Shown one piece after another: positions 1 to 64,000 of a stretch of 64,000 nucleotides of DNA. The DNA is from Streptomyces sp. NBC_00557 (GTDB lineage: Bacteria; Actinomycetota; Actinomycetes; Streptomycetales; Streptomycetaceae). Every line of letters begins with the position of its first letter. Positions within the stretch are counted from its first letter, which is position 1. The DNA is taken from NCBI RefSeq assembly GCF_036345995.1, contig NZ_CP107796.1, forward strand, positions 8,494,001 through 8,558,000. Direction: 5' to 3'. The notes beneath the pieces were generated by a model. That model did no database searches and had not been told where the DNA came from. It saw only the letters and a list, made by a program, of their open reading frames with translations. Made by a program: the position numbers and the translations under genes.

Positions 1-117
1 CGAAACCACTCCGCGACCGCGGCCCTCGATGCGGACACGCGGGTAGGACCCGATACGCTTCTTCACCTGGGAAGTGCCTCCGGCGGTGGCGGGAACAAGG
101 ACCTCAGCAATCCTCAT
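1..117 (-). CDS. IS1380-family transposase, N-terminal part, cut by window edge
   Basis: The first 39 codons of a minus-strand gene run off the left edge. The peptide contains IGSYPRVRIEGRGRGVVS, which I recognise as the conserved start of actinobacterial IS1380-type transposases, upstream of the DDE core. The ATG at 115-117 gives 17 extra residues; the GTG at 64-66 gives the usual family start (V-KKRIGSYP) and is at least as likely. The catalytic domain lies outside the window, so intactness cannot be judged. It fits the IS-rich surroundings. Confidence 0.5.
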   Translation of the reverse strand, partial: MRIAEVLVPATAGGTSQVKKRIGSYPRVRIEGRGRGVVS

Positions 118-312
118 TCTCGCTGGTCAGAGGCACTTTCTGCTTTTTGATCATCAGCCGGACAGCTCGCTCCGTGAAAGCGCGAGGTTAGGGTCGCATG
201 CCGCCTCCCCACCTCCGGACTGCCCCTGAGATCGACCCTGAGGAACCCCTGACTGCAGAATGCAGCAAGCAGTCCTCTATCTGGTGGCCATGCGGACTGC
301 GAGGTACGTACT
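118..312. other. Non-coding, probable IS flank
   Basis: No reading frame here has convincing composition. It separates the IS1380 start from the integrase-like remnant and probably contains the IS end, but the partner inverted repeat lies outside the window. Confidence 0.3.
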
Positions 313-570
313 TCAGTCGTCTTTGGCATAGTTCGCCCCCCTCTGGGCCGCGTTGGGGTGCATATCGAAGAGGTCAGCGACCAGGATGGGCGGGAGGCTG
401 GTGACTGCTTCGATCATGGGCGGTGTTGCGTGCAGAGAGGACGGGCAGCCCGAGGTGGTTCAGCAGGTTGTGAGTGTCGATCACGTTCCGTGGCCTGCCC
501 GATGACGTAGCCGTTGTCGTTCCGGGTGTCATCGTTCAGGCAGCGCTGGAGCCGCTCCTGGAGGTGTGGT
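313..570 (-). pseudogene. Decayed integrase-like C-terminus
   Basis: Reading leftward from about 570, one frame gives LQERLQRCLNDDTRNDNGYV. After a frame change another gives NLLNHLGLPVLSARNTA, and a third gives AVTSLPPILVADLFDMHPN up to the stop at 313-315. The last two pieces resemble the C-terminal end of proteins found with actinobacterial tyrosine recombinases, of the type LGLPxxxARNTAL...LPAPVLADLLGLH. At least two frameshifts are needed to join them and no start is visible, so I read this as a remnant. The identification rests on memory of the family motif only. Confidence 0.35.
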
Positions 571-708
571 CTCCATGTCCGAGGCACGCGGCGACACTCC
601 CGAGCACATACTGGAGCAGGAGACCGCGGCCGGCGCCCTGCACTGGGCGCCGGGGGCCGCTCCTCAGTGGCAGGTGCTGGTGTGGGCCGGGCGGGTTTCG
701 GTGTGTGC

Positions 709-1263
709 TTACCGGCCAGCGACTCTGGACGCGGTGACCCGGTCGGAAGGGGCGTGGGGCTGCAGGCGTTCCATCCACAGGGAGCTGATGTACTGGCCGT
801 TTTTCAGGGCGTATTCGTGGAAGACCCCGATCTCGACGAATCCGAATTTCCGGTGCAGAGCAACCGATGCGTTGTTGGGTATGGCGATGCCGGCGAGGAC
901 GGTGTGCACGGGTTCGTCGTCCAGGAGATCGAACAGTTGACGGTACAGGGAGGTTCCGATTCCCTGCCCCTTGCTGCCATCGTGGAGCCCGATGCTCACC
1001 TCCACTGTTTCCCGGAACGCCTCCTGATCCCGGTAGCGCTGGCTGCAGGCGTAGCCGAGAACTTGCTCGCCCCGGCGGGCGACGAGTATCCGGTACGGGC
1101 CCGACGCTGCGAATTGCTCGAACCAGTCGCACCTTTCTTCGGCGCTGAAGGGCCTCGTGGCGAACCGTGCGTGGGAGGTCGCGGCCGTGTGGTTCTGGAT
1201 GTCGACGATGCTGGGCAGATCGCCTGCGGTCGCAGGTGCGACTTCGATGGTCGCTTTGTTCAT
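709..1263 (-). CDS. GNAT N-acetyltransferase, phosphinothricin-acetyltransferase type
   Basis: A 184-aa cytoplasmic GNAT enzyme that would transfer acetyl from acetyl-CoA to a small amine. The fold runs in order: an N-terminal DLPSIVDIQNH segment, then a central strand and the acetyl-CoA loop GSKGQGIGTSLYRQL (about residues 99-113, the Q/RxxGxG/A motif). It ends with IPNNASVALHRKFGF, which is typical of the Bar/Pat group (COG1247). The ATG at 1261-1263 is chosen because the frame upstream has no family similarity and GAGGAG lies about 8 nt before it. It is divergent from the broken LysR gene at 1370, which may once have controlled it. The true substrate (phosphinothricin, methionine sulfoximine or another amine) cannot be told. 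Confidence 0.85.
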   Translation of the reverse strand: MNKATIEVAPATAGDLPSIVDIQNHTAATSHARFATRPFSAEERCDWFEQFAASGPYRILVARRGEQVLGYACSQRYRDQEAFRETVEVSIGLHDGSKGQGIGTSLYRQLFDLLDDEPVHTVLAGIAIPNNASVALHRKFGFVEIGVFHEYALKNGQYISSLWMERLQPHAPSDRVTASRVAGR

Positions 1264-1369
1264 GCGGGAGGGCTCCTCGAGTCCGGTGAAGATCTGTAGG
1301 GCCACGCTATGGACGGGGCGGCCGAAGCGGAATCCCGCTGTGGTGAGCAGTTGGCTATAGGGTGCGCCT

Positions 1370-1703
1370 ATGGCTCTGGAACTCGCGGACCTGCGCGTCT
1401 TCGTCACTGCGGCTTCCGTTGGCTCTCTGTCCGCCGCAGCACGTGAGCTGCGGCTCACCCAGCCGTCCATCAGCGAGCGGCTGAGCCGGCTGGAACGGCT
1501 CGTCGGTCGGCCGCTGCTGCACCGGTCGAACCGGGGCGTTTCGTTGACGCCCGCAGGACAGCGGCTCCTGCCTCACGCGGAACACTGCCTGGAGCTGGCT
1601 TCCAGAGCCCTGGACATCGCCAGGGAAGACGACACCCGAGGAACCCTGCACCTGACCACCCACGCCAGCTACGCGCCGCTGGCCGTCCCGTTCGTCATCG
1701 GCT
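1370..1703 (+). pseudogene. Truncated LysR-family regulator
   Basis: The first ~110 codons are a clear LysR N-terminus. The winged HTH reads LRVFVTAASVGSLSAAAREL then TQPSISERLSRLERLVGRPLL, and the linker reaches GTLHLTTHASYAPLAVPFVIG at the start of the effector domain. There the similarity stops abruptly near 1703, although the frame stays open to 1969. The sequence after the junction is unrelated; another frame reads LHDGEFDKAIGSARQAMERI. The ~190-residue ligand-binding domain is therefore missing. LysR proteins usually control the divergent neighbour, here the acetyltransferase at 709-1263, 106 bp away. Confidence 0.8.
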
Positions 1704-1784
1704 GCTGCACGACGGGGAGTTCGACAAAGCGATCGGCAGCGCCCGCCAGGCCATGGAGAGGATCCTCTGCGGAGCCAACTGGCC

Positions 1785-2010
1785 TCAGATCAGCAGAAGC
1801 GACGATGTGCGCCAGCGCAGCCAGGCACAGCGGTCGAGGAAATGTGCCCGAGCTACCACGACTGCTTCGTCGGGCGACCACAGCGAGTTGCACTCGGCGC
1901 ACAGCAGGAGGGATGTCCCATCGGCCTCGGAGTGGTACGGGCGGACGGAGTCGGCGATCAGCGCTCTGAGCGGGGCGCGGATCGCCGTCTCGACGCACCG
2001 AATCCCGGCT
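1785..2010 (-). pseudogene. Remnant of an unidentified gene
   Basis: A minus-strand frame ending at the stop 1785-1787 has protein-like composition, including SEADGTSLLLCAECNSLWSP and VVVARAHFLDRCAWLRW. It holds one CxxC pair. No start codon with a ribosome site is visible, and the segment lies between the LysR break point and the next gene, so it looks like a fragment carried in by the same rearrangement. Function unknown. Confidence 0.3.
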
Positions 2011-2044
2011 GGCGCCGACCGCGGCCGGTGCCGACGTCCGCTGA

Positions 2045-2812
2045 CTACTTGGTGTCGACGTAGTCGCCGGCGGCGTTGGCGGACGCTGTCGTGGTGGTGC
2101 CCGCGAAGGCGTAGCGCCAGTAGCCGTCTGAGGCAGCGGTAACGGTGGTCCTCAGGGTGCCGGTGCTGCTGGTGGTGACGGTCTTGACCGTGGTGTAGGT
2201 GCTGGTACCTGCCTTGCGGAACTGCAGCTTCACCGACTGGGTGGAGTAACCGTGGTACAGGTTGTCGTCCCAGTTGGCCCGGCTGAGTTTGCCCGTCACG
2301 GTCAGGGTCGCGCCCCTGCGTACCGGTTCGGGCGAGGCGTCGGTCGTGAGCTTGGCGTACCGCTTGACGAAGAACTGGTCCTGGTTGTTCCGCGTCGCGA
2401 GGTCGTGGTCCTTGGAGCTGACCTCCAGGTACGTCTGCCAGGCCCCCGCCTGCGCATTCTCCAGCCCCCTCCCGTAGTAGCCCGGGTCCATGACGTACCT
2501 CATCGAGCAGGTGGCGGTGGTGGCGTCGACGGCCTTGCAGCCCAGGTTGTCGTGGTAACCGAAGCCGGTGGCGGTGGCCCTGCTCCAGACGTCGGAGTAG
2601 GCCGCGTTGATCCCGGAGCTGTCCGTGGCGGTGATCGCCAAGACGAAGGTCTTCTCCGTCGTGGTGCCGACCACGACGGGCTTGCCACCGTTGATCGACA
2701 CCTTCGTGATCTTCAAATCTCCGTTCCCGGTCACGGCCTCGGCGGCCGGAGCGGTCAGAGCCGAGAGTGCCACCGCACACGGCAGCAGGATGCCGACGGC
2801 AAGCTTGCGCAT
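2045..2812 (-). CDS. Secreted protein, paralogue of the gene at 3090
   Basis: A 255-aa exported protein of unknown function. The signal peptide is MRKLAVGILLPCAVALSAL followed by TAPAAEA (cleavage near residue 26). The C-terminal ~95 residues form a beta-rich domain: KRYAKLTTDASPEPVRRGAT, then LTVTGKLSRANWDDN, and TYTTVKTVTTSSTGTLRTTV. This module recurs in streptomycete exoproteins and almost matches that of the divergent neighbour. The middle part (two Cys, CKAVDATTATCSMRY) differs more. The ATG at 2810-2812 has GAGGG upstream; an in-frame GTG four codons earlier is the alternative. The 277-bp gap to the paralogue probably holds both promoters. Confidence 0.8.
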   Translation of the reverse strand: MRKLAVGILLPCAVALSALTAPAAEAVTGNGDLKITKVSINGGKPVVVGTTTEKTFVLAITATDSSGINAAYSDVWSRATATGFGYHDNLGCKAVDATTATCSMRYVMDPGYYGRGLENAQAGAWQTYLEVSSKDHDLATRNNQDQFFVKRYAKLTTDASPEPVRRGATLTVTGKLSRANWDDNLYHGYSTQSVKLQFRKAGTSTYTTVKTVTTSSTGTLRTTVTAASDGYWRYAFAGTTTTASANAAGDYVDTK

Positions 2813-3089
2813 GAAGACCCTCACAGGGCAGGCCACCGTCTTGATCCATGGCGGTGGGATGAACAACAGGTGTGCGGAGTGTAAGAGCGGGCACTCAAGC
2901 CTGTCCCGGCAGGGTAGCGATGCACATTGAGCGGCTCCCGTCGTACCTGGCCTGCCGCTCCTTCGGCTGCGCAGGGAACGCGCCCATAACAACTTGAGGT
3001 GTACGTACAACCAATCCTTCATGGTGACGGTCATCTGCACACCCGGACTCCAAGAGTCCGGCTCCCGTTCCTGCAGTCCCTGGAGAACC

Positions 3090-3860
3090 ATGCACATTCG
3101 CACGGCCACGGCCGCCACCGTCGGCGGCCTGGCGCTGCTCGCAGTCCTCTCGCCCACCGCCCAGGCGGACGAACACAACGGCGACATCGCCTTCACCTCG
3201 GTGACCTTCAGCAAGAGCACCGTCAACGTCGGCATCAGCGAGCCCCAGACGCTGACCGTCACCGCCACCGCCAACGACGACTCCGGCATCTGGGGCATGG
3301 TCGGCCTCAAGCTGGTGAGCTCCGACAACCGCATCCAGTACCCGACGAAGGCAGCCACGTGCACGCGCCCCACACGGACGACCATGAAGTGCACCTGGTC
3401 GTACAGCCTGGAGTCCGACCGCACCGACTACGCCGACCTCCGCAACAGCTCGGCCGGCACCTGGCACCTCGACCTGGAGGCCCGTGGCAACGACGGCGAC
3501 TACTACACGCTCGACAGCAGCGCCACGACGAAGATCAAGCGCTACGCCAAACTGACCACGACCCAGGCAACGCCCGAACCGGTCGCCAAGGGCAAAACGC
3601 TGACAGTGACCGGCGCCCTGACTCGCGCCGACTGGAACACCAACACCTACACCGGCTTCGCGGCCCAGAAAGTCGCCCTCCAGTTCAAGAAGTCCGGTGC
3701 CTCGACGTACACCACCGTCAAGACGGTGACCACCGACAGCGCGGGCAAGCTGAAGACGACGACCACGGCGAACGCCTCCGGCACCTGGCGCTGGCACTTC
3801 GCGGGAACAGGCACGACCAGCTCGGCGACGGCAGCGGGGGACGGGGTCGCACTGAAGTAG
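3090..3860 (+). CDS. Secreted protein, paralogue of the gene at 2045
   Basis: A 256-aa exported protein, function unknown. The signal peptide is MHIRTATAATVGGLALLAVL with cleavage after AQA. A middle domain of about 120 residues carries a Cys pair. The C-terminal module reads KRYAKLTTTQATPEPVAKGK, LTVTGALTRADWNTN, TYTTVKTVTTDSAGKLKTTT and WRWHFAGTGTTSSA, aligning almost residue for residue with the minus-strand paralogue. The ATG at 3090-3092 follows TGGAGAACC directly; the upstream part of the frame has no signal peptide and is probably untranslated. The two proteins probably arose by an inverted duplication and may act together at the cell surface. Confidence 0.8.
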   Translation: MHIRTATAATVGGLALLAVLSPTAQADEHNGDIAFTSVTFSKSTVNVGISEPQTLTVTATANDDSGIWGMVGLKLVSSDNRIQYPTKAATCTRPTRTTMKCTWSYSLESDRTDYADLRNSSAGTWHLDLEARGNDGDYYTLDSSATTKIKRYAKLTTTQATPEPVAKGKTLTVTGALTRADWNTNTYTGFAAQKVALQFKKSGASTYTTVKTVTTDSAGKLKTTTTANASGTWRWHFAGTGTTSSATAAGDGVALK

Positions 3861-4093
3861 AACTCTGTCCAGTCACGGTCTCCGCTGCCTAGGCGGAAAG
3901 CGAACCCCCCGCACGGCAGGGACGGTCCGAGCCGGGGGTGTCGTTCGTTGCACCTCGATGCGAACTATGGGCGCGATGGTCGTTGAAGCTCACTGCGCTG
4001 GATGATCTGCCAGGCGCGGTCCATGATGGTCCGCCGCGGTTGTAGCGGTTGCTGTACTTCGCTGCTGTACAGCACCTGCCCGAAGAGGTGCAA

Positions 4094-4321
4094 ATGGACA
4101 TGCTCGAGCTGATGGAGTGGCTGGCCGAGCGCGGAGTCACGTCCGTATTCAAGGTGGACGGCGAGCGCGCCCTCCAGCATAGGAAGGCCTGGATGGTCAT
4201 CGTCAGTGGTGGGCCGCTGGGCGAAGACTCGTTCTTCCGCGCCGACCTGGGGACAGCGGACGCATGTCTTGATTCGCTGCTCGCTCACCTTGAGAGCAAG
4301 GGGCTGTCACCGCTCGCGTGA
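4094..4321 (+). CDS. Small hypothetical protein
   Basis: A 75-aa cytoplasmic protein with no recognised catalytic motif. It reads MDMLELMEWLAERGVTSVFK at the N-terminus and VIVSGGPLGEDSFFRAD in the middle. This pattern resembles small uncharacterised streptomycete proteins I have seen. The ATG at 4094 is chosen for the AAGAGG five bases upstream; the frame is open for 15 codons further. It stands alone between remnants, so context gives no role. Confidence 0.6.
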   Translation: MDMLELMEWLAERGVTSVFKVDGERALQHRKAWMVIVSGGPLGEDSFFRADLGTADACLDSLLAHLESKGLSPLA

Positions 4322-4727
4322 TCAGTGCGCGAGCGGCCGCAGCGACCTCCCGCTTTTCAGGCGAGCCCATCGCGCGGAGTGGATCATCTCCCCTTCCGCC
4401 AGCGACGGATCATCCATGAGAGCGAGATTCCGAGGGTCCGGCCGAACGACACTGTCATCGCCGTCTGCCAGGCTCTGGCAGACAAACAGTGCCCGCTCGA
4501 CCGTGACCGGCGTCGGCTCATGCGTAGAGATCGAAGGTCATCGCATAACCACCTGGGTGATCGCCCCTTCTTGAGGTGATCACCTTCGCGGCTCGGGGCT
4601 GGCCTGGCAAGCCCTGAGCCTCTGGCGAGCACAGCGCGGCGGCGATCGACGCGGTCAACCGGCGCCGCTGGAGACGGCCAACCCGGGAGCCGGTCGGCCC
4701 GCCCGACGAAAGGCCCCGGGCATCCCG
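4322..4727. other. Gene-free stretch with decayed sequence
   Basis: No frame is convincing on either strand. On the minus strand near 4513-4540 a seven-codon piece MTFDLYA followed by a stop resembles the start of a common small streptomycete protein, suggesting a deletion scar. Confidence 0.3.
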
Positions 4728-5228
4728 GTGACACGCGCGTCCCTTTGGCTCTTGTGGCCGATGATGCGCCATCGGCAGGGTGATGCTGTGATCATTGCCT
4801 TCACCCGCGACGGTGAGACCGGCACTGTGGCGGTGTCTCTCGAGCAGGTTGATGAGCCGCTGACGGTCGGCAAGCACCCCGAGTCGTGCGGTTTCCGTGC
4901 TGCACGGCTGTCGTGGACTATCCGGGCAGGGGGTATCGAGCCCTGTTCGGCTGGGTCCAGCTGGTTCAGTCCACGGACAACGCGTCCGGCGGTGCGGACT
5001 TCGACATGGACCCGCTCGTTCTGTTCGAAGATGCGCCGTCCCCCTACGCCTTGGCACGTCCTGCCGGTGGCCGGCTTCTCCTGGGGATTCGACATCGATG
5101 CGACCGGCCACATCACCCTCAGGCCCGCGCAGGCACTCACAGCCGTCGAGTGGGACAGACACCTGGCATACTCGAGCACCTGTCACCCGGCGTGGACGTT
5201 CGATCAATGGCAGGCTCAGCCCGCCTGA
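4728..5228 (+). pseudogene. Frameshifted hypothetical gene
   Basis: Three pieces in alternating frames make one protein-like sequence. They are AVSLEQVDEPLTVGKHPESC up to about 4905, then GYRALFGWVQLVQSTDNASG and FDMDPLVLFEDAPSPYA (about 4905-5050), then VLPVAGFSWGFDIDATGHIT and the tail to the stop at 5226-5228. I recognise GWVQLVxSTDN and VAGFSWGFDI from a conserved uncharacterised actinobacterial protein. In that protein the last two blocks are separated by about 35 more residues, so there is probably an internal deletion as well as two frameshifts. Confidence 0.6.
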
Positions 5229-5270
5229 ACCGCATGGACCCTCCAGCTGCCGGCTCAGCCGGCGACCTGC

Positions 5271-5462
5271 TCAGGCCGCGTGCGGGCCTGGCGACCAGGA
5301 GCGCGCCTGCGGCTTGGACACGCACTCCGAGTACCGGCGACGCCCGTGTGCGAGGGCGTTGAAGGCGGCACGCAACCGACCCGAGACAGGACCGCTGTAA
5401 CCGACGGACGTCGCCCCCCCATCCCGCAACAGCTCGAGTTGATTGACGAGAGAGGGCATGAC
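5271..5462 (-). CDS. Possible small protein
   Basis: A minus-strand frame of 63 codons begins MPSLVNQLELLRDGGATSVG and contains SGRLRAAFNALAHGRRRYSE. The composition is plausible for an actinobacterial protein, but I see no good ribosome site and no domain. It may be a fragment. Confidence 0.25.
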   Translation of the reverse strand, partial: VMPSLVNQLELLRDGGATSVGYSGPVSGRLRAAFNALAHGRRRYSECVSKPQARSWSPGPHAA

Positions 5463-5616
5463 GTCTGGGGGAGGGGTTTGAGGGATGGCGGCTGGGCGGT
5501 GACGCAAGGTCGCCGGCGGTGCGGCAGATCGGCGGACGGATCGCGCCGGAGCACCGCAACGGCGGTGCTGGCAGCGCTTCTGCAGCAGGTCTCGGGACGT
5601 GACGAGTTGGCGGCGC

Positions 5617-6267
5617 CTATCCCGGCGTCTGGATGGTGTGGTTGATCGCAGAGGCGACGTCCTTAGCGATGTGGGTGGGCTGATAGGAGTCCTGGGTCCA
5701 GGCACGTCCGTCCGTCACCCACACGCTTCGAAGACCGAGCGCGTGGGCGCCCGCGATGTCGGCGTGGGGCGAATCGCCGATGACCCACGAGCCCGGGAGG
5801 GGGACACTGACGGCCTCGGCTGCCGCTTGGAAGATCTCCGGTTCTGGCTTCTTGTGACCGACTGCTTCGGAGACGACCCAGCCGTGGACGAGTTGGTCGA
5901 GTCCGGTCTTGCGGATCTTCGCTTCCTGCTGGGTGGTGCGCCCGTTCGTGACGATGGCGCAGGTCCAGCCGTGCGCCGTCGCTCGTCCTAGCGCCTCGCG
6001 GGCCGAGTGAGCCAGGACCACGCGGTCAGAGGCGCCGTTGTCGAGCAGGGCGCGGATGACGGCGGTGGGCACAACGCCGCCGTATCGGTCGGTGAGGGCT
6101 GCGGCGAGTTCGCAACGCGCGGTGTAGCCGCTTGCGTCGAGCGCCATCACCCATGTGAGGTCGGATTTGGGCAGGTCGTGCTCGGCAAGAAAGTCGGCGA
6201 CGGCGGCGCGGAAGGCCGCATCCCGGTCGACAAGGGTGTTGTCGAGGTCCAGCAGCAACAACGGCAT
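5617..6267 (-). CDS. HAD-superfamily phosphatase, subfamily IA
   Basis: A 216-aa cytoplasmic hydrolase for a small phosphorylated metabolite. Motif I is LLLLDLDNTLVD at the N-terminus (nucleophile Asp and acid/base Asp, DxD). An alpha-helical cap follows. Motif II is AIVTNGRT (Thr), motif III is the Lys in VGHKKPEPEIF, and motif IV is WVIGDSPHADIAGA (paired Asp). All catalytic residues are present and the length is normal for subfamily IA. The ATG at 6265-6267 starts directly at the family N-terminus; the longer upstream frame is unrelated. The gene stands alone, so the substrate cannot be inferred. Confidence 0.88.
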   Translation of the reverse strand: MPLLLLDLDNTLVDRDAAFRAAVADFLAEHDLPKSDLTWVMALDASGYTARCELAAALTDRYGGVVPTAVIRALLDNGASDRVVLAHSAREALGRATAHGWTCAIVTNGRTTQQEAKIRKTGLDQLVHGWVVSEAVGHKKPEPEIFQAAAEAVSVPLPGSWVIGDSPHADIAGAHALGLRSVWVTDGRAWTQDSYQPTHIAKDVASAINHTIQTPG

Positions 6268-6607
6268 GACCGGGAGTAGACCACGGACAGCCGGCTCGAC
6301 GCGGCCGGCGGGCCGCGAGGAGACGGGGCAAGTGCCCACCGGCGGGACCGTGCGGCGATTGTTCCGGCTTGAAGTGGCTCCGGCTTCCGGTCTGCTCCGG
6401 CCCCCCTTCGCCGGGACGGCTGTGCTGGGCGACTTGCTGTGGGAGAGAATGCTGGGCATGACGACTTGAAGAGCACCGGCCGGGCGGCAGCACTGGCGCA
6501 AGGTCGGGACCTGGGGCACGGTCTCCGACGGGGACTGTCGGATCTGTGCCGCCTGCGGAACGCCCGTCCGCTCGTACCAGTACCGCTTCTATCCTCCCGA
6601 GTCGTCC

Positions 6608-6820
6608 ATGTTCGAGCGGTGCGTCGGGCTCGCCTGGTGTTCCAGTTGCCGGATCTACTCCGGCTATATGGTGCACGTCCCGCGAAAGCGGATCCTGGTC
6701 GACGCCCTCGCTTCGCTTCCTGGCGAACGACGGGAGAGGCTTGCACATTCGGAAACACGGCTGATTGAGTTCCTGGACCGCCAGGCCCGAGGCAACAGGG
6801 ATCAACGAGTTGGTGCGTGA
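6608..6820 (+). CDS. Cys-rich hypothetical protein, start uncertain
   Basis: The frame is open from just after a stop at 6467-6469 to the stop at 6818-6820. Protein-like sequence begins before the first ATG: HWRKVGTWGTVSDGDCRICA, then CGTPVRSYQYRFYPPESS, then MFERCVGLAWCSSCRIYSGY. Two Cys clusters (CRICAAC and CxxxxxxCSSC) suggest a zinc ribbon. No ATG, GTG or TTG precedes 6608 in frame, so either the 5' end is lost or a non-standard start is used. Starting at 6608 gives 70 aa and loses the first Cys cluster. Confidence 0.45.
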   Translation: MFERCVGLAWCSSCRIYSGYMVHVPRKRILVDALASLPGERRERLAHSETRLIEFLDRQARGNRDQRVGA

Positions 6821-6843
6821 TAGCGGGTGGGCATGCTTTCGTG

Positions 6844-7545
6844 GTGAGGAGCACGGTCGATCGGGCGGTGTTGGCGCATCCGTTGTTCACGGGCGTCTCG
6901 ATGGCTCATCTTGCGTCGCTGGTTGAGGAGTTGGCCCGTCTGTGGGCAGCCGCGGTGGAGGGGCGGCGTTTCCAGCAACGAGGCGGTGTGAGGAGACGCG
7001 CGCAGGGTGCCGGTGCCCGCTATCGACTGGTGTTCGTGGACCGGTTGGTCGTCACGCTGATTCACCTGCGGCACGACCTGCCTCACGTGGTCTTGGGTGT
7101 GCTGTTAAACGTTGATCGGTCGACTGTCACCCGGGCCGTCGGTGAGATACGCCGACTGCTGGCGGAGCGGGGTTTTGCTGTTCCCGACAGGCTTGGCCTG
7201 CGGCTTCGAACGCTGCAGGACGTGTTCGCCTACGCCCAGGCCGCGGGTGTCGAGTTGAGGTTGGACGCCACCGAGGTGCAGGTGCGACGGCCGGCCGCCG
7301 GCCCGGGTGGCAGGCGGGCATTCGTGTCGGGCAAGAAGAAGCAGAACACGATGAAAGCCACTGTCATCGCTGACCATCAGGGTCGCACCCTGTGGGCCGA
7401 CGGCCTGCGGCCAGGGCGGATGCACGATGCGACCGCAGTTCGCGCCGCTGGCATCACCGGCTGCTTCCAGCACTTCGACCTGGTGGAAGTGCTGCTCGAC
7501 GACGGCTACCTGGGCCTGAGCCGTGACCATCCAGGCCGACCCCGC
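6844..7545 (+). pseudogene. IS5-family transposase, C-terminus lost
   Basis: A DDE transposase of the IS5 group. The N-terminal half has RLVFVDRLVVTLIHLRHDLP and the HTH-like DRSTVTRAVGEIRRLLAERG. The first catalytic Asp is in VELRLDATEVQVRR, with SGKKKQNTMKATVIADHQGR after it, and the second Asp in VLLDDGYLGLSRDHPG. At that point (about 7545) the family sequence ends; the expected last ~70 residues with the catalytic Glu are absent and the frame runs on into unrelated sequence to 7650. The transposase cannot be active. The GTG at 6844 is a plausible start. Confidence 0.8.
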
Positions 7546-7802
7546 CCGCAATCCGCCCGGGGGGTGCCCCTGTCTCTTTGGTCAAGGGGAGTTGGGTCGG
7601 CGAGCCGGGCAGGCATGGCAGGGTGGCTGATCTGTTGTGGAGGGACGTGAGTTCCGTGCCGGCGTGCGGACGGCGGCATGGCGTTCCCCGCGCGCCGACC
7701 CGCTGAGGCCAGGGGAGCCGAACTAACCGGGCGGGGGCCCGCTGTGCCGCCCGTCGCAGGTGGCGGCGGCCCTGAGGGATTGCCGCGGGCGTGCTGGCCC
7801 GG

Positions 7803-8978
7803 TCATGCGGGACCTCGTGCCGGTGTCGTGCCCAGCTGCCGTGCCGCCAGGGCCCAGCTGAGCTCCACCACGGTGTCCGGAGCGTCCAGGCTCGTGCCGG
7901 TCAGCTCCTCGAATCGGCGCAGCCGGTAGCGGACGGTGTTGACGTGGACGTGTGCGCTGCGGGCGACTTCGCGGACCTGTCGGCCCTGCTCCAGGTACGC
8001 CCGCACCGACTCCTCGATCAGCGTACCGAACTCTCCTTGCGCCTCCAGGGGGCGCAGGTAGCGGTCGCGCAGCAGATCGGCGAGTTCCGGTTCGGCGACG
8101 ACCGCCGCCCGCCAGGACAGGTCGCTCAGGTCGTACACACCGCGCAGACCGTAGGCACGGGCGGCCTCCAGCATCCTGCCGGCGACACGGAAGGAGCGGT
8201 GCGCCGCGGCCAGGTCCGTCGGCGGGCCGAGCCCCGCCGTCACCGCCAGGTCACCGGTCTCAGGCTTCCCCTCGACGACTCCGGCGACTGCTTCGTCCAG
8301 CACCGTGAGCAGCGCCCTTCGACCGCTGCGGCGGCAGTGGGACTCGAGGGAGCGCGACAGCGCGTCCGAAGCCGCGTCGCCGTCCGGTACGGCTCTGACG
8401 GCCCGGTACGGCCGCGACAGGTCCAGACCGTAGATCGCAGCGCCGCTGTGGATCTCCACCGCGCTCAGCGTCCCGTAGAGCACTCCGCGCAGGAAGTCGG
8501 CGCGGCGGCGGGCGTCGAACAGGGCGGCGGCGACCTCCGCCTGCCGGTGGACCGCGGCGATCTGCAGGCTCGCGACATCCGCGAGCTCCCACAGGCAGGT
8601 GGTGCGGTCGATGACGAGACCGGGGTCGAGACCGCGTTCGGTCGCCTCCGCGATGAACAGATCCCGTATCGCGCTCAGCGCCCGGCGGAAGGCGCGGAGC
8701 CCGTCGCTGAGCGACACACCCTGGGCGACCCGGTCGCGGGCGACTTCTGCTTCACCGAAGTCTTCGGGTGGAGGCACCGTCCCCTCTCGCAGCACGGTCA
8801 GAGCCCGCTGGAAGTGCCGGTGCCAGATCTCGTCCAGCAGTTCCTGCGGCACCGCCCTGTAGGACGGGATGTGATCCGTCAAGTCCGCGTGCAACCGCCC
8901 ACCCAGGTGCCTCTGCTGCGCGGCCATCGCGGCGATGACCCGTTCGAGGGGCGCTGCCGTACCCGACTGTCCGGGCAT
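7803..8978 (-). CDS. PucR-type transcriptional regulator
   Basis: A 391-aa DNA-binding regulator. The long N-terminal and middle region has no DNA-binding motif and is the likely sensory part (GGDEF-like/CdaR-type fold in this family). The C-terminus carries the PucR helix-turn-helix: YLEQGRQVREVARSAHVHVN then TVRYRLRRFEELTGTSL (about residues 335-370). The ATG at 8976-8978 is chosen because GGAGGTGAGG sits 4-13 nt upstream; the longer open frame has no family likeness. It is divergent from the decarboxylase/SDR pair with a 221-bp gap, so it most likely controls them, as PucR members often do for adjacent catabolic genes. Confidence 0.85.
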   Translation of the reverse strand: MPGQSGTAAPLERVIAAMAAQQRHLGGRLHADLTDHIPSYRAVPQELLDEIWHRHFQRALTVLREGTVPPPEDFGEAEVARDRVAQGVSLSDGLRAFRRALSAIRDLFIAEATERGLDPGLVIDRTTCLWELADVASLQIAAVHRQAEVAAALFDARRRADFLRGVLYGTLSAVEIHSGAAIYGLDLSRPYRAVRAVPDGDAASDALSRSLESHCRRSGRRALLTVLDEAVAGVVEGKPETGDLAVTAGLGPPTDLAAAHRSFRVAGRMLEAARAYGLRGVYDLSDLSWRAAVVAEPELADLLRDRYLRPLEAQGEFGTLIEESVRAYLEQGRQVREVARSAHVHVNTVRYRLRRFEELTGTSLDAPDTVVELSWALAARQLGTTPARGPA

Positions 8979-9199
8979 GGACCTCACCTCCGCCCTTCCA
9001 GAAACCCGCCGTTGTGCAACGGAACAATATGCCGACCTCCTCCCTTGGCCGGCGAGCCGGCGACAGGCACCCGTCTCCGACAGCACAGTGGCACTGCGGC
9101 GGAAGCAGTGCACAGGCGCACCCAACGCGGCGCCGATCACCCGTGCTCTGACCGCCTCCATGGCAACGATGCACCCCGACGAACAGTGCGGAGACCTCC

Positions 9200-9850
9200 A
9201 TGCCCGACGATCACCCCGTGCGGCCCCGCCCCGCTGCCGCCGACACCGGCCCGCGCCTGGCGCCGCTGCCAGAGGACTGCTGGGACGCGACCACCCGGGA
9301 ACTGCTCGCCCCGATCCCCCGGGATGCCGACGGCCGCCTCGCCAACGTCTTCACCACCTTGGTGCGCCACAACGGTCTGTTCCGGCACTTCCTGCCGTTC
9401 GGCACCCACCTGCTGCGCGGCGGCCGGCTTCCGGACCGGACCCGGGAACTGCTGATCCTGCGTACCGCGTACAACACCCGGGCCGGTTACGAGTGGGGGC
9501 GGCATGTACCTCTGGCCAGGGCTGCCGGAATCACCGGCGAGGAGGTCCGGCGGGTGGGCGCGGGCCCGGACGCCCAGGGGTGGGCGCCGACCGACGCCTG
9601 TCTGCTGCGTGCCGCCGACGAGCTGCACCGGGACGCACGCCTGTCCGCTGCCACCTGGTTCGCACTCGCCACGGACCACGACGAGGCACAGCTGATCGAA
9701 ATCACCATGCTTGTCGGCCAGTACCACATGGTCGCCTTCTTCCTGAACTCCGTCGGCACCCCGCTCGAGCCCGGCTACGCAACGGAAACCCTGCCCGGTC
9801 CCACCGAAGCTGGCCGGGACACGGCGGAAGGAGCATACGGCGATGTCTGA
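9200..9850 (+). CDS. Carboxymuconolactone decarboxylase-family protein
   Basis: A 216-aa protein of the CMD/AhpD-like fold. Visible blocks are NVFTTLVRHNGLFRHFLPFG, RTRELLILRTAYNTRAGYEW followed by GRHVPLARAAGI (the family ExxxH-type active-site helix), and a C-terminal helix pair DEAQLIEITMLVGQYHMVAF. The active-site CxxC of AhpD is absent, so a lactone-decarboxylase or hydratase-like role is more likely than peroxide reduction. The start ATG at 9200 follows GGAGACCTCC. Its stop overlaps the SDR start by 8 bp, giving translational coupling. Confidence 0.85.
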   Translation: MPDDHPVRPRPAAADTGPRLAPLPEDCWDATTRELLAPIPRDADGRLANVFTTLVRHNGLFRHFLPFGTHLLRGGRLPDRTRELLILRTAYNTRAGYEWGRHVPLARAAGITGEEVRRVGAGPDAQGWAPTDACLLRAADELHRDARLSAATWFALATDHDEAQLIEITMLVGQYHMVAFFLNSVGTPLEPGYATETLPGPTEAGRDTAEGAYGDV

Positions 9851-10652
9851 GCCCCAGCACCCCACCACCCGGCCGAACGGCCTCCTGACCGGCCGAAACG
9901 TCCTTGTCGTCGGCGCGGGCACCCGCCCCAGCGACGATCCGGGGGCCCCGGTGGGCAACGGGCGGGCGGTGGCCGTGCTCGCCGCCCGCGAAGGAGCCTC
10001 CGTGGCCTGTGCCGACGTCTCGCCCCGCGCCGCGGCGGCCACCGCCGCACTGGTCGGCGAGGAGGGCGGCCGTGGCGTCGCCGTGGTCGGAGACGCATCG
10101 GACCCGGGCCAGTCCTCGGCCGTGGTCGCCGAGGCCCTCAGCGAACTCGGGGCGCTCGACGCCTTGGTGGTCAACGTCGGCATCGGCCTCGGTGCGGGCC
10201 TGGCGGACACCTCACCGCAGCAGTGGGAACGCGTGCTCGCGCTCAATCTGGGTGCCCCGTTCCTCGCCGCCAAGTACGCACTGCCCGCGATCGCAGACGG
10301 GGGCTCGATCGTCTTCGTCGGTTCCGTGGCCGGCCTGCGCGCCGCCACCAACTCGCCCGCCTACGACAGTTCCAAGGCAGGCCTCTTCGGTCTCACCCGG
10401 CATGTGGCCAAGGAGGGAGCGCCGCGCGGCGTCCGTGCCAACCTGGTCGTCCCGGGCTTGATCGACACACCGATGGGCCGTGAGGCATCGGCCCGACGCG
10501 CCTCGCGTACCGCCTCGTTCACCCGCATACCGCTCGGACGCCAGGGCACCGCCTGGGAGGTGGCCGAAGCCGTCACCTTCCTGCTCTCCGACCGTGCCTC
10601 CTACATCACCGGGCAGAGCCTAGTGGTGGACGGAGGACTGAACGCCGTCTGA
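9843..10652 (+). CDS. Short-chain dehydrogenase/reductase
   Basis: A 269-aa NAD(P)-dependent SDR. The Rossmann start is NVLVVGAGTRPSDDPGAPVG, a modified and lengthened glycine loop, and the cofactor-specificity region is SVACADVS. The NAG-equivalent is VVNVGIGLGAG, the catalytic Ser is in IVFVGSVAGLRA, and YDSSK holds Tyr and Lys. The C-terminal block YITGQSLVVDGGLNAV is the classical SDR ending. It overlaps the decarboxylase gene by 8 bp, so the two form one operon, probably degrading a cyclic or aromatic compound. The 8-residue insertion in the glycine loop is unusual. Confidence 0.88.
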   Translation: MSEPQHPTTRPNGLLTGRNVLVVGAGTRPSDDPGAPVGNGRAVAVLAAREGASVACADVSPRAAAATAALVGEEGGRGVAVVGDASDPGQSSAVVAEALSELGALDALVVNVGIGLGAGLADTSPQQWERVLALNLGAPFLAAKYALPAIADGGSIVFVGSVAGLRAATNSPAYDSSKAGLFGLTRHVAKEGAPRGVRANLVVPGLIDTPMGREASARRASRTASFTRIPLGRQGTAWEVAEAVTFLLSDRASYITGQSLVVDGGLNAV

Positions 10653-11127
10653 GCAGCCGGTGCCAGTCTCCGGGGCGAGGGCGGTCCCCGGCGGGCGGCG
10701 CCGACAGGGACCGCCCCGCCGACCCGGACTCCTCGGCCGGACCACAGGCGCCGCGCTCTGTTCCCCCACCCGAGGACGGGTAGCGGAGCGTGCGTGAGGG
10801 GCTGTACCGCGATGGAGTGCCGAGAGCAATCAGCTTTTTCATGGCTGCGCCCCTCAGTGGGTCAAGGGACGAGTATCGCGCGTCTGCGCACCTGGCCGGC
10901 GTCGAGATCGTCCAGCGCGTCCTGGAAGCGGTCCCGATCAGGGCGTGCCGGGGCTTCGGGCCGGGCGGGCCGGGGGATGGGGGCGAGGACCAGGCCCAGA
11001 CCCCCCGGACTCTCATATCCACGGCCTCTGACCTGCGCGTTGTCACCTCCGCGCACCCTCTGAGCACTAGTTGGTGTGGGCGATGCTCCTGGCGGCGTCG
11101 CGTGGAACTCCGACGGAGGGGACCGGA
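10653..11127. other. Gene-free stretch with dehydrogenase remnant
   Basis: No intact gene. On the minus strand at about 10862-10963 the piece RFQDALDDLDAGQVRRRAIL then VP and a stop matches the C-terminal end of zinc-type alcohol dehydrogenases/quinone reductases. The upstream part is missing, so it is a fragment. Confidence 0.4.
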
Positions 11128-11355
11128 ATGCCGGAGACCGTGATGGCATTGGCTTCGACGGCGCTGGTACTGACCGGGCAGCTCGCCAAACGGTGGATCG
11201 TCGGCCGGACCCGGGTCCGTCTGGCGCAGCTCTACCAGCGAGGTGTCACCGAACGCGTCCGCCAGTTGCCCCCGGGCAGCGTGCTGATCGAACGACGCTC
11301 TGAGAACGAGCTTCGGATCGAAATCGGCGGGACGGGTGAGGGGAGCCATGACTGA
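11128..11355 (+). CDS. Small protein, first gene of sigma-factor triad
   Basis: A 75-aa protein of unknown function. The N-terminus MPETVMALASTALVLTGQLA is moderately hydrophobic and might be a weak membrane segment. The rest is basic (RLAQLYQRGVTERVRQLPPG) and ends in a beta-like stretch VLIERRSENELRIEIGG. The ATG at 11128 is preceded by GGAGGGGACC. The last 8 bp overlap the sigma factor, so the two are translationally coupled. It may regulate or anchor the sigma factor; there is no recognised anti-sigma motif such as the zinc HxxxCxxC. Confidence 0.7.
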   Translation: MPETVMALASTALVLTGQLAKRWIVGRTRVRLAQLYQRGVTERVRQLPPGSVLIERRSENELRIEIGGTGEGSHD

Positions 11356-11950
11356 CCTGGAGAAAGAACGAAGCGTGGGAACGACCCCTCCCGGCACGGG
11401 CCCAAGGCGCGCGGTCGGCCAGACCGGACGGTCGAAGGCCATGGTGCTCGAGACGGCCCAGAGTGCCGACTTCACCCATTTCTACGAAGAGAATCTGGGG
11501 CGCCTCATCGCGCATGTGATGAAGCTGGGATCTCCCTACGAGGAGGCCGCCGACATCGTACAGGAGGCATTCATCGCGGCCTTGCCGCAGTGGGACGCGA
11601 TCGCCCACAAGAGGGCCTGGCTGAGAACCGTGTGCATGCGCATCCACGTCCGGTACCGCCGTCGAGGCAGGCAGCAGATCTCGTCCGACGAGGTCGACTC
11701 GCTTGACTCCGACCGGTCCGTGGAACAGGTGGAGTTCCGGGACATGGAGCGTCGTGTGCGCGAGGCCATCGCCCGGTTACCTCGGGCCCAGCGCGAGGTC
11801 ATGGCCTGGGACCCCGAGGAGTTCACCGTGGCGGAGATCGCCGCGGCCCTCGGCTGCACGGTCGCGTCGGTGAAGACCAACCGCAGCCGTGCGCGGGCCC
11901 GGCTGAAGGCGGAACTCGGCCTGAAAGAAAGGGATCGCGATGGCGACTGA
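11348..11950 (+). CDS. RNA polymerase sigma-70 family factor, ECF type
   Basis: A 200-aa sigma factor of ECF size. Region 2 is FTHFYEENLGRLIAHVMKLG then YEEAADIVQEAFIAALPQW, with the core-binding and -10 recognition helices. Region 4 is AIARLPRAQREVMAWDPEEF then TVAEIAAALGCTVASVKTNR, a clear -35 HTH. A 30-residue N-terminal extension of low complexity precedes region 2. The ATG at 11348 has GAGGGGAGCC upstream. It overlaps the small gene before it by 8 bp and the gene after it by 11 bp, so all three must be co-expressed. No classical zinc anti-sigma gene is adjacent. Confidence 0.9.
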   Translation: MTDLEKERSVGTTPPGTGPRRAVGQTGRSKAMVLETAQSADFTHFYEENLGRLIAHVMKLGSPYEEAADIVQEAFIAALPQWDAIAHKRAWLRTVCMRIHVRYRRRGRQQISSDEVDSLDSDRSVEQVEFRDMERRVREAIARLPRAQREVMAWDPEEFTVAEIAAALGCTVASVKTNRSRARARLKAELGLKERDRDGD

Positions 11951-12512
11951 CGACAGCGACACCCGGCTCGACGCACTTCTGCGTTCGGCGCACGACGACG
12001 TCGCGGACGTCGTGGCCTCCCGACTCGATGTCGCACGCAGCCGAACGGAACTCCTGGTGGCCCTCCGGTCGGCTCGGTTCGACGACCGCGAGTGCGTTCC
12101 GTCGGCGGACAACCCGCAGGCACGGGCACTGTTGAGGCTCTTCGAGCAGGTCGGACATGACCTCCACGAGATCGACGGATGGCTGCAGGAACGACTTATG
12201 GACACCCGCAGCCGCGATCTGCTCCGCAACGCGGGAGACCAGGTGAGCCGGTTGTTCGAGGGCATCGCCCGCAGGACTCTGGACGGACCGGACGCGTTCG
12301 ATCTGCTGACGCGCGCGCGAAGGCTGACCCGCACCCTGGACAGCACCTTGCGTACAACCGTCTTCGTCCGCGCCGACCAGCGCGGGCAGCTGGACTTCGA
12401 GCCGATGGAGCGATTGGAAGACGTGATGAGAGAACTGGGCCGTGCGGAACCACTCCTGCTCAAGCTGTACGCGGACGACGGGACGCCCACCGGCACTGGG
12501 GTTCTGGTCTGA
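11940..12512 (+). CDS. Unknown protein, third gene of sigma-factor triad
   Basis: A 190-aa soluble protein, predicted to be almost entirely alpha-helical and acidic. It has no signal peptide, membrane segment or Cys motif. Segments such as RLFEQVGHDLHEIDGWLQER and RKLTRTLDSTLRTT-like helices suggest a bundle. It starts 11 bp inside the sigma gene, which argues for fixed stoichiometry, so it may be the regulator or target partner of the sigma factor. I do not recognise a family and it does not resemble RsiW/ChrR-type anti-sigma factors. Confidence 0.7.
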   Translation: MATDDSDTRLDALLRSAHDDVADVVASRLDVARSRTELLVALRSARFDDRECVPSADNPQARALLRLFEQVGHDLHEIDGWLQERLMDTRSRDLLRNAGDQVSRLFEGIARRTLDGPDAFDLLTRARRLTRTLDSTLRTTVFVRADQRGQLDFEPMERLEDVMRELGRAEPLLLKLYADDGTPTGTGVLV

Positions 12513-12814
12513 GCCCTCTTCCGGGCCCTCCATCTCGCCTGCGTCACACGTGTACTTCTGCGAGGACTGGATGCTGGTCCACCATGCGAAGGGCTCGAGC
12601 CTGGCCCTCACCTACCCCGCCTGGCGCCCGAGGGGTGACAGCCACCCGCCGATGGTCCCGCTCGCCGTGAAGTCGACGACGAGCTGCCCGTTGCCGTCGT
12701 CCTCGACGCGGTGTTCCTTTGCCCGCAGCGTGGGGGCGTGGTAAAGGGTGGGTAAAGTCGGGCGGCGCACGGGCGACCGCACTCCACAGCATGCTCCCGC
12801 ACCAGGACCCCATC
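12513..12814. other. Non-coding region with minus-strand decayed frame
   Basis: No intact gene. A minus-strand frame reads TLYHAPTLRAKEHRVEDDGN and then GQLVVDFTASGTIGGWLSPL before a stop near 12620. It looks like the end of an unidentified gene with its 5' part missing. Confidence 0.3.
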
Positions 12815-12979
12815 CAGACCCAGCGGACGATCAACCGCGCCCTGTCAGCAGCGCGAGCGCCCGTCGAACGAAGCGTCGCGAGGCTGAAGTCCTGGCGCAT
12901 CTTCCGCCGAGCCCGTTGCAGCCCCAACCGCTTGTCGTCAATCACCGCCGCCATCCTCACCCTGGAGCGTCAACGCTGA
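12815..12979 (+). pseudogene. IS5-type transposase, C-terminal fragment
   Basis: The frame gives QTQRTINRALSAARAPVERS then VARLKSWRIFRRARCSPNRL and ITAAILTLERQR before the stop. I recognise the conserved last ~50 residues of a streptomycete IS5-type DDE transposase, including the catalytic Glu in ARAPVERSVARLKSW. Everything upstream is missing. It abuts the N-terminal fragment of the same transposase type on the opposite strand. Confidence 0.75.
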
Positions 12980-13108
12980 GAACGCTCAATGATGCGACCG
13001 GCCGCGGACTTCGACACACCGAACAACGGCGCCAGTTGCCGTGTCAGGTTGGTCCTCCAGTTTGCGGCGACCAGCAACACACGGTCGCCAGCGGCAGCCT
13101 CCACGGAC
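12980..13108 (-). pseudogene. IS5-type transposase, N-terminal HTH fragment, inverted
   Basis: The minus strand reads DRVLLVAANWRTNLTRQLAP then LFGVSKSAAGRIIERSQR. This is the helix-turn-helix region of the same transposase type as the plus-strand fragment beside it. One residue is missing compared with the usual TNLTLRQLAP. The two pieces meet tail to head at 12979/12980, so the gene has been cut and one part inverted, with the middle lost. Confidence 0.7.
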
Positions 13109-13112
13109 GTGG

Positions 13113-13487
13113 GGCTGCTCCGATGACCGGTTCAGCGACTTCACGGCGGATCTGGTGGCGCTCGGACGTGAGTGGTACGAACGGGCAGCTGCCTGCCCAG
13201 ACGCCCTTGCCGAGCATCCTGCTGTACGTACGGCAGCAGCTGCTGGGGACCAGGACGTCATCTTCGACGAAGACTTCAACTTCGTAGCGTCAAGGGCATA
13301 TGAGCGACTGACCGGTGACTCGGACGCCTTCTGGGAGGCATGGGAGGTCTACGTCGGCTCTCGTGCGTCGATCGAGGAGGAGGGCAACGAGGACATGGGC
13401 GAGCCGTTCGACCTCGGCGATGCTCAACAGATGCGCCGAAATCTGCCGCGGTTGGCTGCGCTCCATCTCGGTCCCGGATCTGACTGA
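13113..13487 (+). pseudogene. DUF4240-domain protein, N-terminus lost
   Basis: The frame shows the second half of a DUF4240 protein: WGCSDDRFSDFTADLVALGR then EWYERAAACPDALAEHP, and FNFVASRAYERLTGDSDAFW. In intact members a ~45-residue N-terminal helix pair precedes the GGGCSDDxFxDFRxxL motif. Here it is replaced by the transposase fragment, so the gene has been truncated at about 13113. The stop at 13485-13487 gives a normal C-terminus. DUF4240 proteins have no established activity. Confidence 0.7.
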
Positions 13488-14032
13488 CTTGAACAGAGGG
13501 GCCGTGGTTCCGGAGGCCCACCGACACCCAGGCTGCTTCCGGTCGCAGGCGCGGCCGCGCATCGCAGCTCCCGCGCCGCCACCGCCCGACCGGCAAGCGC
13601 TGACCGACGTGCCCCGCGCGTCCCGGCGGGCGGGACGCGGTGGGTGAGGGCAGTGGGTGTCGTCCCGCACGACGGACCAGCTCCGGCCGGCCGCTCCCCG
13701 GCCCGGCCCGGCACGGGCATGCTGCCGCCAGCCGCCCGTCCGTACAGGGGCCGTGCGGCGCCTCTACTGCCGAGCAGAAGGTCCCTTGTGGCTCTTGCCT
13801 CCGGCCTGGACAACGACGAGCTGGCCCGTGAGGACTTCGAGGGCGGCCGCTACCAGAAGGTCCTGGATCGGTACGAGGAAACCCGCCCGGACACCCCCTG
13901 CTCCGGGTCACGGCATTCCTGCAGTTCCCCGACTGAGCTACCGAGGACCTCTGGCTCTGATGTCCGCGCGGACTGCACAATTGGTGATCCAGCGCGACGC
14001 CGTCCGCGTCCGCATGGCCCGGGGGGTGTTGT
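13488..14032. other. Gene-free stretch with gene fragment
   Basis: There is no intact gene. Near 13790-13900 a plus-strand frame reads VALASGLDNDELAREDFEGG then RYQKVLDRYEETRPDTP, a TPR-like fragment that might be related to the next gene. Confidence 0.3.
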
Positions 14033-15016
14033 GTGTCACTGAGCTCCAGACGACTGCGCAGAACGGCGGAGCAGGAGAGCATGGCCGCCATCCAGCACAT
14101 GCGGGGCCGGCGGCCCCGGCAGGCGCTGGAGAGCAGCCGCGCAGCGGAGGCCGCGGTCCGGCGATTGCGGCAGATGGAGCCCGACGACACACAGCATGTG
14201 CGGGTGCTCGCCTCGATCCTCTACAACCAGGCGATGATCCAGGCCATGAACGGCGCCGTCGCCGACGGCATCCTGGCCGCCCGCGGCGCCGCCGAGGCCT
14301 ACGAGTCCTTGATCCCCGGTGTCGGCCCCGAGGAGGCTGCCGCGTCCGTCGCGCTCCGGTCCGCCGGGGGCTTCCTGCACGGCCCGCCGGACGACGGCGT
14401 GCCCGTCCACGAGACGGCCCTGGAGGCGGCCGATGCCAAGGCCCGCCTGTGCGGCCTGCTGGCCGAGGCTCACGGCGAGCAGGCCCTGACCGAAGTGCGC
14501 CGCCTGGGCGAGGAGGCCGTCGCCGTGTACGAGGCGGTCGCCCGTGTGCTGCCGGGGCACGAGGCCGGACTGCAGCGGGTGCGGTCTTTGTGCGCGGCGG
14601 CCCTGGAGGTTGCGGAACCCGAGCAGGAACTGCAGGAGGTCTCACACCTGCGGGGCCTGGCGCGCTTCCGGGTGCCGGCGCACTGGGCGGTGCTGGCCGC
14701 CGACGGCGCTACGACCGCGGACGCCCCGGGCATCGGACGGTTGTCCGTGCGGGCCAGGATCGCCGACGCGGACCCGGCCCCGCCCGGCACCCCCGGTGCG
14801 GCCTTGGACAACGGCTGCACCCTGCGCAGCACGGACACCGAGGCACCCCTGCCGAACCGCCCCGCCCGGCGGATACGGCAGTGGGATCTGGTCCAGCCGC
14901 TGGCCGACCAGGTCCGGGTGGTGACCTTCACTTTCGACTACGACGCCGCGGGGGGCCACGCCAAGGCGCTCGCCGTGTTGGAGCGCGAGGTCCGGGCGGT
15001 CGTGCTCGGCCCCTGA
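14033..15016 (+). CDS. TPR-like hypothetical protein
   Basis: A 327-aa, Ala-rich, mostly helical soluble protein. Regular helical pairs (RQALESSRAAEAAVRRLRQM, ILYNQAMIQAMNGAVADGIL, LGEEAVAVYEAVARVLPGHE) look like tetratricopeptide repeats, a protein-protein interaction scaffold. The C-terminal 100 residues are different, Pro-rich and less helical. The GTG at 14033 follows a G-rich stretch; the ATG 17 codons later is an alternative. The 3' end faces the hydrolase gene across a strong hairpin at 15145-15180. No function can be assigned. Confidence 0.55.
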   Translation: MSLSSRRLRRTAEQESMAAIQHMRGRRPRQALESSRAAEAAVRRLRQMEPDDTQHVRVLASILYNQAMIQAMNGAVADGILAARGAAEAYESLIPGVGPEEAAASVALRSAGGFLHGPPDDGVPVHETALEAADAKARLCGLLAEAHGEQALTEVRRLGEEAVAVYEAVARVLPGHEAGLQRVRSLCAAALEVAEPEQELQEVSHLRGLARFRVPAHWAVLAADGATTADAPGIGRLSVRARIADADPAPPGTPGAALDNGCTLRSTDTEAPLPNRPARRIRQWDLVQPLADQVRVVTFTFDYDAAGGHAKALAVLEREVRAVVLGP

Positions 15017-15144
15017 GGTCCCGGCCGACAGGGGCTAAAGGGGGCTAGAGCCGGTCACGGTCCGGGCGGCGACCACCAGCAGCGGTACGACGATGTGCGA
15101 GCGGCCCACTGGACGGCGGCCGAGCAAGCGGAGCCCCTGAAACA

Positions 15145-15180
15145 CCGAAGGGCGGACCGCGAACAGGACCCGCCCTTCGG
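15145..15180. terminator. Hairpin terminator between convergent genes
   Basis: A perfect 11-bp stem, CCGAAGGGCGG at 15145-15155 pairing with CCGCCCTTCGG at 15170-15180, with a 14-nt loop. It lies 8 bp past the stop of the minus-strand hydrolase and 128 bp past the plus-strand gene, so it can serve both. Confidence 0.75.
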
Positions 15181-15188
15181 ATGTCCGG

Positions 15189-16538
15189 TCAGCGGACGAA
15201 GGAGATCTCCGGGTAGTTCTTGTCGGGCCCATCCAGCTGGGTGCTGTGCTGGTGGCGCAGCTCCTTGTCGAAGAAGGCCGCGAGGTAGACGCGCTGGATG
15301 GCGATCGCGCGTTCCGGGTCGATCGTGCCGAACATCTGCTGGAGCTGGGCCTGGGAGAGCCCGAGCAGGCCCGCCTCCTGCGGCACCATCCACTCGTTGT
15401 CGCTGAACGACAGGTGCGCCGCGCCATGGAGCTGGATGTCGACCCGGTATCCCTTGAGGTGCGACCAGAGCGTGCGCCACGACCCGTCGTTGTTGCGGTT
15501 GTGGGTGCCGGAACTGAAGAGCATGAAGGGGCGGTCCAGGTCCTTGCTCGGCGCCGTACCGAAGAACTGGCCGTCGAGGTCGGCGCCCGCGGCGATACGG
15601 TGGTCGAGCTGCATGGAGGTGTCGACCGCCGCGCCGCCCAGCGACCAGCCGAACATCCCGATGCGGGACATGTCCACGGCCTTCGACAGCCCGGTGGGGA
15701 GCGTGGGGTGGCCGGGGTCCGGGTTGCCGCCCTTGCTGATCGTGCCGAGCTGGTTGATGACGAACCGGATGTCGGCCGCGCGCACCTTGAGCGTGTCGGA
15801 GGAGTGCGCGCCCGCCGGCATCGTGTTGACCTCGAGCCGGTTGTGCGGGAACTGCACCTCGTTGGCGTCGTGGGTGTGGTCGACGGTGACGACGAGGTAG
15901 CCGCGGCTGGCGAGGTCCTGGGCGAGCGCGGTGCCCATCGCGCGGTCCGAGTGCAGTCCCGTCGAGTACAGCAGGACGGGCAGCTTGCCGAGCTTGGCGT
16001 TCACAGGGGCGAGGACGTGGCCCGCGGTCCTCGGCAGGCTCACCTGCTGCGGCGACAGCCCGCGCGAGGCGAGGAAGTGGGCGCCGGAGATCGACGGCAT
16101 CCACGGCGCCTGATAGTGCCCGGAGGTGGCGGTGGCCGGGTACCAGAGCGACACCATCAACTCGCGAGGGGTGCTGCCGGGGACGTACGGATCCGTACGC
16201 GACTTGTCGACGAGGTGCAGGCCGACCATGCCCACGCTGTGCGGCCCGGTCGGTGCGGGCATGTCGAGCTGGAGAGTCGACGTGTCCGTGCGGCCGCCCG
16301 TGAGGGCCTCAGGGTGTAGGGGCTTGTGGTCCAGCGACGCCTCGTCGTTCTCGGGCGCCCAGGGTGCCTTCGGATCGGGCTGGTCGGGCGAGTACCCGGT
16401 GGCCGAGGGCGTGCCGGGCGTCTTCCCGGCGGCCATGGCCGGCGTCATCCCGGCGCCCAGGGCGACGGCCAGCGCACCCGCCGTACCGACGGCTCTGGCG
16501 ATCACTCTTCGGCGGTGGCGCGGGCGGCGGTGTTTCAT
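15189..16538 (-). CDS. Secreted alpha/beta-hydrolase (PAF-acetylhydrolase/lipase type)
   Basis: A 449-aa exported esterase or lipase. The N-terminus MKHRRPRHRRRVIARAVGTA followed by a hydrophobic stretch to AMA is a twin-arginine-like or strongly basic Sec signal. The oxyanion/early strand is LPVLLYSTGLHSDRAMG, and YLVVTVDHTHDANE follows. The nucleophile elbow is IGMFGWSLGGAAVD (GxSxG), the acid is probably in GADLDGQFFG, and the His is in HGAAHLSFSD. The order and spacing fit the actinobacterial family annotated as platelet-activating-factor acetylhydrolase-like. The ATG at 16536-16538 has AAGGGGGTC just upstream. It is monocistronic. Confidence 0.85.
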   Translation of the reverse strand: MKHRRPRHRRRVIARAVGTAGALAVALGAGMTPAMAAGKTPGTPSATGYSPDQPDPKAPWAPENDEASLDHKPLHPEALTGGRTDTSTLQLDMPAPTGPHSVGMVGLHLVDKSRTDPYVPGSTPRELMVSLWYPATATSGHYQAPWMPSISGAHFLASRGLSPQQVSLPRTAGHVLAPVNAKLGKLPVLLYSTGLHSDRAMGTALAQDLASRGYLVVTVDHTHDANEVQFPHNRLEVNTMPAGAHSSDTLKVRAADIRFVINQLGTISKGGNPDPGHPTLPTGLSKAVDMSRIGMFGWSLGGAAVDTSMQLDHRIAAGADLDGQFFGTAPSKDLDRPFMLFSSGTHNRNNDGSWRTLWSHLKGYRVDIQLHGAAHLSFSDNEWMVPQEAGLLGLSQAQLQQMFGTIDPERAIAIQRVYLAAFFDKELRHQHSTQLDGPDKNYPEISFVR

Positions 16539-17180
16539 GGGACCCCCTTGTTGGTCAGTGATCGCGGAACAGGCGATCGAATGCCGCACACCGTACCGCT
16601 GGGCGGTCGATGGACTACGCGGGGACCCCGCAGCCGGCAGCGCCTCCCAGCCGTTGTGCGCACCGAGTTCACAAGCGGCCCGGCGAGCAGTGGTGCACTG
16701 ACACATACGCGTCCCGCCGAGTCTCTGCTCAGCGAGGACCCAGTCGCTCTCGCAGTGCAACAGGCCGTACTGCTGCGGATTCGCCAGGAAGTGCTCTGAC
16801 CGGAAGGCTCGCCGGGTTGGCGGTGGGAGCGGCTGGACGGCGGTGACGTCCGTTCGACCACTGGAGGTGTGGTGGCCGAACCTGCGCGAGTGCGCAGACC
16901 GACCGATCAAGAAGGGCAGAAGCTGCAGGGGGTCGTGCGTCGGGGCGGTGCGAGTCCGGTGCGCTGTCGTGTGGCGATGATGCCGTTGGCGTCCGCCTTT
17001 GGGAACCGCGTTCCGGTGATCGCCAGGCTGGTCCAGGCCAAGGGGGGACACTCGTCCTCGGCGGGGGTCGTGCATTGTGAACGTCTTTCGCAACCTGAGG
17101 TGCGTCTTTGCCCTCTTCCTGCAGGGCGGATCGATGTGGCCTTCCCGGCTCAGCCGTCCTGTAGCGAAGGGGGATCGTTG
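16539..17180. other. Divergent intergenic region
   Basis: It separates the hydrolase (minus) from the anchored protein (plus) and must hold both promoters. One plus-strand frame near 16715-16797 reads AESLLSEDPVALAVQQAVLL then RIRQEVL and a stop, perhaps a gene tail; nothing else is convincing. Confidence 0.35.
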
Positions 17181-18080
17181 TTGCGCAGTGCAGTTCAGGC
17201 CGTTCGGGTTTCCGGTCTTGCCGTAGCCCTCTTGCTGGGAGGCGCGGCGGGGGTGTCGGCCGCCGAGGGCGCGAGCCCGGCTCCAGGCGGCAGCCCGTCT
17301 TCGGGGGTCCGCCTGGAGTACCACGTGGCTCAGAACCTCCCGCTGGAGGCGGGTGACGACATCTCGTTCAGCCTTGAGGGAATGCCACCGGGGTGGGACA
17401 GGGTCGAGGTCACCTCCCCGGCTCTGCAGGAGCCGATCCCCTTGACTCCCCTGAAGAAGGGGTCGACGCAGTCGGTTCAGGTGGACGCGCCGGGAACGGA
17501 CCACCGTGTCCGCTCGGGCCTGCGCGCGGGCACCTATCCGGTCACCGCGACGAGCCACGGTCGTACCATCGCCACCGCACAACTCAAGGTCCTGGCCGAG
17601 AACGCTGCGCAGATCTACCGGTTGGTCATTGGTCCCAGGAACGCCTCCCCCGGCAGCGGCACACCCGCCTCCCTCCGGCCGGGCAGCGAGGTCCGGGTGG
17701 TCCTCACCGACCTGCGGGCCGCACCGGGGGAGGACTCCCTCACCGCCACGTCGCCCATCTTCAAGGGTCCGTTGACGATCAGGACGGGCAGCCCGGACGA
17801 CCCCGGCTGCAAATGCGACGACCCCGGAACGGTCTACGCGGGCCACGGACAGCTGCGACGCGACGTATCCGACGGCCGCTACACCGTGACCGTGGTCAGC
17901 CACCACGGGCAGCAGACCACGAAGCAGCACGTCACGATCGCCGGCCAGCCTGTCGCGGACGGCAGCGGCCCGTCCTGGGCGGTCGCCGGTGGCGTCGCGG
18001 CCGCGGGGCTGGCACTCGCCTCCGGCGGCGCGCTCGCGGTACGGCGCCGCCGCTCACGGAAGGCTGCACCCTCCGCCTAG
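17181..18080 (+). CDS. Secreted, C-terminally membrane-anchored protein
   Basis: A 299-aa surface protein. The signal peptide is LRSAVQAVRVSGLAVALLLG with cleavage near VSAAEG. Two beta-sandwich-like domains follow, one with GVRLEYHVAQNLPLEAGDD and another with RLVIGPRNASPGSGTPASL. A CKCDD motif lies in between. The C-terminus WAVAGGVAAAGLALASGGAL then AVRRRRSRK is a transmembrane helix with a positive tail. There is no LPxTG sortase signal. The TTG at 17181 is chosen for GAAGGGGG 7 nt upstream; the TTG one codon earlier is also possible. It precedes the protease gene by 178 bp and could be co-transcribed with it. Confidence 0.75.
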   Translation: MRSAVQAVRVSGLAVALLLGGAAGVSAAEGASPAPGGSPSSGVRLEYHVAQNLPLEAGDDISFSLEGMPPGWDRVEVTSPALQEPIPLTPLKKGSTQSVQVDAPGTDHRVRSGLRAGTYPVTATSHGRTIATAQLKVLAENAAQIYRLVIGPRNASPGSGTPASLRPGSEVRVVLTDLRAAPGEDSLTATSPIFKGPLTIRTGSPDDPGCKCDDPGTVYAGHGQLRRDVSDGRYTVTVVSHHGQQTTKQHVTIAGQPVADGSGPSWAVAGGVAAAGLALASGGALAVRRRRSRKAAPSA

Positions 18081-18258
18081 CGGCGGACCCTGCGGCCGCG
18101 GACCGTCCCCTGGGCGGGTCGAGCGGGCACCGGTGGGCGCGCGCCGAACTGTGTTCCCCGCCTTCTTCGCCTTCCTCGGTTCTTCCTTCGTCTTTCCTTT
18201 GCTTCCTCCGGCCGCTTCCGGTCCGGAGGCAGTTCGTCCATGACTCAGAAAGCATTCC

Positions 18259-20262
18259 TTGCATACTTCACACAGACGAATATCGCGCCTCGTGGTCCTC
18301 GTGGCCGGAACTGTCCTGCTCCTGACCGGAGGGGGGAGCCTCGCCCAGGCGCAGGCCATGGTTCAGGACGTCACAGCGGCGCCCCACCTGAGTCCGGCGA
18401 CGGTGAAGTCCGACGGCCCGTCCGCTGGAACCTCAGCCGGACCGTCCGGTGAACCCGCGTCCTCGTCCTCTGCCAGCCCCTCGGCCGGGACCGGCACCGG
18501 GGAGCCCTCGGTCTCACCCTCGGCGAGCGCGAGCGGGGCGGCCGCGACCGAGACCGGCGACGACGGCTTTTCGGACGAGGACGCCATCCGCTTCTGGACG
18601 CCTGCCCGCATGGCCTCGGCCACCGACCCGGCACAGCACGCGCAGCAGGCGGACCCGAGCGCCAGGGCCCGGTTGCGGCGGGCGGCGCCGGCCGCTCCTG
18701 GCGTGGCGGCCGACATGCCGACCGCGGAGCACATCCTCGGCCTGCCGTCCGTCGGGACGATCTTCACCTACGACACGGACCCGACCACCCAGCGGATGCA
18801 CGCGCACCATTGCACCGCCAGCGTGGTGGAGAGCCCCGGGCGCAATCTGATCCTGACCGCGGGGCACTGCGACGGGGGTAAGGCCGTCTTCGTCCCCATG
18901 TACGCTGCCGAAAAGACGCTGGACAAGCAGACCTTCGGGTTCTACCGGGTCGCGAAGTTCTTCACCGACAACCGGTACGTGCACAACAGCAAGAAGCCCA
19001 TCTCCGACCTGGACTTCTCCTTCGGTCGGCTCGAGCCTTCGAGGAGCGGCAAGCAGGCGCAGGACGTGGTGGGCGCGAACACGCTGGTGCGCACGCCGGG
19101 TTACCTGAACAAGGTCACGTTGCTGGGCTACCCCGCCAGCCACGACCCCGAGGACCATCCGGTGCGGTGCCCCACGCAGACGGAGGCGCTGCCGGGCTTC
19201 TACCAGATCCAGGCCAAGTGCCGTGGCATGTGGGGCGGTGTCTCCGGCGGTCCCTGGTTCTCCAAGGTGGACTGGGCGAAGGGCACCGGGGAGATCATCG
19301 GCAACGTCGGCGGGTACAACGGCGGCGGCAACGACGACGACGTCGACTGGCTCACCTACAGCCCCATGCACGGCGACTGGTTCTTCCGTCTGTACGACGA
19401 GGCCAAGAACAACCAGGTCCCCCAGCACGGCAGCACCTACAACCAGCCGCCGCTGCCGTACTCCATGGGCGGCGGTGAGACCTGGTCCCATGCCAAGCTG
19501 CTGGCCTCGGGCGAGTACACCGGCGACGGCAAGGGCGACCTGATCGTGGTCTGGACCGACGGCGAGGTCACCCTGTACACCGGCGACGGCAACGGCGGCT
19601 TCACCGGCGAGCGCCAACTGTCCGCGCGCCACGGCATCTTCCAGAACACCAAGTCCATCACTGGTGGGGACTTCGCCGGCGGCACCCGCTCCGACCTGCT
19701 GGTGGTGTTCGACTCCGGCGAGGTCAGACTCTTCCCCGACATCGGCACCAAGGGCCTGGACGACGGGATCAAACTCGCCGACGCCGGATCCATCTGGAGC
19801 CACGCCGACCAGATCACCGGCGGCAGCTTCGGCACCGCGAAATACATCAGCGACCTGCTGGTGCGCTGGAGCGACGGCGAAGTCACCGACTACACCGCCG
19901 TCGGCGACAAGGGTTTCGGCACCGAACACCAGCTGCAGAAGAAGAACAGCGCCTGGAAGGACGCCACCCTGGTCACCGCGTGCGACTTCACCAGCGGCAA
20001 CAACTGGGACACCCTGGTGCGCTGGTCCGACGGACACGTCTCCCAGTTCCAGGACACCGGCCCCAGCGGCACCGGCAAGGAAATCCAGATGGCTCCGGCC
20101 GGCAGCATCTGGTCCCACGACTCGGTGATGACAGCGGGCAGCTACGACTCCAACGGCTGGCCGGACGACCTCGTCGTCCGCTGGTCCGACGGCGAGACCA
20201 CCATGTACACGCACACCGGCGCCACCTTCGGCACCGAACACATGCTCGTCGCCCCCAAGTAG
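18259..20262 (+). CDS. Secreted trypsin-like serine protease with FG-GAP-type repeats
   Basis: A 667-aa exported endopeptidase. Signal peptide to about residue 32 (LVVLVAGTVLLLTGGGSLAQ), then a Ser/Pro/Ala-rich linker to about residue 100. The S1 protease domain has His in LILTAGHCDGG, Asp in SDLDFSFGRLE and Ser in GGVSGGPWFSK, with paired Cys round both His and Ser. The last ~280 residues are five repeats of the VCBS/FG-GAP type, each like GDGKGDLIVVWTDGEVTLYT or SDLLVRWSDGEVTDYT, a beta-propeller for binding or stability. The start TTG at 18259 is weakly supported; a GTG ~10 codons on would still leave a signal peptide. A hairpin follows at 20291. Confidence 0.88.
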   Translation: MHTSHRRISRLVVLVAGTVLLLTGGGSLAQAQAMVQDVTAAPHLSPATVKSDGPSAGTSAGPSGEPASSSSASPSAGTGTGEPSVSPSASASGAAATETGDDGFSDEDAIRFWTPARMASATDPAQHAQQADPSARARLRRAAPAAPGVAADMPTAEHILGLPSVGTIFTYDTDPTTQRMHAHHCTASVVESPGRNLILTAGHCDGGKAVFVPMYAAEKTLDKQTFGFYRVAKFFTDNRYVHNSKKPISDLDFSFGRLEPSRSGKQAQDVVGANTLVRTPGYLNKVTLLGYPASHDPEDHPVRCPTQTEALPGFYQIQAKCRGMWGGVSGGPWFSKVDWAKGTGEIIGNVGGYNGGGNDDDVDWLTYSPMHGDWFFRLYDEAKNNQVPQHGSTYNQPPLPYSMGGGETWSHAKLLASGEYTGDGKGDLIVVWTDGEVTLYTGDGNGGFTGERQLSARHGIFQNTKSITGGDFAGGTRSDLLVVFDSGEVRLFPDIGTKGLDDGIKLADAGSIWSHADQITGGSFGTAKYISDLLVRWSDGEVTDYTAVGDKGFGTEHQLQKKNSAWKDATLVTACDFTSGNNWDTLVRWSDGHVSQFQDTGPSGTGKEIQMAPAGSIWSHDSVMTAGSYDSNGWPDDLVVRWSDGETTMYTHTGATFGTEHMLVAPK

Positions 20263-20290
20263 CCACCCCACAACCTGCCCCACAGCGGGC

Positions 20291-20328
20291 GGATCCGGGT
20301 GCCCGAACCCACAGCGCCACCCGGATCC
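20291..20328 (+). terminator. Hairpin terminator after protease gene
   Basis: A perfect 11-bp stem: GGATCCGGGTG at 20291-20301 pairs with CACCCGGATCC at 20318-20328, with a 16-nt loop. It lies 28 bp past the protease stop and is followed by a pyrimidine-rich run. Confidence 0.75.
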
Positions 20329-20850
20329 CTCTGCAGGGCTATCCCCGCGGCTCGTTCCTACGGGCCTATGTCCAGCGCATCCCGGTCGCGATTCACGCGT
20401 CGCCGACACAACTGCAGAGGATCACCACGCCAAGGCCGAGCTCATCGCGTCCTACATCAACAGTGCACCCGAGGAGTACCTGACCGCGAGGCCGCATCCG
20501 TCGGACAGAGCGGCCTCGCCAGCCGGGCGGATGGGATGGGGTCTACTTCTTTCGGTGCGAAAGGTCAGCGGCGGCAACCGCCTTATGGAGGCGGGGTGTT
20601 CGCCCTGCGGCACGCGGCACGTGGTATGGCTGGCTGAGGGGACCGGCCGCCGGGCACATCGCGGCTCCTTCCGCAGGATGCCTGCTGGCCTGCCGTGTCC
20701 GCCGGAACGGGCCGCGATACACGCTGCTGCGCGTACAGGCCCGTCAGCGGCGGTGCATGCTGCACAACGTCTGACCTCCGCTGCCCGGATCGGCACAGCT
20801 GCGGACCGGCAACCGGGTCGGCAGCCTGGTCGCCGATGTTGGTCGCGTCC
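20329..20850. other. Gene-free stretch
   Basis: Reading both strands shows only short, badly composed frames. I see no RNA gene or IS end. Confidence 0.4.
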
Positions 20851-21495
20851 TCAGTACATGGTGACGGACACCCCGCACAGGCCGCGTGCGTGCGCCGCGG
20901 CATGCCGCCACATCCGCAGCGGACCGTCCAGGACGCTCTCCTCTTCGTCGCCGTAGCCCAGCCAGTCCTGGTCCTGGGCCTTCGCACGTTCTTCCGGCGT
21001 GAAGCCCAGTGCCTGCTCGACAGCAGGAAGCGTCTGGCGCACCTCGGCGGAGGTGAGGAGGAAGTTGCCGCACCAGCCAGGCAGGAGGGCGGCCCGGGCG
21101 GGGCCGATGGCGTGGAGAAAAGATCTCAGCGCGTACTCCTTGCTCTTGACCGAAACGAAGATGTCCTCCGCGTCGGTGACCAGGTCCCATACGTGGGTGA
21201 GCAGTGAGAAGTCGTCGTCGCCCGGCAGGCCGTCGTACATCTTCTGCACGTGTCTTCCGGAAGCGGTCAGCTCCAGGAAGGACTCCAGAGCGTCCGCCTC
21301 CCTTTGGCGGTACTGGCCGAAGGGGTTCCACCACGTTCGGAAGTCCGGCAGAGGCTCCCGGCACCAGCGTTCCCAGCGTTGTCGGGCGAACGGCTCGTCC
21401 CGCTCCGCAGCGATCAGTGGGAGCAGCCGCGGCGCCAAAGCGTTGATGAAGCCATCGTCGTGGGCGCTGATGGACCAGGCCGAGGTGAAACCCAT
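20851..21495 (-). CDS. Hypothetical protein
   Basis: A 214-aa soluble, Trp- and Glu-rich protein with no signal peptide or membrane segment. It reads MGFTSAWSISAHDDGFINAL at the start, with LPDFRTWWNPFGQYRQREAD and VWDLVTDAEDIFVSVKSKEY in the middle. The C-terminus RMWRHAAAHARGLCGVSVTM may form a helix pair. The codon bias is strong and the frame unbroken, so it is probably real. I do not recognise the family. The size, acidity and single-gene setting would fit a stray immunity-type protein, but that is a guess. Confidence 0.6.
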   Translation of the reverse strand: MGFTSAWSISAHDDGFINALAPRLLPLIAAERDEPFARQRWERWCREPLPDFRTWWNPFGQYRQREADALESFLELTASGRHVQKMYDGLPGDDDFSLLTHVWDLVTDAEDIFVSVKSKEYALRSFLHAIGPARAALLPGWCGNFLLTSAEVRQTLPAVEQALGFTPEERAKAQDQDWLGYGDEEESVLDGPLRMWRHAAAHARGLCGVSVTMY

Positions 21496-21873
21496 GCCAG
21501 GACGGTACGAGGCACCACTGACAGCCGGGCCCGAGCCGGGCGGGAGCGGCCGAACCTGCAGAGGGAATCGGTTTACGACGTGCCGGTGTTCGCTGCGGCC
21601 GGATTGCCGCTACGAAGACCACCCCGTGGTCGAATCCCGGGGCAAAGGCGGCTGGGTTCAGTCGGGGACGTCCGGGCCGACGAGAATGCCGAGGTCGATC
21701 TCGAAGACGACCAGGGGACACGGATCCGCCGCGCTGTCACCTCAGCGAGGAGCGGGGCGAGCACGCGGTAATCGCGTGATCAGCACGGGCGTGCCGGGGC
21801 GGAGCACGGGACCCGTTCACCTCGTGTCCGCGCCTCGCTGGCCCTGATCGGGCCGGTCGGCGCGGGCTCGCGT
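21496..21873. other. Gene-free stretch
   Basis: No frame with acceptable composition. The sequence GGTCGAATCCCGG near 21631 looks like part of a tRNA T-arm, but no acceptor or anticodon stem surrounds it. Confidence 0.35.
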
Positions 21874-22431
21874 GTGCTCCTGCTGCGCCTCTCGGCCGGT
21901 ACGGGTGGAACCGTCAGCGCCGGCGCGTTGGTCCTCGTGTACGTCGCTGTCCGCTACCGGGCGTGGGTGATCTGGCTGATCGTCGGCTGGTCCGTGGCCG
22001 CCCTCGTGCACGCCCCGGAGGATCGTGCGGAAGCGCCGGAGCATGAAGAAGAGGAGCTGCCCGTCGAAGCGGCGGCCGACCCCCTGCCGGGCATCGTGCA
22101 GGCACTCATCGGCGACGCCCCCGGTGTCCACCTGAAGACGGTCGTCCAGCACCTTCACGAAACCGGCCAGGACACGGCCTGCACGACCGCCGACGTCACC
22201 GCCGCTCTCGACCGCCGCGGCGTCCCCATCCGAGCCTCCGTGCGAGACGCCGCTGGAAGGGTCAATCGAGCGGTGCACCGGGACGACTTGCAGGCCTGGA
22301 TCGACGCCCGCCCCCTGGCCGCTCCCGTGACCCTCTCCAAGAGCCGTAGCAGCATCCCTACTACGGCCGTGACCAGCGATGTAGCAGAAGCCGCTACGCC
22401 CGTAGCTACGCCTCCTACACCCCACGAATGA
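21874..22431 (+). CDS. Membrane protein with winged-helix-like C-terminus
   Basis: A 185-aa protein. Residues ~10-48 hold one or two hydrophobic helices (GGTVSAGALVLVYVAVRYRA and VIWLIVGWSVAALVHA). An acidic linker (EAPEHEEEELPVEAAA) follows, then a domain GVHLKTVVQHLHETGQDTAC and TTADVTAALDRRGVPIRASV that resembles a small winged helix. This layout is common for small membrane proteins of integrative elements in actinomycetes, but no transfer or integrase gene is next to it. The GTG at 21874 is used; the open frame continues upstream without a better start, so the N-terminus may be incomplete. Confidence 0.55.
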   Translation: MLLLRLSAGTGGTVSAGALVLVYVAVRYRAWVIWLIVGWSVAALVHAPEDRAEAPEHEEEELPVEAAADPLPGIVQALIGDAPGVHLKTVVQHLHETGQDTACTTADVTAALDRRGVPIRASVRDAAGRVNRAVHRDDLQAWIDARPLAAPVTLSKSRSSIPTTAVTSDVAEAATPVATPPTPHE

Positions 22432-22801
22432 CCCTGGGAAGCCCGATGCCGTACGAGTACTTCCTGCCGCTCCTGCGACGCGATCTCACCGGAAAGACGC
22501 GACCGCCGAGCCTACGCCGACGACGACTTGGTCCAGCATCGACGTGCCGTGCACGGCGGCCTGGCCCCGGCCGCCGGGGGACGGCGTCCGGCCGGTGCAT
22601 GCGGAGGCTCGGGGTGACGGCTGCCTGCCGTCGGGGTCGCTTCTGTTCTTCATGTTCCTGCTCGCTGCGGTCCTGGCCAACTGCTGGAGTCACTGACCAG
22701 ACGTGGCCACACCGTTGCGTCACAAGATCGTCCCTTGGGATACACGCACGCCCGCGGCCGGGCATGATGCCCCATCAGGATCAACCAGATCATGGGGGGC
22801 C
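22432..22801. other. Gene-free stretch
   Basis: A plus-strand piece MPYEYFLPLLRRDLTGKT at 22447 ends in Arg-rich, poorly composed sequence; it may be a decayed gene start. Nothing else is seen. Confidence 0.3.
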
Positions 22802-23398
22802 ATGAGCGCGCCCGCACGCCGCAGATCAGCAACACCTGCCGTGCCTGGTTGCGCGGTCCTCTCGTTGGCCGGGGCCGTGCTGCTGCTGATCACCAATGTG
22901 CCGGTCGGCGCCATCCTGCTGCTTGTCGCTGCTGGCGTATCCCTGGGGGTTGGGCGGCACAAGGCGCAGCAGGCCGCCGAGCGGTACCGGATCCGCTCCT
23001 TGCTATCCGCGGAGATCGCTCGCTACCACGCCATGGTCCCGGCGGAGTTCGAGCGTGCGGTGGCGTTCCTGTGCGAGCGCGACGGATGCACTGGCGTCCG
23101 CGTCGTCGGCGGTGCCGGGGGTCTTGGCGCGGACGTCATCGCCACCGCCCCGGACTGCCGGCGGATCATGATCCAGTGCAAGCGGTACGGGCCGACGAAG
23201 AAGGTTGGCTCGCCGGATCTTCAGCGGTTCGGGGGGACCTGCTACACGGTGCACGGCGCCCACGTCGCCGTGGTCGTGACGACCAGCGTCTTCACGAAGC
23301 CAGCGGCTGACTACGGTGTCCGCCAGGGGATCCGGCTCGTCGACAACGGGGCGCTGGCCGGGTGGGCGACACGGACCGGCCCGGCGACCTGGATGTGA
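22802..23398 (+). CDS. Membrane-anchored Mrr-type restriction endonuclease
   Basis: A 198-aa nuclease. Residues ~15-55 form two hydrophobic segments (VLSLAGAVLLLITNVPVGAI and LLLVAAGVSLGVG). A basic linker leads to a PD-(D/E)XK domain: EFERAVAFLCERDGCTGVRV, GLGADVIATAPDCR with the metal-binding Asp, and IMIQCKRYGPTKKVG with the QxK pair. This is the Mrr_cat fold that cuts modified or foreign DNA. The TAVVVTTSVFTKPAADY-like region is the family's usual C-terminal helix. The ATG at 22802 follows GGGGGG. The next gene starts 4 nt after the stop, so the two are one operon. Confidence 0.85.
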   Translation: MSAPARRRSATPAVPGCAVLSLAGAVLLLITNVPVGAILLLVAAGVSLGVGRHKAQQAAERYRIRSLLSAEIARYHAMVPAEFERAVAFLCERDGCTGVRVVGGAGGLGADVIATAPDCRRIMIQCKRYGPTKKVGSPDLQRFGGTCYTVHGAHVAVVVTTSVFTKPAADYGVRQGIRLVDNGALAGWATRTGPATWM

Positions 23399-23402
23399 TG
23401 AC

Positions 23403-24119
23403 GTGACAGAGCAGCTACTTCACATCGGCGGCCGCAGTCTCACGGTCACGGCCGCGGCCGACTGGGTCACTCGCTACTTCGACGAGAACGCCAACCGGCA
23501 CGCGGCAGCCACCCGCGCCGGCGGCGTGTACGCGTGGCCGGCCTACGACCGCCTCGACACCGGGAGCGGGCCGAACGAAGCCAACGACGGCGATTTCCTT
23601 GCCCCAGGCATGCTCAACGCAGGACCGTCGATCGCTGGCATGTCCTCCCTTCACACGGTCCGCGGCACGCTGGAACGAGCCCTCGCAGCGGTGCCGGTCG
23701 ATCTCAGCCTGGAGGCGGCGGTGGAGCAGGACCGGCACCGTCAGCTGCTCGGCGACCTCGTCCGAGTCCTCGACCCGTACCGATCACTGCCCGGCGTGCA
23801 GCTCACGATCCTGTCGAAGATCTTGCACCGTAAGCGCCCGCTGCTGGTCCCGCTGTTCGATGACAACGTCCGTAGCTGCTACGGGAGGTGGAGACCGACG
23901 CCGGGCTACCCGATGCGATGGGTTCGGAACCGGCCGGATGCGGAGTTCTTCCCTCTCCTCGCGGAGCACCTCGTGCATGATCTGGCAACCCAGGCGGAGG
24001 TGTGGGCGCGACTGGCGGCGCTCGTGCCGGCGGAAGTGACGCCACTGCGCCTGCTCGACGCGATCGCCTGGGGGATCGGAGGAAGGCACCCGAATCTTCC
24101 CTCCGCGAGCACGGCGTAG
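23403..24119 (+). CDS. DUF6308-family protein, HhH-glycosylase-like
   Basis: A 238-aa soluble protein. The block GVQLTILSKILHRKRPLLVP then LFDDNVRSCYG (about residues 138-168) matches what I know of DUF6308 proteins. It resembles the helix-hairpin-helix and following Asp of HhH DNA glycosylases (xSKxLhxKRPxLxPxxD). The N-terminal 90 residues include AWPAYDRLDTG. The GTG start is 4 nt after the Mrr-type nuclease stop, so the two are co-translated. A DNA-lesion or modified-base recognition role beside the nuclease is an inference; no lyase Lys or glycosylase activity has been shown for the family as far as I know. Confidence 0.65.
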   Translation: MTEQLLHIGGRSLTVTAAADWVTRYFDENANRHAAATRAGGVYAWPAYDRLDTGSGPNEANDGDFLAPGMLNAGPSIAGMSSLHTVRGTLERALAAVPVDLSLEAAVEQDRHRQLLGDLVRVLDPYRSLPGVQLTILSKILHRKRPLLVPLFDDNVRSCYGRWRPTPGYPMRWVRNRPDAEFFPLLAEHLVHDLATQAEVWARLAALVPAEVTPLRLLDAIAWGIGGRHPNLPSASTA

Positions 24120-24179
24120 CGGGCCGTGCCACACTGAGCCCGAGGCCCCGCCGAGTCCCCCGTCGACGGCGGGCGCTCG

Positions 24180-24826
24180 TCAATCGCTCAGGACGTTTCG
24201 CAGTCGCCAGTCGTGATATCGGGACCTCACCCTCTCCCAAAGGCGTGGTCGGTGATGGTCGACTGCTGGGTCAGCATCGAGCCAAGAACGCGCTTGATCC
24301 ATTACATGGTCGATGACATCAACAAGGTGGTCCGACTGTTCTCGGAGCCTTTCATCTACCTCGTAGACCGCAGCATCCCGCCGAAGCGCAGCCGCCCACC
24401 ACTCATCCAAGACCCTCAGAGGCCGGTCATCTGCTCTGCATGGCTCTCGGCGCTCATCCTCTCCAGCGACGACACCGACAGGCGCAGGAGCGACTACTGG
24501 AACCACATCCGCTTGAGAGCCTCGTTCACGGCATAGCGTGCCCCCGCAGGCGTCTCAGTGGCCGTAGCTTCCGGGTGCTGGATGTGTGCAACCATCACCC
24601 CTCGTGCATGGGCCACCGCCATCCGGACCTCTTCCACCGTCCCGAAGTACGCGGCATGCGCCTCGCGTCGGCTCTGCTGCCGAGCGTCGAACCTCTGACC
24701 TCGGACCTGCATCCGGACTGCCTCCAGCGAGGCCCGGGCCTGCGACCTGGCACCCAGCCAGCCAATCGCACTGCCAAGGGCAGTTGCTCCCGCGCCCCAC
24801 AACGCTCCTTGAATCTGCGGATCCAT
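24180..24826 (-). pseudogene. Hypothetical protein, nonsense codon plus frameshift
   Basis: One protein-like sequence needs two repairs. It starts MDPQIQGALWGAGATALGSA (an N-terminal hydrophobic helix), continues IGWLGARSQARASLEAVRMQ and NEALKRMWFQ, and meets an in-frame TAG at 24494-24496. The same frame then goes on sensibly as SLLRLSVSSLERMSAESHAE to about 24425. After that a second frame carries VLDEWWAAALRRDAAVYEVD to the stop at 24180. This looks like the ~200-aa actinobacterial family with an N-terminal membrane helix and helical cytosolic domain. Either the gene is dead or there are two sequencing errors. Confidence 0.65.
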
Positions 24827-25155
24827 GGCCCCGTCTCTTCTCACCCCGGTCCGATCGTCTCGGACAGCGCGGGGAAGGCTAACCGGCCGACTCCACCTCG
24901 CGAGGCCCCTGCGGTCGAGAGGCCGACCGGGGTACGGCGCGGGCCAACCACCGGTCGCTGCTGATCTGGGCAGGCAGCATCGTGGGCACGAGGTCGGCGG
25001 CACGAGGTGCTCCAGGCCCTGGACGCATTCCTCACGGGTGTCGGCCTGCACGCTGAACCGGATCACCATGAGCCCGGTGTGACGGGTGGGTTGGGTGGGC
25101 GCGGTCGGAATCTGTGAATCTGGCGGCGGAGGCGGCAGGCAATTTGCCGGGGCTT
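24827..25155. other. Gene-free stretch
   Basis: Only weak overlapping frames. It holds the upstream region of the broken minus-strand gene ending at 24826 and the 3' flank of the next minus-strand gene. Confidence 0.35.
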
Positions 25156-25431
25156 CTACCTGTTGATCAGGTAGCCGATGAAGAAGAAGAGGGCTATCAG
25201 CCCTGCGCAGCCCAGGCAGGACAAGACGGCGGCGACGTCACCCAGCGAGCCCGGCTCTTGAAGCGAAAGTGATGAGCCTTCCGGCGGGAGAAGGGCGTCC
25301 GGCCTTTCCCCGGCATTATGGTGGTGCCCTCCGTGGTGGCCATGATGGCCGCCGTGGTGCCCGCCGGCGTGACCACCTCCGTGCCCACCACCATGACCGC
25401 CAGCTCCTCCGCCACCATGACCAGCATTCAT
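25156..25431 (-). CDS. His/Gly-rich membrane peptide
   Basis: A 91-aa protein. Residues 1-40 are almost only Gly and His (HGGGHGGGHAGGHHGGHHGH then HGGHHH), with 13 His, a likely metal-binding segment. A short linker follows, then a C-terminal transmembrane helix SCLGCAGLIALFFFIGYLIN with two Cys (CLGC). The ATG at 25429-25431 follows GGGGG. It may store or sense Ni, Cu or Zn at the membrane, but no metal gene lies nearby. The repeated GGTGGCC-like codons also make it a low-complexity DNA stretch. Confidence 0.6.
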   Translation of the reverse strand: MNAGHGGGGAGGHGGGHGGGHAGGHHGGHHGHHGGHHHNAGERPDALLPPEGSSLSLQEPGSLGDVAAVLSCLGCAGLIALFFFIGYLINR

Positions 25432-25508
25432 GCGTGCCCCCGAGTCGGTCTACGATTCATCCTCCCCGGTGCCCGCTGTAGCGAACCTCGCGCTGGTGAG
25501 ACGCATAG

Positions 25509-25545
25509 CGGCCCCGCTCCGGATCGGATCGTCCAGGCGGGGCCG
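25509..25545 (-). terminator. Hairpin after small minus-strand frame
   Basis: A perfect 9-bp stem, CGGCCCCGC at 25509-25517 with GCGGGGCCG at 25537-25545. It starts 3 bp past the stop of the minus-strand frame at 25549, as expected for an intrinsic terminator. Confidence 0.55.
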
Positions 25546-25548
25546 TCG

Positions 25549-25701
25549 TCATGCGGTGGGTGGCTCGCCTACGGGTGGGTCAGCATCCCCAACGCGATCA
25601 CCAATCTGCGCCTTTTGAGCCGAGTCGTGAAGGAGCACTTCCCGCATCCCAAGCTGCAGCTCCAGGTAGCGGGCGATGACGTCGTCTGCGAACTCACTCA
25701 G
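25549..25701 (-). CDS. Possible small protein, non-ATG start
   Basis: A minus-strand frame reads LSEFADDVIARYLELQLGMR then EVLLHDSAQKAQIGDRVGDA and stops at 25549-25551, directly before a strong hairpin. AAGGAG at 25710-25715 lies 8 nt before a CTG at 25699-25701; there is no ATG, GTG or TTG in frame close by. The terminator and ribosome site support a real 50-aa gene with a CTG start. The opposite reading is a 3' fragment of a longer lost gene. Confidence 0.35.
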   Translation of the reverse strand: MSEFADDVIARYLELQLGMREVLLHDSAQKAQIGDRVGDADPPVGEPPTA

Positions 25702-25852
25702 GCGGACTTCTCCTTGCTGCTCGCCGACCGTCGGTGCTCGCCATGATGCCGCAGGTGCCTCCCCTATGTCGGCGGCGAGCCCGATCGAACACTTCGTCAC
25801 AGGATGGACACGCAGCCCACGCAAGTCGCGTCAGGCCGTCACGATCACCCGC

Positions 25853-26379
25853 ATGAGACGAATCACCCTCAGCACCACCGCGACTGCCGCTGTCCTCCTG
25901 GCCGCGCTCGCCGCGTGCAGCACCAGCAAGCCACTGCCGACCAGTGACAAGACCCGGAAGCCGGGCAAGCCGGCTGCGGCCAGTCAGCTGCTGACCGCGA
26001 GCACCGCCTTCACCAAGCTCTCTGCCAAGGTCCCCTCGGCGCACCTGTCCGACGTCGTCACCGCCGCCAACGACGGCAACCACCTCCTCGGCCGCCCGAA
26101 CCAGTACACGTCGAAGGTCGACTTCACCGACTCCCGGATCAAGGCGTCCGACGTCGAGTACACGAAGAAGGGCGACGTCGACCGCGGCGGCTCGATCGAG
26201 GTGTTCGCCGACCCGACCGATGCGCAGACCGGGCGAAGTACGTCCAGGCAGTCACCAAGTCGATGCCCGCGCTCTCCGAGTACGACTACGTCCAAGGCAC
26301 CGTCCTCGTCCGCGTCTCCCACTACCTAACTCCTGCTCAGGCCGCCGCGTATAAGACGGCCGTCGACGGGCTTAGCTGA
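25853..26379 (+). pseudogene. Lipoprotein gene with frameshift
   Basis: The N-terminus MRRITLSTTATAAVLLAALA then ACSTSK is a clear lipoprotein signal with lipobox LAAC. The mature part continues to FADPTDAQ at about 26230. There the reading frame must change: the next frame gives KYVQAVTKSMPALSEYDYVQ, GTVLVRVSHYLTPAQAAAYK and TAVDGLS with a stop at 26377-26379. One base change restores a ~175-aa protein of a common actinobacterial lipoprotein type. The next lipoprotein gene begins 9 bp later, so they were probably an operon. Confidence 0.7.
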
Positions 26380-26387
26380 GGGTGACC

Positions 26388-26711
26388 ATGAAGCGATCAC
26401 TCACCGCCGGCTTCGTCACGGCCCTCACCGCGCGCATACTGGTCGGCTGCTCCAGTGCGCCCAGCGACAGCGACAAGAAATATGCGGCGCTCGTCACGGT
26501 GGCTGACACGAGTGACTTCGGTGGGATCGACCGTGACACGCTCGCTGGCACGTTGAGTGGTGAAGGACCCGACCTGTGCAAGCAGTTACATTCGTCCTTC
26601 GCCGACGCGGTCGCCTACGCAAAGCTGGGCTACTCCAACCTGCGCAGGGCGGCCTCGACAGTGGCGGTGCGGACGTGGTCGGCCGCGAGGAGCTGATCGA
26701 CGAGCCGGTGC
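26388..26711 (+). pseudogene. Second lipoprotein gene, frameshifted and cut by IS256
   Basis: Starts MKRSLTAGFVTALTARILVG then CSSAPSDSDKKYA, a lipoprotein signal (lipobox ILVGC, slightly unusual). The frame holds to YAKLGYSNL near 26640. Then another frame carries GGLDSGGADVVGREELIDEP before the left end of the IS256 element at 26712. So the gene has both a frameshift and a lost 3' end. The next bases after the IS do not continue it. Confidence 0.65.
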
Positions 26712-26736
26712 GGGACTGTAAATCGTTCGGTGTAAC
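26712..26736 (+). repeat. IS256 left inverted repeat
   Basis: The left end GGGACTGTAAATCG... matches the inverted complement of 29773-29797 with a few mismatches, including identical CGGTGTAAC inner parts. Confidence 0.75.
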
Positions 26737-27341
26737 TGCCGATCATGGAAGATGCATCGATGACCAGTGAGAACGTGGCCGAGCACGAGGCTGTTGAGTC
26801 GACAGCAGTGGTGTCAGCGAAGGCCGTGGACGACCAGTTGATCGACGAGCTGGTGAGCCGGGCCCAGGCCGAGGGCCTGCAGCTGACCGGCGAGGGTGGG
26901 CTGCTGCAGCAGCTGACCAAGCGGCTGCTGGAGTCCGCCCTCGAGGGCGAGATCACCGACCACCTCGGCTATGACAAGCACGATCCGGCGGGCAAGAACG
27001 GCGCCAACTCCTGCAACGGCAAACGCTCCAAGACCGTGCTGACCGAGGTGGGACCAGTGGAGATAGCCGTGCCCCGCGACCGGGACGGCTCCTTCGAACC
27101 CAAGATCGTAAAGAAGCGGCAGAAGCGCCTGACCGGTGTCGACGAGATGGTCATCTCACTGGCCGCCAAGGGCCTGACTACCGGTGAGGTCCAAGCCCAT
27201 CTCGCGGAGGTCTATGGGGCGGAGGTCTCCCGGCAGACCATCTCCACGATCACGGACAAGGTCCTGGACGGCATGGCCGAATGGCAGAACCGGCCGCTCG
27301 ACGCCGTCTATCCGGTGGTCTTCATCGACGCCATCCACGTC

Positions 27342-27349
27342 AAGATCCG
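27342..27349 (+). repeat. ISL3 target duplication, left copy
   Basis: AAGATCCG, identical to the right copy at 29049-29056; 8 bp is the usual ISL3-family duplication length. Confidence 0.9.
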
Positions 27350-27376
27350 GGTTCTGTCGACGATCTTGTGATCCGG
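27350..27376 (+). repeat. ISL3 left inverted repeat
   Basis: Begins GGTTCTGTCGACGATC; an exact 27-bp inverse complement of 29022-29048. Confidence 0.95.
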
Positions 27377-27432
27377 ACGGTTGAGCGGGCTGTGACGACT
27401 GTTCGCGATCATGCATCGGGTGCTCTCGCGAT

Positions 27433-29010
27433 GTGCTCCTGGAGTTGTTTCCGTACCTGTCCGCGCTGCTGATCGAGGAGGTCGAGCGACGGCCGGACAA
27501 GGTAGTACTGCGGGCACGAGCACGGTCGACGACAGGGACCTGCCGCTGCGGTCATAGCTCGTCGCGGGTGCACGGCAGGTATGTACGCACGCTGCGTGAT
27601 GCCGCTGTGGGCGGTCTTGGTGTCGTGATCGAGTTACACATACGTCGTTTCCGCTGTGAGAATCCCGCCTGCCCGGCAGTGACGTTCGCCGAGCAGATCG
27701 CGGGGCTGACGACTCCGCACGGCCGCTATACCCCTTTGCTCCGCGGGCTGTTGACGCAGATCGGGTTGGCGCTGGCTGGCCGGGCCGGGGCCCGCCTGGC
27801 GGCCGCGGTCGGTATCACCGTGGGCAGGGACACGCTGCTGCGGATGGTCCGGGCCCTGCCCGAACCGGAGATCGGTGACGATGAGGTGCTTGGTGTCGAC
27901 GACTTCGCTTTCCGCAAGGGCCGCCACTACGGCACGGTGCTGATCAACATGGCCACCCACCGGCCGCTGCATCTCTACGACGGCCGCGAAGGCGAGGACC
28001 TGGCCGCCTGGCTCCAAGGCCATCCCGAGGTGAAGGTCATCTGCCGGGACCGCTCCAGCGGTTACGGGGAAGGAGCACGGGTCGGGGCGCCGCAGGCCCA
28101 GCAGGTCGCGGACCGATATCACTTGTGGGCCAACCTCGGCCAGGCGGTTGAGAAGACGGTCAGCGCCCACCGTTCCCGTCTGGCCGAACCGCTTGCCGCA
28201 ACGGAAGACGGCCCCGGCCACCCGGAAGCGGAGCCCGAGGTGGTGCAGCCGTCGAAGGAGCTGAAGATCGTGACCCGGCTGCGGGAGCAGCATGCCGCCG
28301 CCCACGAGTTGTGGGCGCAGGGGATGTCGAAGGCGGCGATCGGCCGGAAGCTCGGGCTGCACCAGGCCACCGTCCGCAAACTCGTCAACGCCCGCTCCGC
28401 TGATGATGTCGTCGCCAAAAGCCTGCAGCGAGCGCATGTCGTTGACCCGTACGTCGGCTACCTGCACCGACGCTGGAACGAAGGCATAAGAAATGCCGCA
28501 CAGCTCCACCGGGAGATCCAAAAACTCGGCTACCCCGGAGGCGAGTTGGCTGTCCAGCGTCACCTGCGGCGCTATCGCGCCGGGCGCGGACACGCACCCG
28601 TCGTCGGCCCCAAGCCTCCCTCGGTTCGCGAGGTCACCTCATGGATCATGACCCATCCCGAACACCTCCGCGACGGCGATGCCGACAAGCTGCACCGTCT
28701 GCGTGAGCGCGACCCCGAACTGGACAGGCTCACCGGCCACGTCAGGAAGTTCGCCGTCATGATGACTACACGCCATGGCGACCGGCTCGAGGAGTGGATC
28801 GCCGGCGTCGAGCACGACACCCTGGCTCCGCTTGCGGGCTTCGCCCGCAACCTCCGCCGCGACTTCGACGCCGTCCACAACGGTCTGTCCCTGCCACACA
28901 GTTCAGGTGCTGTTGAAGGCAACATCAACCGGCTGAAAATGCTGAAACGCCAGATGTTCGGCCGGGCTGGCCTCGATCTCCTTCGCAAACGCGTCCTACT
29001 CGCACGGTGA
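27433..29010 (+). CDS. ISL3-family transposase
   Basis: A 525-aa transposase. The N-terminal zinc-binding region has CRCGHSSSRVHGRYVRTLRD and RRFRCENPACP (CxC...CxxxxC). The DDE core has VLGVDDFAFRKGRHYGTVLI (first Asp), VICRDRSSGYGEGARVGAPQ (second Asp) and SSGAVEGNINRLKMLKRQMF (Glu). The internal HTH-like insertion GMSKAAIGRKLGLHQATVRK is typical for this family. The GTG at 27433 is used; the nearby ATG at 27431 is in another frame. No stop or frameshift, so it should be functional. Confidence 0.93.
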   Translation: MLLELFPYLSALLIEEVERRPDKVVLRARARSTTGTCRCGHSSSRVHGRYVRTLRDAAVGGLGVVIELHIRRFRCENPACPAVTFAEQIAGLTTPHGRYTPLLRGLLTQIGLALAGRAGARLAAAVGITVGRDTLLRMVRALPEPEIGDDEVLGVDDFAFRKGRHYGTVLINMATHRPLHLYDGREGEDLAAWLQGHPEVKVICRDRSSGYGEGARVGAPQAQQVADRYHLWANLGQAVEKTVSAHRSRLAEPLAATEDGPGHPEAEPEVVQPSKELKIVTRLREQHAAAHELWAQGMSKAAIGRKLGLHQATVRKLVNARSADDVVAKSLQRAHVVDPYVGYLHRRWNEGIRNAAQLHREIQKLGYPGGELAVQRHLRRYRAGRGHAPVVGPKPPSVREVTSWIMTHPEHLRDGDADKLHRLRERDPELDRLTGHVRKFAVMMTTRHGDRLEEWIAGVEHDTLAPLAGFARNLRRDFDAVHNGLSLPHSSGAVEGNINRLKMLKRQMFGRAGLDLLRKRVLLAR

Positions 29011-29021
29011 CACCCTCCGCA

Positions 29022-29048
29022 CCGGATCACAAGATCGTCGACAGAACC
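29022..29048 (-). repeat. ISL3 right inverted repeat
   Basis: Exact partner of the left end; ends GATCGTCGACAGAACC on the plus strand. Confidence 0.95.
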
Positions 29049-29056
29049 AAGATCCG
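29049..29056 (+). repeat. ISL3 target duplication, right copy
   Basis: AAGATCCG, the second copy of the 8-bp target duplication. Confidence 0.9.
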
Positions 29057-29772
29057 CGACGGCGCGGTCGCCAACCGGCCGATCTATATGGCCCTGGCCG
29101 TGACCACCGAGGGCCGTCGCGAGATCCTCGGGCTGTGGGCCGGCGACGGCGGTGAGGGCGCCAAGCACTGGCTGCACATCCTCACTGAGATCAAGAACCG
29201 CGGCGTGAACGATGTGCTGATGCTGGTCTGCGACGGGCTCAAGGGCCTGCCCGAGGCAGTGGAGACGGTCTGGCCCCGCACCATCGTGCAGACCTGTGTG
29301 GTCCATCTGCTGCGGAACTCCTTCCGCTATGCCGCCCGCCAGGACTGGGACAAAATCGCCCGCCTCCTCAAGCCCGTGTACACGGCGCCGACCGAGGAGG
29401 CCGCCCTGGAGCGGTTCGCCGAGTTCGTCGACGCCTGGGGCAGGAAGTATCCGGCGATCGTGAAACTGTGGGAGAACGCCTGGGAGGAATTCACCCCGTT
29501 CCTGCGGTTCGACACCGAGATCCGCCGCATCGTCTGCACGACGAACGCGAGCGAGTCGGTGAACGCGCGGATCCGCCGGGCGGTCAAGGCCCGCGGACAC
29601 TTCCCCAACGAGCAAGCCGCGTTGAAGTGCGTCTACATGGCGATCATGTCCCTCGATCCCACGGGCAAGGGCCAGGCCCGGTGGACCATGCGCTGGAAGA
29701 CCGCGTTGAACGCCTTCGACATCACCTTCGACGGCCGACTCTCAGCAGCCCGCCATTAACCCAACCACCCTG

Positions 29773-29797
29773 GTTACACCGTTCATTTGACAGACCC
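29773..29797 (-). repeat. IS256 right inverted repeat
   Basis: Read inward on the minus strand it gives GGGTCTGTCAAATG...CGGTGTAAC, the partner of 26712-26736. Confidence 0.75.
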
Positions 29798-29817
29798 TGT
29801 GGGCCGGAGTAAGGGGG

Positions 29818-29929
29818 CACCAAAGGCTTTGTCAACCGGCTCGAGGGATTCCGTGGCATCGCCACCAGATACGAGAAGACCGCCACCTCTTACGAAGCGG
29901 CGGTCACACTCGCGTCATTCCTGCTGTAG
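29818..29929 (+). pseudogene. IS5-family transposase C-terminal fragment
   Basis: The frame gives KGFVNRLEGFRGIATRYEKT then ATSYEAAVTLASFLL and a stop at 29927-29929. This is the conserved last part of IS5-type transposases (xVxRLKxxRGIATRxxKxxxxYxAxxxLAxxLxW). The catalytic Glu-containing part upstream is lost 20 bp from the right end of the IS256 element. Confidence 0.75.
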
Positions 29930-29953
29930 GCAAGATCCATTCGAAGACGGACC

Positions 29954-31657
29954 CTAGAAGCCGTGCACGCTCCACTTCTGGACGTCCGGCACAGCAACGG
30001 GCTGAGTCCAAAGGGTCAGCCAGGTGCCGTCCTCCAGGGCGTTGCCCTTCGGGGTGATGCCCTTGCCCATCTCGTTGGCGGTGCCGCCATTGACCGGGTA
30101 GAAGAGCTGGGACGAGGCGGAGGTGTTGCAGGTCCACAGGGTCAGAAGAGCGCCGTCGCTGTTCTCGGCGTCGCCCTGCGGGGTCAGGCATTTGCCGCTC
30201 GCTTCGTTGACGATGCGGTTGCCCATGTAGGCCCAGCGCTGTGAGGCCGCACCGGTGCAGTGCCATACGGTGACAGGAGTGCCGTTGGCCGTTCCGTCGC
30301 CCTGCGGGGTCGCGCAGACGAAGCCCGGCTTGGTGAAATTGGACAACCAGCCGTATCCGTTGACTTCCTGGCCGGCGTGCGGGTCGATGGAGAACACGAC
30401 GCGGTGCGGGCCCGCGCTGTCCACCAGTGCCTCGTTCAGGCCCCACAGACGGCCGACGTTGTGGTCGTAGGACAGGCTCTCGGTCAGCCACGGCGACTGG
30501 GTCAGAACGTGCGGGGCGTCGCCCGGCGCGGCCTCGTGGATGCAGGAGTAGCCGGACGGCCAGGTATCGGGGCAGTCGCCGCTCATGTAGTAGGTGTGAC
30601 CGTCGGTGGCCGTACCCTGGACGTTCCACACGGGCGTGGTGTAGCCCGTGGGCTCCGAGTTGAGCTGCATGGGCAGGCCCGAGCCCAGCTGCGACAGCGG
30701 CCAGCGGACGATACGGCCGCCCGCCGCCTTGATGTTCTCCACGGAGACGAGAACCGGACTGCCGCTCGATCGGTCGATACTGAGGCTGCTCAGGCAGAGT
30801 TCACCCGTGGCCGGCTGACAGGCGCGAGGGTCGTCATTGCGGAAGGGGTGGATGTTGCTGTCGGGTGTCACGTTCGATTGAGTCGTGTAACGCGCGAGAA
30901 GCGGCAGCGCCCACTGGTGGTAACGGGCGGAGCTCTGGCCATTGCTGAGGCCGGTGCCGGAACTGGTCGTGTCCGTCATCTTCCACAGGTGCGTCAGGTC
31001 GTAGACCTGGAGTTCGGCACCGTTGGCGACGAACAGGCGGTTGCCGTACCAGGCGATGCCGTCTTCGTGCGAGGTGTACGTCAGGTTCTGGAAGTTGCCG
31101 TTGACCGGTTCCACGAGCGCGACGTGCCCATAGGTCACCGAGTCGCCGGTCGACTGGGCGATCGAGATGCGGGCGTACTGCTCGTTGGGCTTGTTGTTGG
31201 CGTATTTGCCCAAGTACCAGGAGGCGACGTAGAGATGTCGGCCATCGTAGAGGCCGTCGTCGCTGGCATCGTGCGAGCCTGAGAAGCCCTGGGGCATCCA
31301 GCCGGCGGGGTCGTCCGTGTATCCGGTCCTGTCGTCGGCGTCGTCCCAGCAGAATCCGTCGTACTTCAGAGCGCCGTTCAGGCCGGTTCCGTGACACAAG
31401 GAGGGGCGCCCCGTGTGCTGGCTGATGACGTCGGTGACGGAGGCCTTCGCGACTCCGGTGTTCTCCACGGATGCGATGACGCCAGACTTGTCCCCGTCTA
31501 CCCGCGTGAGGGTGAAGTGCGCGTCGAAGCTGTCCAGCGAAGAACCGGCCGCTTGCGCGGAGTGAGTCGGCATCAACAGCGTCGCAGCGAGCGCCACACC
31601 GCAAGAGAGGCCCATCAGGCGTCTTGCATGCTCGAACATGTGTCTCATGCGGGACAT
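29954..31657 (-). CDS. Secreted protein with C-terminal ricin-B lectin domain
   Basis: A 567-aa exported protein. The signal peptide runs MFEHARRLMGLSCGVALAAT to AQA. The first ~430 residues look like a beta-propeller-type domain (YDGRHLYVASWYLGKYANNK, YGNRLFVANGAELQVYDLTH, YDHNVGRLWGLNEALVDSAG). The last ~130 residues form a ricin-type beta-trefoil: GTPVTVWHCTGAASQRWAYM, NEASGKCLTPQGDAENSDGA, LLTLWTCNTSASSQLFYPVN, with the QxW-like repeats. It probably binds or degrades a carbohydrate outside the cell. The ATG at 31657 or the one three codons later could be used. Confidence 0.8.
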   Translation of the reverse strand: MSRMRHMFEHARRLMGLSCGVALAATLLMPTHSAQAAGSSLDSFDAHFTLTRVDGDKSGVIASVENTGVAKASVTDVISQHTGRPSLCHGTGLNGALKYDGFCWDDADDRTGYTDDPAGWMPQGFSGSHDASDDGLYDGRHLYVASWYLGKYANNKPNEQYARISIAQSTGDSVTYGHVALVEPVNGNFQNLTYTSHEDGIAWYGNRLFVANGAELQVYDLTHLWKMTDTTSSGTGLSNGQSSARYHQWALPLLARYTTQSNVTPDSNIHPFRNDDPRACQPATGELCLSSLSIDRSSGSPVLVSVENIKAAGGRIVRWPLSQLGSGLPMQLNSEPTGYTTPVWNVQGTATDGHTYYMSGDCPDTWPSGYSCIHEAAPGDAPHVLTQSPWLTESLSYDHNVGRLWGLNEALVDSAGPHRVVFSIDPHAGQEVNGYGWLSNFTKPGFVCATPQGDGTANGTPVTVWHCTGAASQRWAYMGNRIVNEASGKCLTPQGDAENSDGALLTLWTCNTSASSQLFYPVNGGTANEMGKGITPKGNALEDGTWLTLWTQPVAVPDVQKWSVHGF

Positions 31658-31743
31658 GGTAAGCGTGCGAGTGACAACCCGGTGACCATGGCCGTCGGGT
31701 AGCTGCCGTGGCGGGCCGTACGTGGTATGGATGGCAGGCTGTA

Positions 31744-32667
31744 CTACTGATCTTTTCGTAAGTTCAGTGGGTGTGGTGGTGATGTGGGTGAGAGGCTATC
31801 GGGATGGCTTATCGACCTTCGCCCTCTGCTGCCGACGCCTCCCTTCTCCCGTTGTCGCGGCCTCAGTTGGCGGAGGCCCGACGTGTTCGAGCGGTCGAGT
31901 TGTTCGAGGAGGGTGGCTCGAATGCGGAGATCGCGCGGGCGGTGGGGGTGTGTGTCGAGAGCGTGCGACGATGGCGGGGGGCGTGGGAGGAAGGTGGCGC
32001 TTCGGCCTTGCGGCGGCGTGCGGCTACCGGTCGTCCGCCCAAGCTGGACGACGCCCAAGTCGAGACCGTCCGGGCCGCGCCGGAGAGAGGAGCCCAAGCC
32101 CATGGTTTCGAGGCTGACCTGTGGACACTGGAGCGAGTCGGCGCCGTCGTGGAGCGCGTGACGGGAGTGGTGCTGTCGAGGGCGTCGGTGTGGCGGTTGC
32201 TGACCGGCCGGCTCGGATGGAGTCTGCAGCGCCCGGAGCGGCGGGCGGTCGAGAGGGACGAGTCGGAGATCGCCCGTTGGATCGCGCACGAGTGGCCGCG
32301 GATCAAAAAGGGGCCGTGAACACACGTGCCTGGATCGTGTTCCTCGACGAATCAGGTGTCTCCCTGCTGCCTCAGGTCCGCCGCACCTACGCACCCCGCT
32401 GCTGCGGCACCGGCTGAACTGGAAGCGGGCGTCGATGGCCGGGGCCCTGGGATACCACTCCGCCGACCCCGATCGAGGCGCCCGCCTGTGCTTTCACCTC
32501 ACGCCTGGCAGCTACGACACCGCCGCCCTCATCGAGGTCCTGGAGCAGATGAAAGTGTTCTACCGCGGCGAGCGGGTGGTCCTGGTCTGGGACGGCCTGA
32601 CCGCCCATTGCAGCCGCGTGATGCGGGCGTGGGTCGCCGACCAGGACTGGCTCACCATGGAGCGTTT
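31744..32667 (+). pseudogene. IS630-family element, 3' part lost
   Basis: The left end CTACTGATCTTTTCG at 31744 follows a TA, the IS630 target. Transposase pieces are in three frames. The first has LSRPQLAEARRVRAVELFEE and the HTH GGSNAEIARAVGVCVESVRR up to WPRIKKG near 32315. The second has WIVFLDESGVSLLPQVRRTY (catalytic Asp). The third has LRHRLNWKRASMAGALGYHS and VVLVWDGLTAHCSRVMRAWV (second Asp) up to about 32667. The first shift is at CAAAAAGGGG, which could be a programmed slippery site; the second near 32395 is damage. The Glu region and right end are gone. Confidence 0.8.
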
Positions 32668-33699
32668 AGCAACGTCCAGGCCGCACAACCGGTCGATGCT
32701 TCAACCAGCGGGGCTACGCAGTTCGTCAGCGCCGCATCACTGCCGGCTGACCAACTACGAGGCCTCAACCACCCTGTCCCCTACGCTGAATACGCACGAA
32801 CACACGGAGTGTCGACAACCTCTTCCAAGGTGGCCACCCAGCAGCCCGACACCGGAGACAAAGACCTACGCCAGCAGTGCGCCAAGCAAGCAGCGCAAGC
32901 CAAGACGGTAACGGGCTGGATCAAGTCACGTTTCGAGACCTGCCAGAAACGCCCCTATGACCTTGTCCTGCGCGACACCAAAGGCACGACAACTCTGGGC
33001 CGGCTCTGGTTCGACCAGTGGATCCTCGGCTTCGCCTACGACGGCAGCCGTCGCGTCGACTACATCGCCAGCATCGAGAACATACGCGTCCAGCCGATCC
33101 CCACCGAAGACGCCACCAAGTGGCGTCTGGGCCAGCACTTCCGCACCGACATCGATGCATCCAACAGCGACCCCGACCCCCAAGTGACCGAGCCGGGCAC
33201 CAAGGAACGCGACGAACTGCTCGGCGTATGGGACAAGACCCCGCAGTGGTCCCTCACCTACACCTCCCCGGACAAGGGGCCCCTGTTCGACCAAGGCAAC
33301 CAGCAACGCGTCGTCGCCACCGTCTTCATGGACCTGACCGCCAGCTCACCCAACGCCGCCCCGTTCACCGGAGGCACCGACAACTTCCACTCCAACGTCC
33401 GCTACGACTACGCCGGAAAGATCGCAGGCAAGTACAAGGGCACTGTGTTCACCCAAGCCCGCGTCGAACTGGTGATGAGCAAGAAAGACCCCGCAGTCAA
33501 CGAGAGCGCCCTGCACATCTACGACGCCCTCTACCACCCAGAGCGAACCTTCCCCTCCTGGGTCGGCAAGACCGTCCCAGGCACCAAGGAGCCCCTGCAC
33601 CGCCAAGTCGACCAGACCAAGATCGACAAAAACCAAAGGAAATCCATCAGCAACCGCGTCCTGGACGGCGACGCGTTCTACATGAGGATCATGGACTAG
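32668..33699 (+). pseudogene. Secreted NucA/NucB-type nuclease gene, both ends damaged
   Basis: The frame joins the cut IS630 sequence at about 32668, so the signal peptide is lost. The body reads TVTGWIKSRFETCQKRPYDL, GRLWFDQWILGFAYDGSRRV and DYIASIENIRVQPIPTEDAT. I associate this with the pre-domain of large secreted NucA/NucB proteins of Streptomyces. The end jumps from KEPLHRQVDQTKIDKNQRKS straight to ISNRVLDGDAFYMRIMD, the usual last residues. The ~90-residue nuclease core with CDEYPF-like and ENR-like motifs is not there. That suggests an internal deletion. The next gene begins 19 bp later. Confidence 0.55.
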
Positions 33700-33718
33700 C
33701 AGGAGGGCTCGGCAGACC

Positions 33719-34246
33719 ATGGCGCTGCTCGCCGAACACGACATCACCGCCACCCCCGGCCGCTGTGTTGTGGAGGTGTACGACGCGGACGCCTACCTCG
33801 GCGACGAAGCCGCCCTGGACGCTGCAGAGACACAGGTGGTCGCCGGCAACGGCTACCGCCTGTACCTGCTCAGCCTGCAACCCGACATGACCCTGCAGGT
33901 GACCATCCGCATCTGGGATGCCCCGCCGGCCCCGCCCGCGAACGCCGAGGGCCACACCACAATCACACTGGAATCCGAGACCGGCACACTCGTGATCGGT
34001 CAGCTCGACCGTGGACCTGCCGGCGAGATCACGCTGCCCCGACCCGGCGTCTACGAAGGCCACGCATGGTGGGAAGGGCGCGCCGCAGCCGCGGACTACT
34101 ACGCCACCACCCTTGACCAGCTCGGCGACGATTCCGCCGACGAGGTACTGCTCGAAGCCTGGAGAAACAACCCGGTCACCGAACGCTACGTCCTCGACCT
34201 TGCCTACGTCCGGGAGCCAGAACCCATCGATGATGAGGACCTCTGA
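33719..34246 (+). CDS. Candidate immunity or partner protein of the nuclease
   Basis: A 175-aa acidic soluble protein. Blocks are TATPGRCVVEVYDADAYLGD, YRLYLLSLQPDMTLQVTIRI and AGEITLPRPGVYEGHAWWEG, which look like a mostly beta protein. I do not recognise the family. It starts 19 bp after the damaged nuclease gene with AGGAGGG 11 nt before its ATG. In Streptomyces such a gene behind a secreted toxin is often the immunity gene. The gene itself is intact although the toxin is not. Confidence 0.6.
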   Translation: MALLAEHDITATPGRCVVEVYDADAYLGDEAALDAAETQVVAGNGYRLYLLSLQPDMTLQVTIRIWDAPPAPPANAEGHTTITLESETGTLVIGQLDRGPAGEITLPRPGVYEGHAWWEGRAAAADYYATTLDQLGDDSADEVLLEAWRNNPVTERYVLDLAYVREPEPIDDEDL

Positions 34247-34879
34247 CCGCCGCAGCAGCCACTGACAGTACCAACTGATCTACCGCCAGCGACCCCTGGC
34301 CACCATGCGCAGCACCGTCCTCGCTTCCCATGGTCGGCTCAGCGGCGGCGCCTCGGGGGAGTCACGACTCAACAGCACTCGTTGCGGACGCTCAACTGGG
34401 ACCGCGGCGCCTGCGCGGCTTACCGCCGCAGGCGTGCGCGCGGTTGCTCGCTGCCGCTCACGGCCCAGTCGATCGGCGTCCGGCCAGGGCCGCGGGGTCC
34501 CCGTCGCCAGGGACGTACCGGATTCCACGGCGGCCGGACGGCCGGTGACGCTGTATACGCTGCGTCGGCGCGATTTGGCGGGGGGACCGGCTTGAAGTTA
34601 CTCGGGCCGAGGAGCACCCGTGGTCCCGTTCGTACGGGGACACGTTGTCGTAGATGGTCGCCTTGCCCGCGATGGGCTTCTCGCAGCGGGGCACCCAGAG
34701 ATATCGGCGGTCCCCTGACTGCTTGGCCTCCGCGGAGTGGCAACCCGCGCCAGGCGGGCACTGGTAGACGTCGACGTCCAGGACGTGAGCGCCGGCGCTT
34801 CCTCGCGCCCGCCCGGCCGGCTCGCCGCCGCGCTGGAGGATGCGCCGCACCAGCAGCAGGCCCAGCCGGCGTACTTGGC
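34247..34879. other. Gene-free stretch with minus-strand fragment
   Basis: A minus-strand frame at about 34600-34790 reads AHVLDVDVYQCPPGAGCHSA, EAKQSGDRRYLWVPRCEKPI and AGKATIYDNVSPYERDHGCS. It has four Cys and looks like part of a secreted protein, without start or end. The rest is empty. Confidence 0.35.
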
Positions 34880-35365
34880 GCGTGTGAGGTCTTATCGCGG
34901 CGATGTGCTGTTACAAGCCGGGCGAGACCTCCCGGCTGATCTACCGGCCGCGCCGCCACCGCAAGCACCGCGGCAAAGGACGCGACACCTTCGCGTGGAG
35001 CGACTACCGCGACTTGGTCGTCCGCGCCCACATCCAGCTCCAGGCTCCCATCGTCCTGATCTGGGACAATCTGAACACGCACCGGGCCGCCGGGATGCGT
35101 GAGTACGCGGACGAGCACGACTGGCTCACTATCATCCAACTCCCCCTCATGCGCACCGGACGTGAACCCGGTCGAGGGCGTCTGGTCGCTGTTACGGCGC
35201 GGCCCACTGGCCAACACCGCGTTCACCGACGACGAGCACCTCGAGCGCACCCTCCGGCGGGGAATGCGCCACATCCAGCTACGCCCCGACCTGATCGACG
35301 GCTGCCTCACCTGCACCGGACTCACACTCACCCAACAGCCGACAACAACCCGAAGAGCTCAGTAG
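34880..35365 (+). pseudogene. IS630-family element, 5' part lost
   Basis: The frame CCYKPGETSRLIYRPRRHRK, FAWSDYRDLVVRAHIQLQAP and IVLIWDNLNTHRAAGMREYA (catalytic Asp) runs to about 35135. Then a second frame continues CAPDVNPVEGVWSLLRRGPL (catalytic Glu) to the stop near 35365. The right end CGAAGAGCTCAGTAG at 35351-35365 matches, inverted, the left end of the other IS630 remnant (CTACTGATCTTTTCG). The 5' half is lost. This is a different copy, since the Asp region is present in both. Confidence 0.75.
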
Positions 35366-35523
35366 GTGGCCACCTGCCGCCCGGGGAGTGGGGGATTGTG
35401 CGCCACGGGCGCGGTGTCGGCCCGCTGCGTCAGCACTCCGAAGCCCTCTCGGGCTCACCCCGACGGGGCAAGAGCCGTCGATATGAAGGGGCGACACCAG
35501 CGCATGTCGGGGCTGCGGTGTGG

Positions 35524-35970
35524 TCAGACGAGAGCGGAGACGAGCAGGGCGAAGGCGGCGATGATGACGGCGACGCGGACGTAGTGGAAGCGCTGCCAGC
35601 GGTTCAGCTGCTCCTTCCAGTCCGCGGGCCGGTTCTCAGGGGTCCAGGTCTTGTTTCGGTTGTTGATCGGAACGAGCAGCAGCATCGACATGATCACGCT
35701 GACGATCAGCAGTCCGGCGGCGGTGACGACGAGTCCGGCGCCGTGGTGGTGCCATCCGGCGACGGCCCAGATCGCGCTGAGGACGAGCGAGCCGATGTAC
35801 CAGAAGGGCATCAGGGCGCCGAGCATCCGGCCGCCGTGGGCGTGGCCGAGCTGGCCGCTGTCCTCGGGAAGCGCGTCCAGGATCCGGTTCATGATGAAGG
35901 CGACGGAGAACTCCACCCCCACCATCAGGCCGACGACGACGGTGGTGACGACCTCGAGTGCGTTGAGCAT
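35524..35970 (-). CDS. DUF1772-type membrane protein
   Basis: A 148-aa integral membrane protein with four helices: LEVVTTVVVGLMVGVEFSVA, MLGALMPFWYIGSLVLSAIW, LVVTAAGLLIVSVIMSMLLL and YVRVAVIIAAFALLVSALV. The pattern, with the conserved N in VPINNRNKTW and W in DWKEQLNRWQRFH, fits the DUF1772/anthrone-oxygenase-like family. The ATG at 35968-35970 follows GGAGGG. It is divergent from a TetR gene with two operator palindromes between them, so expression is probably induced by a TetR ligand. Confidence 0.8.
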   Translation of the reverse strand: MLNALEVVTTVVVGLMVGVEFSVAFIMNRILDALPEDSGQLGHAHGGRMLGALMPFWYIGSLVLSAIWAVAGWHHHGAGLVVTAAGLLIVSVIMSMLLLVPINNRNKTWTPENRPADWKEQLNRWQRFHYVRVAVIIAAFALLVSALV

Positions 35971-35987
35971 GACAATCCCTCCGTGAA

Positions 35988-36051
35988 CTAGCGTTGCTAG
36001 ATGATGAGGCAACGCTAGTACTGCTGCCGCTCGGTTGTCTAGCGGTGCTAG
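35988..36051. promoter_or_regulatory. Twin TetR operators
   Basis: Two perfect palindromes, CTAGCGTTGCTAG at 35988-36000 and CTAGCGGTGCTAG at 36039-36051, share arms CTAGC/GCTAG with a 3-nt centre. A half-site AACGCTAG lies at 36011-36018. They fill the space between the DUF1772 and TetR genes, one next to each gene start, so the regulator very likely represses both. Confidence 0.8.
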
Positions 36052-36060
36052 AATCCAGTC

Positions 36061-36639
36061 ATGTCGGTACAGGAACGCAAGCAGCGTGAACGGGCGGAGC
36101 GCGAGCGCCTCATCGTGGCGACGGCCCGCGAACTCGCCGAGCAGCAGGGCTGGGACGCGGTCACCACCCGCCGGCTAGCCGAGCGCATCGAATACAGCCA
36201 GCCCGTCCTCTACAGCCACTTCCGAGGCAAACGCGAGATCATCGGCGCCGTCGCCCTTCAGGGGGCCACCGAACTGGCCAGGGCGGTGCGGGCCGCGACC
36301 TCCGCCGCGGACGGCCCGCGCGCCCGGGTCGCCGCCCTGGCCCGCGCCTACCTCGACTTCGCCGCACGCAACCCGGCGGTCTACGACGCCTTGTTCCAGC
36401 TTGACGGCGGCCTGGCGTACGCGCAGGAGGACACCCCCGAGCCTCTGAAGGACGCCTTCGCCGCACTGCTGGAGACTCTCGGCGAGGTCGGCGGCGACGG
36501 CGTCAACCCGGGGCTGTTCACCGAGCTGTTCTGGGCGTCCCTGCACGGACTCGCGACCCTGACCCGGGCGGGACGGCTGCTGCCCGAGGACGCCGAGCCG
36601 AGGGTGGAACTGCTGGTGGACCGGCTCGCTGTGCTCTGA
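36061..36639 (+). CDS. TetR-family repressor
   Basis: A 192-aa regulator. The N-terminal HTH is TARELAEQQGWDAVTTRRLA then ERIEYSQPVLYSHFRGKREI. A helical ligand-binding domain follows (RVAALARAYLDFAARNPAVY, FTELFWASLHGLATLTRAGR), the TetR_C layout with a pocket for a small hydrophobic molecule. The ATG at 36061 lies 9 bp after the second operator. It is divergent from DUF1772 and should autoregulate. Confidence 0.9.
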   Translation: MSVQERKQRERAERERLIVATARELAEQQGWDAVTTRRLAERIEYSQPVLYSHFRGKREIIGAVALQGATELARAVRAATSAADGPRARVAALARAYLDFAARNPAVYDALFQLDGGLAYAQEDTPEPLKDAFAALLETLGEVGGDGVNPGLFTELFWASLHGLATLTRAGRLLPEDAEPRVELLVDRLAVL

Positions 36640-36834
36640 CTCACCATCCCGGCAGGGCACGCGGCCGGAGCCCTCGGGCCCAGTCGCTGCCCGCCTACGG
36701 CAACGCTTCGGGTCACTCGCGTCCACACGGGGCAGCGGTGCGGCCGGGTCCCGCGGCGGTGAGCTCCCTGTGGGCCGTCCGCAGATCGCCGGGCCCCGTA
36801 CCCCAGACGGGCACCCGCCCGGGAGCTGCGATAC

Positions 36835-37041
36835 TCATTGATCACGACCCGATACGCCCTGGAAGCAGCGCAGCCGTACACCAAGCTCACCGGGCTCCCG
36901 GGTCGTTCGGGCCGCCGGTGCGACCGCGCACCGCGTGGCGAGCAGCTCCTGGACCGCGAGCGCGGTTTCGTCATCGGCGGCCGCGACCTCCACCACGGCC
37001 AAGCCCGGCTCTGCCACGTGCGCGTCAGTGATCGGCCTCAT
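36835..37041 (-). CDS. DUF6207-family small protein
   Basis: A 68-aa protein reading MRPITDAHVAEPGLAVVEVA then AADDETALAVQELLATRCAV and TTREPGELGVRLRCF. This is the typical DUF6207 pattern (HVxEPGLxVVEVxAADDxTAxAxQxLLAxRWA...PGxxGVRLRCxxDL). The family is common in streptomycetes and its function is unknown. The ATG at 37039-37041 begins at the family N-terminus though no strong ribosome site is seen. Confidence 0.7.
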   Translation of the reverse strand: MRPITDAHVAEPGLAVVEVAAADDETALAVQELLATRCAVAPAARTTREPGELGVRLRCFQGVSGRDQ

Positions 37042-37156
37042 GCCTGGCACTACGCGCCGGCGCCAGCAGAAGTTCTCCGGTCCCGGCGTCTTCACCCGAC
37101 CGAGTGCGGAAGGGAACTGCGGCTCGCCGTGGACGCTGTCCAGGACCTGGCTGTGC

Positions 37157-38101
37157 GTGATCGGCGACCAGTTCCAGGCCGTGAGCGTTGCGCTGGATGT
37201 TGCGCGAAGTACGAACCTCCCCACGGCCTGCACAATGCTCGCCAACGCCTGCGACGCCTACGCCGACCACGTCGACACCGCCAAACAACGCCTTCCCATG
37301 GAGAACAGCGGACTCGACGGTGACTTCCTGTGGCCCTGGCAACAGCCACGCTTCGGAGGCGACGGCCACGACGGCGGCCTGCACGACCTCATAGCCGGCG
37401 ACAAGCGCATCACCTCACTCGGCAACATCCCTCACGCACTGGACAGCTCCCAGTCCCGAGTCAAGATGCCGCAGCCGGACAACGGCGGCCTCTTTCCCAA
37501 CCTCCCGCCGCTCCTCGGTCCCTTGATCCGCGTCCCGACGCTGGTACCGGCCGCCTATCGTCCCCTGCCTTCCAACACTCCGCACATTCAGCCGATCCCT
37601 CCGGCGATTCCTCCAGACCCGCGGTTCCCACCGCTCACGCCCAGCGCGGGGCAGAACTTCCAGACATGGCTCGACTCACTACGCAAGGGCGACATCTCCG
37701 GCGGCAGGCCGGCCGAGCAGGCCTACCAGAGGCGCGTGGCGGGTTTCCCCGAGTTCGAGGTACCGATCCCAGCAGGGATCAGTCCATCCAACACCCTGAT
37801 GGTCGACGGATTCCGCAACGTCGACGGGATGGCGGTCGAGGCAAAATACGTGAACAAGCCGAACCAACGCTGCTACCGCTCGCTGGAAGACCTCCGCAAG
37901 AACCACGCGACCGGCGACAGAGCCTTCCTCTACAAAGATGACCGCCTGGAACTCCGCAAGTACGCCGCCGCGCTCAACGACCCACGCAACAAGGAGATGC
38001 GCGGAGTCGAGACGGTCACCAACAACCAAGACGCCGTCCAGTACTGGCGCATCATGATGGCGGCCTACGGCGTCAAAGGCCACGCTCGCTACGTTCCCTG
38101 A
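37157..38101 (+). CDS. Polymorphic toxin with restriction-endonuclease-fold C-terminus
   Basis: About 314 aa from the GTG at 37157; the frame is open further upstream but overlaps DUF6207, so the N-terminus may be truncated. Part 1 (residues ~15-45) has a WXG-like helix TNLPTACTMLANACDAYADH. A Pro-rich linker follows (PNLPPLLGPLIRVPTLVPAA). The C-terminus holds ISPSNTLMVDGFRNVDGMAV then EAKYVNKPNQRCYRSLEDLR: Asp followed by ExK, the metal site of restriction-fold toxins (Tox-REase group). The following gene starts 28 bp later and is the likely immunity gene. It probably cuts DNA of a competitor. Confidence 0.65.
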   Translation: MIGDQFQAVSVALDVARSTNLPTACTMLANACDAYADHVDTAKQRLPMENSGLDGDFLWPWQQPRFGGDGHDGGLHDLIAGDKRITSLGNIPHALDSSQSRVKMPQPDNGGLFPNLPPLLGPLIRVPTLVPAAYRPLPSNTPHIQPIPPAIPPDPRFPPLTPSAGQNFQTWLDSLRKGDISGGRPAEQAYQRRVAGFPEFEVPIPAGISPSNTLMVDGFRNVDGMAVEAKYVNKPNQRCYRSLEDLRKNHATGDRAFLYKDDRLELRKYAAALNDPRNKEMRGVETVTNNQDAVQYWRIMMAAYGVKGHARYVP

Positions 38102-38128
38102 CCAGCCCATCCCCAGGAAAGTACCGCT

Positions 38129-38575
38129 ATGGAACCCGAAGAGATCGCGGAACTGCGCACCATGTACGTCTTCACCCCACCGCGCGGGCAGAGCTGGGGC
38201 CTGACCTTCGAAGGACTCGAGGCGCGGCTGCGTGAGCGGAACCCGGACACGTTCATCCGCATCGATGACGAAGGAGACGGCCCGGTCCGCGGATCATCAA
38301 TGATCTTCGGAATCACTTTCGACGACGAGACCCTGGAAGGCTTCGCCAGCCTGGAACCCGAGGGCGTGTCCGTCCGGGAGTGCAACGCCCACACGGCAGC
38401 CCGGGTCGCCCTGTGGCTGCGGAACAACGTGGCACCCGATGAGGTCCCCGTCATGTTCAACACGGACTGGGGAATCGAGGAAGGCATGGAACCCACCCTC
38501 GTCCCCGACGCCACCCGCCCACGCATCGTGGCAGCACTCGTCCAGCACATCGAAGAGACCGGCGGCCTCGACTGA
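38129..38575 (+). CDS. Candidate immunity protein for the restriction-fold toxin
   Basis: A 148-aa acidic soluble protein: MEPEEIAELRTMYVFTPPRG at the start, FIRIDDEGDGPVRGSSMIFG in the middle, and NAHTAARVALWLRNNVAPDE near the end. No known domain is seen. Its place 28 bp behind the toxin, small size and acidity are typical for immunity proteins that cover a basic nuclease site. A plausible ribosome site (AGGAAAG) precedes the ATG. Confidence 0.65.
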   Translation: MEPEEIAELRTMYVFTPPRGQSWGLTFEGLEARLRERNPDTFIRIDDEGDGPVRGSSMIFGITFDDETLEGFASLEPEGVSVRECNAHTAARVALWLRNNVAPDEVPVMFNTDWGIEEGMEPTLVPDATRPRIVAALVQHIEETGGLD

Positions 38576-38699
38576 CAGCGCCCCCAACGCGGTCGCCGCA
38601 GACGCGCCCACCACTGCCGATCGCCGCCGGCGCCACGGCGTGGCTGCGACTGGTGCGCCCGAGGACACGGCCGGCCGCCTCCGCCGAAGGAGACCCTTC

Positions 38700-38965
38700 A
38701 TTCGCATCTATCGCCGCCACCCCAACGCCGTCCTGGTCGACGCCGTCACCCTTCTCAACCAGGAGCTGAGCCCTACCGCCCGCCTCACCTACGCCGTCCT
38801 CGCCGCAGACCAAGCGGTTGACGAGGACAACGACACCTTCGACATGGACCGCATTAGCCCACTTGTGGGCTTGGCCGATTCGGACGCCCTGCAACCAGTC
38901 CTAGCCGAACTCATCGCGGTCGGTGCGACTGACAAGCGTGAACACCACGGGATGGGCCTCGTCCT
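38700..38965 (+). pseudogene. Winged-helix-like gene fragment, possible ATT start
   Basis: Protein-like sequence begins RIYRRHPNAVLVDAVTLLNQ then ELSPTARLTYAVLAADQAVD and DMDRISPLVGLADSDALQPV, like a small winged-helix domain of replication or regulatory proteins. A perfect AAGGAG at 38687-38692 lies 7 nt before an ATT at 38700 where an ATG would be expected. Past about 38930 the reading loses its character, so the gene is probably truncated. On the minus strand the same end of this region carries a different fragment (YGEDEAHPVVFTLVSRTDRD, stop at 38901). Confidence 0.4.
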
Positions 38966-39129
38966 CTCCGTAAACCTCGAAGCGATACATCCAGCAAGCC
39001 AGCAGCCATGCGTGCCCTGCGACCAAGGCGGACAGCAGCGTCCCTGGCTGTTCTCCGATCTCGGTGCCCCCCTGCGTGTAGGCGAGAGGTGTCCGTTTCC
39101 ACGGCGCCCCGTATCGGCACAGCGTGCCG

Positions 39130-39960
39130 TCAGCCGGATGTCTCCCAGCTGGTGGTGAACAACCCGCATTCGAGCAGGTCGGGGGCTGTACCGGACGGCC
39201 AGCTGTCGCCTGCGGCCAGCTGGCCGGCGGCGGCGTGCATGAAGGAGAGGTAGACCTGGTAGCGGTGGGGCGACCAGTTCCCGTCCGACCAGACCCAGGC
39301 GGCCACCGAACCGTCCACATCGTGGCCGCTCTCGCGACCGACTGCGGCGGCCATCCACCTCAGGCATCTGGACAGCACCCGATCGAGGATGAGCGGCCGC
39401 ACGCCGTGGACGGGCGGCAGCGTGCTACCGGTGAAGTAGAGGAACTTGGTGAAGAAGGCTGGCCCAAGCCCGGGAACCTGCCCCTGGAGCGCGGTGTACG
39501 CCTGTGGTGCACCGTGCTCGCGCAGTGCGGTGACGGCGGTGGCCAGCGCCGAGTCCAGGCCGTCGAAAGCCAGGATCTTATGCAGGGTGGCCGGGCCGCT
39601 GCCGCCGGGAGTGCCGCGCTTTCCCTTGCCCCACACATACGTCGCGACCAGTGCCTCCCTGAACGCCTCCCGCCGCAGCGCGTCGGCGACGGCCGAGGCC
39701 ACCTCCGCGCGGCTGACCGCAGCGTCACCGCCTACGGAGGTGGGCGCCAGCGTCTTCGGCCACGGAATGATCTGCGCCCACCGGTTGGGCGTGTAGCGGA
39801 TCGTGTGCGCGCCGGGTGTCCCGTCCGCGTAAACCGACGCATTCACCTCCCACCAGTGGCCCAGCGCTCGCACAACGGCGTCGGGCAGCAGGCGTGCGGC
39901 CATCTCGCGGTCCACCGCGTCCGCACGCTCCTGGCGACCCTGCTCGTCCTGTTCGGTCAC
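39130..39960 (-). CDS. OGG-fold DNA glycosylase-like protein
   Basis: A 276-aa protein of the actinobacterial family usually annotated as 8-oxoguanine DNA glycosylase OGG-fold. The key part is LQGQVPGLGPAFFTKFLYFT (helix-hairpin-helix-like) followed by PPVHGVRPLILDRVLSRCLR with an Asp in the usual catalytic place. The N-terminal region has ATYVWGKGKRGTPGGSGPAT, also typical. The GTG at 39958-39960 overlaps the TGA of the PIN gene (GTGA), so the two proteins are made together. Glycosylase activity is not proven for this family. Confidence 0.7.
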   Translation of the reverse strand: MTEQDEQGRQERADAVDREMAARLLPDAVVRALGHWWEVNASVYADGTPGAHTIRYTPNRWAQIIPWPKTLAPTSVGGDAAVSRAEVASAVADALRREAFREALVATYVWGKGKRGTPGGSGPATLHKILAFDGLDSALATAVTALREHGAPQAYTALQGQVPGLGPAFFTKFLYFTGSTLPPVHGVRPLILDRVLSRCLRWMAAAVGRESGHDVDGSVAAWVWSDGNWSPHRYQVYLSFMHAAAGQLAAGDSWPSGTAPDLLECGLFTTSWETSG

Positions 39961-40925
39961 GAGCCGTTCCCTGCCTGACGTGCCGACGGCCGTGAGGAGG
40001 ATGCAGCGGATTCCTTCAGTTCGGGCTGCTGCGATACACCCCCTCCCGGCACGAGCTCGGCGGCTGCCTGTTCCAGTTCCTGCCAGCGAAGTTCGCCACC
40101 CTCGATCAGGTACGTGTCGGGCAGGGGCCGTGCATGCAGCCCCCAGGTGCGGGCGCGGGTCCGTACGCCGATGTCGCGGCTGACGACGACCACCTCCGAG
40201 GGAGCGACGGCCTGGTACAGACGCAGTGCCGAGGCCACCAACTCGTCGTCCGGCACGGGAAGGCGGGCGTGCCCAGGCTCATCAGCCGCGATGAACACGG
40301 GGGTCCCGTCATCCGCGATCGCCTTCTCGGGCCCTGCTTCCAGCACCGACTCCAGCAACCGGAACACGCCGCGTGCCCGCCGGGAGATCTTCTTGTCCCC
40401 CGTCTGGTAGCTCTTGGTGTCGATCTCGTCGACCACGACGTGCGGCACCATGACCGTGGTGCCCTTCCCGAACACCTTCTGCCAGGGGACTTTGTCGAAC
40501 CGCGTGAAGTGCAGCGTCGTGTTCGTGTCCAGCACCGCGTACCGCACGGCACCGGCACGTCCGTACCGCTCCTGCATGGCACGCACCCGGTTGGCCACGG
40601 ATCTGAAGTAGTCCTGGAGCTCGGCGATTTCCACGTGCATCATCAGCCGGGCCTCGTCCAACGGCGCGGTGAGGATCGCCCGGTAGCGGCCCGCACGGAG
40701 ATGTCCCGCGATCTCCCGGTCGCTGAACCGCCGGTTGAGCTCCTCGGCGGCCTTCCAGGTCCACTCGTCGTACCGTTTGCGCACGGCCCGCATCTCGGCC
40801 GCGGCTTCCGCGCCCGTTTTCATCGTGTGAGGGATCCGGATGGAGACGTCGTTGAGGCTCCCGGCCACGAGATCGTTGTCCAGGAAATTAATTGCGTCGG
40901 TGCAGGTCGTTCCAGCTCTCAGCAT
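39957..40925 (-). CDS. PIN-domain ribonuclease
   Basis: A 322-aa protein. An N-terminal helical region (~130 residues, RKRYDEWTWKAAEELNRRFS) precedes a PIN domain. The PIN domain reads AVRYAVLDTNTTLHFTRFDK (first Asp), VMVPHVVVDEIDTKSYQTGD (Glu/Asp), PVPDDELVASALRLYQAVAP and EVVVVSRDIGVRTRARTWGL (last Asp). All acidic residues for metal binding are there, so it should cut RNA or single-stranded nucleic acid. Unlike VapC it has no antitoxin beside it; instead the OGG-fold gene overlaps its stop by 4 nt. The ATG at 40923-40925 is used. Confidence 0.8.
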   Translation of the reverse strand: MLRAGTTCTDAINFLDNDLVAGSLNDVSIRIPHTMKTGAEAAAEMRAVRKRYDEWTWKAAEELNRRFSDREIAGHLRAGRYRAILTAPLDEARLMMHVEIAELQDYFRSVANRVRAMQERYGRAGAVRYAVLDTNTTLHFTRFDKVPWQKVFGKGTTVMVPHVVVDEIDTKSYQTGDKKISRRARGVFRLLESVLEAGPEKAIADDGTPVFIAADEPGHARLPVPDDELVASALRLYQAVAPSEVVVVSRDIGVRTRARTWGLHARPLPDTYLIEGGELRWQELEQAAAELVPGGGVSQQPELKESAASSSRPSARQAGNGS

Positions 40926-41035
40926 GCCTTTGTTCTCTCCCCCCGGGACGGGGCTCGGTGCGCCCCGTCCGACCCATCCTGCCAGCGTTGCTTACGTCCT
41001 ATGCGAGTTCCGCAGCTCGGTGTCGGGCTGGGCGG

Positions 41036-41863
41036 TCACGCTGGTGTGGTGCAGAACTGGTGAGCACCGCGCAGCGTGGTGCGTAGCTTCCGCTGGGTGG
41101 CCCGGCAGTCGAGGCGTACGTCGAGGGGGCCGGGGAGTGTGCTGTGGGCCCGCAGGCCCGTGGGCAGCCGGGAGGCATCCAGGCCGTCACGCCTGGCGAT
41201 GAGGATGCCGAGCTCGTGACGGCTCACAGCGTCGGGCCCCGCGAGATGGTGGACGCCGACCGCGTCGCCGCACGCCAGTTCCAGGAGGGCGGCGGCCAGG
41301 TCGGCGACGTGCACCGGGCAGCGGATGTCGTCGGTGAACAAAACGCCCTCGCGGGTACCGGTGGCCAGTTCATGCACGACGCGCTCATGCACGGAATCCC
41401 CGTCGCCGATGATCAGCGACGTGCGGGCGACGACGGCCCGCGGATCCACGAGGAGGATCCCGGTCTCAGCTGCCGCCTTCGCCGCTCCGTACGGGGTGAC
41501 GGGGTCAGGGAGGCACGACTCGTCGTAATGGACTCGGGCGCCGGAGAACACCGCGTCGCTGGACACGTGGACCAGGCGGCTTCCATACGTCGCCGCCGCC
41601 ATCGCCAGCCGGACAGGCCCCTGCGCCGTCACCGCCCAGTCGGCGTCGCCGCTCGATGCATTGACGACGAGATCCGCGCCGACTTCGGCCATCACGGCGT
41701 CCACGCGTCCGGGATCCCGCAGGTCAAGTGGGTACCACACGGCGTGGGAAGCGGTGCCCGGCCTGGTCGCGTAGGTCGCGGCCGTTACGTGACCGGCCGT
41801 GGCCGCCTGCTGGATCAACTCGGCGCCCAGGAAGCCGCTTCCGCCGATGATCAAGACCGTCAT
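41036..41863 (-). CDS. RmlD-like sugar-nucleotide reductase
   Basis: A 275-aa extended SDR. The Rossmann motif is VLIIGGSGFLGAELIQQAAT (GGxGFLG), the Ser region is LVHVSSDAVFSGA, and Tyr/Lys are in TPYGAAKAAAET. The family is that of dTDP-4-dehydrorhamnose reductase, which reduces dTDP-4-keto-rhamnose. The ATG at 41861-41863 begins at the fold; a longer start at 41902 adds 13 residues. No other rhamnose genes are close, so it may act on another nucleotide sugar. Confidence 0.82.
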   Translation of the reverse strand: MTVLIIGGSGFLGAELIQQAATAGHVTAATYATRPGTASHAVWYPLDLRDPGRVDAVMAEVGADLVVNASSGDADWAVTAQGPVRLAMAAATYGSRLVHVSSDAVFSGARVHYDESCLPDPVTPYGAAKAAAETGILLVDPRAVVARTSLIIGDGDSVHERVVHELATGTREGVLFTDDIRCPVHVADLAAALLELACGDAVGVHHLAGPDAVSRHELGILIARRDGLDASRLPTGLRAHSTLPGPLDVRLDCRATQRKLRTTLRGAHQFCTTPA

Positions 41864-42159
41864 GACGTGACACGGTAGACCGTCTCGGCCGGTACCCGAC
41901 ACGCCACCACAGAAGGGCGAGCCGGAGACGAGACTGCAGAACGCCGGTTATGGGCCTGCAGGGTGCTCGTGGCTGTCCCCGACTGGCTCCGCCGCCGGGG
42001 GGAGCGGAGCGGTGCGGCTGTGGCTCACCTTCGGGCACCCGGTGGCCGTCCTCGGCTTCCTGGTGCCGTCCCACGGCGTGGCCCTGGCGGGCCTGCTCGG
42101 CGGGCTGGGCAGGAGGGGATCCTGGCGGCGGTGTCACACCGGGCCGCTACGGTTCGGCC

Positions 42160-43611
42160 ATGGCCGCGCACACCTCGGGTCCCAACGGACTCGTCCCCGT
42201 ACACATCGCTGTCCACGACCCCGCCCAGATGGAAGAGCCCGATCCGCAGGCCGCCGACTACGCGCGCAAGCTCTTCGCGGCCTCGGCCAGGTACGCGGGA
42301 GTCTCCTGGATCGAGCATGGGACCGAACCGCGCTGGCTCGACATGGACACCAGCACCTGCGCCGCCGCCATCAACCCGAGCCACTTCTCCGGTCACGGCG
42401 CCGACGAGTTCGACAGGTTCCTGTCCGGGGCGGCCTCGCGCGGCGAGCCCGCGCTCATCGTCGCAACGATGGGCACCGCGGACGATGACAAAGACCGCGT
42501 GCGGTCGGTCTTCGGCCGGCCCGGCGGCCGCGTGGACTTCCGCCACTTCACCGGCGCGATCATAGGCAAGCGGCTGCTCGCGGGGGCGGAGGTCTTCCTG
42601 GCTCCCGATCTGGACGCGGCCGACCGCGACCTCGGACTGAGACTCCGCAACCGCCCCGCCAGCGCCCCCTGGTGGGCGATGACCCTGCAGGCGAGCGCCC
42701 TGGAAGGCCCGCGCGGAATGACGGTTCGCGAGCCCGAAGGCGAGCTGGTGCCGATCCTCGTCGACAGCCTGGGCGAGCCCGTCGTCGCACGCTGGACGTC
42801 CGGCGACGGCCAGCAGATCTGGTACGTGATCCCGGACGGGGTCGACTGGAACCAGGTGGTCGACTGGCTCGTCCAGCGCGCCCTTCCCGAGTACGTACCG
42901 GCCGCACTGCGCCGCGTCCGCTCACGCCACCATGTCGACCCCGCCCTGGAGACCCCTGCGGAGACGCAAGCACGCGGCGCCCTTGAAGAGTTGGAGCGCC
43001 GCTACCTGAAGGACAGGGCCGGCCTGGAAGACGATCTGGAGCGGGCACGACAGGAGGCCGACCCCGTGCGCAACGGCCTACTGTACGGCAGCGGCAGCGA
43101 GCTGGAAGACGCGGTCGCCGTGGTACTGCGTGCCGCCGGATTCGCCGTCACCGATCTGGACGAGGAATTGGGCGGCACCCTGTCGGCGGACCTGCTCGCC
43201 GTGCTGAATGGGTCCACCTGCCTGGTCGAGGTGAAGGCCGCCACGGGGGCAGCAGGCGAGAAACTGATCTCGCAGCTTCAACGCCATCTGGAAAAATGGC
43301 CGCAACTGCGGCCCGGTCAGCCAGTCACCTGCGCTGCCTTGATTGTCAACCACCAGCATCGCCTCGACCCCGCCGAGCGCTCTGCCGAGGTGTATCAGCA
43401 CAGGGTCGTCGATACGCTCCCCTTTCCCGTGATCGCCTCCGGCGACCTGTTCCGCTGGTGGCGCACGCAGGACTGGTCGGCCGTGCAGGGCGCTGTGCTC
43501 GGCCAGGCCCGCCCAGGAGGGAAACAGGACGAGCCCCCTGCCGGAGGGCGCGAGACCCCTGCGGCCCGCCGCAGGCGGTGGCGTCCCTGGAGCAATGGCG
43601 GAACCGCGTAG
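42160..43611 (+). CDS. PD-(D/E)XK nuclease-like protein with N-terminal unknown domain
   Basis: A 483-aa soluble protein. The first ~300 residues contain HIAVHDPAQMEEPDPQAADY and LVPILVDSLGEPVVARWTSG without a known domain. A coiled helix RGALEELERRYLKDRAGLED follows. The C-terminal ~130 residues look like a restriction-endonuclease fold: YGSGSELEDAVAVVLRAAGF (Glu), GTLSADLLAVLNGSTCLVEV (Asp, then ExK with KAATGAAG) and LISQLQRHLEKWPQLRPGQP. The ATG at 42160 has no strong ribosome site. It may belong to a defence locus with the PIN/OGG pair on the other strand. Confidence 0.6.
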   Translation: MAAHTSGPNGLVPVHIAVHDPAQMEEPDPQAADYARKLFAASARYAGVSWIEHGTEPRWLDMDTSTCAAAINPSHFSGHGADEFDRFLSGAASRGEPALIVATMGTADDDKDRVRSVFGRPGGRVDFRHFTGAIIGKRLLAGAEVFLAPDLDAADRDLGLRLRNRPASAPWWAMTLQASALEGPRGMTVREPEGELVPILVDSLGEPVVARWTSGDGQQIWYVIPDGVDWNQVVDWLVQRALPEYVPAALRRVRSRHHVDPALETPAETQARGALEELERRYLKDRAGLEDDLERARQEADPVRNGLLYGSGSELEDAVAVVLRAAGFAVTDLDEELGGTLSADLLAVLNGSTCLVEVKAATGAAGEKLISQLQRHLEKWPQLRPGQPVTCAALIVNHQHRLDPAERSAEVYQHRVVDTLPFPVIASGDLFRWWRTQDWSAVQGAVLGQARPGGKQDEPPAGGRETPAARRRRWRPWSNGGTA

Positions 43612-43747
43612 AGGGTGCGGCCGCCACCTCGCGGCCCACGAGATGGAAGTCGACCGCCTGGCCACCGCCAAGACCGACTCCTGCATCATCGTCCAGCGCC
43701 CCGGCCGGCGCCTGGCCGACCTGCTCCACGACTTCACCCGTCGCTGA
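43595..43747 (+). CDS. Possible small overlapping protein
   Basis: A 50-aa frame (MAEPRRGCGRHLAAHEMEVD then RLATAKTDSCIIVQRPGRRL) starts 17 bp inside the nuclease-like gene with TGGAG before its ATG. Codon use is acceptable. It could be a coupled partner or just an overlapping frame. Confidence 0.35.
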   Translation: MAEPRRGCGRHLAAHEMEVDRLATAKTDSCIIVQRPGRRLADLLHDFTRR

Positions 43748-44324
43748 CCGCAACGGGCCAGGTCCGTCGCCTTCTCCCAGGTCTTACGTTCTCAATGCGC
43801 GGCCTTCCTTCCGCCGCGTCCGGCGAAAGGAGTGCACGGGACGTCCTCACCGGACCGTAGGGGAAGGGACGGGTGGCGCCGGCAGACTGGCGGGATAAGG
43901 ATGACCTTGTCGAGGGCCGCCTCGGCCCCCTGTACCCAACCGGTACGGCGCGGGTGGTCTGGGACGAGCAGGGGGTTCGGGTGGCGGATGTTTCGCCCGC
44001 GCAGGCGCTGGCCCGAGCATCGGACCACCATTGGCGAGGGCGGGAGGCAAGCGGCGCGGCAAGCGCCGCGCCCAGACCGCCGGCGCGCCCTCGAGGGCCG
44101 ACAACTCCCGCGCTACCCGGCGCATGATCTGCCGCGGAATCCGGCGCGCAATCTGGCGCGCGAGCTCTGCGGGACGGTGCGCGTTGCCACGGGTCACCGC
44201 GCTTTTTTGAGTGTGGTCGGGGGGTCTGACATCTCCCTGGAGCCTCCCTCAGCCGCCCACGACCTCAGTGTCGAGGGCGACCTGGGTCTCCTTCGCTTCC
44301 GTCCAGCCACTGGTTTTGAACCGC
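43748..44324. other. Gene-poor stretch
   Basis: A plus-strand frame from a GTG at 43873 (DKDDLVEGRLGPLYPTGTAR then VVWDEQGVRVADVSPAQALA) looks protein-like for about 55 codons and then degrades. Around 44118-44172 there is a short repeated CCGGCGCGCAATCTGG-like pattern. No intact gene is seen. Confidence 0.35.
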
Positions 44325-45056
44325 TCAGGCCCCGAGGGAGGCGCGTACGGCGTCGATCTCCTCGATCAGTTCCTCGAAGCACTCGAAGCCACGGTCGACG
44401 TCGACGCAGCTCATGTCGACTCCGCACGTGGCCTGCCGTTCCCTCAGCAGCGGCTGGTCCGGCATGGAGATCGGGAAGGCCAGCGGGTCGAGGGACCGCT
44501 CCAGGAGCACGTCGAGGTCGCGGCGTCCGGGGCCGGGTTCGCCTACGGCGAGGCAGCCGTCGAGGTCGTTGAGGTAGACCACGCCGGCGGCCAGTCCCTT
44601 GGTCCACTCGGTGAACAGCGCCGCCAGGCTGGGGGCCGCGCGCACCGCGTCCCAGGCGTCGGGGGCGATCTCGTAGCGCCAGATCTCGCCCTCGTGGTCG
44701 CCCGCCAGCACGAACGTGTAGATGAGGTACTCGAAGTGGAACAGCGGCAGCTGATGACGCCAGGGGAACGGGACGCCGATCGACAGCGACAAGTTGTCGA
44801 GTGCCTCGTTCGCGTCGGTCGGCCAGGCGAGCAGCCAGCCGCCGTTGGGCAACAGGCGTTGCTCCGTCCACCCCTGGCCGTGGAGCCAGGTCACCTGCTC
44901 GGCGACCCGGTCCACGTCGAACAGCCGGTAGACAAGCTCCGGCGGGGGCGGAGCCCCGGGCGGGGCGGCCGGCTCGGGCCAGCTGAGGCCTGCGGCCGTC
45001 GCCGCCGCCCGGTACTCCTGTGCCGCGTCGCGCAGCACGGTCATGTCATCGAGCAT
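44325..45056 (-). CDS. Candidate immunity protein for the NucA/NucB exotoxin
   Basis: A 243-aa acidic soluble protein. Blocks are LLPNGGWLLAWPTDANEALD, LPLFHFEYLIYTFVLAGDHE, GEIWRYEIAPDAWDAVRAAP and GLAAGVVYLNDLDGCLAVGE. I do not recognise the family. Its ATG overlaps the last base of the exotoxin stop (TGATG), which demands co-translation, and it has no signal peptide while the toxin is exported. This is the classic layout of an immunity gene. The alternative is an unrelated co-transcribed cytosolic gene. Confidence 0.7.
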   Translation of the reverse strand: MLDDMTVLRDAAQEYRAAATAAGLSWPEPAAPPGAPPPPELVYRLFDVDRVAEQVTWLHGQGWTEQRLLPNGGWLLAWPTDANEALDNLSLSIGVPFPWRHQLPLFHFEYLIYTFVLAGDHEGEIWRYEIAPDAWDAVRAAPSLAALFTEWTKGLAAGVVYLNDLDGCLAVGEPGPGRRDLDVLLERSLDPLAFPISMPDQPLLRERQATCGVDMSCVDVDRGFECFEELIEEIDAVRASLGA

Positions 45057-47452
45057 CAGGGCGTCGTTCCCGCGGGCAGCGTGGGCTCCATGCACAGGCT
45101 GGCCCCGCTGGAGTTGACGCGGAACCCGAAGCTCGGGGCGTTCGCCGCGACCCACGGCTTGACCGGCAGCACGATATACCTCTCGTTGTCGTTCACCCTG
45201 CATTTCCCTGGGAACGCGCTGTTGTCACGCATCTGCGGATGTGTCTCCGCGCCTGGCACCAGTCGTAGGTCGGCGGTCAGACCCGAAAGGTCGACTGCTT
45301 GGTCCGTCGCCCAGAACGGGAACTCGTCGCAGGTCTTCCCGGCACCGACCGCGGGCCGCGGCAAGCATGGATTATTGCGCGCGAACCGCTCGTCGTTGTA
45401 GTACCAGCTGCGCTCATATCCCTTGGCTCTCGCGGCCTGGCCCCTGATGCTGCGCGCCGGGCCGAACCATTTGTTCCGCTCTGCAGGCTGCGGCCACCTT
45501 CCGTTGCCCATGGCCTCCACGATATGTTTCCCGGTCTCCTGCATGGGCTCGAACCGGTAGTTCCGGCCGCCGGGTACATAGACGGCGAAGTTCTCATCAC
45601 ACGGGGCGATGCTGGTCGACGCCTGCTTCTGGGCGGCGCAGGCCTGGTCGATGTTGGCTCTGAGGTCCGCGTCATCGCTCGACGTCCAGGCGAAGGGCAG
45701 GTTGTACTTGCTGGCCAGCTCCTTCGTGGTCTTGAGTACTTGGGCGTAGGCCGTCAGGCTGTGGTACCACTGGCCGTTCTCCAGGCCCCACTTATCGAAG
45801 GTGTTCAAGTCGTCGGTGTAATGGATCGGGTACTCGAGGATTCCGCCGATGGCTATCGGACTGGGTGTGAGGATCGCCCAGAGCGCCCCCAACGTGGTCC
45901 CGATGGCGATCGCCGCGGCGATGACGACGACCCAGAAGACGGCGGTGGCGAGGACGCTTGCGGCTGCCGCGGCCTCACCGACCACCACGGGCGGCGCCAG
46001 CAGCAGCGCGCAGGTGGGTGTGTTCTCTTCACACCACACGACCGGCTCGACCAGGGTGCCCGGATCGAGCAGTGGTTGCACCCCGCCGGTGGCGCCGCTC
46101 AGTGAGGAGAGCACCGGTCCGCCGCCGGGCGACGCAAGGTCGTGGAGGAGGCGGGTGACGTCGTCCGAGCAGTCGAGTTTCTGGTTCTTCTCCGGCGGCA
46201 TGTACTTGTGGATGCAGCTGGCGTTCGCGACGGCGTAGCAGCCGGGGAAGACCTCGGTGCTCCCCCCGGGCACCTTGACAACAGAGCGCATACTCTCCGC
46301 GACGTAGAAGTCGCCGCCCTGCGCGGCGCATTGCGAGGCCTCGCTGGTCACCTGCTGGGTGACCTCTTCGGGTATCGCGGGGGCGACGTCCTTGGTGGTG
46401 AAGTCTCCGGAGAAGTCCCGCCGCTTGCTGCCGTCCTCGCGCATTGCGTCGATCCGCAGTGAGTACGGGGTGGACGACTCGAGCGGCTCGATCGTGTACT
46501 TGATGACGCTGTCTGCCGTGCACGGATCCGCGCAGTAGTCCTTCAACGAGAACTCGTCGTAGAGCTGACCGTCGAGGAAGACGCGGTAGGTGGAGTCCTC
46601 CTTGGGGTCGGGCTGCCACTTGGCGTCGGCGCCGCCGGCTTCCACGTCGAACTTCAGCTCGGCCTTGGGGTCGGGCTCTGGCGGCAGCTCCTTCGTGTGG
46701 AAGGTGGTCTTGGCCGGTACCGCCGACTTGTTGCCGGCCAGATCGACGGCGACCACGGACACGGTGTGGTCCGCGTTCGGCGAGAGGCCGGTCATGGTGT
46801 ACGAGCGGGTGCCGACATTGGTCCGGATCGGGGCGCCGCCGTCGATCCGGACCTCGTACCCCGCGAGACCGTAGTTGTCGGTGGCCGCACTCCAGGAGGC
46901 CCGGGCGGTGGCGGACGTGATGTCGCCGACGGACAGCCCGTTGACGTCGCTCGGGGCGATCCGGTCGACGACGGTGAAGGATCGCAGGAGACGCGCGGAC
47001 CGCTTGGGGTCGCGCTTCGCGCGCACACAGGCCAGGTTCTCGCCCAGCTGCGGCGGCCGCAGCCGGGTCGCCCACGACGACGCCCATGCCGCGACACCGT
47101 CCGGCGGCGGGCCGAGGGTGAAGTCGGTCGTCACCACTTTACCGAGGGAGACGTCCTCCATCTCCGCGTGCTTGTGCAACACGCCTTTGAGGTCGATCTT
47201 CCCCTGCTCGTCGACCGCGACCTCCGAGTGGGGCGACGTCATGTCGAGCCGGATGGAGGCGTGGTTCTCGTCGTCGGCCGACTTCCCGTCCTCCCCGGGC
47301 GCCGCCATGCCCTCGCACGCGGCCGGCGCGAGCCGCTTCTGCTCGGCGGCCTCCGCTTTCGAGGGCGGCAGGTTCACCAACCCCACGGGAAGGGTGAGCG
47401 ACACGAGTATCGCCGTCGCCCGTAAGCCCTTAAGGAATTTCCTCTTCCGCAT
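45056..47452 (-). CDS. Secreted FN3-containing exotoxin with NucA/NucB nuclease C-terminus
   Basis: A 798-aa exported protein. Signal peptide: MRKRKFLKGLRATAILVSLT and on to SKAEA. An N-terminal beta domain follows, then fibronectin-III domains (first about residues 160-250, TARASWSAATDNYGLAGYEV then NADHTVSVVAVDLAGNKSAV; a second one after it). Then come a Cys-rich part and a long hydrophobic stretch about residues 490-545 (SVLATAVFWVVVIAAAIAIG then TTLGALWAIL), possibly for membrane passage. The C-terminal ~150 residues end with GKTCDEFPFWATDQAVDLSG and LVPGAETHPQMRDNSAFPGK, the NucA/NucB DNase motifs. The ATG at 47452 follows GGGGGGGG. The immunity candidate overlaps its stop. Confidence 0.75.
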   Translation of the reverse strand: MRKRKFLKGLRATAILVSLTLPVGLVNLPPSKAEAAEQKRLAPAACEGMAAPGEDGKSADDENHASIRLDMTSPHSEVAVDEQGKIDLKGVLHKHAEMEDVSLGKVVTTDFTLGPPPDGVAAWASSWATRLRPPQLGENLACVRAKRDPKRSARLLRSFTVVDRIAPSDVNGLSVGDITSATARASWSAATDNYGLAGYEVRIDGGAPIRTNVGTRSYTMTGLSPNADHTVSVVAVDLAGNKSAVPAKTTFHTKELPPEPDPKAELKFDVEAGGADAKWQPDPKEDSTYRVFLDGQLYDEFSLKDYCADPCTADSVIKYTIEPLESSTPYSLRIDAMREDGSKRRDFSGDFTTKDVAPAIPEEVTQQVTSEASQCAAQGGDFYVAESMRSVVKVPGGSTEVFPGCYAVANASCIHKYMPPEKNQKLDCSDDVTRLLHDLASPGGGPVLSSLSGATGGVQPLLDPGTLVEPVVWCEENTPTCALLLAPPVVVGEAAAAASVLATAVFWVVVIAAAIAIGTTLGALWAILTPSPIAIGGILEYPIHYTDDLNTFDKWGLENGQWYHSLTAYAQVLKTTKELASKYNLPFAWTSSDDADLRANIDQACAAQKQASTSIAPCDENFAVYVPGGRNYRFEPMQETGKHIVEAMGNGRWPQPAERNKWFGPARSIRGQAARAKGYERSWYYNDERFARNNPCLPRPAVGAGKTCDEFPFWATDQAVDLSGLTADLRLVPGAETHPQMRDNSAFPGKCRVNDNERYIVLPVKPWVAANAPSFGFRVNSSGASLCMEPTLPAGTTP

Positions 47453-48660
47453 GATCCCCCCCAGCCACGCAAGCGCCATCAAGCGCTATCAAGTGGCCCC
47501 CGATTGTAGGAGGAGCGTCAATAGTTGTCAGTAACTCGACAATCGCCAGCTGGTACTTGGTGGCATCCGGCTCCGGGCCGCTATACCAGCTCAGACCCTT
47601 TAGTTGGTAGATCCGGACATGCTGTAGATCGATGCCGTCCACAGCGACGGTGAGGCGTCTGTGACGAAGGGGTCTCTCCAGAGCCCCGGCAGTCTGTCTC
47701 ACACCGGCCTGGATGAGGGCCAGGTGACCTGCTGGAACTCCTGGATGCGCTGGTCGCTGTTCTCCCTGATCGCCGCCGTCCTCGCCCTCACCGTCGCCGC
47801 CACGGCCACGTACGACCCTGTCGTACCCGCCCGTCTCATCCCGCTGACCTGTCCCGAACTCGTCCGGCCTCCTGCGGGCGTTCGTCCTGACACCACCCGT
47901 CAGGGAAGCCGAGCACGTCCTGCACTGGACGGCCTGGCGCCGACATCAGGCGGGCGAGCCAGTCGGGGACGCCGGTCGTGCGGGTGCACAGGCCGGAGTC
48001 GACGATGTTCCGGGCGCGGGGCGGTGCGGCTGTCGGGAGCATGGCCGCGGACCGTACGAATGGGCGTGGCTACCGTCGCGCGCTGCGCCAGGGCGGGAAA
48101 TCGCGGGGGATCTCTTCTCGTACCGATGGCGTACCCCGGTGCGGCCGGGGACCAGGTTCCTCTAGCAAGACCTTTCAGGAGCGGGCGGGGAAAGATGCCA
48201 GGGATCGGCTGCAGAAAGTGGTAGGTCCTGGTGCCCCCGGGGTGAGCGCGTTGCGGCTGGTCGTCTCGTCGGCGTTCCCGGCTGCAGCATTTCCCGCAGG
48301 ATTCCTATGCGGAAACGGCCGCAGATCCTGTGATGCGCCTGCTGCGCGGCCGGACGCCGCCGCGACTAGACACCCCCTCTGAGCAGTGGTTCTTCGGGTG
48401 CCGACGGGCCTCCGCAGACCTGACATGGTGCTTGCCCTGGGCGCAACTCGGCGCCCTCGAGCAAGGGGGAGCCGGGGTAGCGGGGACCGCGTCACGGTCG
48501 AGCTGTACCGGATTCCGCGAGGCGGCAAGGCCCGGCAGCCCCGCCGCGTCCAGCTTGCCGCCCAGATCGGGCCCGGCGACAACGCCGAGCCGGTCATGAC
48601 GATCACGCAGCCGGGCGAGGACTGACGCCCTCGGCGGGCGCGGCCGGCCCCCGGGCTGTT
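47453..48660. other. Gene-poor region, about 1.2 kb
   Basis: No confident gene. A plus-strand frame at about 47719-47880 has a hydrophobic helix (WMRWSLFSLIAAVLALTVAA) followed by poor sequence. A minus-strand piece near 47850-48000 reads DSGLCTRTTGVPDWLARLMS. A plus-strand piece ends ELYRIPRGGKARQPRRVQLA...QPGED at 48623-48625. They look like fragments of lost genes. Confidence 0.35.
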
Positions 48661-48663
48661 TCG

Positions 48664-48852
48664 CCGGGGCCGGCGGCCCCGGACCCGCGCCCGCATACCC
48701 GGGTCCCGTCAGGGGCCCGGCCCTCGCTCCGGAGCCCCCGTCAGGGGGCTTCCTCCAGCCGGCCGACGGCGCCCGTGTGGGGGAGTCGGCTGTCGGCCGA
48801 CGGTTGTTGGGTGTGGCGGCTGCCGCGCTGTGGTCCCCATGCTGCGCCCCAT
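48664..48852. repeat. Hairpin-rich repeat, copy A
   Basis: A GC-rich unit with in order CCGGGGCCGGCGGCCCCGG, GTCCCGTCAGGGGCCCGG, AGCCCCCGTCAGGGGGCTT, CCGGCCGACGGC and GTGTGGGGGAG. Each can fold on itself. Copy B follows directly. Confidence 0.6.
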
Positions 48853-49040
48853 CCCGGGGCCGGCGGCGCCGGGCCTGTACTTGCATACCCGGGGCCCGTC
48901 AGGGGTCCGGCCCTCGCCCGTGCAGAGCCTCTGGCAGGGGGCTTCCCCGAGCGGGCCAATGGCCCGCCTTTTTGCTGGCCCGGGACCGCCGTGCTGCGCC
49001 TGGCCGTCCCGGGGCCGGTCAGGGGATCGGCCCCCGCCGT
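48853..49040. repeat. Hairpin-rich repeat, copy B
   Basis: The same order as copy A with changes: CCCGGGGCCGGCGGCGCCGGG, GGCCCGTCAGGGGTCCGG, GGCAGGGGGCTTCCCC, then GCGGGCCAATGGCCCGCCTTTTT (a good terminator) and another CCGGTCAGGGG. It ends 4 bp from the DinB gene stop. Confidence 0.6.
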
Positions 49041-49043
49041 TCA

Positions 49044-49541
49044 CTACTGTTCGGCGAGTCCGTCGATGCGTTGGCGGAGGAGGTCGGCGTGGCCGTTGTG
49101 GCGCGCGTATTCCTCGATCATGTGGGTGAGGATGTAGCGGAGGGAGTAGACGTCGTTGCGGTATCGCCCGGTGACGTCGGGAGAGGGGGCGGCTTCCACG
49201 ATGTCGCGGGATCGGGCGCATTCCCCGTGCCAGATCGCGAACGCATCTAACGGGTCTGCGGTGTCGACGGCGAAAGCGCCGCCGTCGCGTCGGGGCCAGT
49301 GCACCTCGCTGTGCTCGCCGTTCAGCACGTTCCGGAACCAGGTCCGCTCGACGTCAGCCATGTGCCGCACGAGGCCGAGCAGTGACAAGCCCGAGGGCTG
49401 CACGGCCTTTTTTCTGAGCTGTTCGGCTGTGAGCCCTGCGCATGCCATGGCGAGCGTGTCGCGCTGGCGCTGCAGGAAGCCGGTCAGCGTGGCGTGCTCA
49501 TCGGCCACTCGCGGAGGTTCGGTCCTCTCCCGGTTGTCCAT
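49044..49541 (-). CDS. DinB/DUF664-family protein
   Basis: A 165-aa four-helix-bundle protein: HATLTGFLQRQRDTLAMACA, GLSLLGLVRHMADVERTWFR (first metal His), RSRDIVEAAPSPDVTGRYRN and LRYILTHMIEEYARHNGHAD (second and third His). The three-His metal site of the DinB superfamily is complete. Members are thiol transferases (bacillithiol, mycothiol) or unknown. The ATG at 49539-49541 is used. It is flanked on both sides by the hairpin-rich repeats. The terminator-like hairpin of copy B lies just past its stop. Confidence 0.85.
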   Translation of the reverse strand: MDNRERTEPPRVADEHATLTGFLQRQRDTLAMACAGLTAEQLRKKAVQPSGLSLLGLVRHMADVERTWFRNVLNGEHSEVHWPRRDGGAFAVDTADPLDAFAIWHGECARSRDIVEAAPSPDVTGRYRNDVYSLRYILTHMIEEYARHNGHADLLRQRIDGLAEQ

Positions 49542-49795
49542 CGGGTCATCATGACAGCGAGGGGCGCACGGCAGTCGGATCTGTGCGGCTGACCTGCGCC
49601 ACCGATGACCGGCTGCCGCTCGACGGTTCGGCTCAAGCCTTCGGAGCGTGGGGGCCGACCTGGCACGTGTCCGGTGGTGGCCCCGCCCCGCCGTCGGCCG
49701 ACGCTGTGGTGCACGGCCCCGGGGCAACTCCCTCTTTTTTGCGCCCGGGAGACGCGGCACGGGGCCGTGGCGCGCCGCATCCTCGCCCCACTCGT
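49542..49795. other. Intergenic, no gene seen
   Basis: It holds the DinB promoter side and GC-rich sequence leading into repeat copy C. Confidence 0.4.
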
Positions 49796-50002
49796 CCCCG
49801 GGGCCGACAGGCCCCGGGCTCGCACCCGACCATCCCGGACCCCGTCAGGGGCCCGGCCCCCGCCCCCGTCGAGCCCTCGTCAGGGGGCGTGCCCCTACCG
49901 GCCGACAGCCGGTCCCGCGTGTGGGGGGAATTGGTGTCGTACGGCGCCCGTGGGAGGTGGCGGCCGCCAGGCCGTGATCCCCATGCTCCGCCCCACACGT
50001 CT
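49796..50002. repeat. Hairpin-rich repeat, copy C
   Basis: CCGGGGCCGACAGGCCCCGG, CGGACCCCGTCAGGGGCCCGG, GCCCTCGTCAGGGGGCG, CCGGCCGACAGCCGG and GTGTGGGGGGA. Its first 60 bases are repeated almost exactly in copy D about 205 bp later. Confidence 0.7.
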
Positions 50003-50150
50003 CCGGGGCCGACAGGCCCCGGGCTCGCACCCGACCATCCCGGACCCCGTCAGGGGCCCGGCCCCGACTCCGCACGAAGCCCCCGACAGGGGGCTTCCCC
50101 ACGCCGGCCAACGGCCGGCCCCGCGTGTGCGGGAGGGGGCGTGGTGTTGC
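50003..50150. repeat. Hairpin-rich repeat, copy D
   Basis: CCGGGGCCGACAGGCCCCGG, CGGACCCCGTCAGGGGCCCGG, AGCCCCCGACAGGGGGCTT, CCGGCCAACGGCCGG and GTGTGCGGGAG, in the same order as copies A-C. Confidence 0.7.
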
Positions 50151-50286
50151 TGCGCTGCGCGGGAACGCCCCGCGTGGCCCGGGTCCGCTGCGCTCCCCTT
50201 TCGGGCCACGCACGCGTACCCGGGCGTCCGCTTCGCGGGCGTCCCGGGGCGAGCGCTCCGCTTTCTTGCGCGCTGTGGTGCCGGGG

Positions 50287-50682
50287 CTATTTCTTGCCCT
50301 TCTCGTGGTTTTCCTTGAAGCAGACGACAAACGATCCTCTTGGGCCCATCTGGGTGAGTGAGCCGGTCGTGCCGGGAACGTCGGAGCACGAGAAGGTATC
50401 GACGACTCCGTCCTTGTCCATCTTCAGGACCTTGTAGTCGGCGTGCGGGTCAGTGCAGGCGAGCTTCTTGGTCTTCGCTTCCTTGTCCGTCCCGATGTTC
50501 TGGAAGCAGTCACCGGCCTTGAGCGTCGCGGACTGGTCCTTCGTGTCGTGCGGGCCCAAGACCACGAACGCCACCAGGCCCGCGATGATAAGGACCAAAC
50601 CGAGGAAGGCCAGGCGGTTGCGTCGTATCTGTGCCGGGGTGTACGAGGCGTTCGGGCCGCCCTGGGGCGGTATTTGAGACAC
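50287..50682 (-). CDS. Small membrane protein with extracytoplasmic Cys-rich domain
   Basis: A 131-aa protein. N-terminus VSQIPPQGGPNASYTPAQIR is cytosolic and Pro-rich. A single helix follows (LAFLGLVLIIAGLVAFVVLG). The outer part has AGDCFQNIGTDKEAKTKKLA, CTDPHADYKVLKMDKDGVVD, FSCSDVPGTT and FVVCFKE with four Cys, resembling the LppU/SCO3897-like domain. The GTG at 50680-50682 follows TGAGGAA. The convergent and divergent sides hold a repeat and a transposase fragment. Confidence 0.75.
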   Translation of the reverse strand: MSQIPPQGGPNASYTPAQIRRNRLAFLGLVLIIAGLVAFVVLGPHDTKDQSATLKAGDCFQNIGTDKEAKTKKLACTDPHADYKVLKMDKDGVVDTFSCSDVPGTTGSLTQMGPRGSFVVCFKENHEKGKK

Positions 50683-50803
50683 GGGCAGTTCCTCAGGCAG
50701 TGGGGATGTGTGAAGACGACCATGAATCTAGGGCCTGTGTGAGGTCGTGATCAATCTCGGGTTCTGGTCGCGTGCGGGGCCGGGAACTGGTAGGACGCTG
50801 GGT

Positions 50804-51330
50804 GTGACGCGTAGGCAACTCACCGATGAGCAGTGGGAGTTCATTGAGCCGTACCTGCCGATAGGCGAGTACGGTCCGTACCCCGCGCGGCTGCGGGAGC
50901 AGTTCGAGGGGGTGATCTGGCGGTTCCGGTCCAGCGCCAGTGACGCGAGATGCCCTCCGAGTTTCGGGCCGTGGGCGACCGTCTACGGGCGCTTTCGCGT
51001 CTGGCGGGACGCCGGGGTCTGCTCCGCTCTTCTGGAAGGCGTGATCGCCGAGGCCGCCCCCCGGGGGCAGACGGACTTATCCCTGGTCAGCGTGGACTCC
51101 ACCACTGCCCGCGCCCACCACGACGCGGCCGGGATGCACATCGGCAAGGACGTCATGGAGGCCCTTGAGGAAGCCGCCGCCGAGCAGGAGCGGGCCCGGC
51201 AAAAGGGGGGCGGCCCGCCAGAACAGAACGGACAGGACGGCAGGGACGACCCCGAGCAGGAAGAGCGACGGCGTATCCGGCGACGGCGCAAGCTCCGCTT
51301 GAACCAAGCCCTGCTCGTGAACGCTCCAAG
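50804..51330 (+). pseudogene. IS5-family transposase, N-terminal half only
   Basis: The frame from the GTG at 50804 reads VTRRQLTDEQWEFIEPYLPI, EGVIWRFRSSASDARCPPSF, GPWATVYGRFRVWRDAGVCS and LVSVDSTTARAHHDAAGMH with the first catalytic Asp, then a charged linker ERRRIRRRRKLRLNQALL. There (about 51320) the family sequence stops and the second Asp and the Glu are missing. One codon pattern (SSASDARCPPSF in place of the usual xxGxxWRDLPxRF) suggests a local compensated frameshift too. Confidence 0.8.
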
Positions 51331-51741
51331 ACCGCCGCGCCCGCCGCGCCACGCACCAACCCCACCGCGGATCAGGTTCGCCAAGCCCCCGACTCCTCCG
51401 CGCAGCAGCACCAGCCGGGCGTACGCCCAGCCTGACCGTCCAGACGCGATGCGCCCCACTGGTCGCCGGCCACGCGCCTTCCTGGCGCGCTCGGGGCCCA
51501 TGGAGGAGCGAGGAGGGCAATCTCGGGCAGATCTCGCGCCGGAAGCAGCTTCGCGGGGAAGGAAGTGCCGCAGCTGCGATCGGCTCGGCTGCCTCCGCCC
51601 AGGTGGAGAAGTCGCCCGGCCTCCTCGACTCCTGCGTAGCGCTCACCGACCTCTTCTTGGACGCTTCCGTACCTGGACCGCCGCGTCCGTCTGACGGTCG
51701 TCTTGCGGGCCGCTTTGGAATGCCGAAGATCAGTTGCGCAG
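51331..51741. other. Gene-free stretch
   Basis: No frame is convincing on either strand. It lies between the transposase cut and the end of the next minus-strand gene. Confidence 0.35.
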
Positions 51742-52440
51742 TCAGCGCCCGTGTTCCAACAGGAGACGGGCTGCCGGGCGGCATGGCCGTCCGATCTGGG
51801 CGCATCGGCTTTCGAAGTCCGTCGGAAGCCAGCCTCGTCCCAGCAGCCGCGGGTGGGCAGGGAATGCCGTGATCGCGGCCAGGACGAACAGCAGCGAGGC
51901 CCAGGGGGTGCGGAGCTGCACCGTGGTGTACCGGTGGTTGTTGATGTCCCGGAAACTGGTTTGGAAGACGTCCGGTGCGACGAGGTCGATGGTGTCGAGG
52001 CCGACCCAGAAGAGGTCGAGTGGACACTGGGGATGGCCGAAGTAGACCCTGCGCGTGGTGACGGTGATTTCGTCGGCCCCGTCGAGTACCCAGCGAGGTT
52101 GGGCGTGGTTGGCGGCGGCACGGCGCCGGGCGGAATTACCGACAGCCGAGCCGACCATGCTGCCGATCACGAAGGCGGGGCTGCCGAAGGCGAACATGTT
52201 CTGGTGCCTGTAGCTGCCATCCCCGATGGCCCTCCAGGTCAGGCGCTGAGCAGGTCCGACGGCCAGTGCGCGGTCACCGGGTTCGAGCCGGGCCATGGTG
52301 GCGACCAGCGGACGCTGATCGATCCGCTTCTCGACCAGGTCGGCGATGATGTCGCACGAGTGCCACAGGTACTCGTCGAGCGCGGACCACGCAGGTCGGT
52401 GGCCGTTGTCGGAACGAGGTGGGGCGAAAGGGTTGTCCAC
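51742..52440 (-). CDS. Hypothetical protein
   Basis: A 232-aa protein. It has LDEYLWHSCDIIADLVEKRI and LVATMARLEPGDRALAVGPA in the first part, then a small hydrophobic stretch FGSPAFVIGSMVGSAVGNSA. A PH-like part follows: PRWVLDGADEITVTTRRVYF, DLFWVGLDTIDLVAPDVFQT and TVQLRTPWASLLFVLAAITA. The order looks like a protein with a PH/GRAM-type domain, but I cannot name it. The GTG at 52438-52440 has GGAGAG upstream. It stands alone. Confidence 0.65.
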   Translation of the reverse strand: MDNPFAPPRSDNGHRPAWSALDEYLWHSCDIIADLVEKRIDQRPLVATMARLEPGDRALAVGPAQRLTWRAIGDGSYRHQNMFAFGSPAFVIGSMVGSAVGNSARRRAAANHAQPRWVLDGADEITVTTRRVYFGHPQCPLDLFWVGLDTIDLVAPDVFQTSFRDINNHRYTTVQLRTPWASLLFVLAAITAFPAHPRLLGRGWLPTDFESRCAQIGRPCRPAARLLLEHGR

Positions 52441-52521
52441 TGTCTCTCCGATATCCCCGTCTGCACGCGCTGTTGGCGGCGGCCTTCGTCTGGCAGCCAC
52501 TTTAGTGACGGGTCGCCAGGC

Positions 52522-52827
52522 TCACGAAGGAGTTGACCCGATGCCCGGGTCTGCCGCCGTTGCACTTCTCCGGACGGCCGGGCTGACGGTCTCGTTCGGC
52601 TCCTTCGCCCAGGACGGCACCAGGCCCCAGCGCAGCGGCCGCAACTCCCGCAGGGATGCTGCGTCATCACCGTCGCCGTGCGGGGGGTGTTCCAGGACGG
52701 CCCAGACGTCGTCGGTCGGGGCGACGTTCCAGCTCGGTGCCAGTGCCTCCGTGGTGGGCCACGTGTCGACGTGGAACAGCTGCGCCAGGTCCTGCGGGCG
52801 CCGGGTGGAGACGTATTGACCGCACAT
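52522..52827 (-). pseudogene. SRAP (YedK/HMCES-type) gene, C-terminus lost
   Basis: It begins MCGQYVSTRRPQDLAQLFHV with the catalytic Cys2 that crosslinks to abasic sites, then APSWNVAPTDDVWAVLEHPP and LRPLRWGLVPSWAKEP. After WAKEP (about residue 77) the family sequence (xxxxINARAETxxxKPxFRxxxxxRRCLxPxxGYYEW) is missing and the frame reads foreign residues to the stop. So it cannot repair DNA. Upstream a start ATG at 52825-52827 is intact. Confidence 0.75.
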
Positions 52828-53341
52828 GCGACCACCTTCTCACCGCCCGGCCGCTCGACCGGGCACCGCGTGACCGAGTGGACGCGCCCCATGCCGGGCT
52901 GGCGCTGCTGGGAGGCAGGTCCGCATTCACGTGCGCAGCGCCGCTCACCGGTGCCTCGAGCACCGCGACGTCTGGGGCAGCAGCCGCAGGGGTGGATCTC
53001 GTACCTGGTGGATCTCGCCTCCCGGCGAGCCGGAGCCGGCGGTTCTCGGCGATCATCTCGGCCGCCGCGCATGCCGCCCCGGCGGGCGTGTCCACCCGTG
53101 TTTCGAAGACCGGCCAGGGATTGTCAGTGTCTGCCTTTAGAGTCCTTGCGGGGTTGGACGCGCACTCCCCGAGGCCGTCATCCGGGCGCCCACGCCGCCG
53201 GGTGGTGAAGGCTGAAGGCTCGCCGGGAGAGCCCGGCACCCGGATTAGGCTCCGGGTGGGGGCCCGCGACGCGGCAGCCTGCGCGGAGACGGTCGTGAGC
53301 CTGGTGGCGGGAGGCGTGGGGACCCGTCCGGAGGACTCGTC
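52828..53341. other. Gene-free stretch with minus-strand fragment
   Basis: A minus-strand frame at about 53000-53170 reads LKADTDNPWPVFETRVDTPA then GAACAAAEMIAENRRLRLAG, protein-like but without a clear start or end. Nothing else is seen. Confidence 0.3.
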
Positions 53342-53485
53342 ATGGCGAAGCAGGGAAGCACCGATCTCAAGGCGCGCGCCCGGCGTCTGGCCGCGAAGGA
53401 AGGCATTCTCCTACACGGCGGCTTTGGAGCGGCTGCGGGCCGGGCACGCCGAGCGGACCGCTCAGCCGGGCCGCCGGACTGATCC
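53342..53485 (+). pseudogene. Small frameshifted gene
   Basis: MAKQGSTDLKARARRLAAKE at the start, then in another frame FSYTAALERLRAGHAERTAQ. Joined they give a small basic helical protein type common in streptomycetes (MAKxGxxDLKxRARxLxxxxGxSYxxALxxLR). A single base change near 53403 breaks it. Confidence 0.45.
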
Positions 53486-53562
53486 CGCCCGGCGACCGCG
53501 CTGCGGCTGCGCGCGCCGGATCTATCGGTCTCCTGCCAATCGGCAGCTGCCATCACAGTCGC

Positions 53563-53640
53563 TGCGCCGCAGTCGCCGTGCTGCGTGCTTCACGACGGCC
53601 CACACGTCGTTGGTCGGGGTGACGAGAGTGGGCCCGGGCG
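53563..53640 (-). pseudogene. Second SRAP fragment
   Basis: The minus strand reads LVTPTNDVWAVVKHAARRLR, close to the APTDDVWAVLEH part of the SRAP gene at 52522. Nothing before or after fits, so only about 25 residues are left. Confidence 0.45.
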
Positions 53641-53661
53641 GCCACTCACACGAACATCGAG

Positions 53662-53956
53662 ATGGTTGGGCAGCTGTCCCGGAAGCCGCTGCCCACGCGG
53701 ATGGAGCAGCTGCGCCGCGGCGTGCACCTCAAGGTCGTAGCCTCGCCGGCGCAGCCTGACGCGGAGAAGGCCGCCAACCCGGACTCCACTGCTGAGGCGC
53801 GGGTCGCGTCACCGTCCGCAAGGCCGTGCGCGAGGCGTGGGCCGAGGCATCGGGCACGTCGCGCGACTGTCCGTCCTCGGCGACGCCGGGCTCACCGACG
53901 ACGCCGCTCTCATGGCCGCTGGGTTCGAGCCGACTCTACTCGCCGCGATCGAGTAG
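53662..53956 (+). pseudogene. Decayed gene, unidentified
   Basis: Pieces in alternating frames: GQLSRKPLPTRMEQLRRGVH then LKVVASPAQPDAEKAANPDS, RVTVRKAVREAWAEASGTSR and finally LSVLGDAGLTDDAALMAAGF then EPTLLAAIE with the stop at 53954-53956. At least two frameshifts. No family is recognised. Confidence 0.35.
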
Positions 53957-54316
53957 GGGCGGGCTGGCGCCGCCCGTCCACAGGTCATCACCGTATGCGG
54001 TTTTCCTTACGCGGTCCCCTTCGGCCGCATAAAGCAATCTTCAGAAGACCCGTCTCGGGGGTCGGGGATCATCCGTGTCAGATCGTGCAATAAGGAGCGA
54101 TCTGACTTCCTTCGTAGTCGATGCCCGCTCGCTGTGTCGGAGCTGCTGGTTCGCAGCAAATTCCGGATTTGGGCGTGGGGATGCGTGGCTGGAATCAAAT
54201 GCGCAGGTCGTTGCAGCGCCGCGTCGCTGTGTGAACCGGCTCACACCTGATTGACCGTGTACCGTCAGTCGCCGTTTACTTTGCGGGACCTTTACAAGAT
54301 TCATATACGGGGGGAC
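53957..54316. other. Upstream region of LamG/RHS genes
   Basis: About 360 bp without a gene. It is less GC-rich than the rest (for example GTGTACCGTCAGTCGCCG and TTTACTTTGC near 54260), as expected for a promoter and leader of the LamG gene. Confidence 0.4.
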
Positions 54317-57300
54317 ATGGTGAAGCCTGCGTGGGCTGGCGTGTCGCTGGCGCGGGGGGCGCGAAGAGCGCGCGCCTGCCTCTTTGGCGGTGCCGCGGTA
54401 TCTCTTGTGCTGTCGGTACTGCCCGGGTTGCCAGCTGCGGCGGCTCTTCCGTTGTCGAAGGCAACAACGGCGGGAATGGGAACGGTGGATGAGGCCACTG
54501 CGTCCGCCCGGGCGCAGACTTCGGATGAGCCGGTGGAGGTGACGGCGGACCGCACCGAGTACTCCACGACCAGGGCGAATCCGGACGGCTCTTTCACGCT
54601 GACGCAGTCCACCACGCCTCAGCGGGTGAAGGTGAAGGACGGTGAGTGGGGGGCGGTCGATCCGGTGCTGGAGCGCCGTGCCGACGGCCGGGTGGCGCCC
54701 AAGGGCGCGGTTGTGGACCTGTCCTTCTCCGGTGGCGGGTCGGGGTCGGACATGATCGAGCTGGGTAAGGACGGTCGATCGGTCACTCTGGGCTGGCCCG
54801 GCGACCTGCCGACGCCAACGTTGAGCGGGGCGACGGCGACATATGCCAACGTGTTCGACGGGGTGGACCTGCAGCTGACAGCCACGGCTGAGAGCTACCG
54901 CGAAGTTCTCGTCGTCAAGACGCCTGAGGCAGCACAGAACCCGGCGCTGGATCAGGTCAAACTCACCGCGTCCGGAGACGGCCTGTCCGTGCTACCGGGC
55001 GTCGGTGGTGGTCTTCGGGCCATCGATGAAGACGGCAACGCTGTATTCCGTGGACCGGCCGGCCAGATGTGGGACTCTGCCGGTGACGGTGGATCTGGCC
55101 AGCAGACACAACTCATGCGTACTGACGCCGAAGGGCCCGCGGACGGTCAGGACGATCCCTCAGAACCGGGGGAGGGGGATGCCACCGCGGTGCTGCCTGT
55201 GAAGGTGGATGAAGGTGCGATCGCGGTACATCCGGACCTGGACCTGCTACGCGGCAAGAACACCGTCTACCCCGTCTACATCGACCCCTCGGTAGGCCTG
55301 GGTGTCTCGGAGCGTACGAAGATCTCCTCGGACGGCGACAAGTTCTGGATGTTCGACGGGGACAAGGGCGTCGGCAAGTGCGGCACGGCCGACGGGTACT
55401 ACTGCGGTGGTGGCTATGTCGACCGGATGTACTTCGAGTTCGCCCCGACCAAGCTGGCCGGCAAGTACGTCCTGGACGCGACTTTCCGGGCGCATGAGAC
55501 GTGGTCGTTCAACTGCGACCCGCACTGGGTGGACCTGGTCCGCACGGACAACATCTCCGAGGGCACCCGGTGGCCCGGCCCCAAGCAACTGGACCTGATG
55601 GGCGACCGCTACGTATCGGCCGGCCGCGGCAGTCTGTGCAGTCCTGACCAGCCGGACTCGTGGATCGAGTTCAATGACAACCCCGATGAGTCGGACGAGA
55701 ATCTCACGAGCACCGTCCGCTCGTTCGCGGACGGCAAGATCAGCCGGTTGACACTCATGCTGCGCGCGAAGGACGAAGGCGACCCGCGGGCGTGGAAGCG
55801 CTTCGATGACAGTGCCGAACTGCAGGTCACTTTCGCCTACAAGCCTGGCGTGCCGACCAGCGTCGGCATCATTCCCGGCGATGGAAAGGTGGCCTACTGC
55901 AATAAGTCCTCTGCTGATCCCCTCATCGTGACCCGCGTCAACCCTATGGCGCAGGCCCGGGTGCAGACACTGGTGGAAGCCCACAAGGGAGATGAAGAGG
56001 GCTCCCTTCAGGCCGAGTACGTGGTGGAGCGCGGTGACGACGCGGCCTGGCACCAGGTGTGGACGGGGCACAGGCCCGACACGGGCTGGGACCCGGACGA
56101 GACCCTTGAGAAGGCCCAGATGACCGACCGCGCTGATGGCGGCCTGTACCGCTACAAAGCGCGGACACAGTCCCACTGGTCGTACTCCGGAAAGAGCGGA
56201 GATCTATGGTCTTCTTACAGCTCTTGGTGTTATTTCAAGATTGACTCCTCGGCGCCGAAAGCGCCCCGCATCACTGCCGGTTCTCCGTACACCGAGTGCA
56301 CCGCAGACGTGTGCGACGGCAAGGGCGGGCCGGGAATTCTCGGTTCTTTCACCTTTCAGCCCAACACGGCCGACATCACCAACGGGCACACCGACAACAC
56401 TGCCTATGAGTGGAAACTGCTGTCCACGCCGGCCAAACAAATTCCCGGTGATCTGAAGGTCCAGGCCAAGGACGTGAAGCCACCGCTCGCCGGTATCCAG
56501 GTACTCTCGGTGCGGGCCAAGGACGTACACAACCGGTGGGGCACGCCCGCGGAATTCGTCTTCAAGGTCGCCCCTGCCGCCGGAGCCGTCGGCCGCTGGC
56601 ACTTCGACGACGCAGCCCCGGGCTCGGGGACGACCCTGGCCAAGGACAGCGCGACGGAGGGCACCCGGCACGACGCCACTCTCTACACTTCCCACGCTGG
56701 CTGGTCGACGCTGGGACGCCGGGGAGAGTCCGACTACTCGCTCTATCTCAACGACAGCAGCACCGACACCGCGCGTGACGGTTACGCGGCGACCGCGGCA
56801 CCGGCGGTGAACACCAAGGACTCCTTCACCGTCTCGGCCTGGGTCTATCTGACTGACACCTCACAGACTCATGTGGTGCTGTCGGCACCGGGCACCAACG
56901 CTTCGGCGTTCACGCTGTACTACTCCGCGAGCTACAAGAAGTGGGTGTTCAACCGCACCGCCGCTGATGTCAGCGAGAACGCGGTCTACCTCCGGTCGAT
57001 CGCCGACGCCGGTCCGCCACCGCTGAACGTGTGGACGCACCTGGCAGCCGTCTTCGACAGCGAGGGGGATACCGACAAGACGAACGACACCATCCAGCTG
57101 TTCGTCAACGGGCGCCCGCAGGGCAAACCGGTCGTGTTGAACGATCTGTCCTCCGCCTACCAGCCGTGGACGTCCACGGCCGGCCTGCAGTTCGGCCGTT
57201 CACTGGTCGCCGGGGTCGGGGGCGAGAACTTCCGCGGCCGTATCGACGAGGTCTCGGTGTGGCAGTACGCGCTCACTTCGGAACAGATTGCCCAGGAGGC

Positions 57301-58075
57301 GCAGCTGACGCAGGACGGCGTTGCGGCCGACGAGCTCGTCGCGGACTGGGATGCCACCTCCTCCACCGGCACCCAGGTCAAGGAATTGACCTCCTACCCT
57401 GCTCCGGCGCTCGCACTGTCGTCCAGCGGTGCAGTGCTGGATGAGGACGACAACGCCCTCGTCCTGGACGGAACCTCGGGCTATGCCTCGGCCACAGGCC
57501 CGGTAGTCGACGAGACCGGCTCGTTCACCGTTTCGGCTCACGTGAGGCTGGATGCCGACAAGTTGGCGTCCGAGCCGGTCGGCTATCAGGCCCAGGTGGC
57601 AGGGCAGGCGATTGGCGGCGAGTCGTCGTGGGCGCTGTGGGTGGTCAAGCCGGCAGACGATACCTACCAGTGGAAGTTCACCCGTACCGCCGTCGGAGCG
57701 GACGGCAAGATCGCTCAGAGTGCGCAGGTGACAGCCGCCGATCCCGCCGAAGTCGACACCGGTGTGGATATCACCGGGGTGTTCGACGCCCAGGAGGCCT
57801 GGCAGTGGACCGACCCGGCCGATGCCTCCAAGACCGAGAACCGGATGGGCCGACTGCACCTGTACGTGGGCGGCACCGAGCAGCCCGGCGAGGACAACTC
57901 CGGGTTCTCCGCGGTCCAGCAGGGCGGGGGCGCGCTGTCCGCAGGCAGAGGAGCAGCCGGTGGAACCACCGGGTATTACTTGCCCGGCTCGCTGGAGTCA
58001 CTGCGGGTATGGGCCGGAGCGCTGAGTTTCGATCAGATCCTCTCGCAGGTGCTGGACACACCTGACGGCACCTGA
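54317..58075 (+). CDS. Secreted LamG-domain protein, RHS partner
   Basis: A 1252-aa exported protein. The signal region reads ARACLFGGAAVSLVLSVLPG then LPAAAALP. The N-terminal ~450 residues form a beta-rich domain (SFTLTQSTTPQRVKVKDGEW, KNTVYPVYIDPSVGLGVSER) with four Cys around the MYFEF core. A middle part follows with paired Cys (TECTADVCDG). Two LamG/concanavalin-like lectin domains come next: DSFTVSAWVYLTDTSQTHVV to FRGRIDEVSVWQYALTSEQI, and GSFTVSAHVRLDADKLASEP to LPGSLESLRVWAGALSFDQI. Such proteins are regularly found before RHS toxins in Streptomyces, as here, and may help display or delivery. The ATG at 54317 follows GGGGGGAC. Confidence 0.88.
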   Translation: MVKPAWAGVSLARGARRARACLFGGAAVSLVLSVLPGLPAAAALPLSKATTAGMGTVDEATASARAQTSDEPVEVTADRTEYSTTRANPDGSFTLTQSTTPQRVKVKDGEWGAVDPVLERRADGRVAPKGAVVDLSFSGGGSGSDMIELGKDGRSVTLGWPGDLPTPTLSGATATYANVFDGVDLQLTATAESYREVLVVKTPEAAQNPALDQVKLTASGDGLSVLPGVGGGLRAIDEDGNAVFRGPAGQMWDSAGDGGSGQQTQLMRTDAEGPADGQDDPSEPGEGDATAVLPVKVDEGAIAVHPDLDLLRGKNTVYPVYIDPSVGLGVSERTKISSDGDKFWMFDGDKGVGKCGTADGYYCGGGYVDRMYFEFAPTKLAGKYVLDATFRAHETWSFNCDPHWVDLVRTDNISEGTRWPGPKQLDLMGDRYVSAGRGSLCSPDQPDSWIEFNDNPDESDENLTSTVRSFADGKISRLTLMLRAKDEGDPRAWKRFDDSAELQVTFAYKPGVPTSVGIIPGDGKVAYCNKSSADPLIVTRVNPMAQARVQTLVEAHKGDEEGSLQAEYVVERGDDAAWHQVWTGHRPDTGWDPDETLEKAQMTDRADGGLYRYKARTQSHWSYSGKSGDLWSSYSSWCYFKIDSSAPKAPRITAGSPYTECTADVCDGKGGPGILGSFTFQPNTADITNGHTDNTAYEWKLLSTPAKQIPGDLKVQAKDVKPPLAGIQVLSVRAKDVHNRWGTPAEFVFKVAPAAGAVGRWHFDDAAPGSGTTLAKDSATEGTRHDATLYTSHAGWSTLGRRGESDYSLYLNDSSTDTARDGYAATAAPAVNTKDSFTVSAWVYLTDTSQTHVVLSAPGTNASAFTLYYSASYKKWVFNRTAADVSENAVYLRSIADAGPPPLNVWTHLAAVFDSEGDTDKTNDTIQLFVNGRPQGKPVVLNDLSSAYQPWTSTAGLQFGRSLVAGVGGENFRGRIDEVSVWQYALTSEQIAQEAQLTQDGVAADELVADWDATSSTGTQVKELTSYPAPALALSSSGAVLDEDDNALVLDGTSGYASATGPVVDETGSFTVSAHVRLDADKLASEPVGYQAQVAGQAIGGESSWALWVVKPADDTYQWKFTRTAVGADGKIAQSAQVTAADPAEVDTGVDITGVFDAQEAWQWTDPADASKTENRMGRLHLYVGGTEQPGEDNSGFSAVQQGGGALSAGRGAAGGTTGYYLPGSLESLRVWAGALSFDQILSQVLDTPDGT

Positions 58076-58085
58076 CACGCGGCGG

Positions 58086-58110
58086 GCGGCCCGTTCTCCG
58101 ATCGGGCCGC
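58086..58110 (+). terminator. Hairpin after LamG gene
   Basis: An 8-bp perfect stem: GCGGCCCG at 58086-58093 with CGGGCCGC at 58103-58110, 9-nt loop. It lies 10 bp past the stop and may lower but not end transcription into the RHS gene. Confidence 0.5.
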
Positions 58111-58214
58111 TCCCGGCATTGGGTGACCGAAGACGGCACCCCATCGTCTTTTCCTCCTCCTGAACGGCACGCGCCCGGCGTGACAGAGCCTGGCGCCGCG
58201 TAGGAAGAACCGGC

Positions 58215-61200
58215 ATGAATCGTTTTGGCATACCCAGGCCTACACCTGCCCGCAGGCACAGAGACAGAAAACGTTGGTCCGGTCGGATCGCTGCGATGAC
58301 GGGTCTGGCGCTCTTGCCCGTCCTGCTGGCCCCCGTCGCCTTCGCCGCGGACACCGATCCCTTGGGACGTCCGCACCTGAAGTCACCGCAAGCCACCAAG
58401 GTCAGTCCCTTCACGGCCTTGGTGAACAAGAAGGCAGCAGCCGAAGTACGCAAGGCCGACGAGGCCGACCGCACTGCGGCCGCCCGGGCCCGCCGCGACC
58501 AGCAGCGCAAGGTCACTTGGCCACGAGCCGGCAAAGCCTCGCTCGCCATCCCGGCCGGGGGTATCGCCAAGGCCGCCCCGGGCTCTTTGCCCGTCACGGC
58601 GACCGCTTCCGCCAAGGGCAACACGCCCAAGTCCCTCACGGTCGAGGTCCTCGACCAAAAGACAGCTGCCAAGCTCGGTGTCAAGGGAGTCGTCCTCAAG
58701 CTCGCTGGCCCCCACAGCGGTGGTAAGGCCCGCTTCAGCATCGACTACTCGGCCTTCGCTGCGGCCTACGGCGGTGACTGGGCGGGCCGTCTGAAGCTGA
58801 CGCGTCTGCCCGGCTGCGCCGCGAAGGACCCGGCAACTGCCAAGTGCCGCAAGCGCACTGACCTGGCCACCGTCAACAACCGTGCCGAAGAGAGCATTTC
58901 CGCGCCCGTGACGCTCGCGTCCGGTGGCCAGCCCATGCTGCTGGCTGTCGCCGCAGGCACCAAGTCCGGCGCCGGTGACTACAAGGCGACGCCGCTGTCC
59001 GCCTCCTCGACCTGGGAGGCCGGCGGTTCCTCTGGCTCCTTCACCTGGTCGTACCCCCTTCGCATGCCACCGGCTGCTGCCGGTCCCCAGCCGGATTTGT
59101 CGATCTCGTACGACTCGGGCAGTGTCGACGGCCAGACGGCGAACTCGAACAACCAGGGTAGCCAGATCGGCACCGGGTTCGACCTGACCTCCTCGTTCAT
59201 CGAGCGCAAGTACGGTTCCTGTGACGACGACGGCCAGGACGGCAAGTACGACCTGTGCTGGAAGTACGACAACGCCTCCCTCGTCCTGGACGGCAAGGCG
59301 ACCGAGCTGGTCAAGGACGACACCAGCGGCAAGTGGAGGCTGAAGGACGACGATGCCTCCACCGTCATCCACTCCACCGGTGCCGACAACGGGGACGACG
59401 ACGGCGAGTACTGGACGGTCATCACCGGCGACGGAACCAAGTACGTCTTCGGCCTGAACAAGCTCGACGGTGCCGGCGCCGACGACCGCACCGAGTCGGT
59501 GTGGACGGTGCCCGTTTTCGGCGACGACGAAGGCGAACCTGGCTACTCCAGCGGTGACTCCTTCACCGGCAGGCACAAGACGCAGGCCTGGCGCTGGAAC
59601 CTCGACTACGTCGAGGACACCCACGGCAACGCCATGTCCTACTGGTACACCGCCGAGCACAACAACTACGACATGCTCGGCGATGACAACACCGGTACCG
59701 ACTACGTCCGCGGCGGCTACCTGAAAGAGATCCGCTACGGACAGCGCGCCGGCGCCCTCTTCTCCGCATCCCCGGCCGCCTCCGACAAAGTCGTCTTCAC
59801 CTACGACGAACGCTGCCTGGCCTCGGGCAGCGGCTGTGACTCTCTGACCAAGGACACCCGGGACAACTGGCCGGACGTGCCGTTCGACGCCATCTGCAAG
59901 GACGGCGACAAGTGCACCGGCAACGTCGGCCCCTCGTTCTTCACGCGCAAGCGGATGACGGCCATCACCACCTACGCCTGGAACGCAGCGGCTTCGACTC
60001 CGGCCTTCGAGCCCGTGGACGTGTGGTCCCTGAAGCAGCTCTACCTCGACCCCGGCGACACCGGCGACTCCACCGACCAGTCGCTGTGGCTGGATGAGAT
60101 AAAACACACTGGCAAGCGCGGCACGGACCTTTCCCTCGACCCGGTCAAGTTCAGCCACGTCATGCTGCCCAACCGTGTCGACGGCACGGCCGACGACATC
60201 CTGCCGCTCAATAAGCCCCGGCTGAAGACCGTCACCTCCGAGACCGGCGCGCAGACCATCGTCACCTACATGGATGCCGACTGCACCGCAGGCGGCACCA
60301 AGCCCAAGTTGGACGAGAACACCAAGCGCTGCTACCCGGTGTACTGGTCGCCCAACGGTGAGAAGGACCCGATCCTCGACTGGTTCCAGAAGTACCCGGT
60401 CAGCTCCGTGTCCACCACCGACCCGCAGGGCGGCTCGGAAGCCGTACAACACAGCTACCAGTACACGGGCGGCGGCGCCTGGCACTATGACGAGGACCCG
60501 CTGACTCCCGCCAAGGAGCGCACCTGGTCCATCTGGCGCGGCTACCAGCAGGTCACGCATATCACCGGCGTCTCCGGACACACCCAGAGCAAAGAGACCA
60601 CGGTCTACCTGCGCGGGATGAACGGCGACCGTGTGCTCGGCTCGGACGGCAAGACACCGGACGCCGATCAGCGTAAGGCGGTCAAGATTTCCGGAATCAA
60701 GGCCGACGACATCACCGACTCCGACCAGTACGCCGGCTTCACCCGCGAATCGGTCACCTACGACGGCGACACGGAAGTGGGCGGCACCGTCAACGACCCC
60801 TGGTCGAAGCGGACGGCGACCCAACACAAGTCCTACGCGGACACCGAGGCGTACTACGTCCGGAGTGCCGCCACCCACAGCCGCACCAACATCACCAGCA
60901 AGCTCACCCCGTTCGACCGGGTGCACACGGTGAAGACGACCTACGACGACTACGGCATGGCCGAGACCGTCGAGGACGAGGGGGACGACTCGGTCACGGG
61001 TGACGAGAAGTGCACACGCACCTGGTACGCCCGCAACGATGACAAGGGCATCAATACTCTTGTCTCCCGCACCCGCACGATCGCCAAGCCGTGCGGCACC
61101 GCCGACTCGGCGCTCGACCTGCCGACCGACTCCAAGCGCGCCGGTGACGTCGTCTCCGACACGGCCACGGTCTACGACGACACCTCGGCCACCACATGGA

Positions 61201-64000
61201 CGGCATCGCAGAAGCCCACCAAGGGCGATGCCACCTGGAAGGGGCGGGCGAAGGGATACGGCAGCGATCAAGCCCCCAGCTGGCAGAAGGTGTCCACAAC
61301 CGGCTACGACACGCTCGGACGCCCCAAGACCGTCAAGGACACCAACGACCTCACCGTCTCCTCGGTGACCTACGTACCGTCGGATGTCGGCCCGCTGACA
61401 TCGACAACGGCCGCGGACGCCAAGACGTACAAGACCACCACCGTGCTCGACTTCGCGACCGGCGCGACGCTGAAAGTGACCGACGCCAATAACAAGGTCA
61501 CCGAGAGCGAGTACGACAGCCTCGGCCGCATCACCAAGCTCTGGCTGCCCAACCGCTCCAAAGCGCTGGGCAAGACCCCGAACTACGTCTACGACTATCA
61601 CGTCACCAGCGACGAGACGGGCATGTCCTGGGTGTCGACGGGCACCCTGAAGTACGACGGCTCGGGGTACAACACCAGCTACGAGTTCTACGACTCCCTG
61701 CTGCGCTCGCGTCAGGTTCAGACGCCGACCCCCCAGGGTGGCCGGCTCATCTCATTGACTCTCTACGACACGCGCGGCCTGGCGGTGAGCCAGGAGTCCG
61801 ACATCTGGGACAGCACTTCGCCGCCGAGCTCCCAGGCTGCGGAGATTTCCGGTGGCCAGGCGCCGATCCAGACGGACACGACGTACGACGGCGCCGGTCG
61901 GCCGAAGACGGCGGTGACGAAGGTCCATGGCGTCACACGCTGGACGACCGCCACCACCTACACCGGTGACACCGTCGCCACCACCGCCCCGAGCGGCGGG
62001 CAGGCGACCGCGGTGGTCACCAACGCACTCGGCCAGACCACCCAGCGCCGCGAGTATGCCGGTCCCACACCGACCGGCACCAACTTCACCACGACCGACT
62101 ACACCTATACCCCCGCCGGCCAGCCGGAGACGGTCACCGGCCCCGACAAGGCCAAATGGTCGTACACGTACGACCTGTTCGGTCGCCAGGTCACGGCCAC
62201 GGATCCCGACAAGGGCAAAACCGATACCGCGTACAACACCCTCGACCAGGTCATCAGCACCACCCCGAACGACGACCCGTCGAAGAAACTGCTGTACGCC
62301 TACGACGACCTCGGCCGTAAGACCGACATGTGGCAGGTCGACAAGACCGACGCCAACAAACTCGCCGCCTGGGGCTACGACCAACTCGCCAAGGGCCAGC
62401 AGGACACCGCCACCCGCTACGACGGCGGCGTGAGCGGCAAGGCCTACACCGAGAAGGTCACGTCGTACGACTCGATGTATCACGTGACCGGCAGCCAGCT
62501 GATCCTGCCCGACACCGAACCGCTGGTCTCCGGCGGCTACGTCGCCAAGACGCTCTCGTTCAGCACCGGCTACAACCTGGACGGCTCCATCAGCCAGTAC
62601 TCCACCCCGGCAGTGGGCGGTCTGGCAGCGGAGGGAGTCTCTTACACCTACAACGCGCTCGGAGGGCAGCTCACCGCCAAGGGCACCACAGGCTACCTGC
62701 AGGGCGCCGCCTTCTCCCCGCAGGGCGACCTGCGCCAGCTCACCCTGGGCATGGACGGTGCATCCTCCGCGAAGAAGGCTTACCTCACGTGGGACTACGA
62801 GGAGGGCACCCGCCGCCTCACCCGCGCCTACGTCACCGATGACGTGCACGGCTACATGCCGCAGGAGCTGAAGTTCACCCAGGACGACGCCGGCAACGTC
62901 ACCTCCATCTTCGACGGCGCCACCCAGGGCGGCGCGGCCAAGGCCGACTACCAGTGCTTCGCCTACGACGGCAACCGCCGCATCTCCGACGCCTGGACTC
63001 CCAAGACCGCAGACTGCTCGACCTCCAACCGCAGCATCGCCAACCTCGACGGAGCCGCCCCATACTGGACGTCGTACACGTACACCGACGCCGGCCAGCG
63101 CAAAACCGAAACTCAGCACACCACGTCCGGTGACAAGTCGACGACGTACACCTACGACGACACGACCGACAACAAACCCCACACACTGGACAAGACGACC
63201 GGTGCCCGCGCCGGTACCTACACCTACGACAGCAGCGGCAACACGACCTCACGCCCCGGCCCGACCGCCCAGCAGACCCTGGCCTGGAACACCGAAGGCG
63301 ACCTGACCAAGCTCACCGAAGGCACCAAGGAGACCAACTACCTCTACGACGCAAACGGCGACCTGCTCATCCGCCGCGCCAAGGGAGACGGTGAAACCGT
63401 CCTATACCTTGGCGCAGGCACAGAGCTGCACCTCACCGTCAAGGGCACCACGAAAACCGCCTCCGGCATGCGCTACTACACGGCGAACGGGCAGACCATC
63501 GCCGTCCGCACCGCAACGTCCGGTGTGTCGGGGACGAGACTCAACTTCCTCGCGGCCGACCAGCACGGCACGTCCAGCATCTCCCTGGACGCGACCACAT
63601 ACGCTGTCACCAAGCGCTACAGCACGCCCTTCGGTGCCCCACGCGGCACGAAACCGACGTCCTGGCCGGACGACAAGGCATTCCTGGGCAAGCCGGCCGA
63701 CGACGCGACCGGGCTGACCCACGTGGGTGCCCGCGAATACGACCCCACCGTCGGCCAGTTCATCAGCGTCGACCCCATCCTGAGCCTGGACCAGCATCAG
63801 TCACTCAACGGGTACAGCTACGCGGGCAACGCACCAGTCACCCAGTCCGACCCGACCGGCCTGTGCATGGCAGACGCGTGCGGCGTCGGCACGCCCAAGG
63901 GCGACGGCTCCGGCGACATCATCACCGACGCCCCGATCGACCCGCAGAACCCCAGCGCCGGCAGCTGCCACCACGGCCACTGCGGAAAGGTCGACTACAA
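58215..64000 (+). CDS. RHS/YD-repeat secreted toxin, 3' end outside window
   Basis: 1928 codons are visible and the frame is still open at the edge. Signal peptide: MNRFGIPRPTPARRHRDRKR then WSGRIAAMTGLALLPVLLAP to AFA. An N-terminal SpvB-like part (SSGSFTWSYPLRMPPAAAGP then QPDLSISYDSGSVDGQTANS) leads to many YD repeats such as YDSLGRITKLWLP, YDLFGRQVTATDPDKGKT and YDANGDLLIRRAKGDGETVL. Near the end is the RHS core: YSTPFGAPRGTKP, DDATGLTHVGAREYDPTVGQ, FISVDPILSLDQHQSLNGYS, YAGNAPVTQSDPTGL. The variable toxin tip follows outside the window. The ATG at 58215 has AGGAAG upstream. It is 139 bp after the LamG gene. Confidence 0.93.
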   Translation, partial: MNRFGIPRPTPARRHRDRKRWSGRIAAMTGLALLPVLLAPVAFAADTDPLGRPHLKSPQATKVSPFTALVNKKAAAEVRKADEADRTAAARARRDQQRKVTWPRAGKASLAIPAGGIAKAAPGSLPVTATASAKGNTPKSLTVEVLDQKTAAKLGVKGVVLKLAGPHSGGKARFSIDYSAFAAAYGGDWAGRLKLTRLPGCAAKDPATAKCRKRTDLATVNNRAEESISAPVTLASGGQPMLLAVAAGTKSGAGDYKATPLSASSTWEAGGSSGSFTWSYPLRMPPAAAGPQPDLSISYDSGSVDGQTANSNNQGSQIGTGFDLTSSFIERKYGSCDDDGQDGKYDLCWKYDNASLVLDGKATELVKDDTSGKWRLKDDDASTVIHSTGADNGDDDGEYWTVITGDGTKYVFGLNKLDGAGADDRTESVWTVPVFGDDEGEPGYSSGDSFTGRHKTQAWRWNLDYVEDTHGNAMSYWYTAEHNNYDMLGDDNTGTDYVRGGYLKEIRYGQRAGALFSASPAASDKVVFTYDERCLASGSGCDSLTKDTRDNWPDVPFDAICKDGDKCTGNVGPSFFTRKRMTAITTYAWNAAASTPAFEPVDVWSLKQLYLDPGDTGDSTDQSLWLDEIKHTGKRGTDLSLDPVKFSHVMLPNRVDGTADDILPLNKPRLKTVTSETGAQTIVTYMDADCTAGGTKPKLDENTKRCYPVYWSPNGEKDPILDWFQKYPVSSVSTTDPQGGSEAVQHSYQYTGGGAWHYDEDPLTPAKERTWSIWRGYQQVTHITGVSGHTQSKETTVYLRGMNGDRVLGSDGKTPDADQRKAVKISGIKADDITDSDQYAGFTRESVTYDGDTEVGGTVNDPWSKRTATQHKSYADTEAYYVRSAATHSRTNITSKLTPFDRVHTVKTTYDDYGMAETVEDEGDDSVTGDEKCTRTWYARNDDKGINTLVSRTRTIAKPCGTADSALDLPTDSKRAGDVVSDTATVYDDTSATTWTASQKPTKGDATWKGRAKGYGSDQAPSWQKVSTTGYDTLGRPKTVKDTNDLTVSSVTYVPSDVGPLTSTTAADAKTYKTTTVLDFATGATLKVTDANNKVTESEYDSLGRITKLWLPNRSKALGKTPNYVYDYHVTSDETGMSWVSTGTLKYDGSGYNTSYEFYDSLLRSRQVQTPTPQGGRLISLTLYDTRGLAVSQESDIWDSTSPPSSQAAEISGGQAPIQTDTTYDGAGRPKTAVTKVHGVTRWTTATTYTGDTVATTAPSGGQATAVVTNALGQTTQRREYAGPTPTGTNFTTTDYTYTPAGQPETVTGPDKAKWSYTYDLFGRQVTATDPDKGKTDTAYNTLDQVISTTPNDDPSKKLLYAYDDLGRKTDMWQVDKTDANKLAAWGYDQLAKGQQDTATRYDGGVSGKAYTEKVTSYDSMYHVTGSQLILPDTEPLVSGGYVAKTLSFSTGYNLDGSISQYSTPAVGGLAAEGVSYTYNALGGQLTAKGTTGYLQGAAFSPQGDLRQLTLGMDGASSAKKAYLTWDYEEGTRRLTRAYVTDDVHGYMPQELKFTQDDAGNVTSIFDGATQGGAAKADYQCFAYDGNRRISDAWTPKTADCSTSNRSIANLDGAAPYWTSYTYTDAGQRKTETQHTTSGDKSTTYTYDDTTDNKPHTLDKTTGARAGTYTYDSSGNTTSRPGPTAQQTLAWNTEGDLTKLTEGTKETNYLYDANGDLLIRRAKGDGETVLYLGAGTELHLTVKGTTKTASGMRYYTANGQTIAVRTATSGVSGTRLNFLAADQHGTSSISLDATTYAVTKRYSTPFGAPRGTKPTSWPDDKAFLGKPADDATGLTHVGAREYDPTVGQFISVDPILSLDQHQSLNGYSYAGNAPVTQSDPTGLCMADACGVGTPKGDGSGDIITDAPIDPQNPSAGSCHHGHCGKVDY

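What the first reader, a model, noticed from the sequence alone, without database searches (positions are those of the whole stretch)
39130..40925. PIN nuclease translationally fused by overlap to an OGG-fold glycosylase-like protein
Seen: the PIN gene stop overlaps the GTG start of the OGG-fold gene by 4 nt (GTGA). All PIN acidic residues are present, and no VapB-like antitoxin is next to it. Inference: the pair works as one unit. Together with the Mrr/DUF6308 pair at 22.8 kb, it is the second nuclease plus HhH-glycosylase-like pair in this window, which suggests a recurring design rather than chance.
Basis: partly seen in the sequence, partly recalled or inferred. Interest (0 to 1): 0.72.

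Follow-up and report, generated by a model that had tools for sequence, protein, structure and literature searches.

The report
Paired nuclease and base-excision-fold gene cassette
In some soil bacteria (Streptomyces) a PIN-type nuclease gene and a gene for a protein folded like a DNA-base-removing repair enzyme travel together as one small two-gene unit, which is probably a defence against foreign DNA, although no function has been tested.

The parts
39957..40925 (-). PIN nuclease gene, 322 aa: N-terminal region (about 1-125) plus PIN_4 domain (131-265), acidic residues D133, E167, D226/D227, D251
39130..39960 (-). OGG-fold (HhH-GPD-like) gene, 276 aa, PF21790; invariant G166, T171, K172, D193, E264
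39957..39960 (-). 4-nt GTGA overlap: PIN stop and OGG GTG start, conserved in 7 of 7 intact copies
40926..41013 (-). conserved leader upstream of the PIN start; DNA shared by the copies usually begins here (56-134 nt before the ATG)
40946..40970 (.). inverted repeat GGACGGGGC-N7-GCCCCGTCC in the leader; its GGGG and CCCC arms are present in 10 of 10 copies; folding energy was no better than shuffled sequence in 3 of 4 copies folded and only mildly so (z -1.5) in the fourth

Best explanation
The pair is a mobile two-gene operon, most likely a DNA-conflict (anti-phage or anti-plasmid) cassette. Shown: the two genes are kept in overlap and conserved as one block in several Streptomyces, both are under purifying selection, and the OGG product models as an HhH-GPD glycosylase fold of the Ogg2 type with an invariant aspartate (D193). 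Inferred: OGG reads DNA, recognising or excising a non-host base in incoming DNA. It probably acts without the usual Schiff-base lyase step, because the canonical lysine appears to be missing. PIN is the nuclease effector that acts with it or after it, either on the damaged DNA or on RNA to stop the infection. The conserved leader would drive both genes, and the GTGA overlap would keep their amounts matched.
Confidence: 0.5

Rival explanations
1. Toxin-antitoxin pair: PIN is a VapC-like RNase toxin and the OGG-fold protein is its (unusual) antitoxin.
For: Overlapping two-gene operon with a PIN nuclease; OGG without PIN is common while all 5 full-length close PIN genes in 392 genomes have OGG downstream; on plasmid NZ_CP108855 PIN is reduced to its last 65 residues beside an open OGG.
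Against: OGG is large, has an enzyme-type fold and stands without this PIN in most genomes that have it, and no antitoxin domain was matched. In L042 and L019 PIN is open while OGG is broken. Caveats: L042 also lacks the upstream GGAACTCGCA box and L019 is a single frame change in a draft genome.
Confidence: 0.2
2. Oxidative DNA repair: OGG is a true 8-oxoguanine glycosylase and PIN a processing nuclease, a mobile repair operon.
For: Best structural matches are Ogg2 glycosylases; the GPD aspartate is invariant in 49 of 49.
Against: No Lys at the usual 18-19 residues before the aspartate; patchy distribution, 54 of 392 genomes; no repair family stands among the 25 commonest of the sampled neighbours.
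Confidence: 0.12
3. RNA-level system: OGG resembles queuosine-salvage glycosylases (DUF2419), and with the PIN RNase it acts on modified RNA or nucleotides rather than DNA.
Confidence: 0.08
4. Co-transcribed but functionally unrelated genes that happen to lie in one mobile block.
For: 4-nt overlaps are ordinary in these genomes (10 of 136); both families mostly live apart.
Against: Shared block edges, a conserved junction and one clade.
Confidence: 0.1

Closest known systems
DefensePredictor DS-5 (PIN + DUF5830/AcrIF4-like partner), PMC13092281
   Same: Two-gene unit with a PIN nuclease and a dissimilar partner, likely not a toxin-antitoxin pair
   Different: Partner is not described as an HhH-glycosylase fold; defence was shown experimentally for DS-5, nothing is shown here
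Brig3/BapA (and Brig1) DNA-glycosylase defence, PMC13160076
   Same: DNA glycosylase encoded in an overlapping two-gene operon
   Different: Partner BapA is a glucosyl hydrolase, not a nuclease; the terms HhH and helix-hairpin-helix do not occur in the paper; no sequence link was tested
Ogg2 8-oxoguanine glycosylases (3n0u, 3knt)
   Different: No Lys at the usual spacing; 12-17% identity; patchy, in mobile blocks
VapBC toxin-antitoxin
   Same: PIN nuclease with intact acids in a two-gene operon
   Different: No VapB-type antitoxin gene called; PIN has a ~125-aa N-terminal region; partner has an enzyme-type fold
Mrr/DUF6308 neighbours at 22.7-24.1 kb of the window
   Same: Nuclease gene followed at 4 nt by an HhH-like-fold gene
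   Different: Pairing not found in 30 DUF6308 loci; no significant sequence similarity to OGG

Membership tests
PIN_4 nuclease (PF13638) | Profile match above cut-off with conserved acidic residues | tested here: met
   49.2 bits against cut-off 21.9; D133, E167, D226, D227, D251 invariant 23 of 23
PF21790 OGG-like | Profile match above cut-off | tested here: met
   172.1 bits against 27
HhH-GPD glycosylase superfamily | HhH-GPD fold | tested here: met
HhH-GPD glycosylase superfamily | Invariant GPD aspartate | tested here: met
   D193 in 49 of 49, after the G166 hairpin in an LILD context
Ogg1/Ogg2 8-oxoguanine glycosylase-lyase | Catalytic Lys 18-19 residues before the Asp (MjaOgg K129-D147, EndoIII K120-D138, hOGG1 K249-D268; PMC5069365, PMC11754123, PMC13160076) | tested here: inconclusive
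   By spacing the place is not Lys; the invariant Lys lies 13 residues before Asp in members without the insert such as L058 (21 in the window protein with its insert). No coordinates superposed
Ogg1/Ogg2 8-oxoguanine glycosylase-lyase | Excises 8-oxoG | not testable with these tools
   needs an assay
VapBC toxin-antitoxin | Small VapB-type antitoxin gene adjoining the PIN gene | tested here: not met
   No such gene called in the block or at its edges
Known anti-phage defence system (PADLOC-DB) | Match to a system model | tested here: not met
   0 models at E<=1 for both proteins
Recurring nuclease + HhH pair (with Mrr/DUF6308) | Conserved Mrr-DUF6308 neighbourhood | tested here: not met
   0 of 30 DUF6308 loci hold a homologue of the window's Mrr within up to about 1.5 kb
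Recurring nuclease + HhH pair (with Mrr/DUF6308) | Shared fold of OGG and DUF6308 | tested here: inconclusive

The most novel reading that the evidence does not exclude
PF21790 is a modular 'base-reading' component of several unrelated DNA-conflict systems (PIN here; N6-methylase plus helicase, GmrSD and NERD-helicase elsewhere). It is a lysine-displaced HhH-GPD branch, perhaps shared with DUF6308, in which recognition or excision of a foreign base licenses the partner nuclease. The PIN pairing would be a base-excision-triggered nuclease system of a kind not yet described.
Probability: 0.25. Interest if true: 0.8.

Novelty: new variant of a known kind. Interest (0 to 1): 0.55.

Why it matters
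Glycosylase-based phage defence is recent and rests on few families (recalled, apart from the Brig paper cited). A mobile PIN plus HhH-glycosylase-fold operon, with relatives beside methylase, helicase and GmrSD genes, would extend it to actinobacteria and give a defined, testable two-gene system. It would also give two unstudied Pfam families (PF21790, DUF6308) a common structural hypothesis. No paper holding the terms PF21790, DUF6308 or 'OGG fold protein' was found in the held library; the term searches on PIN, glycosylase and defence listed no title on this pairing.

Tried and rejected
VapBC membership: rejected, no VapB-type gene called. Mrr/DUF6308 as the same design: rejected on neighbourhood. 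Sequence searches against PDB sequences with OGG, PIN and the OGG and DUF6308 profiles: nothing useful. Foldseek on both models: no significant hit; only the VIA-align second look showed Ogg2 clearly. hhalign OGG against DUF6308: probability 0.6%. Phage and viral collections: no match (the last two scan short patterns only). Leader hairpin as an RNA structure: not convincing. Promoter and terminator scan: nothing. Unsupervised clustering of OGG neighbours gave no dominant partner; that run excluded genes overlapping the OGG start, so PIN was missed there and was recovered. Pfam and PADLOC tallies of neighbours against random loci used a random 148 of 225 neighbour genes and 147 of 169 control genes; suggestive only. 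A first, wider random sample of neighbours (145 genes) was drawn but not scanned. In the tree, loci with under 170 profile positions, L042 among them, were left out (99 of 115 loci used). In some searches I gave a wrong-frame ORF (22792-23310) for the Mrr gene; its Pfam match comes from the right frame, and the PADLOC and NCBIfam results for Mrr are not used.

Full report
OBSERVATION. They are two proteins, not a fusion. The PIN protein has a ~125-residue N-terminal region before a PIN_4 domain; the acids D133, E167, D226/D227 and D251 are invariant in 23 of 23 relatives. No VapB-like gene was called beside it. One 4-nt overlap alone means little: 10 of 136 same-strand neighbours in 20 random loci of related genomes allow one.

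IS IT A UNIT? Yes. In 392 Streptomyces genomes (drawn evenly from a larger set) PF21790 occurs in 54 (51 over the cut-off), and a full-length close PIN (86% identity or more) in 5. All 5 have OGG directly downstream. Two further genomes hold only pieces of a close PIN: G118 with an OGG piece, G317 with none. With the GTDB scan (best 80 of 90 loci), the plasmid search and the order search (which added no new record, judging by place and contig) I hold ten records of the pair: the window, L006, L009, L019, L042, L139, L140, L141, L142 and plasmid L195. DNA comparison within 4 kb shows one shared block that usually starts 56-134 nt before the PIN ATG and ends within about 30 nt of the OGG stop, with mostly unrelated flanks. 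Exceptions: longer leaders in L006-L195 (-228) and L009-L142 (-241); an end at +64 in L009-L195; the broken OGG of L042; separate upstream pieces shared by L140-L195 (1219 nt) and L019-window (939 nt); and a few scattered matches of 40-364 nt. Seven of ten are intact in both genes and all seven carry GTGA. Over 21 comparisons of the seven, median dN/dS is 0.30 for OGG and 0.29 for PIN. In a quick tree (LG+G4, no bootstrap, with long-branch warnings) of 110 OGG rows the 19 PIN-linked rows form one clade (one change, SH-aLRT 95). Eight of the 19 were seen directly; for the other 11 the partner was inferred from a shared contig length.

PARTNERS LIVE APART ELSEWHERE. OGG mostly lacks PIN. A second PIN clade (42-47% identity) has no OGG nearby: seven Streptomyces genomes in stretches of 7.5-15 kb, and three more genomes in about 1.5 kb each side. 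In one of the ten, L144, the contig ends 174 nt after PIN, so nine are informative. One of these PINs lies beside AIPR and protein-kinase genes.

DECAY. L042 and L019 have an open PIN and a broken OGG; L009 has a shifted PIN tail and an open OGG; L196 keeps OGG with only the last 65 PIN residues; L150 has pieces of both; L151 has PIN pieces without OGG. Loss in both directions speaks against a strict toxin-antitoxin pair. The two PIN-only cases are weak: L042 also lacks the GGAACTCGCA box of the leader, and L019 is one frame change in a draft genome.

CONTEXT OF THE FAMILY. Of 137 loci examined, 126 held an OGG hit, 115 after removing duplicates. No partner dominates, but DNA-conflict genes recur: N6 methylase fused (L048) or overlapping by 4 nt (L049, L050), followed by a SNF2-type helicase; NERD-UvrD overlapping by 4 nt (L076); GmrSD 2, 7 and 14 nt away (L065, L159, L040; the last counts the GTG at 5920). 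Other adjacent genes are unrelated to DNA conflict, such as UDP-glucose dehydrogenase, EcsC, FemAB and a phosphopantetheinyl transferase. GmrSD lies in 7 of 115 loci and 0 of 20 control loci. From 35 PF03235 matches in 41 related genomes, 0.13 would be expected. GmrSD was chosen after it had been noticed, L040 and L169 are close relatives as are, less closely, L159 and L191, and the base rate is mostly from Streptomyces. Pfam and PADLOC tallies of 148 neighbours against 147 control genes point the same way (nuclease and transposase families among the commonest; 75 PADLOC models against 13) but count models, not genes.

THE SECOND PAIR. Mrr ends at 23398 and DUF6308 most likely starts at GTG 23403. 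DUF6308 occurs in 41 of 392 genomes. Around 30 of those places, with up to about 1.5 kb on each side, no homologue of the window's Mrr was found (tblastn E<=1e-3), including the two closest relatives L246 and L247. DUF6308 neighbours are varied: GDSL lipase, HEPN-RES, TerF-like (twice), P450 among five upstream genes scanned for it, plus a zinc-ribbon-like small protein. So the claim of a recurring nuclease plus HhH design is not upheld for this pair.

MECHANISM. Shown: a conserved, mobile, two-gene unit under purifying selection; a PIN nuclease with intact acids; a predicted HhH-GPD fold with the catalytic aspartate. Inferred: OGG reads or excises a foreign base and PIN is the nuclease arm; the target could be DNA or RNA. 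Precedents are Brig3/BapA (abstract and passages read) and DS-5 (section 7 read), in which a PIN protein and a dissimilar partner are both needed and the pair is likely not a toxin-antitoxin system.

VERDICT. The feature is real and a unit, wider than one strain, with an apparently undescribed combination. Function is unproven. New variant of a known kind.

Noticed in passing
window 22703-24119 (+): Mrr_cat gene ending at 23398 and DUF6308 gene starting at GTG 23403; DUF6308 models as an HhH-glycosylase-like fold; the pairing was not found in 30 other DUF6308 loci.
   Followed up: yes
window 36935-38575 (+): 388-aa protein with a C-terminal Tox-REase-2 domain followed by a 148-aa gene without family match, a candidate polymorphic toxin and immunity pair.
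   Followed up: no
window 41950-43611 (+): 553-aa protein with a sub-threshold Mrr_cat match at residues 381-449, a possible restriction-fold nuclease.
   Followed up: no
window 45056-47482 (-): 808-aa ORF with fn3 and a C-terminal NucA/NucB DNase domain.
   Followed up: no
L048:3961-6738, L049:3935-10044, L050:3872-9993: N6 DNA methylase fused to, or overlapping by 4 nt, a PF21790 OGG domain and followed by a SNF2-type helicase (Dactylosporangium, Micromonospora): a possible undescribed restriction-like system.
   Followed up: partly
L040, L065, L159, L169, L011, L025, L191: GmrSD-family genes near PF21790 genes in 7 of 115 loci, about 50 times the estimated chance rate (post hoc).
   Followed up: partly
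L051:3012-5912 (+): 966-aa protein combining MJ1316, endo/exonuclease-phosphatase, 2'-5' RNA ligase and PAP-central domains directly upstream of an OGG gene.
   Followed up: no
L145:3756-8610: Distant PIN relative (45%) convergent with AIPR and protein-kinase genes; a 476-aa gene stands beside PIN in L146 and L149 too.
   Followed up: no
L140:6997-8142, L195:5593-6735, L008:2144-3280: A ~380-aa family with a weak AbiJ_NTD3 match recurs near OGG genes, twice the next gene upstream of PIN-OGG.
   Followed up: no
window 40946-40970: Inverted repeat in the PIN leader whose GGGG and CCCC arms are kept in 10 of 10 copies; possible operator.
   Followed up: partly
L221 (G319:C1:8910-9485 and 10139211-10139786): DUF6308 present with the same score near both ends of one chromosome, probably in the terminal inverted repeats.
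   Followed up: no
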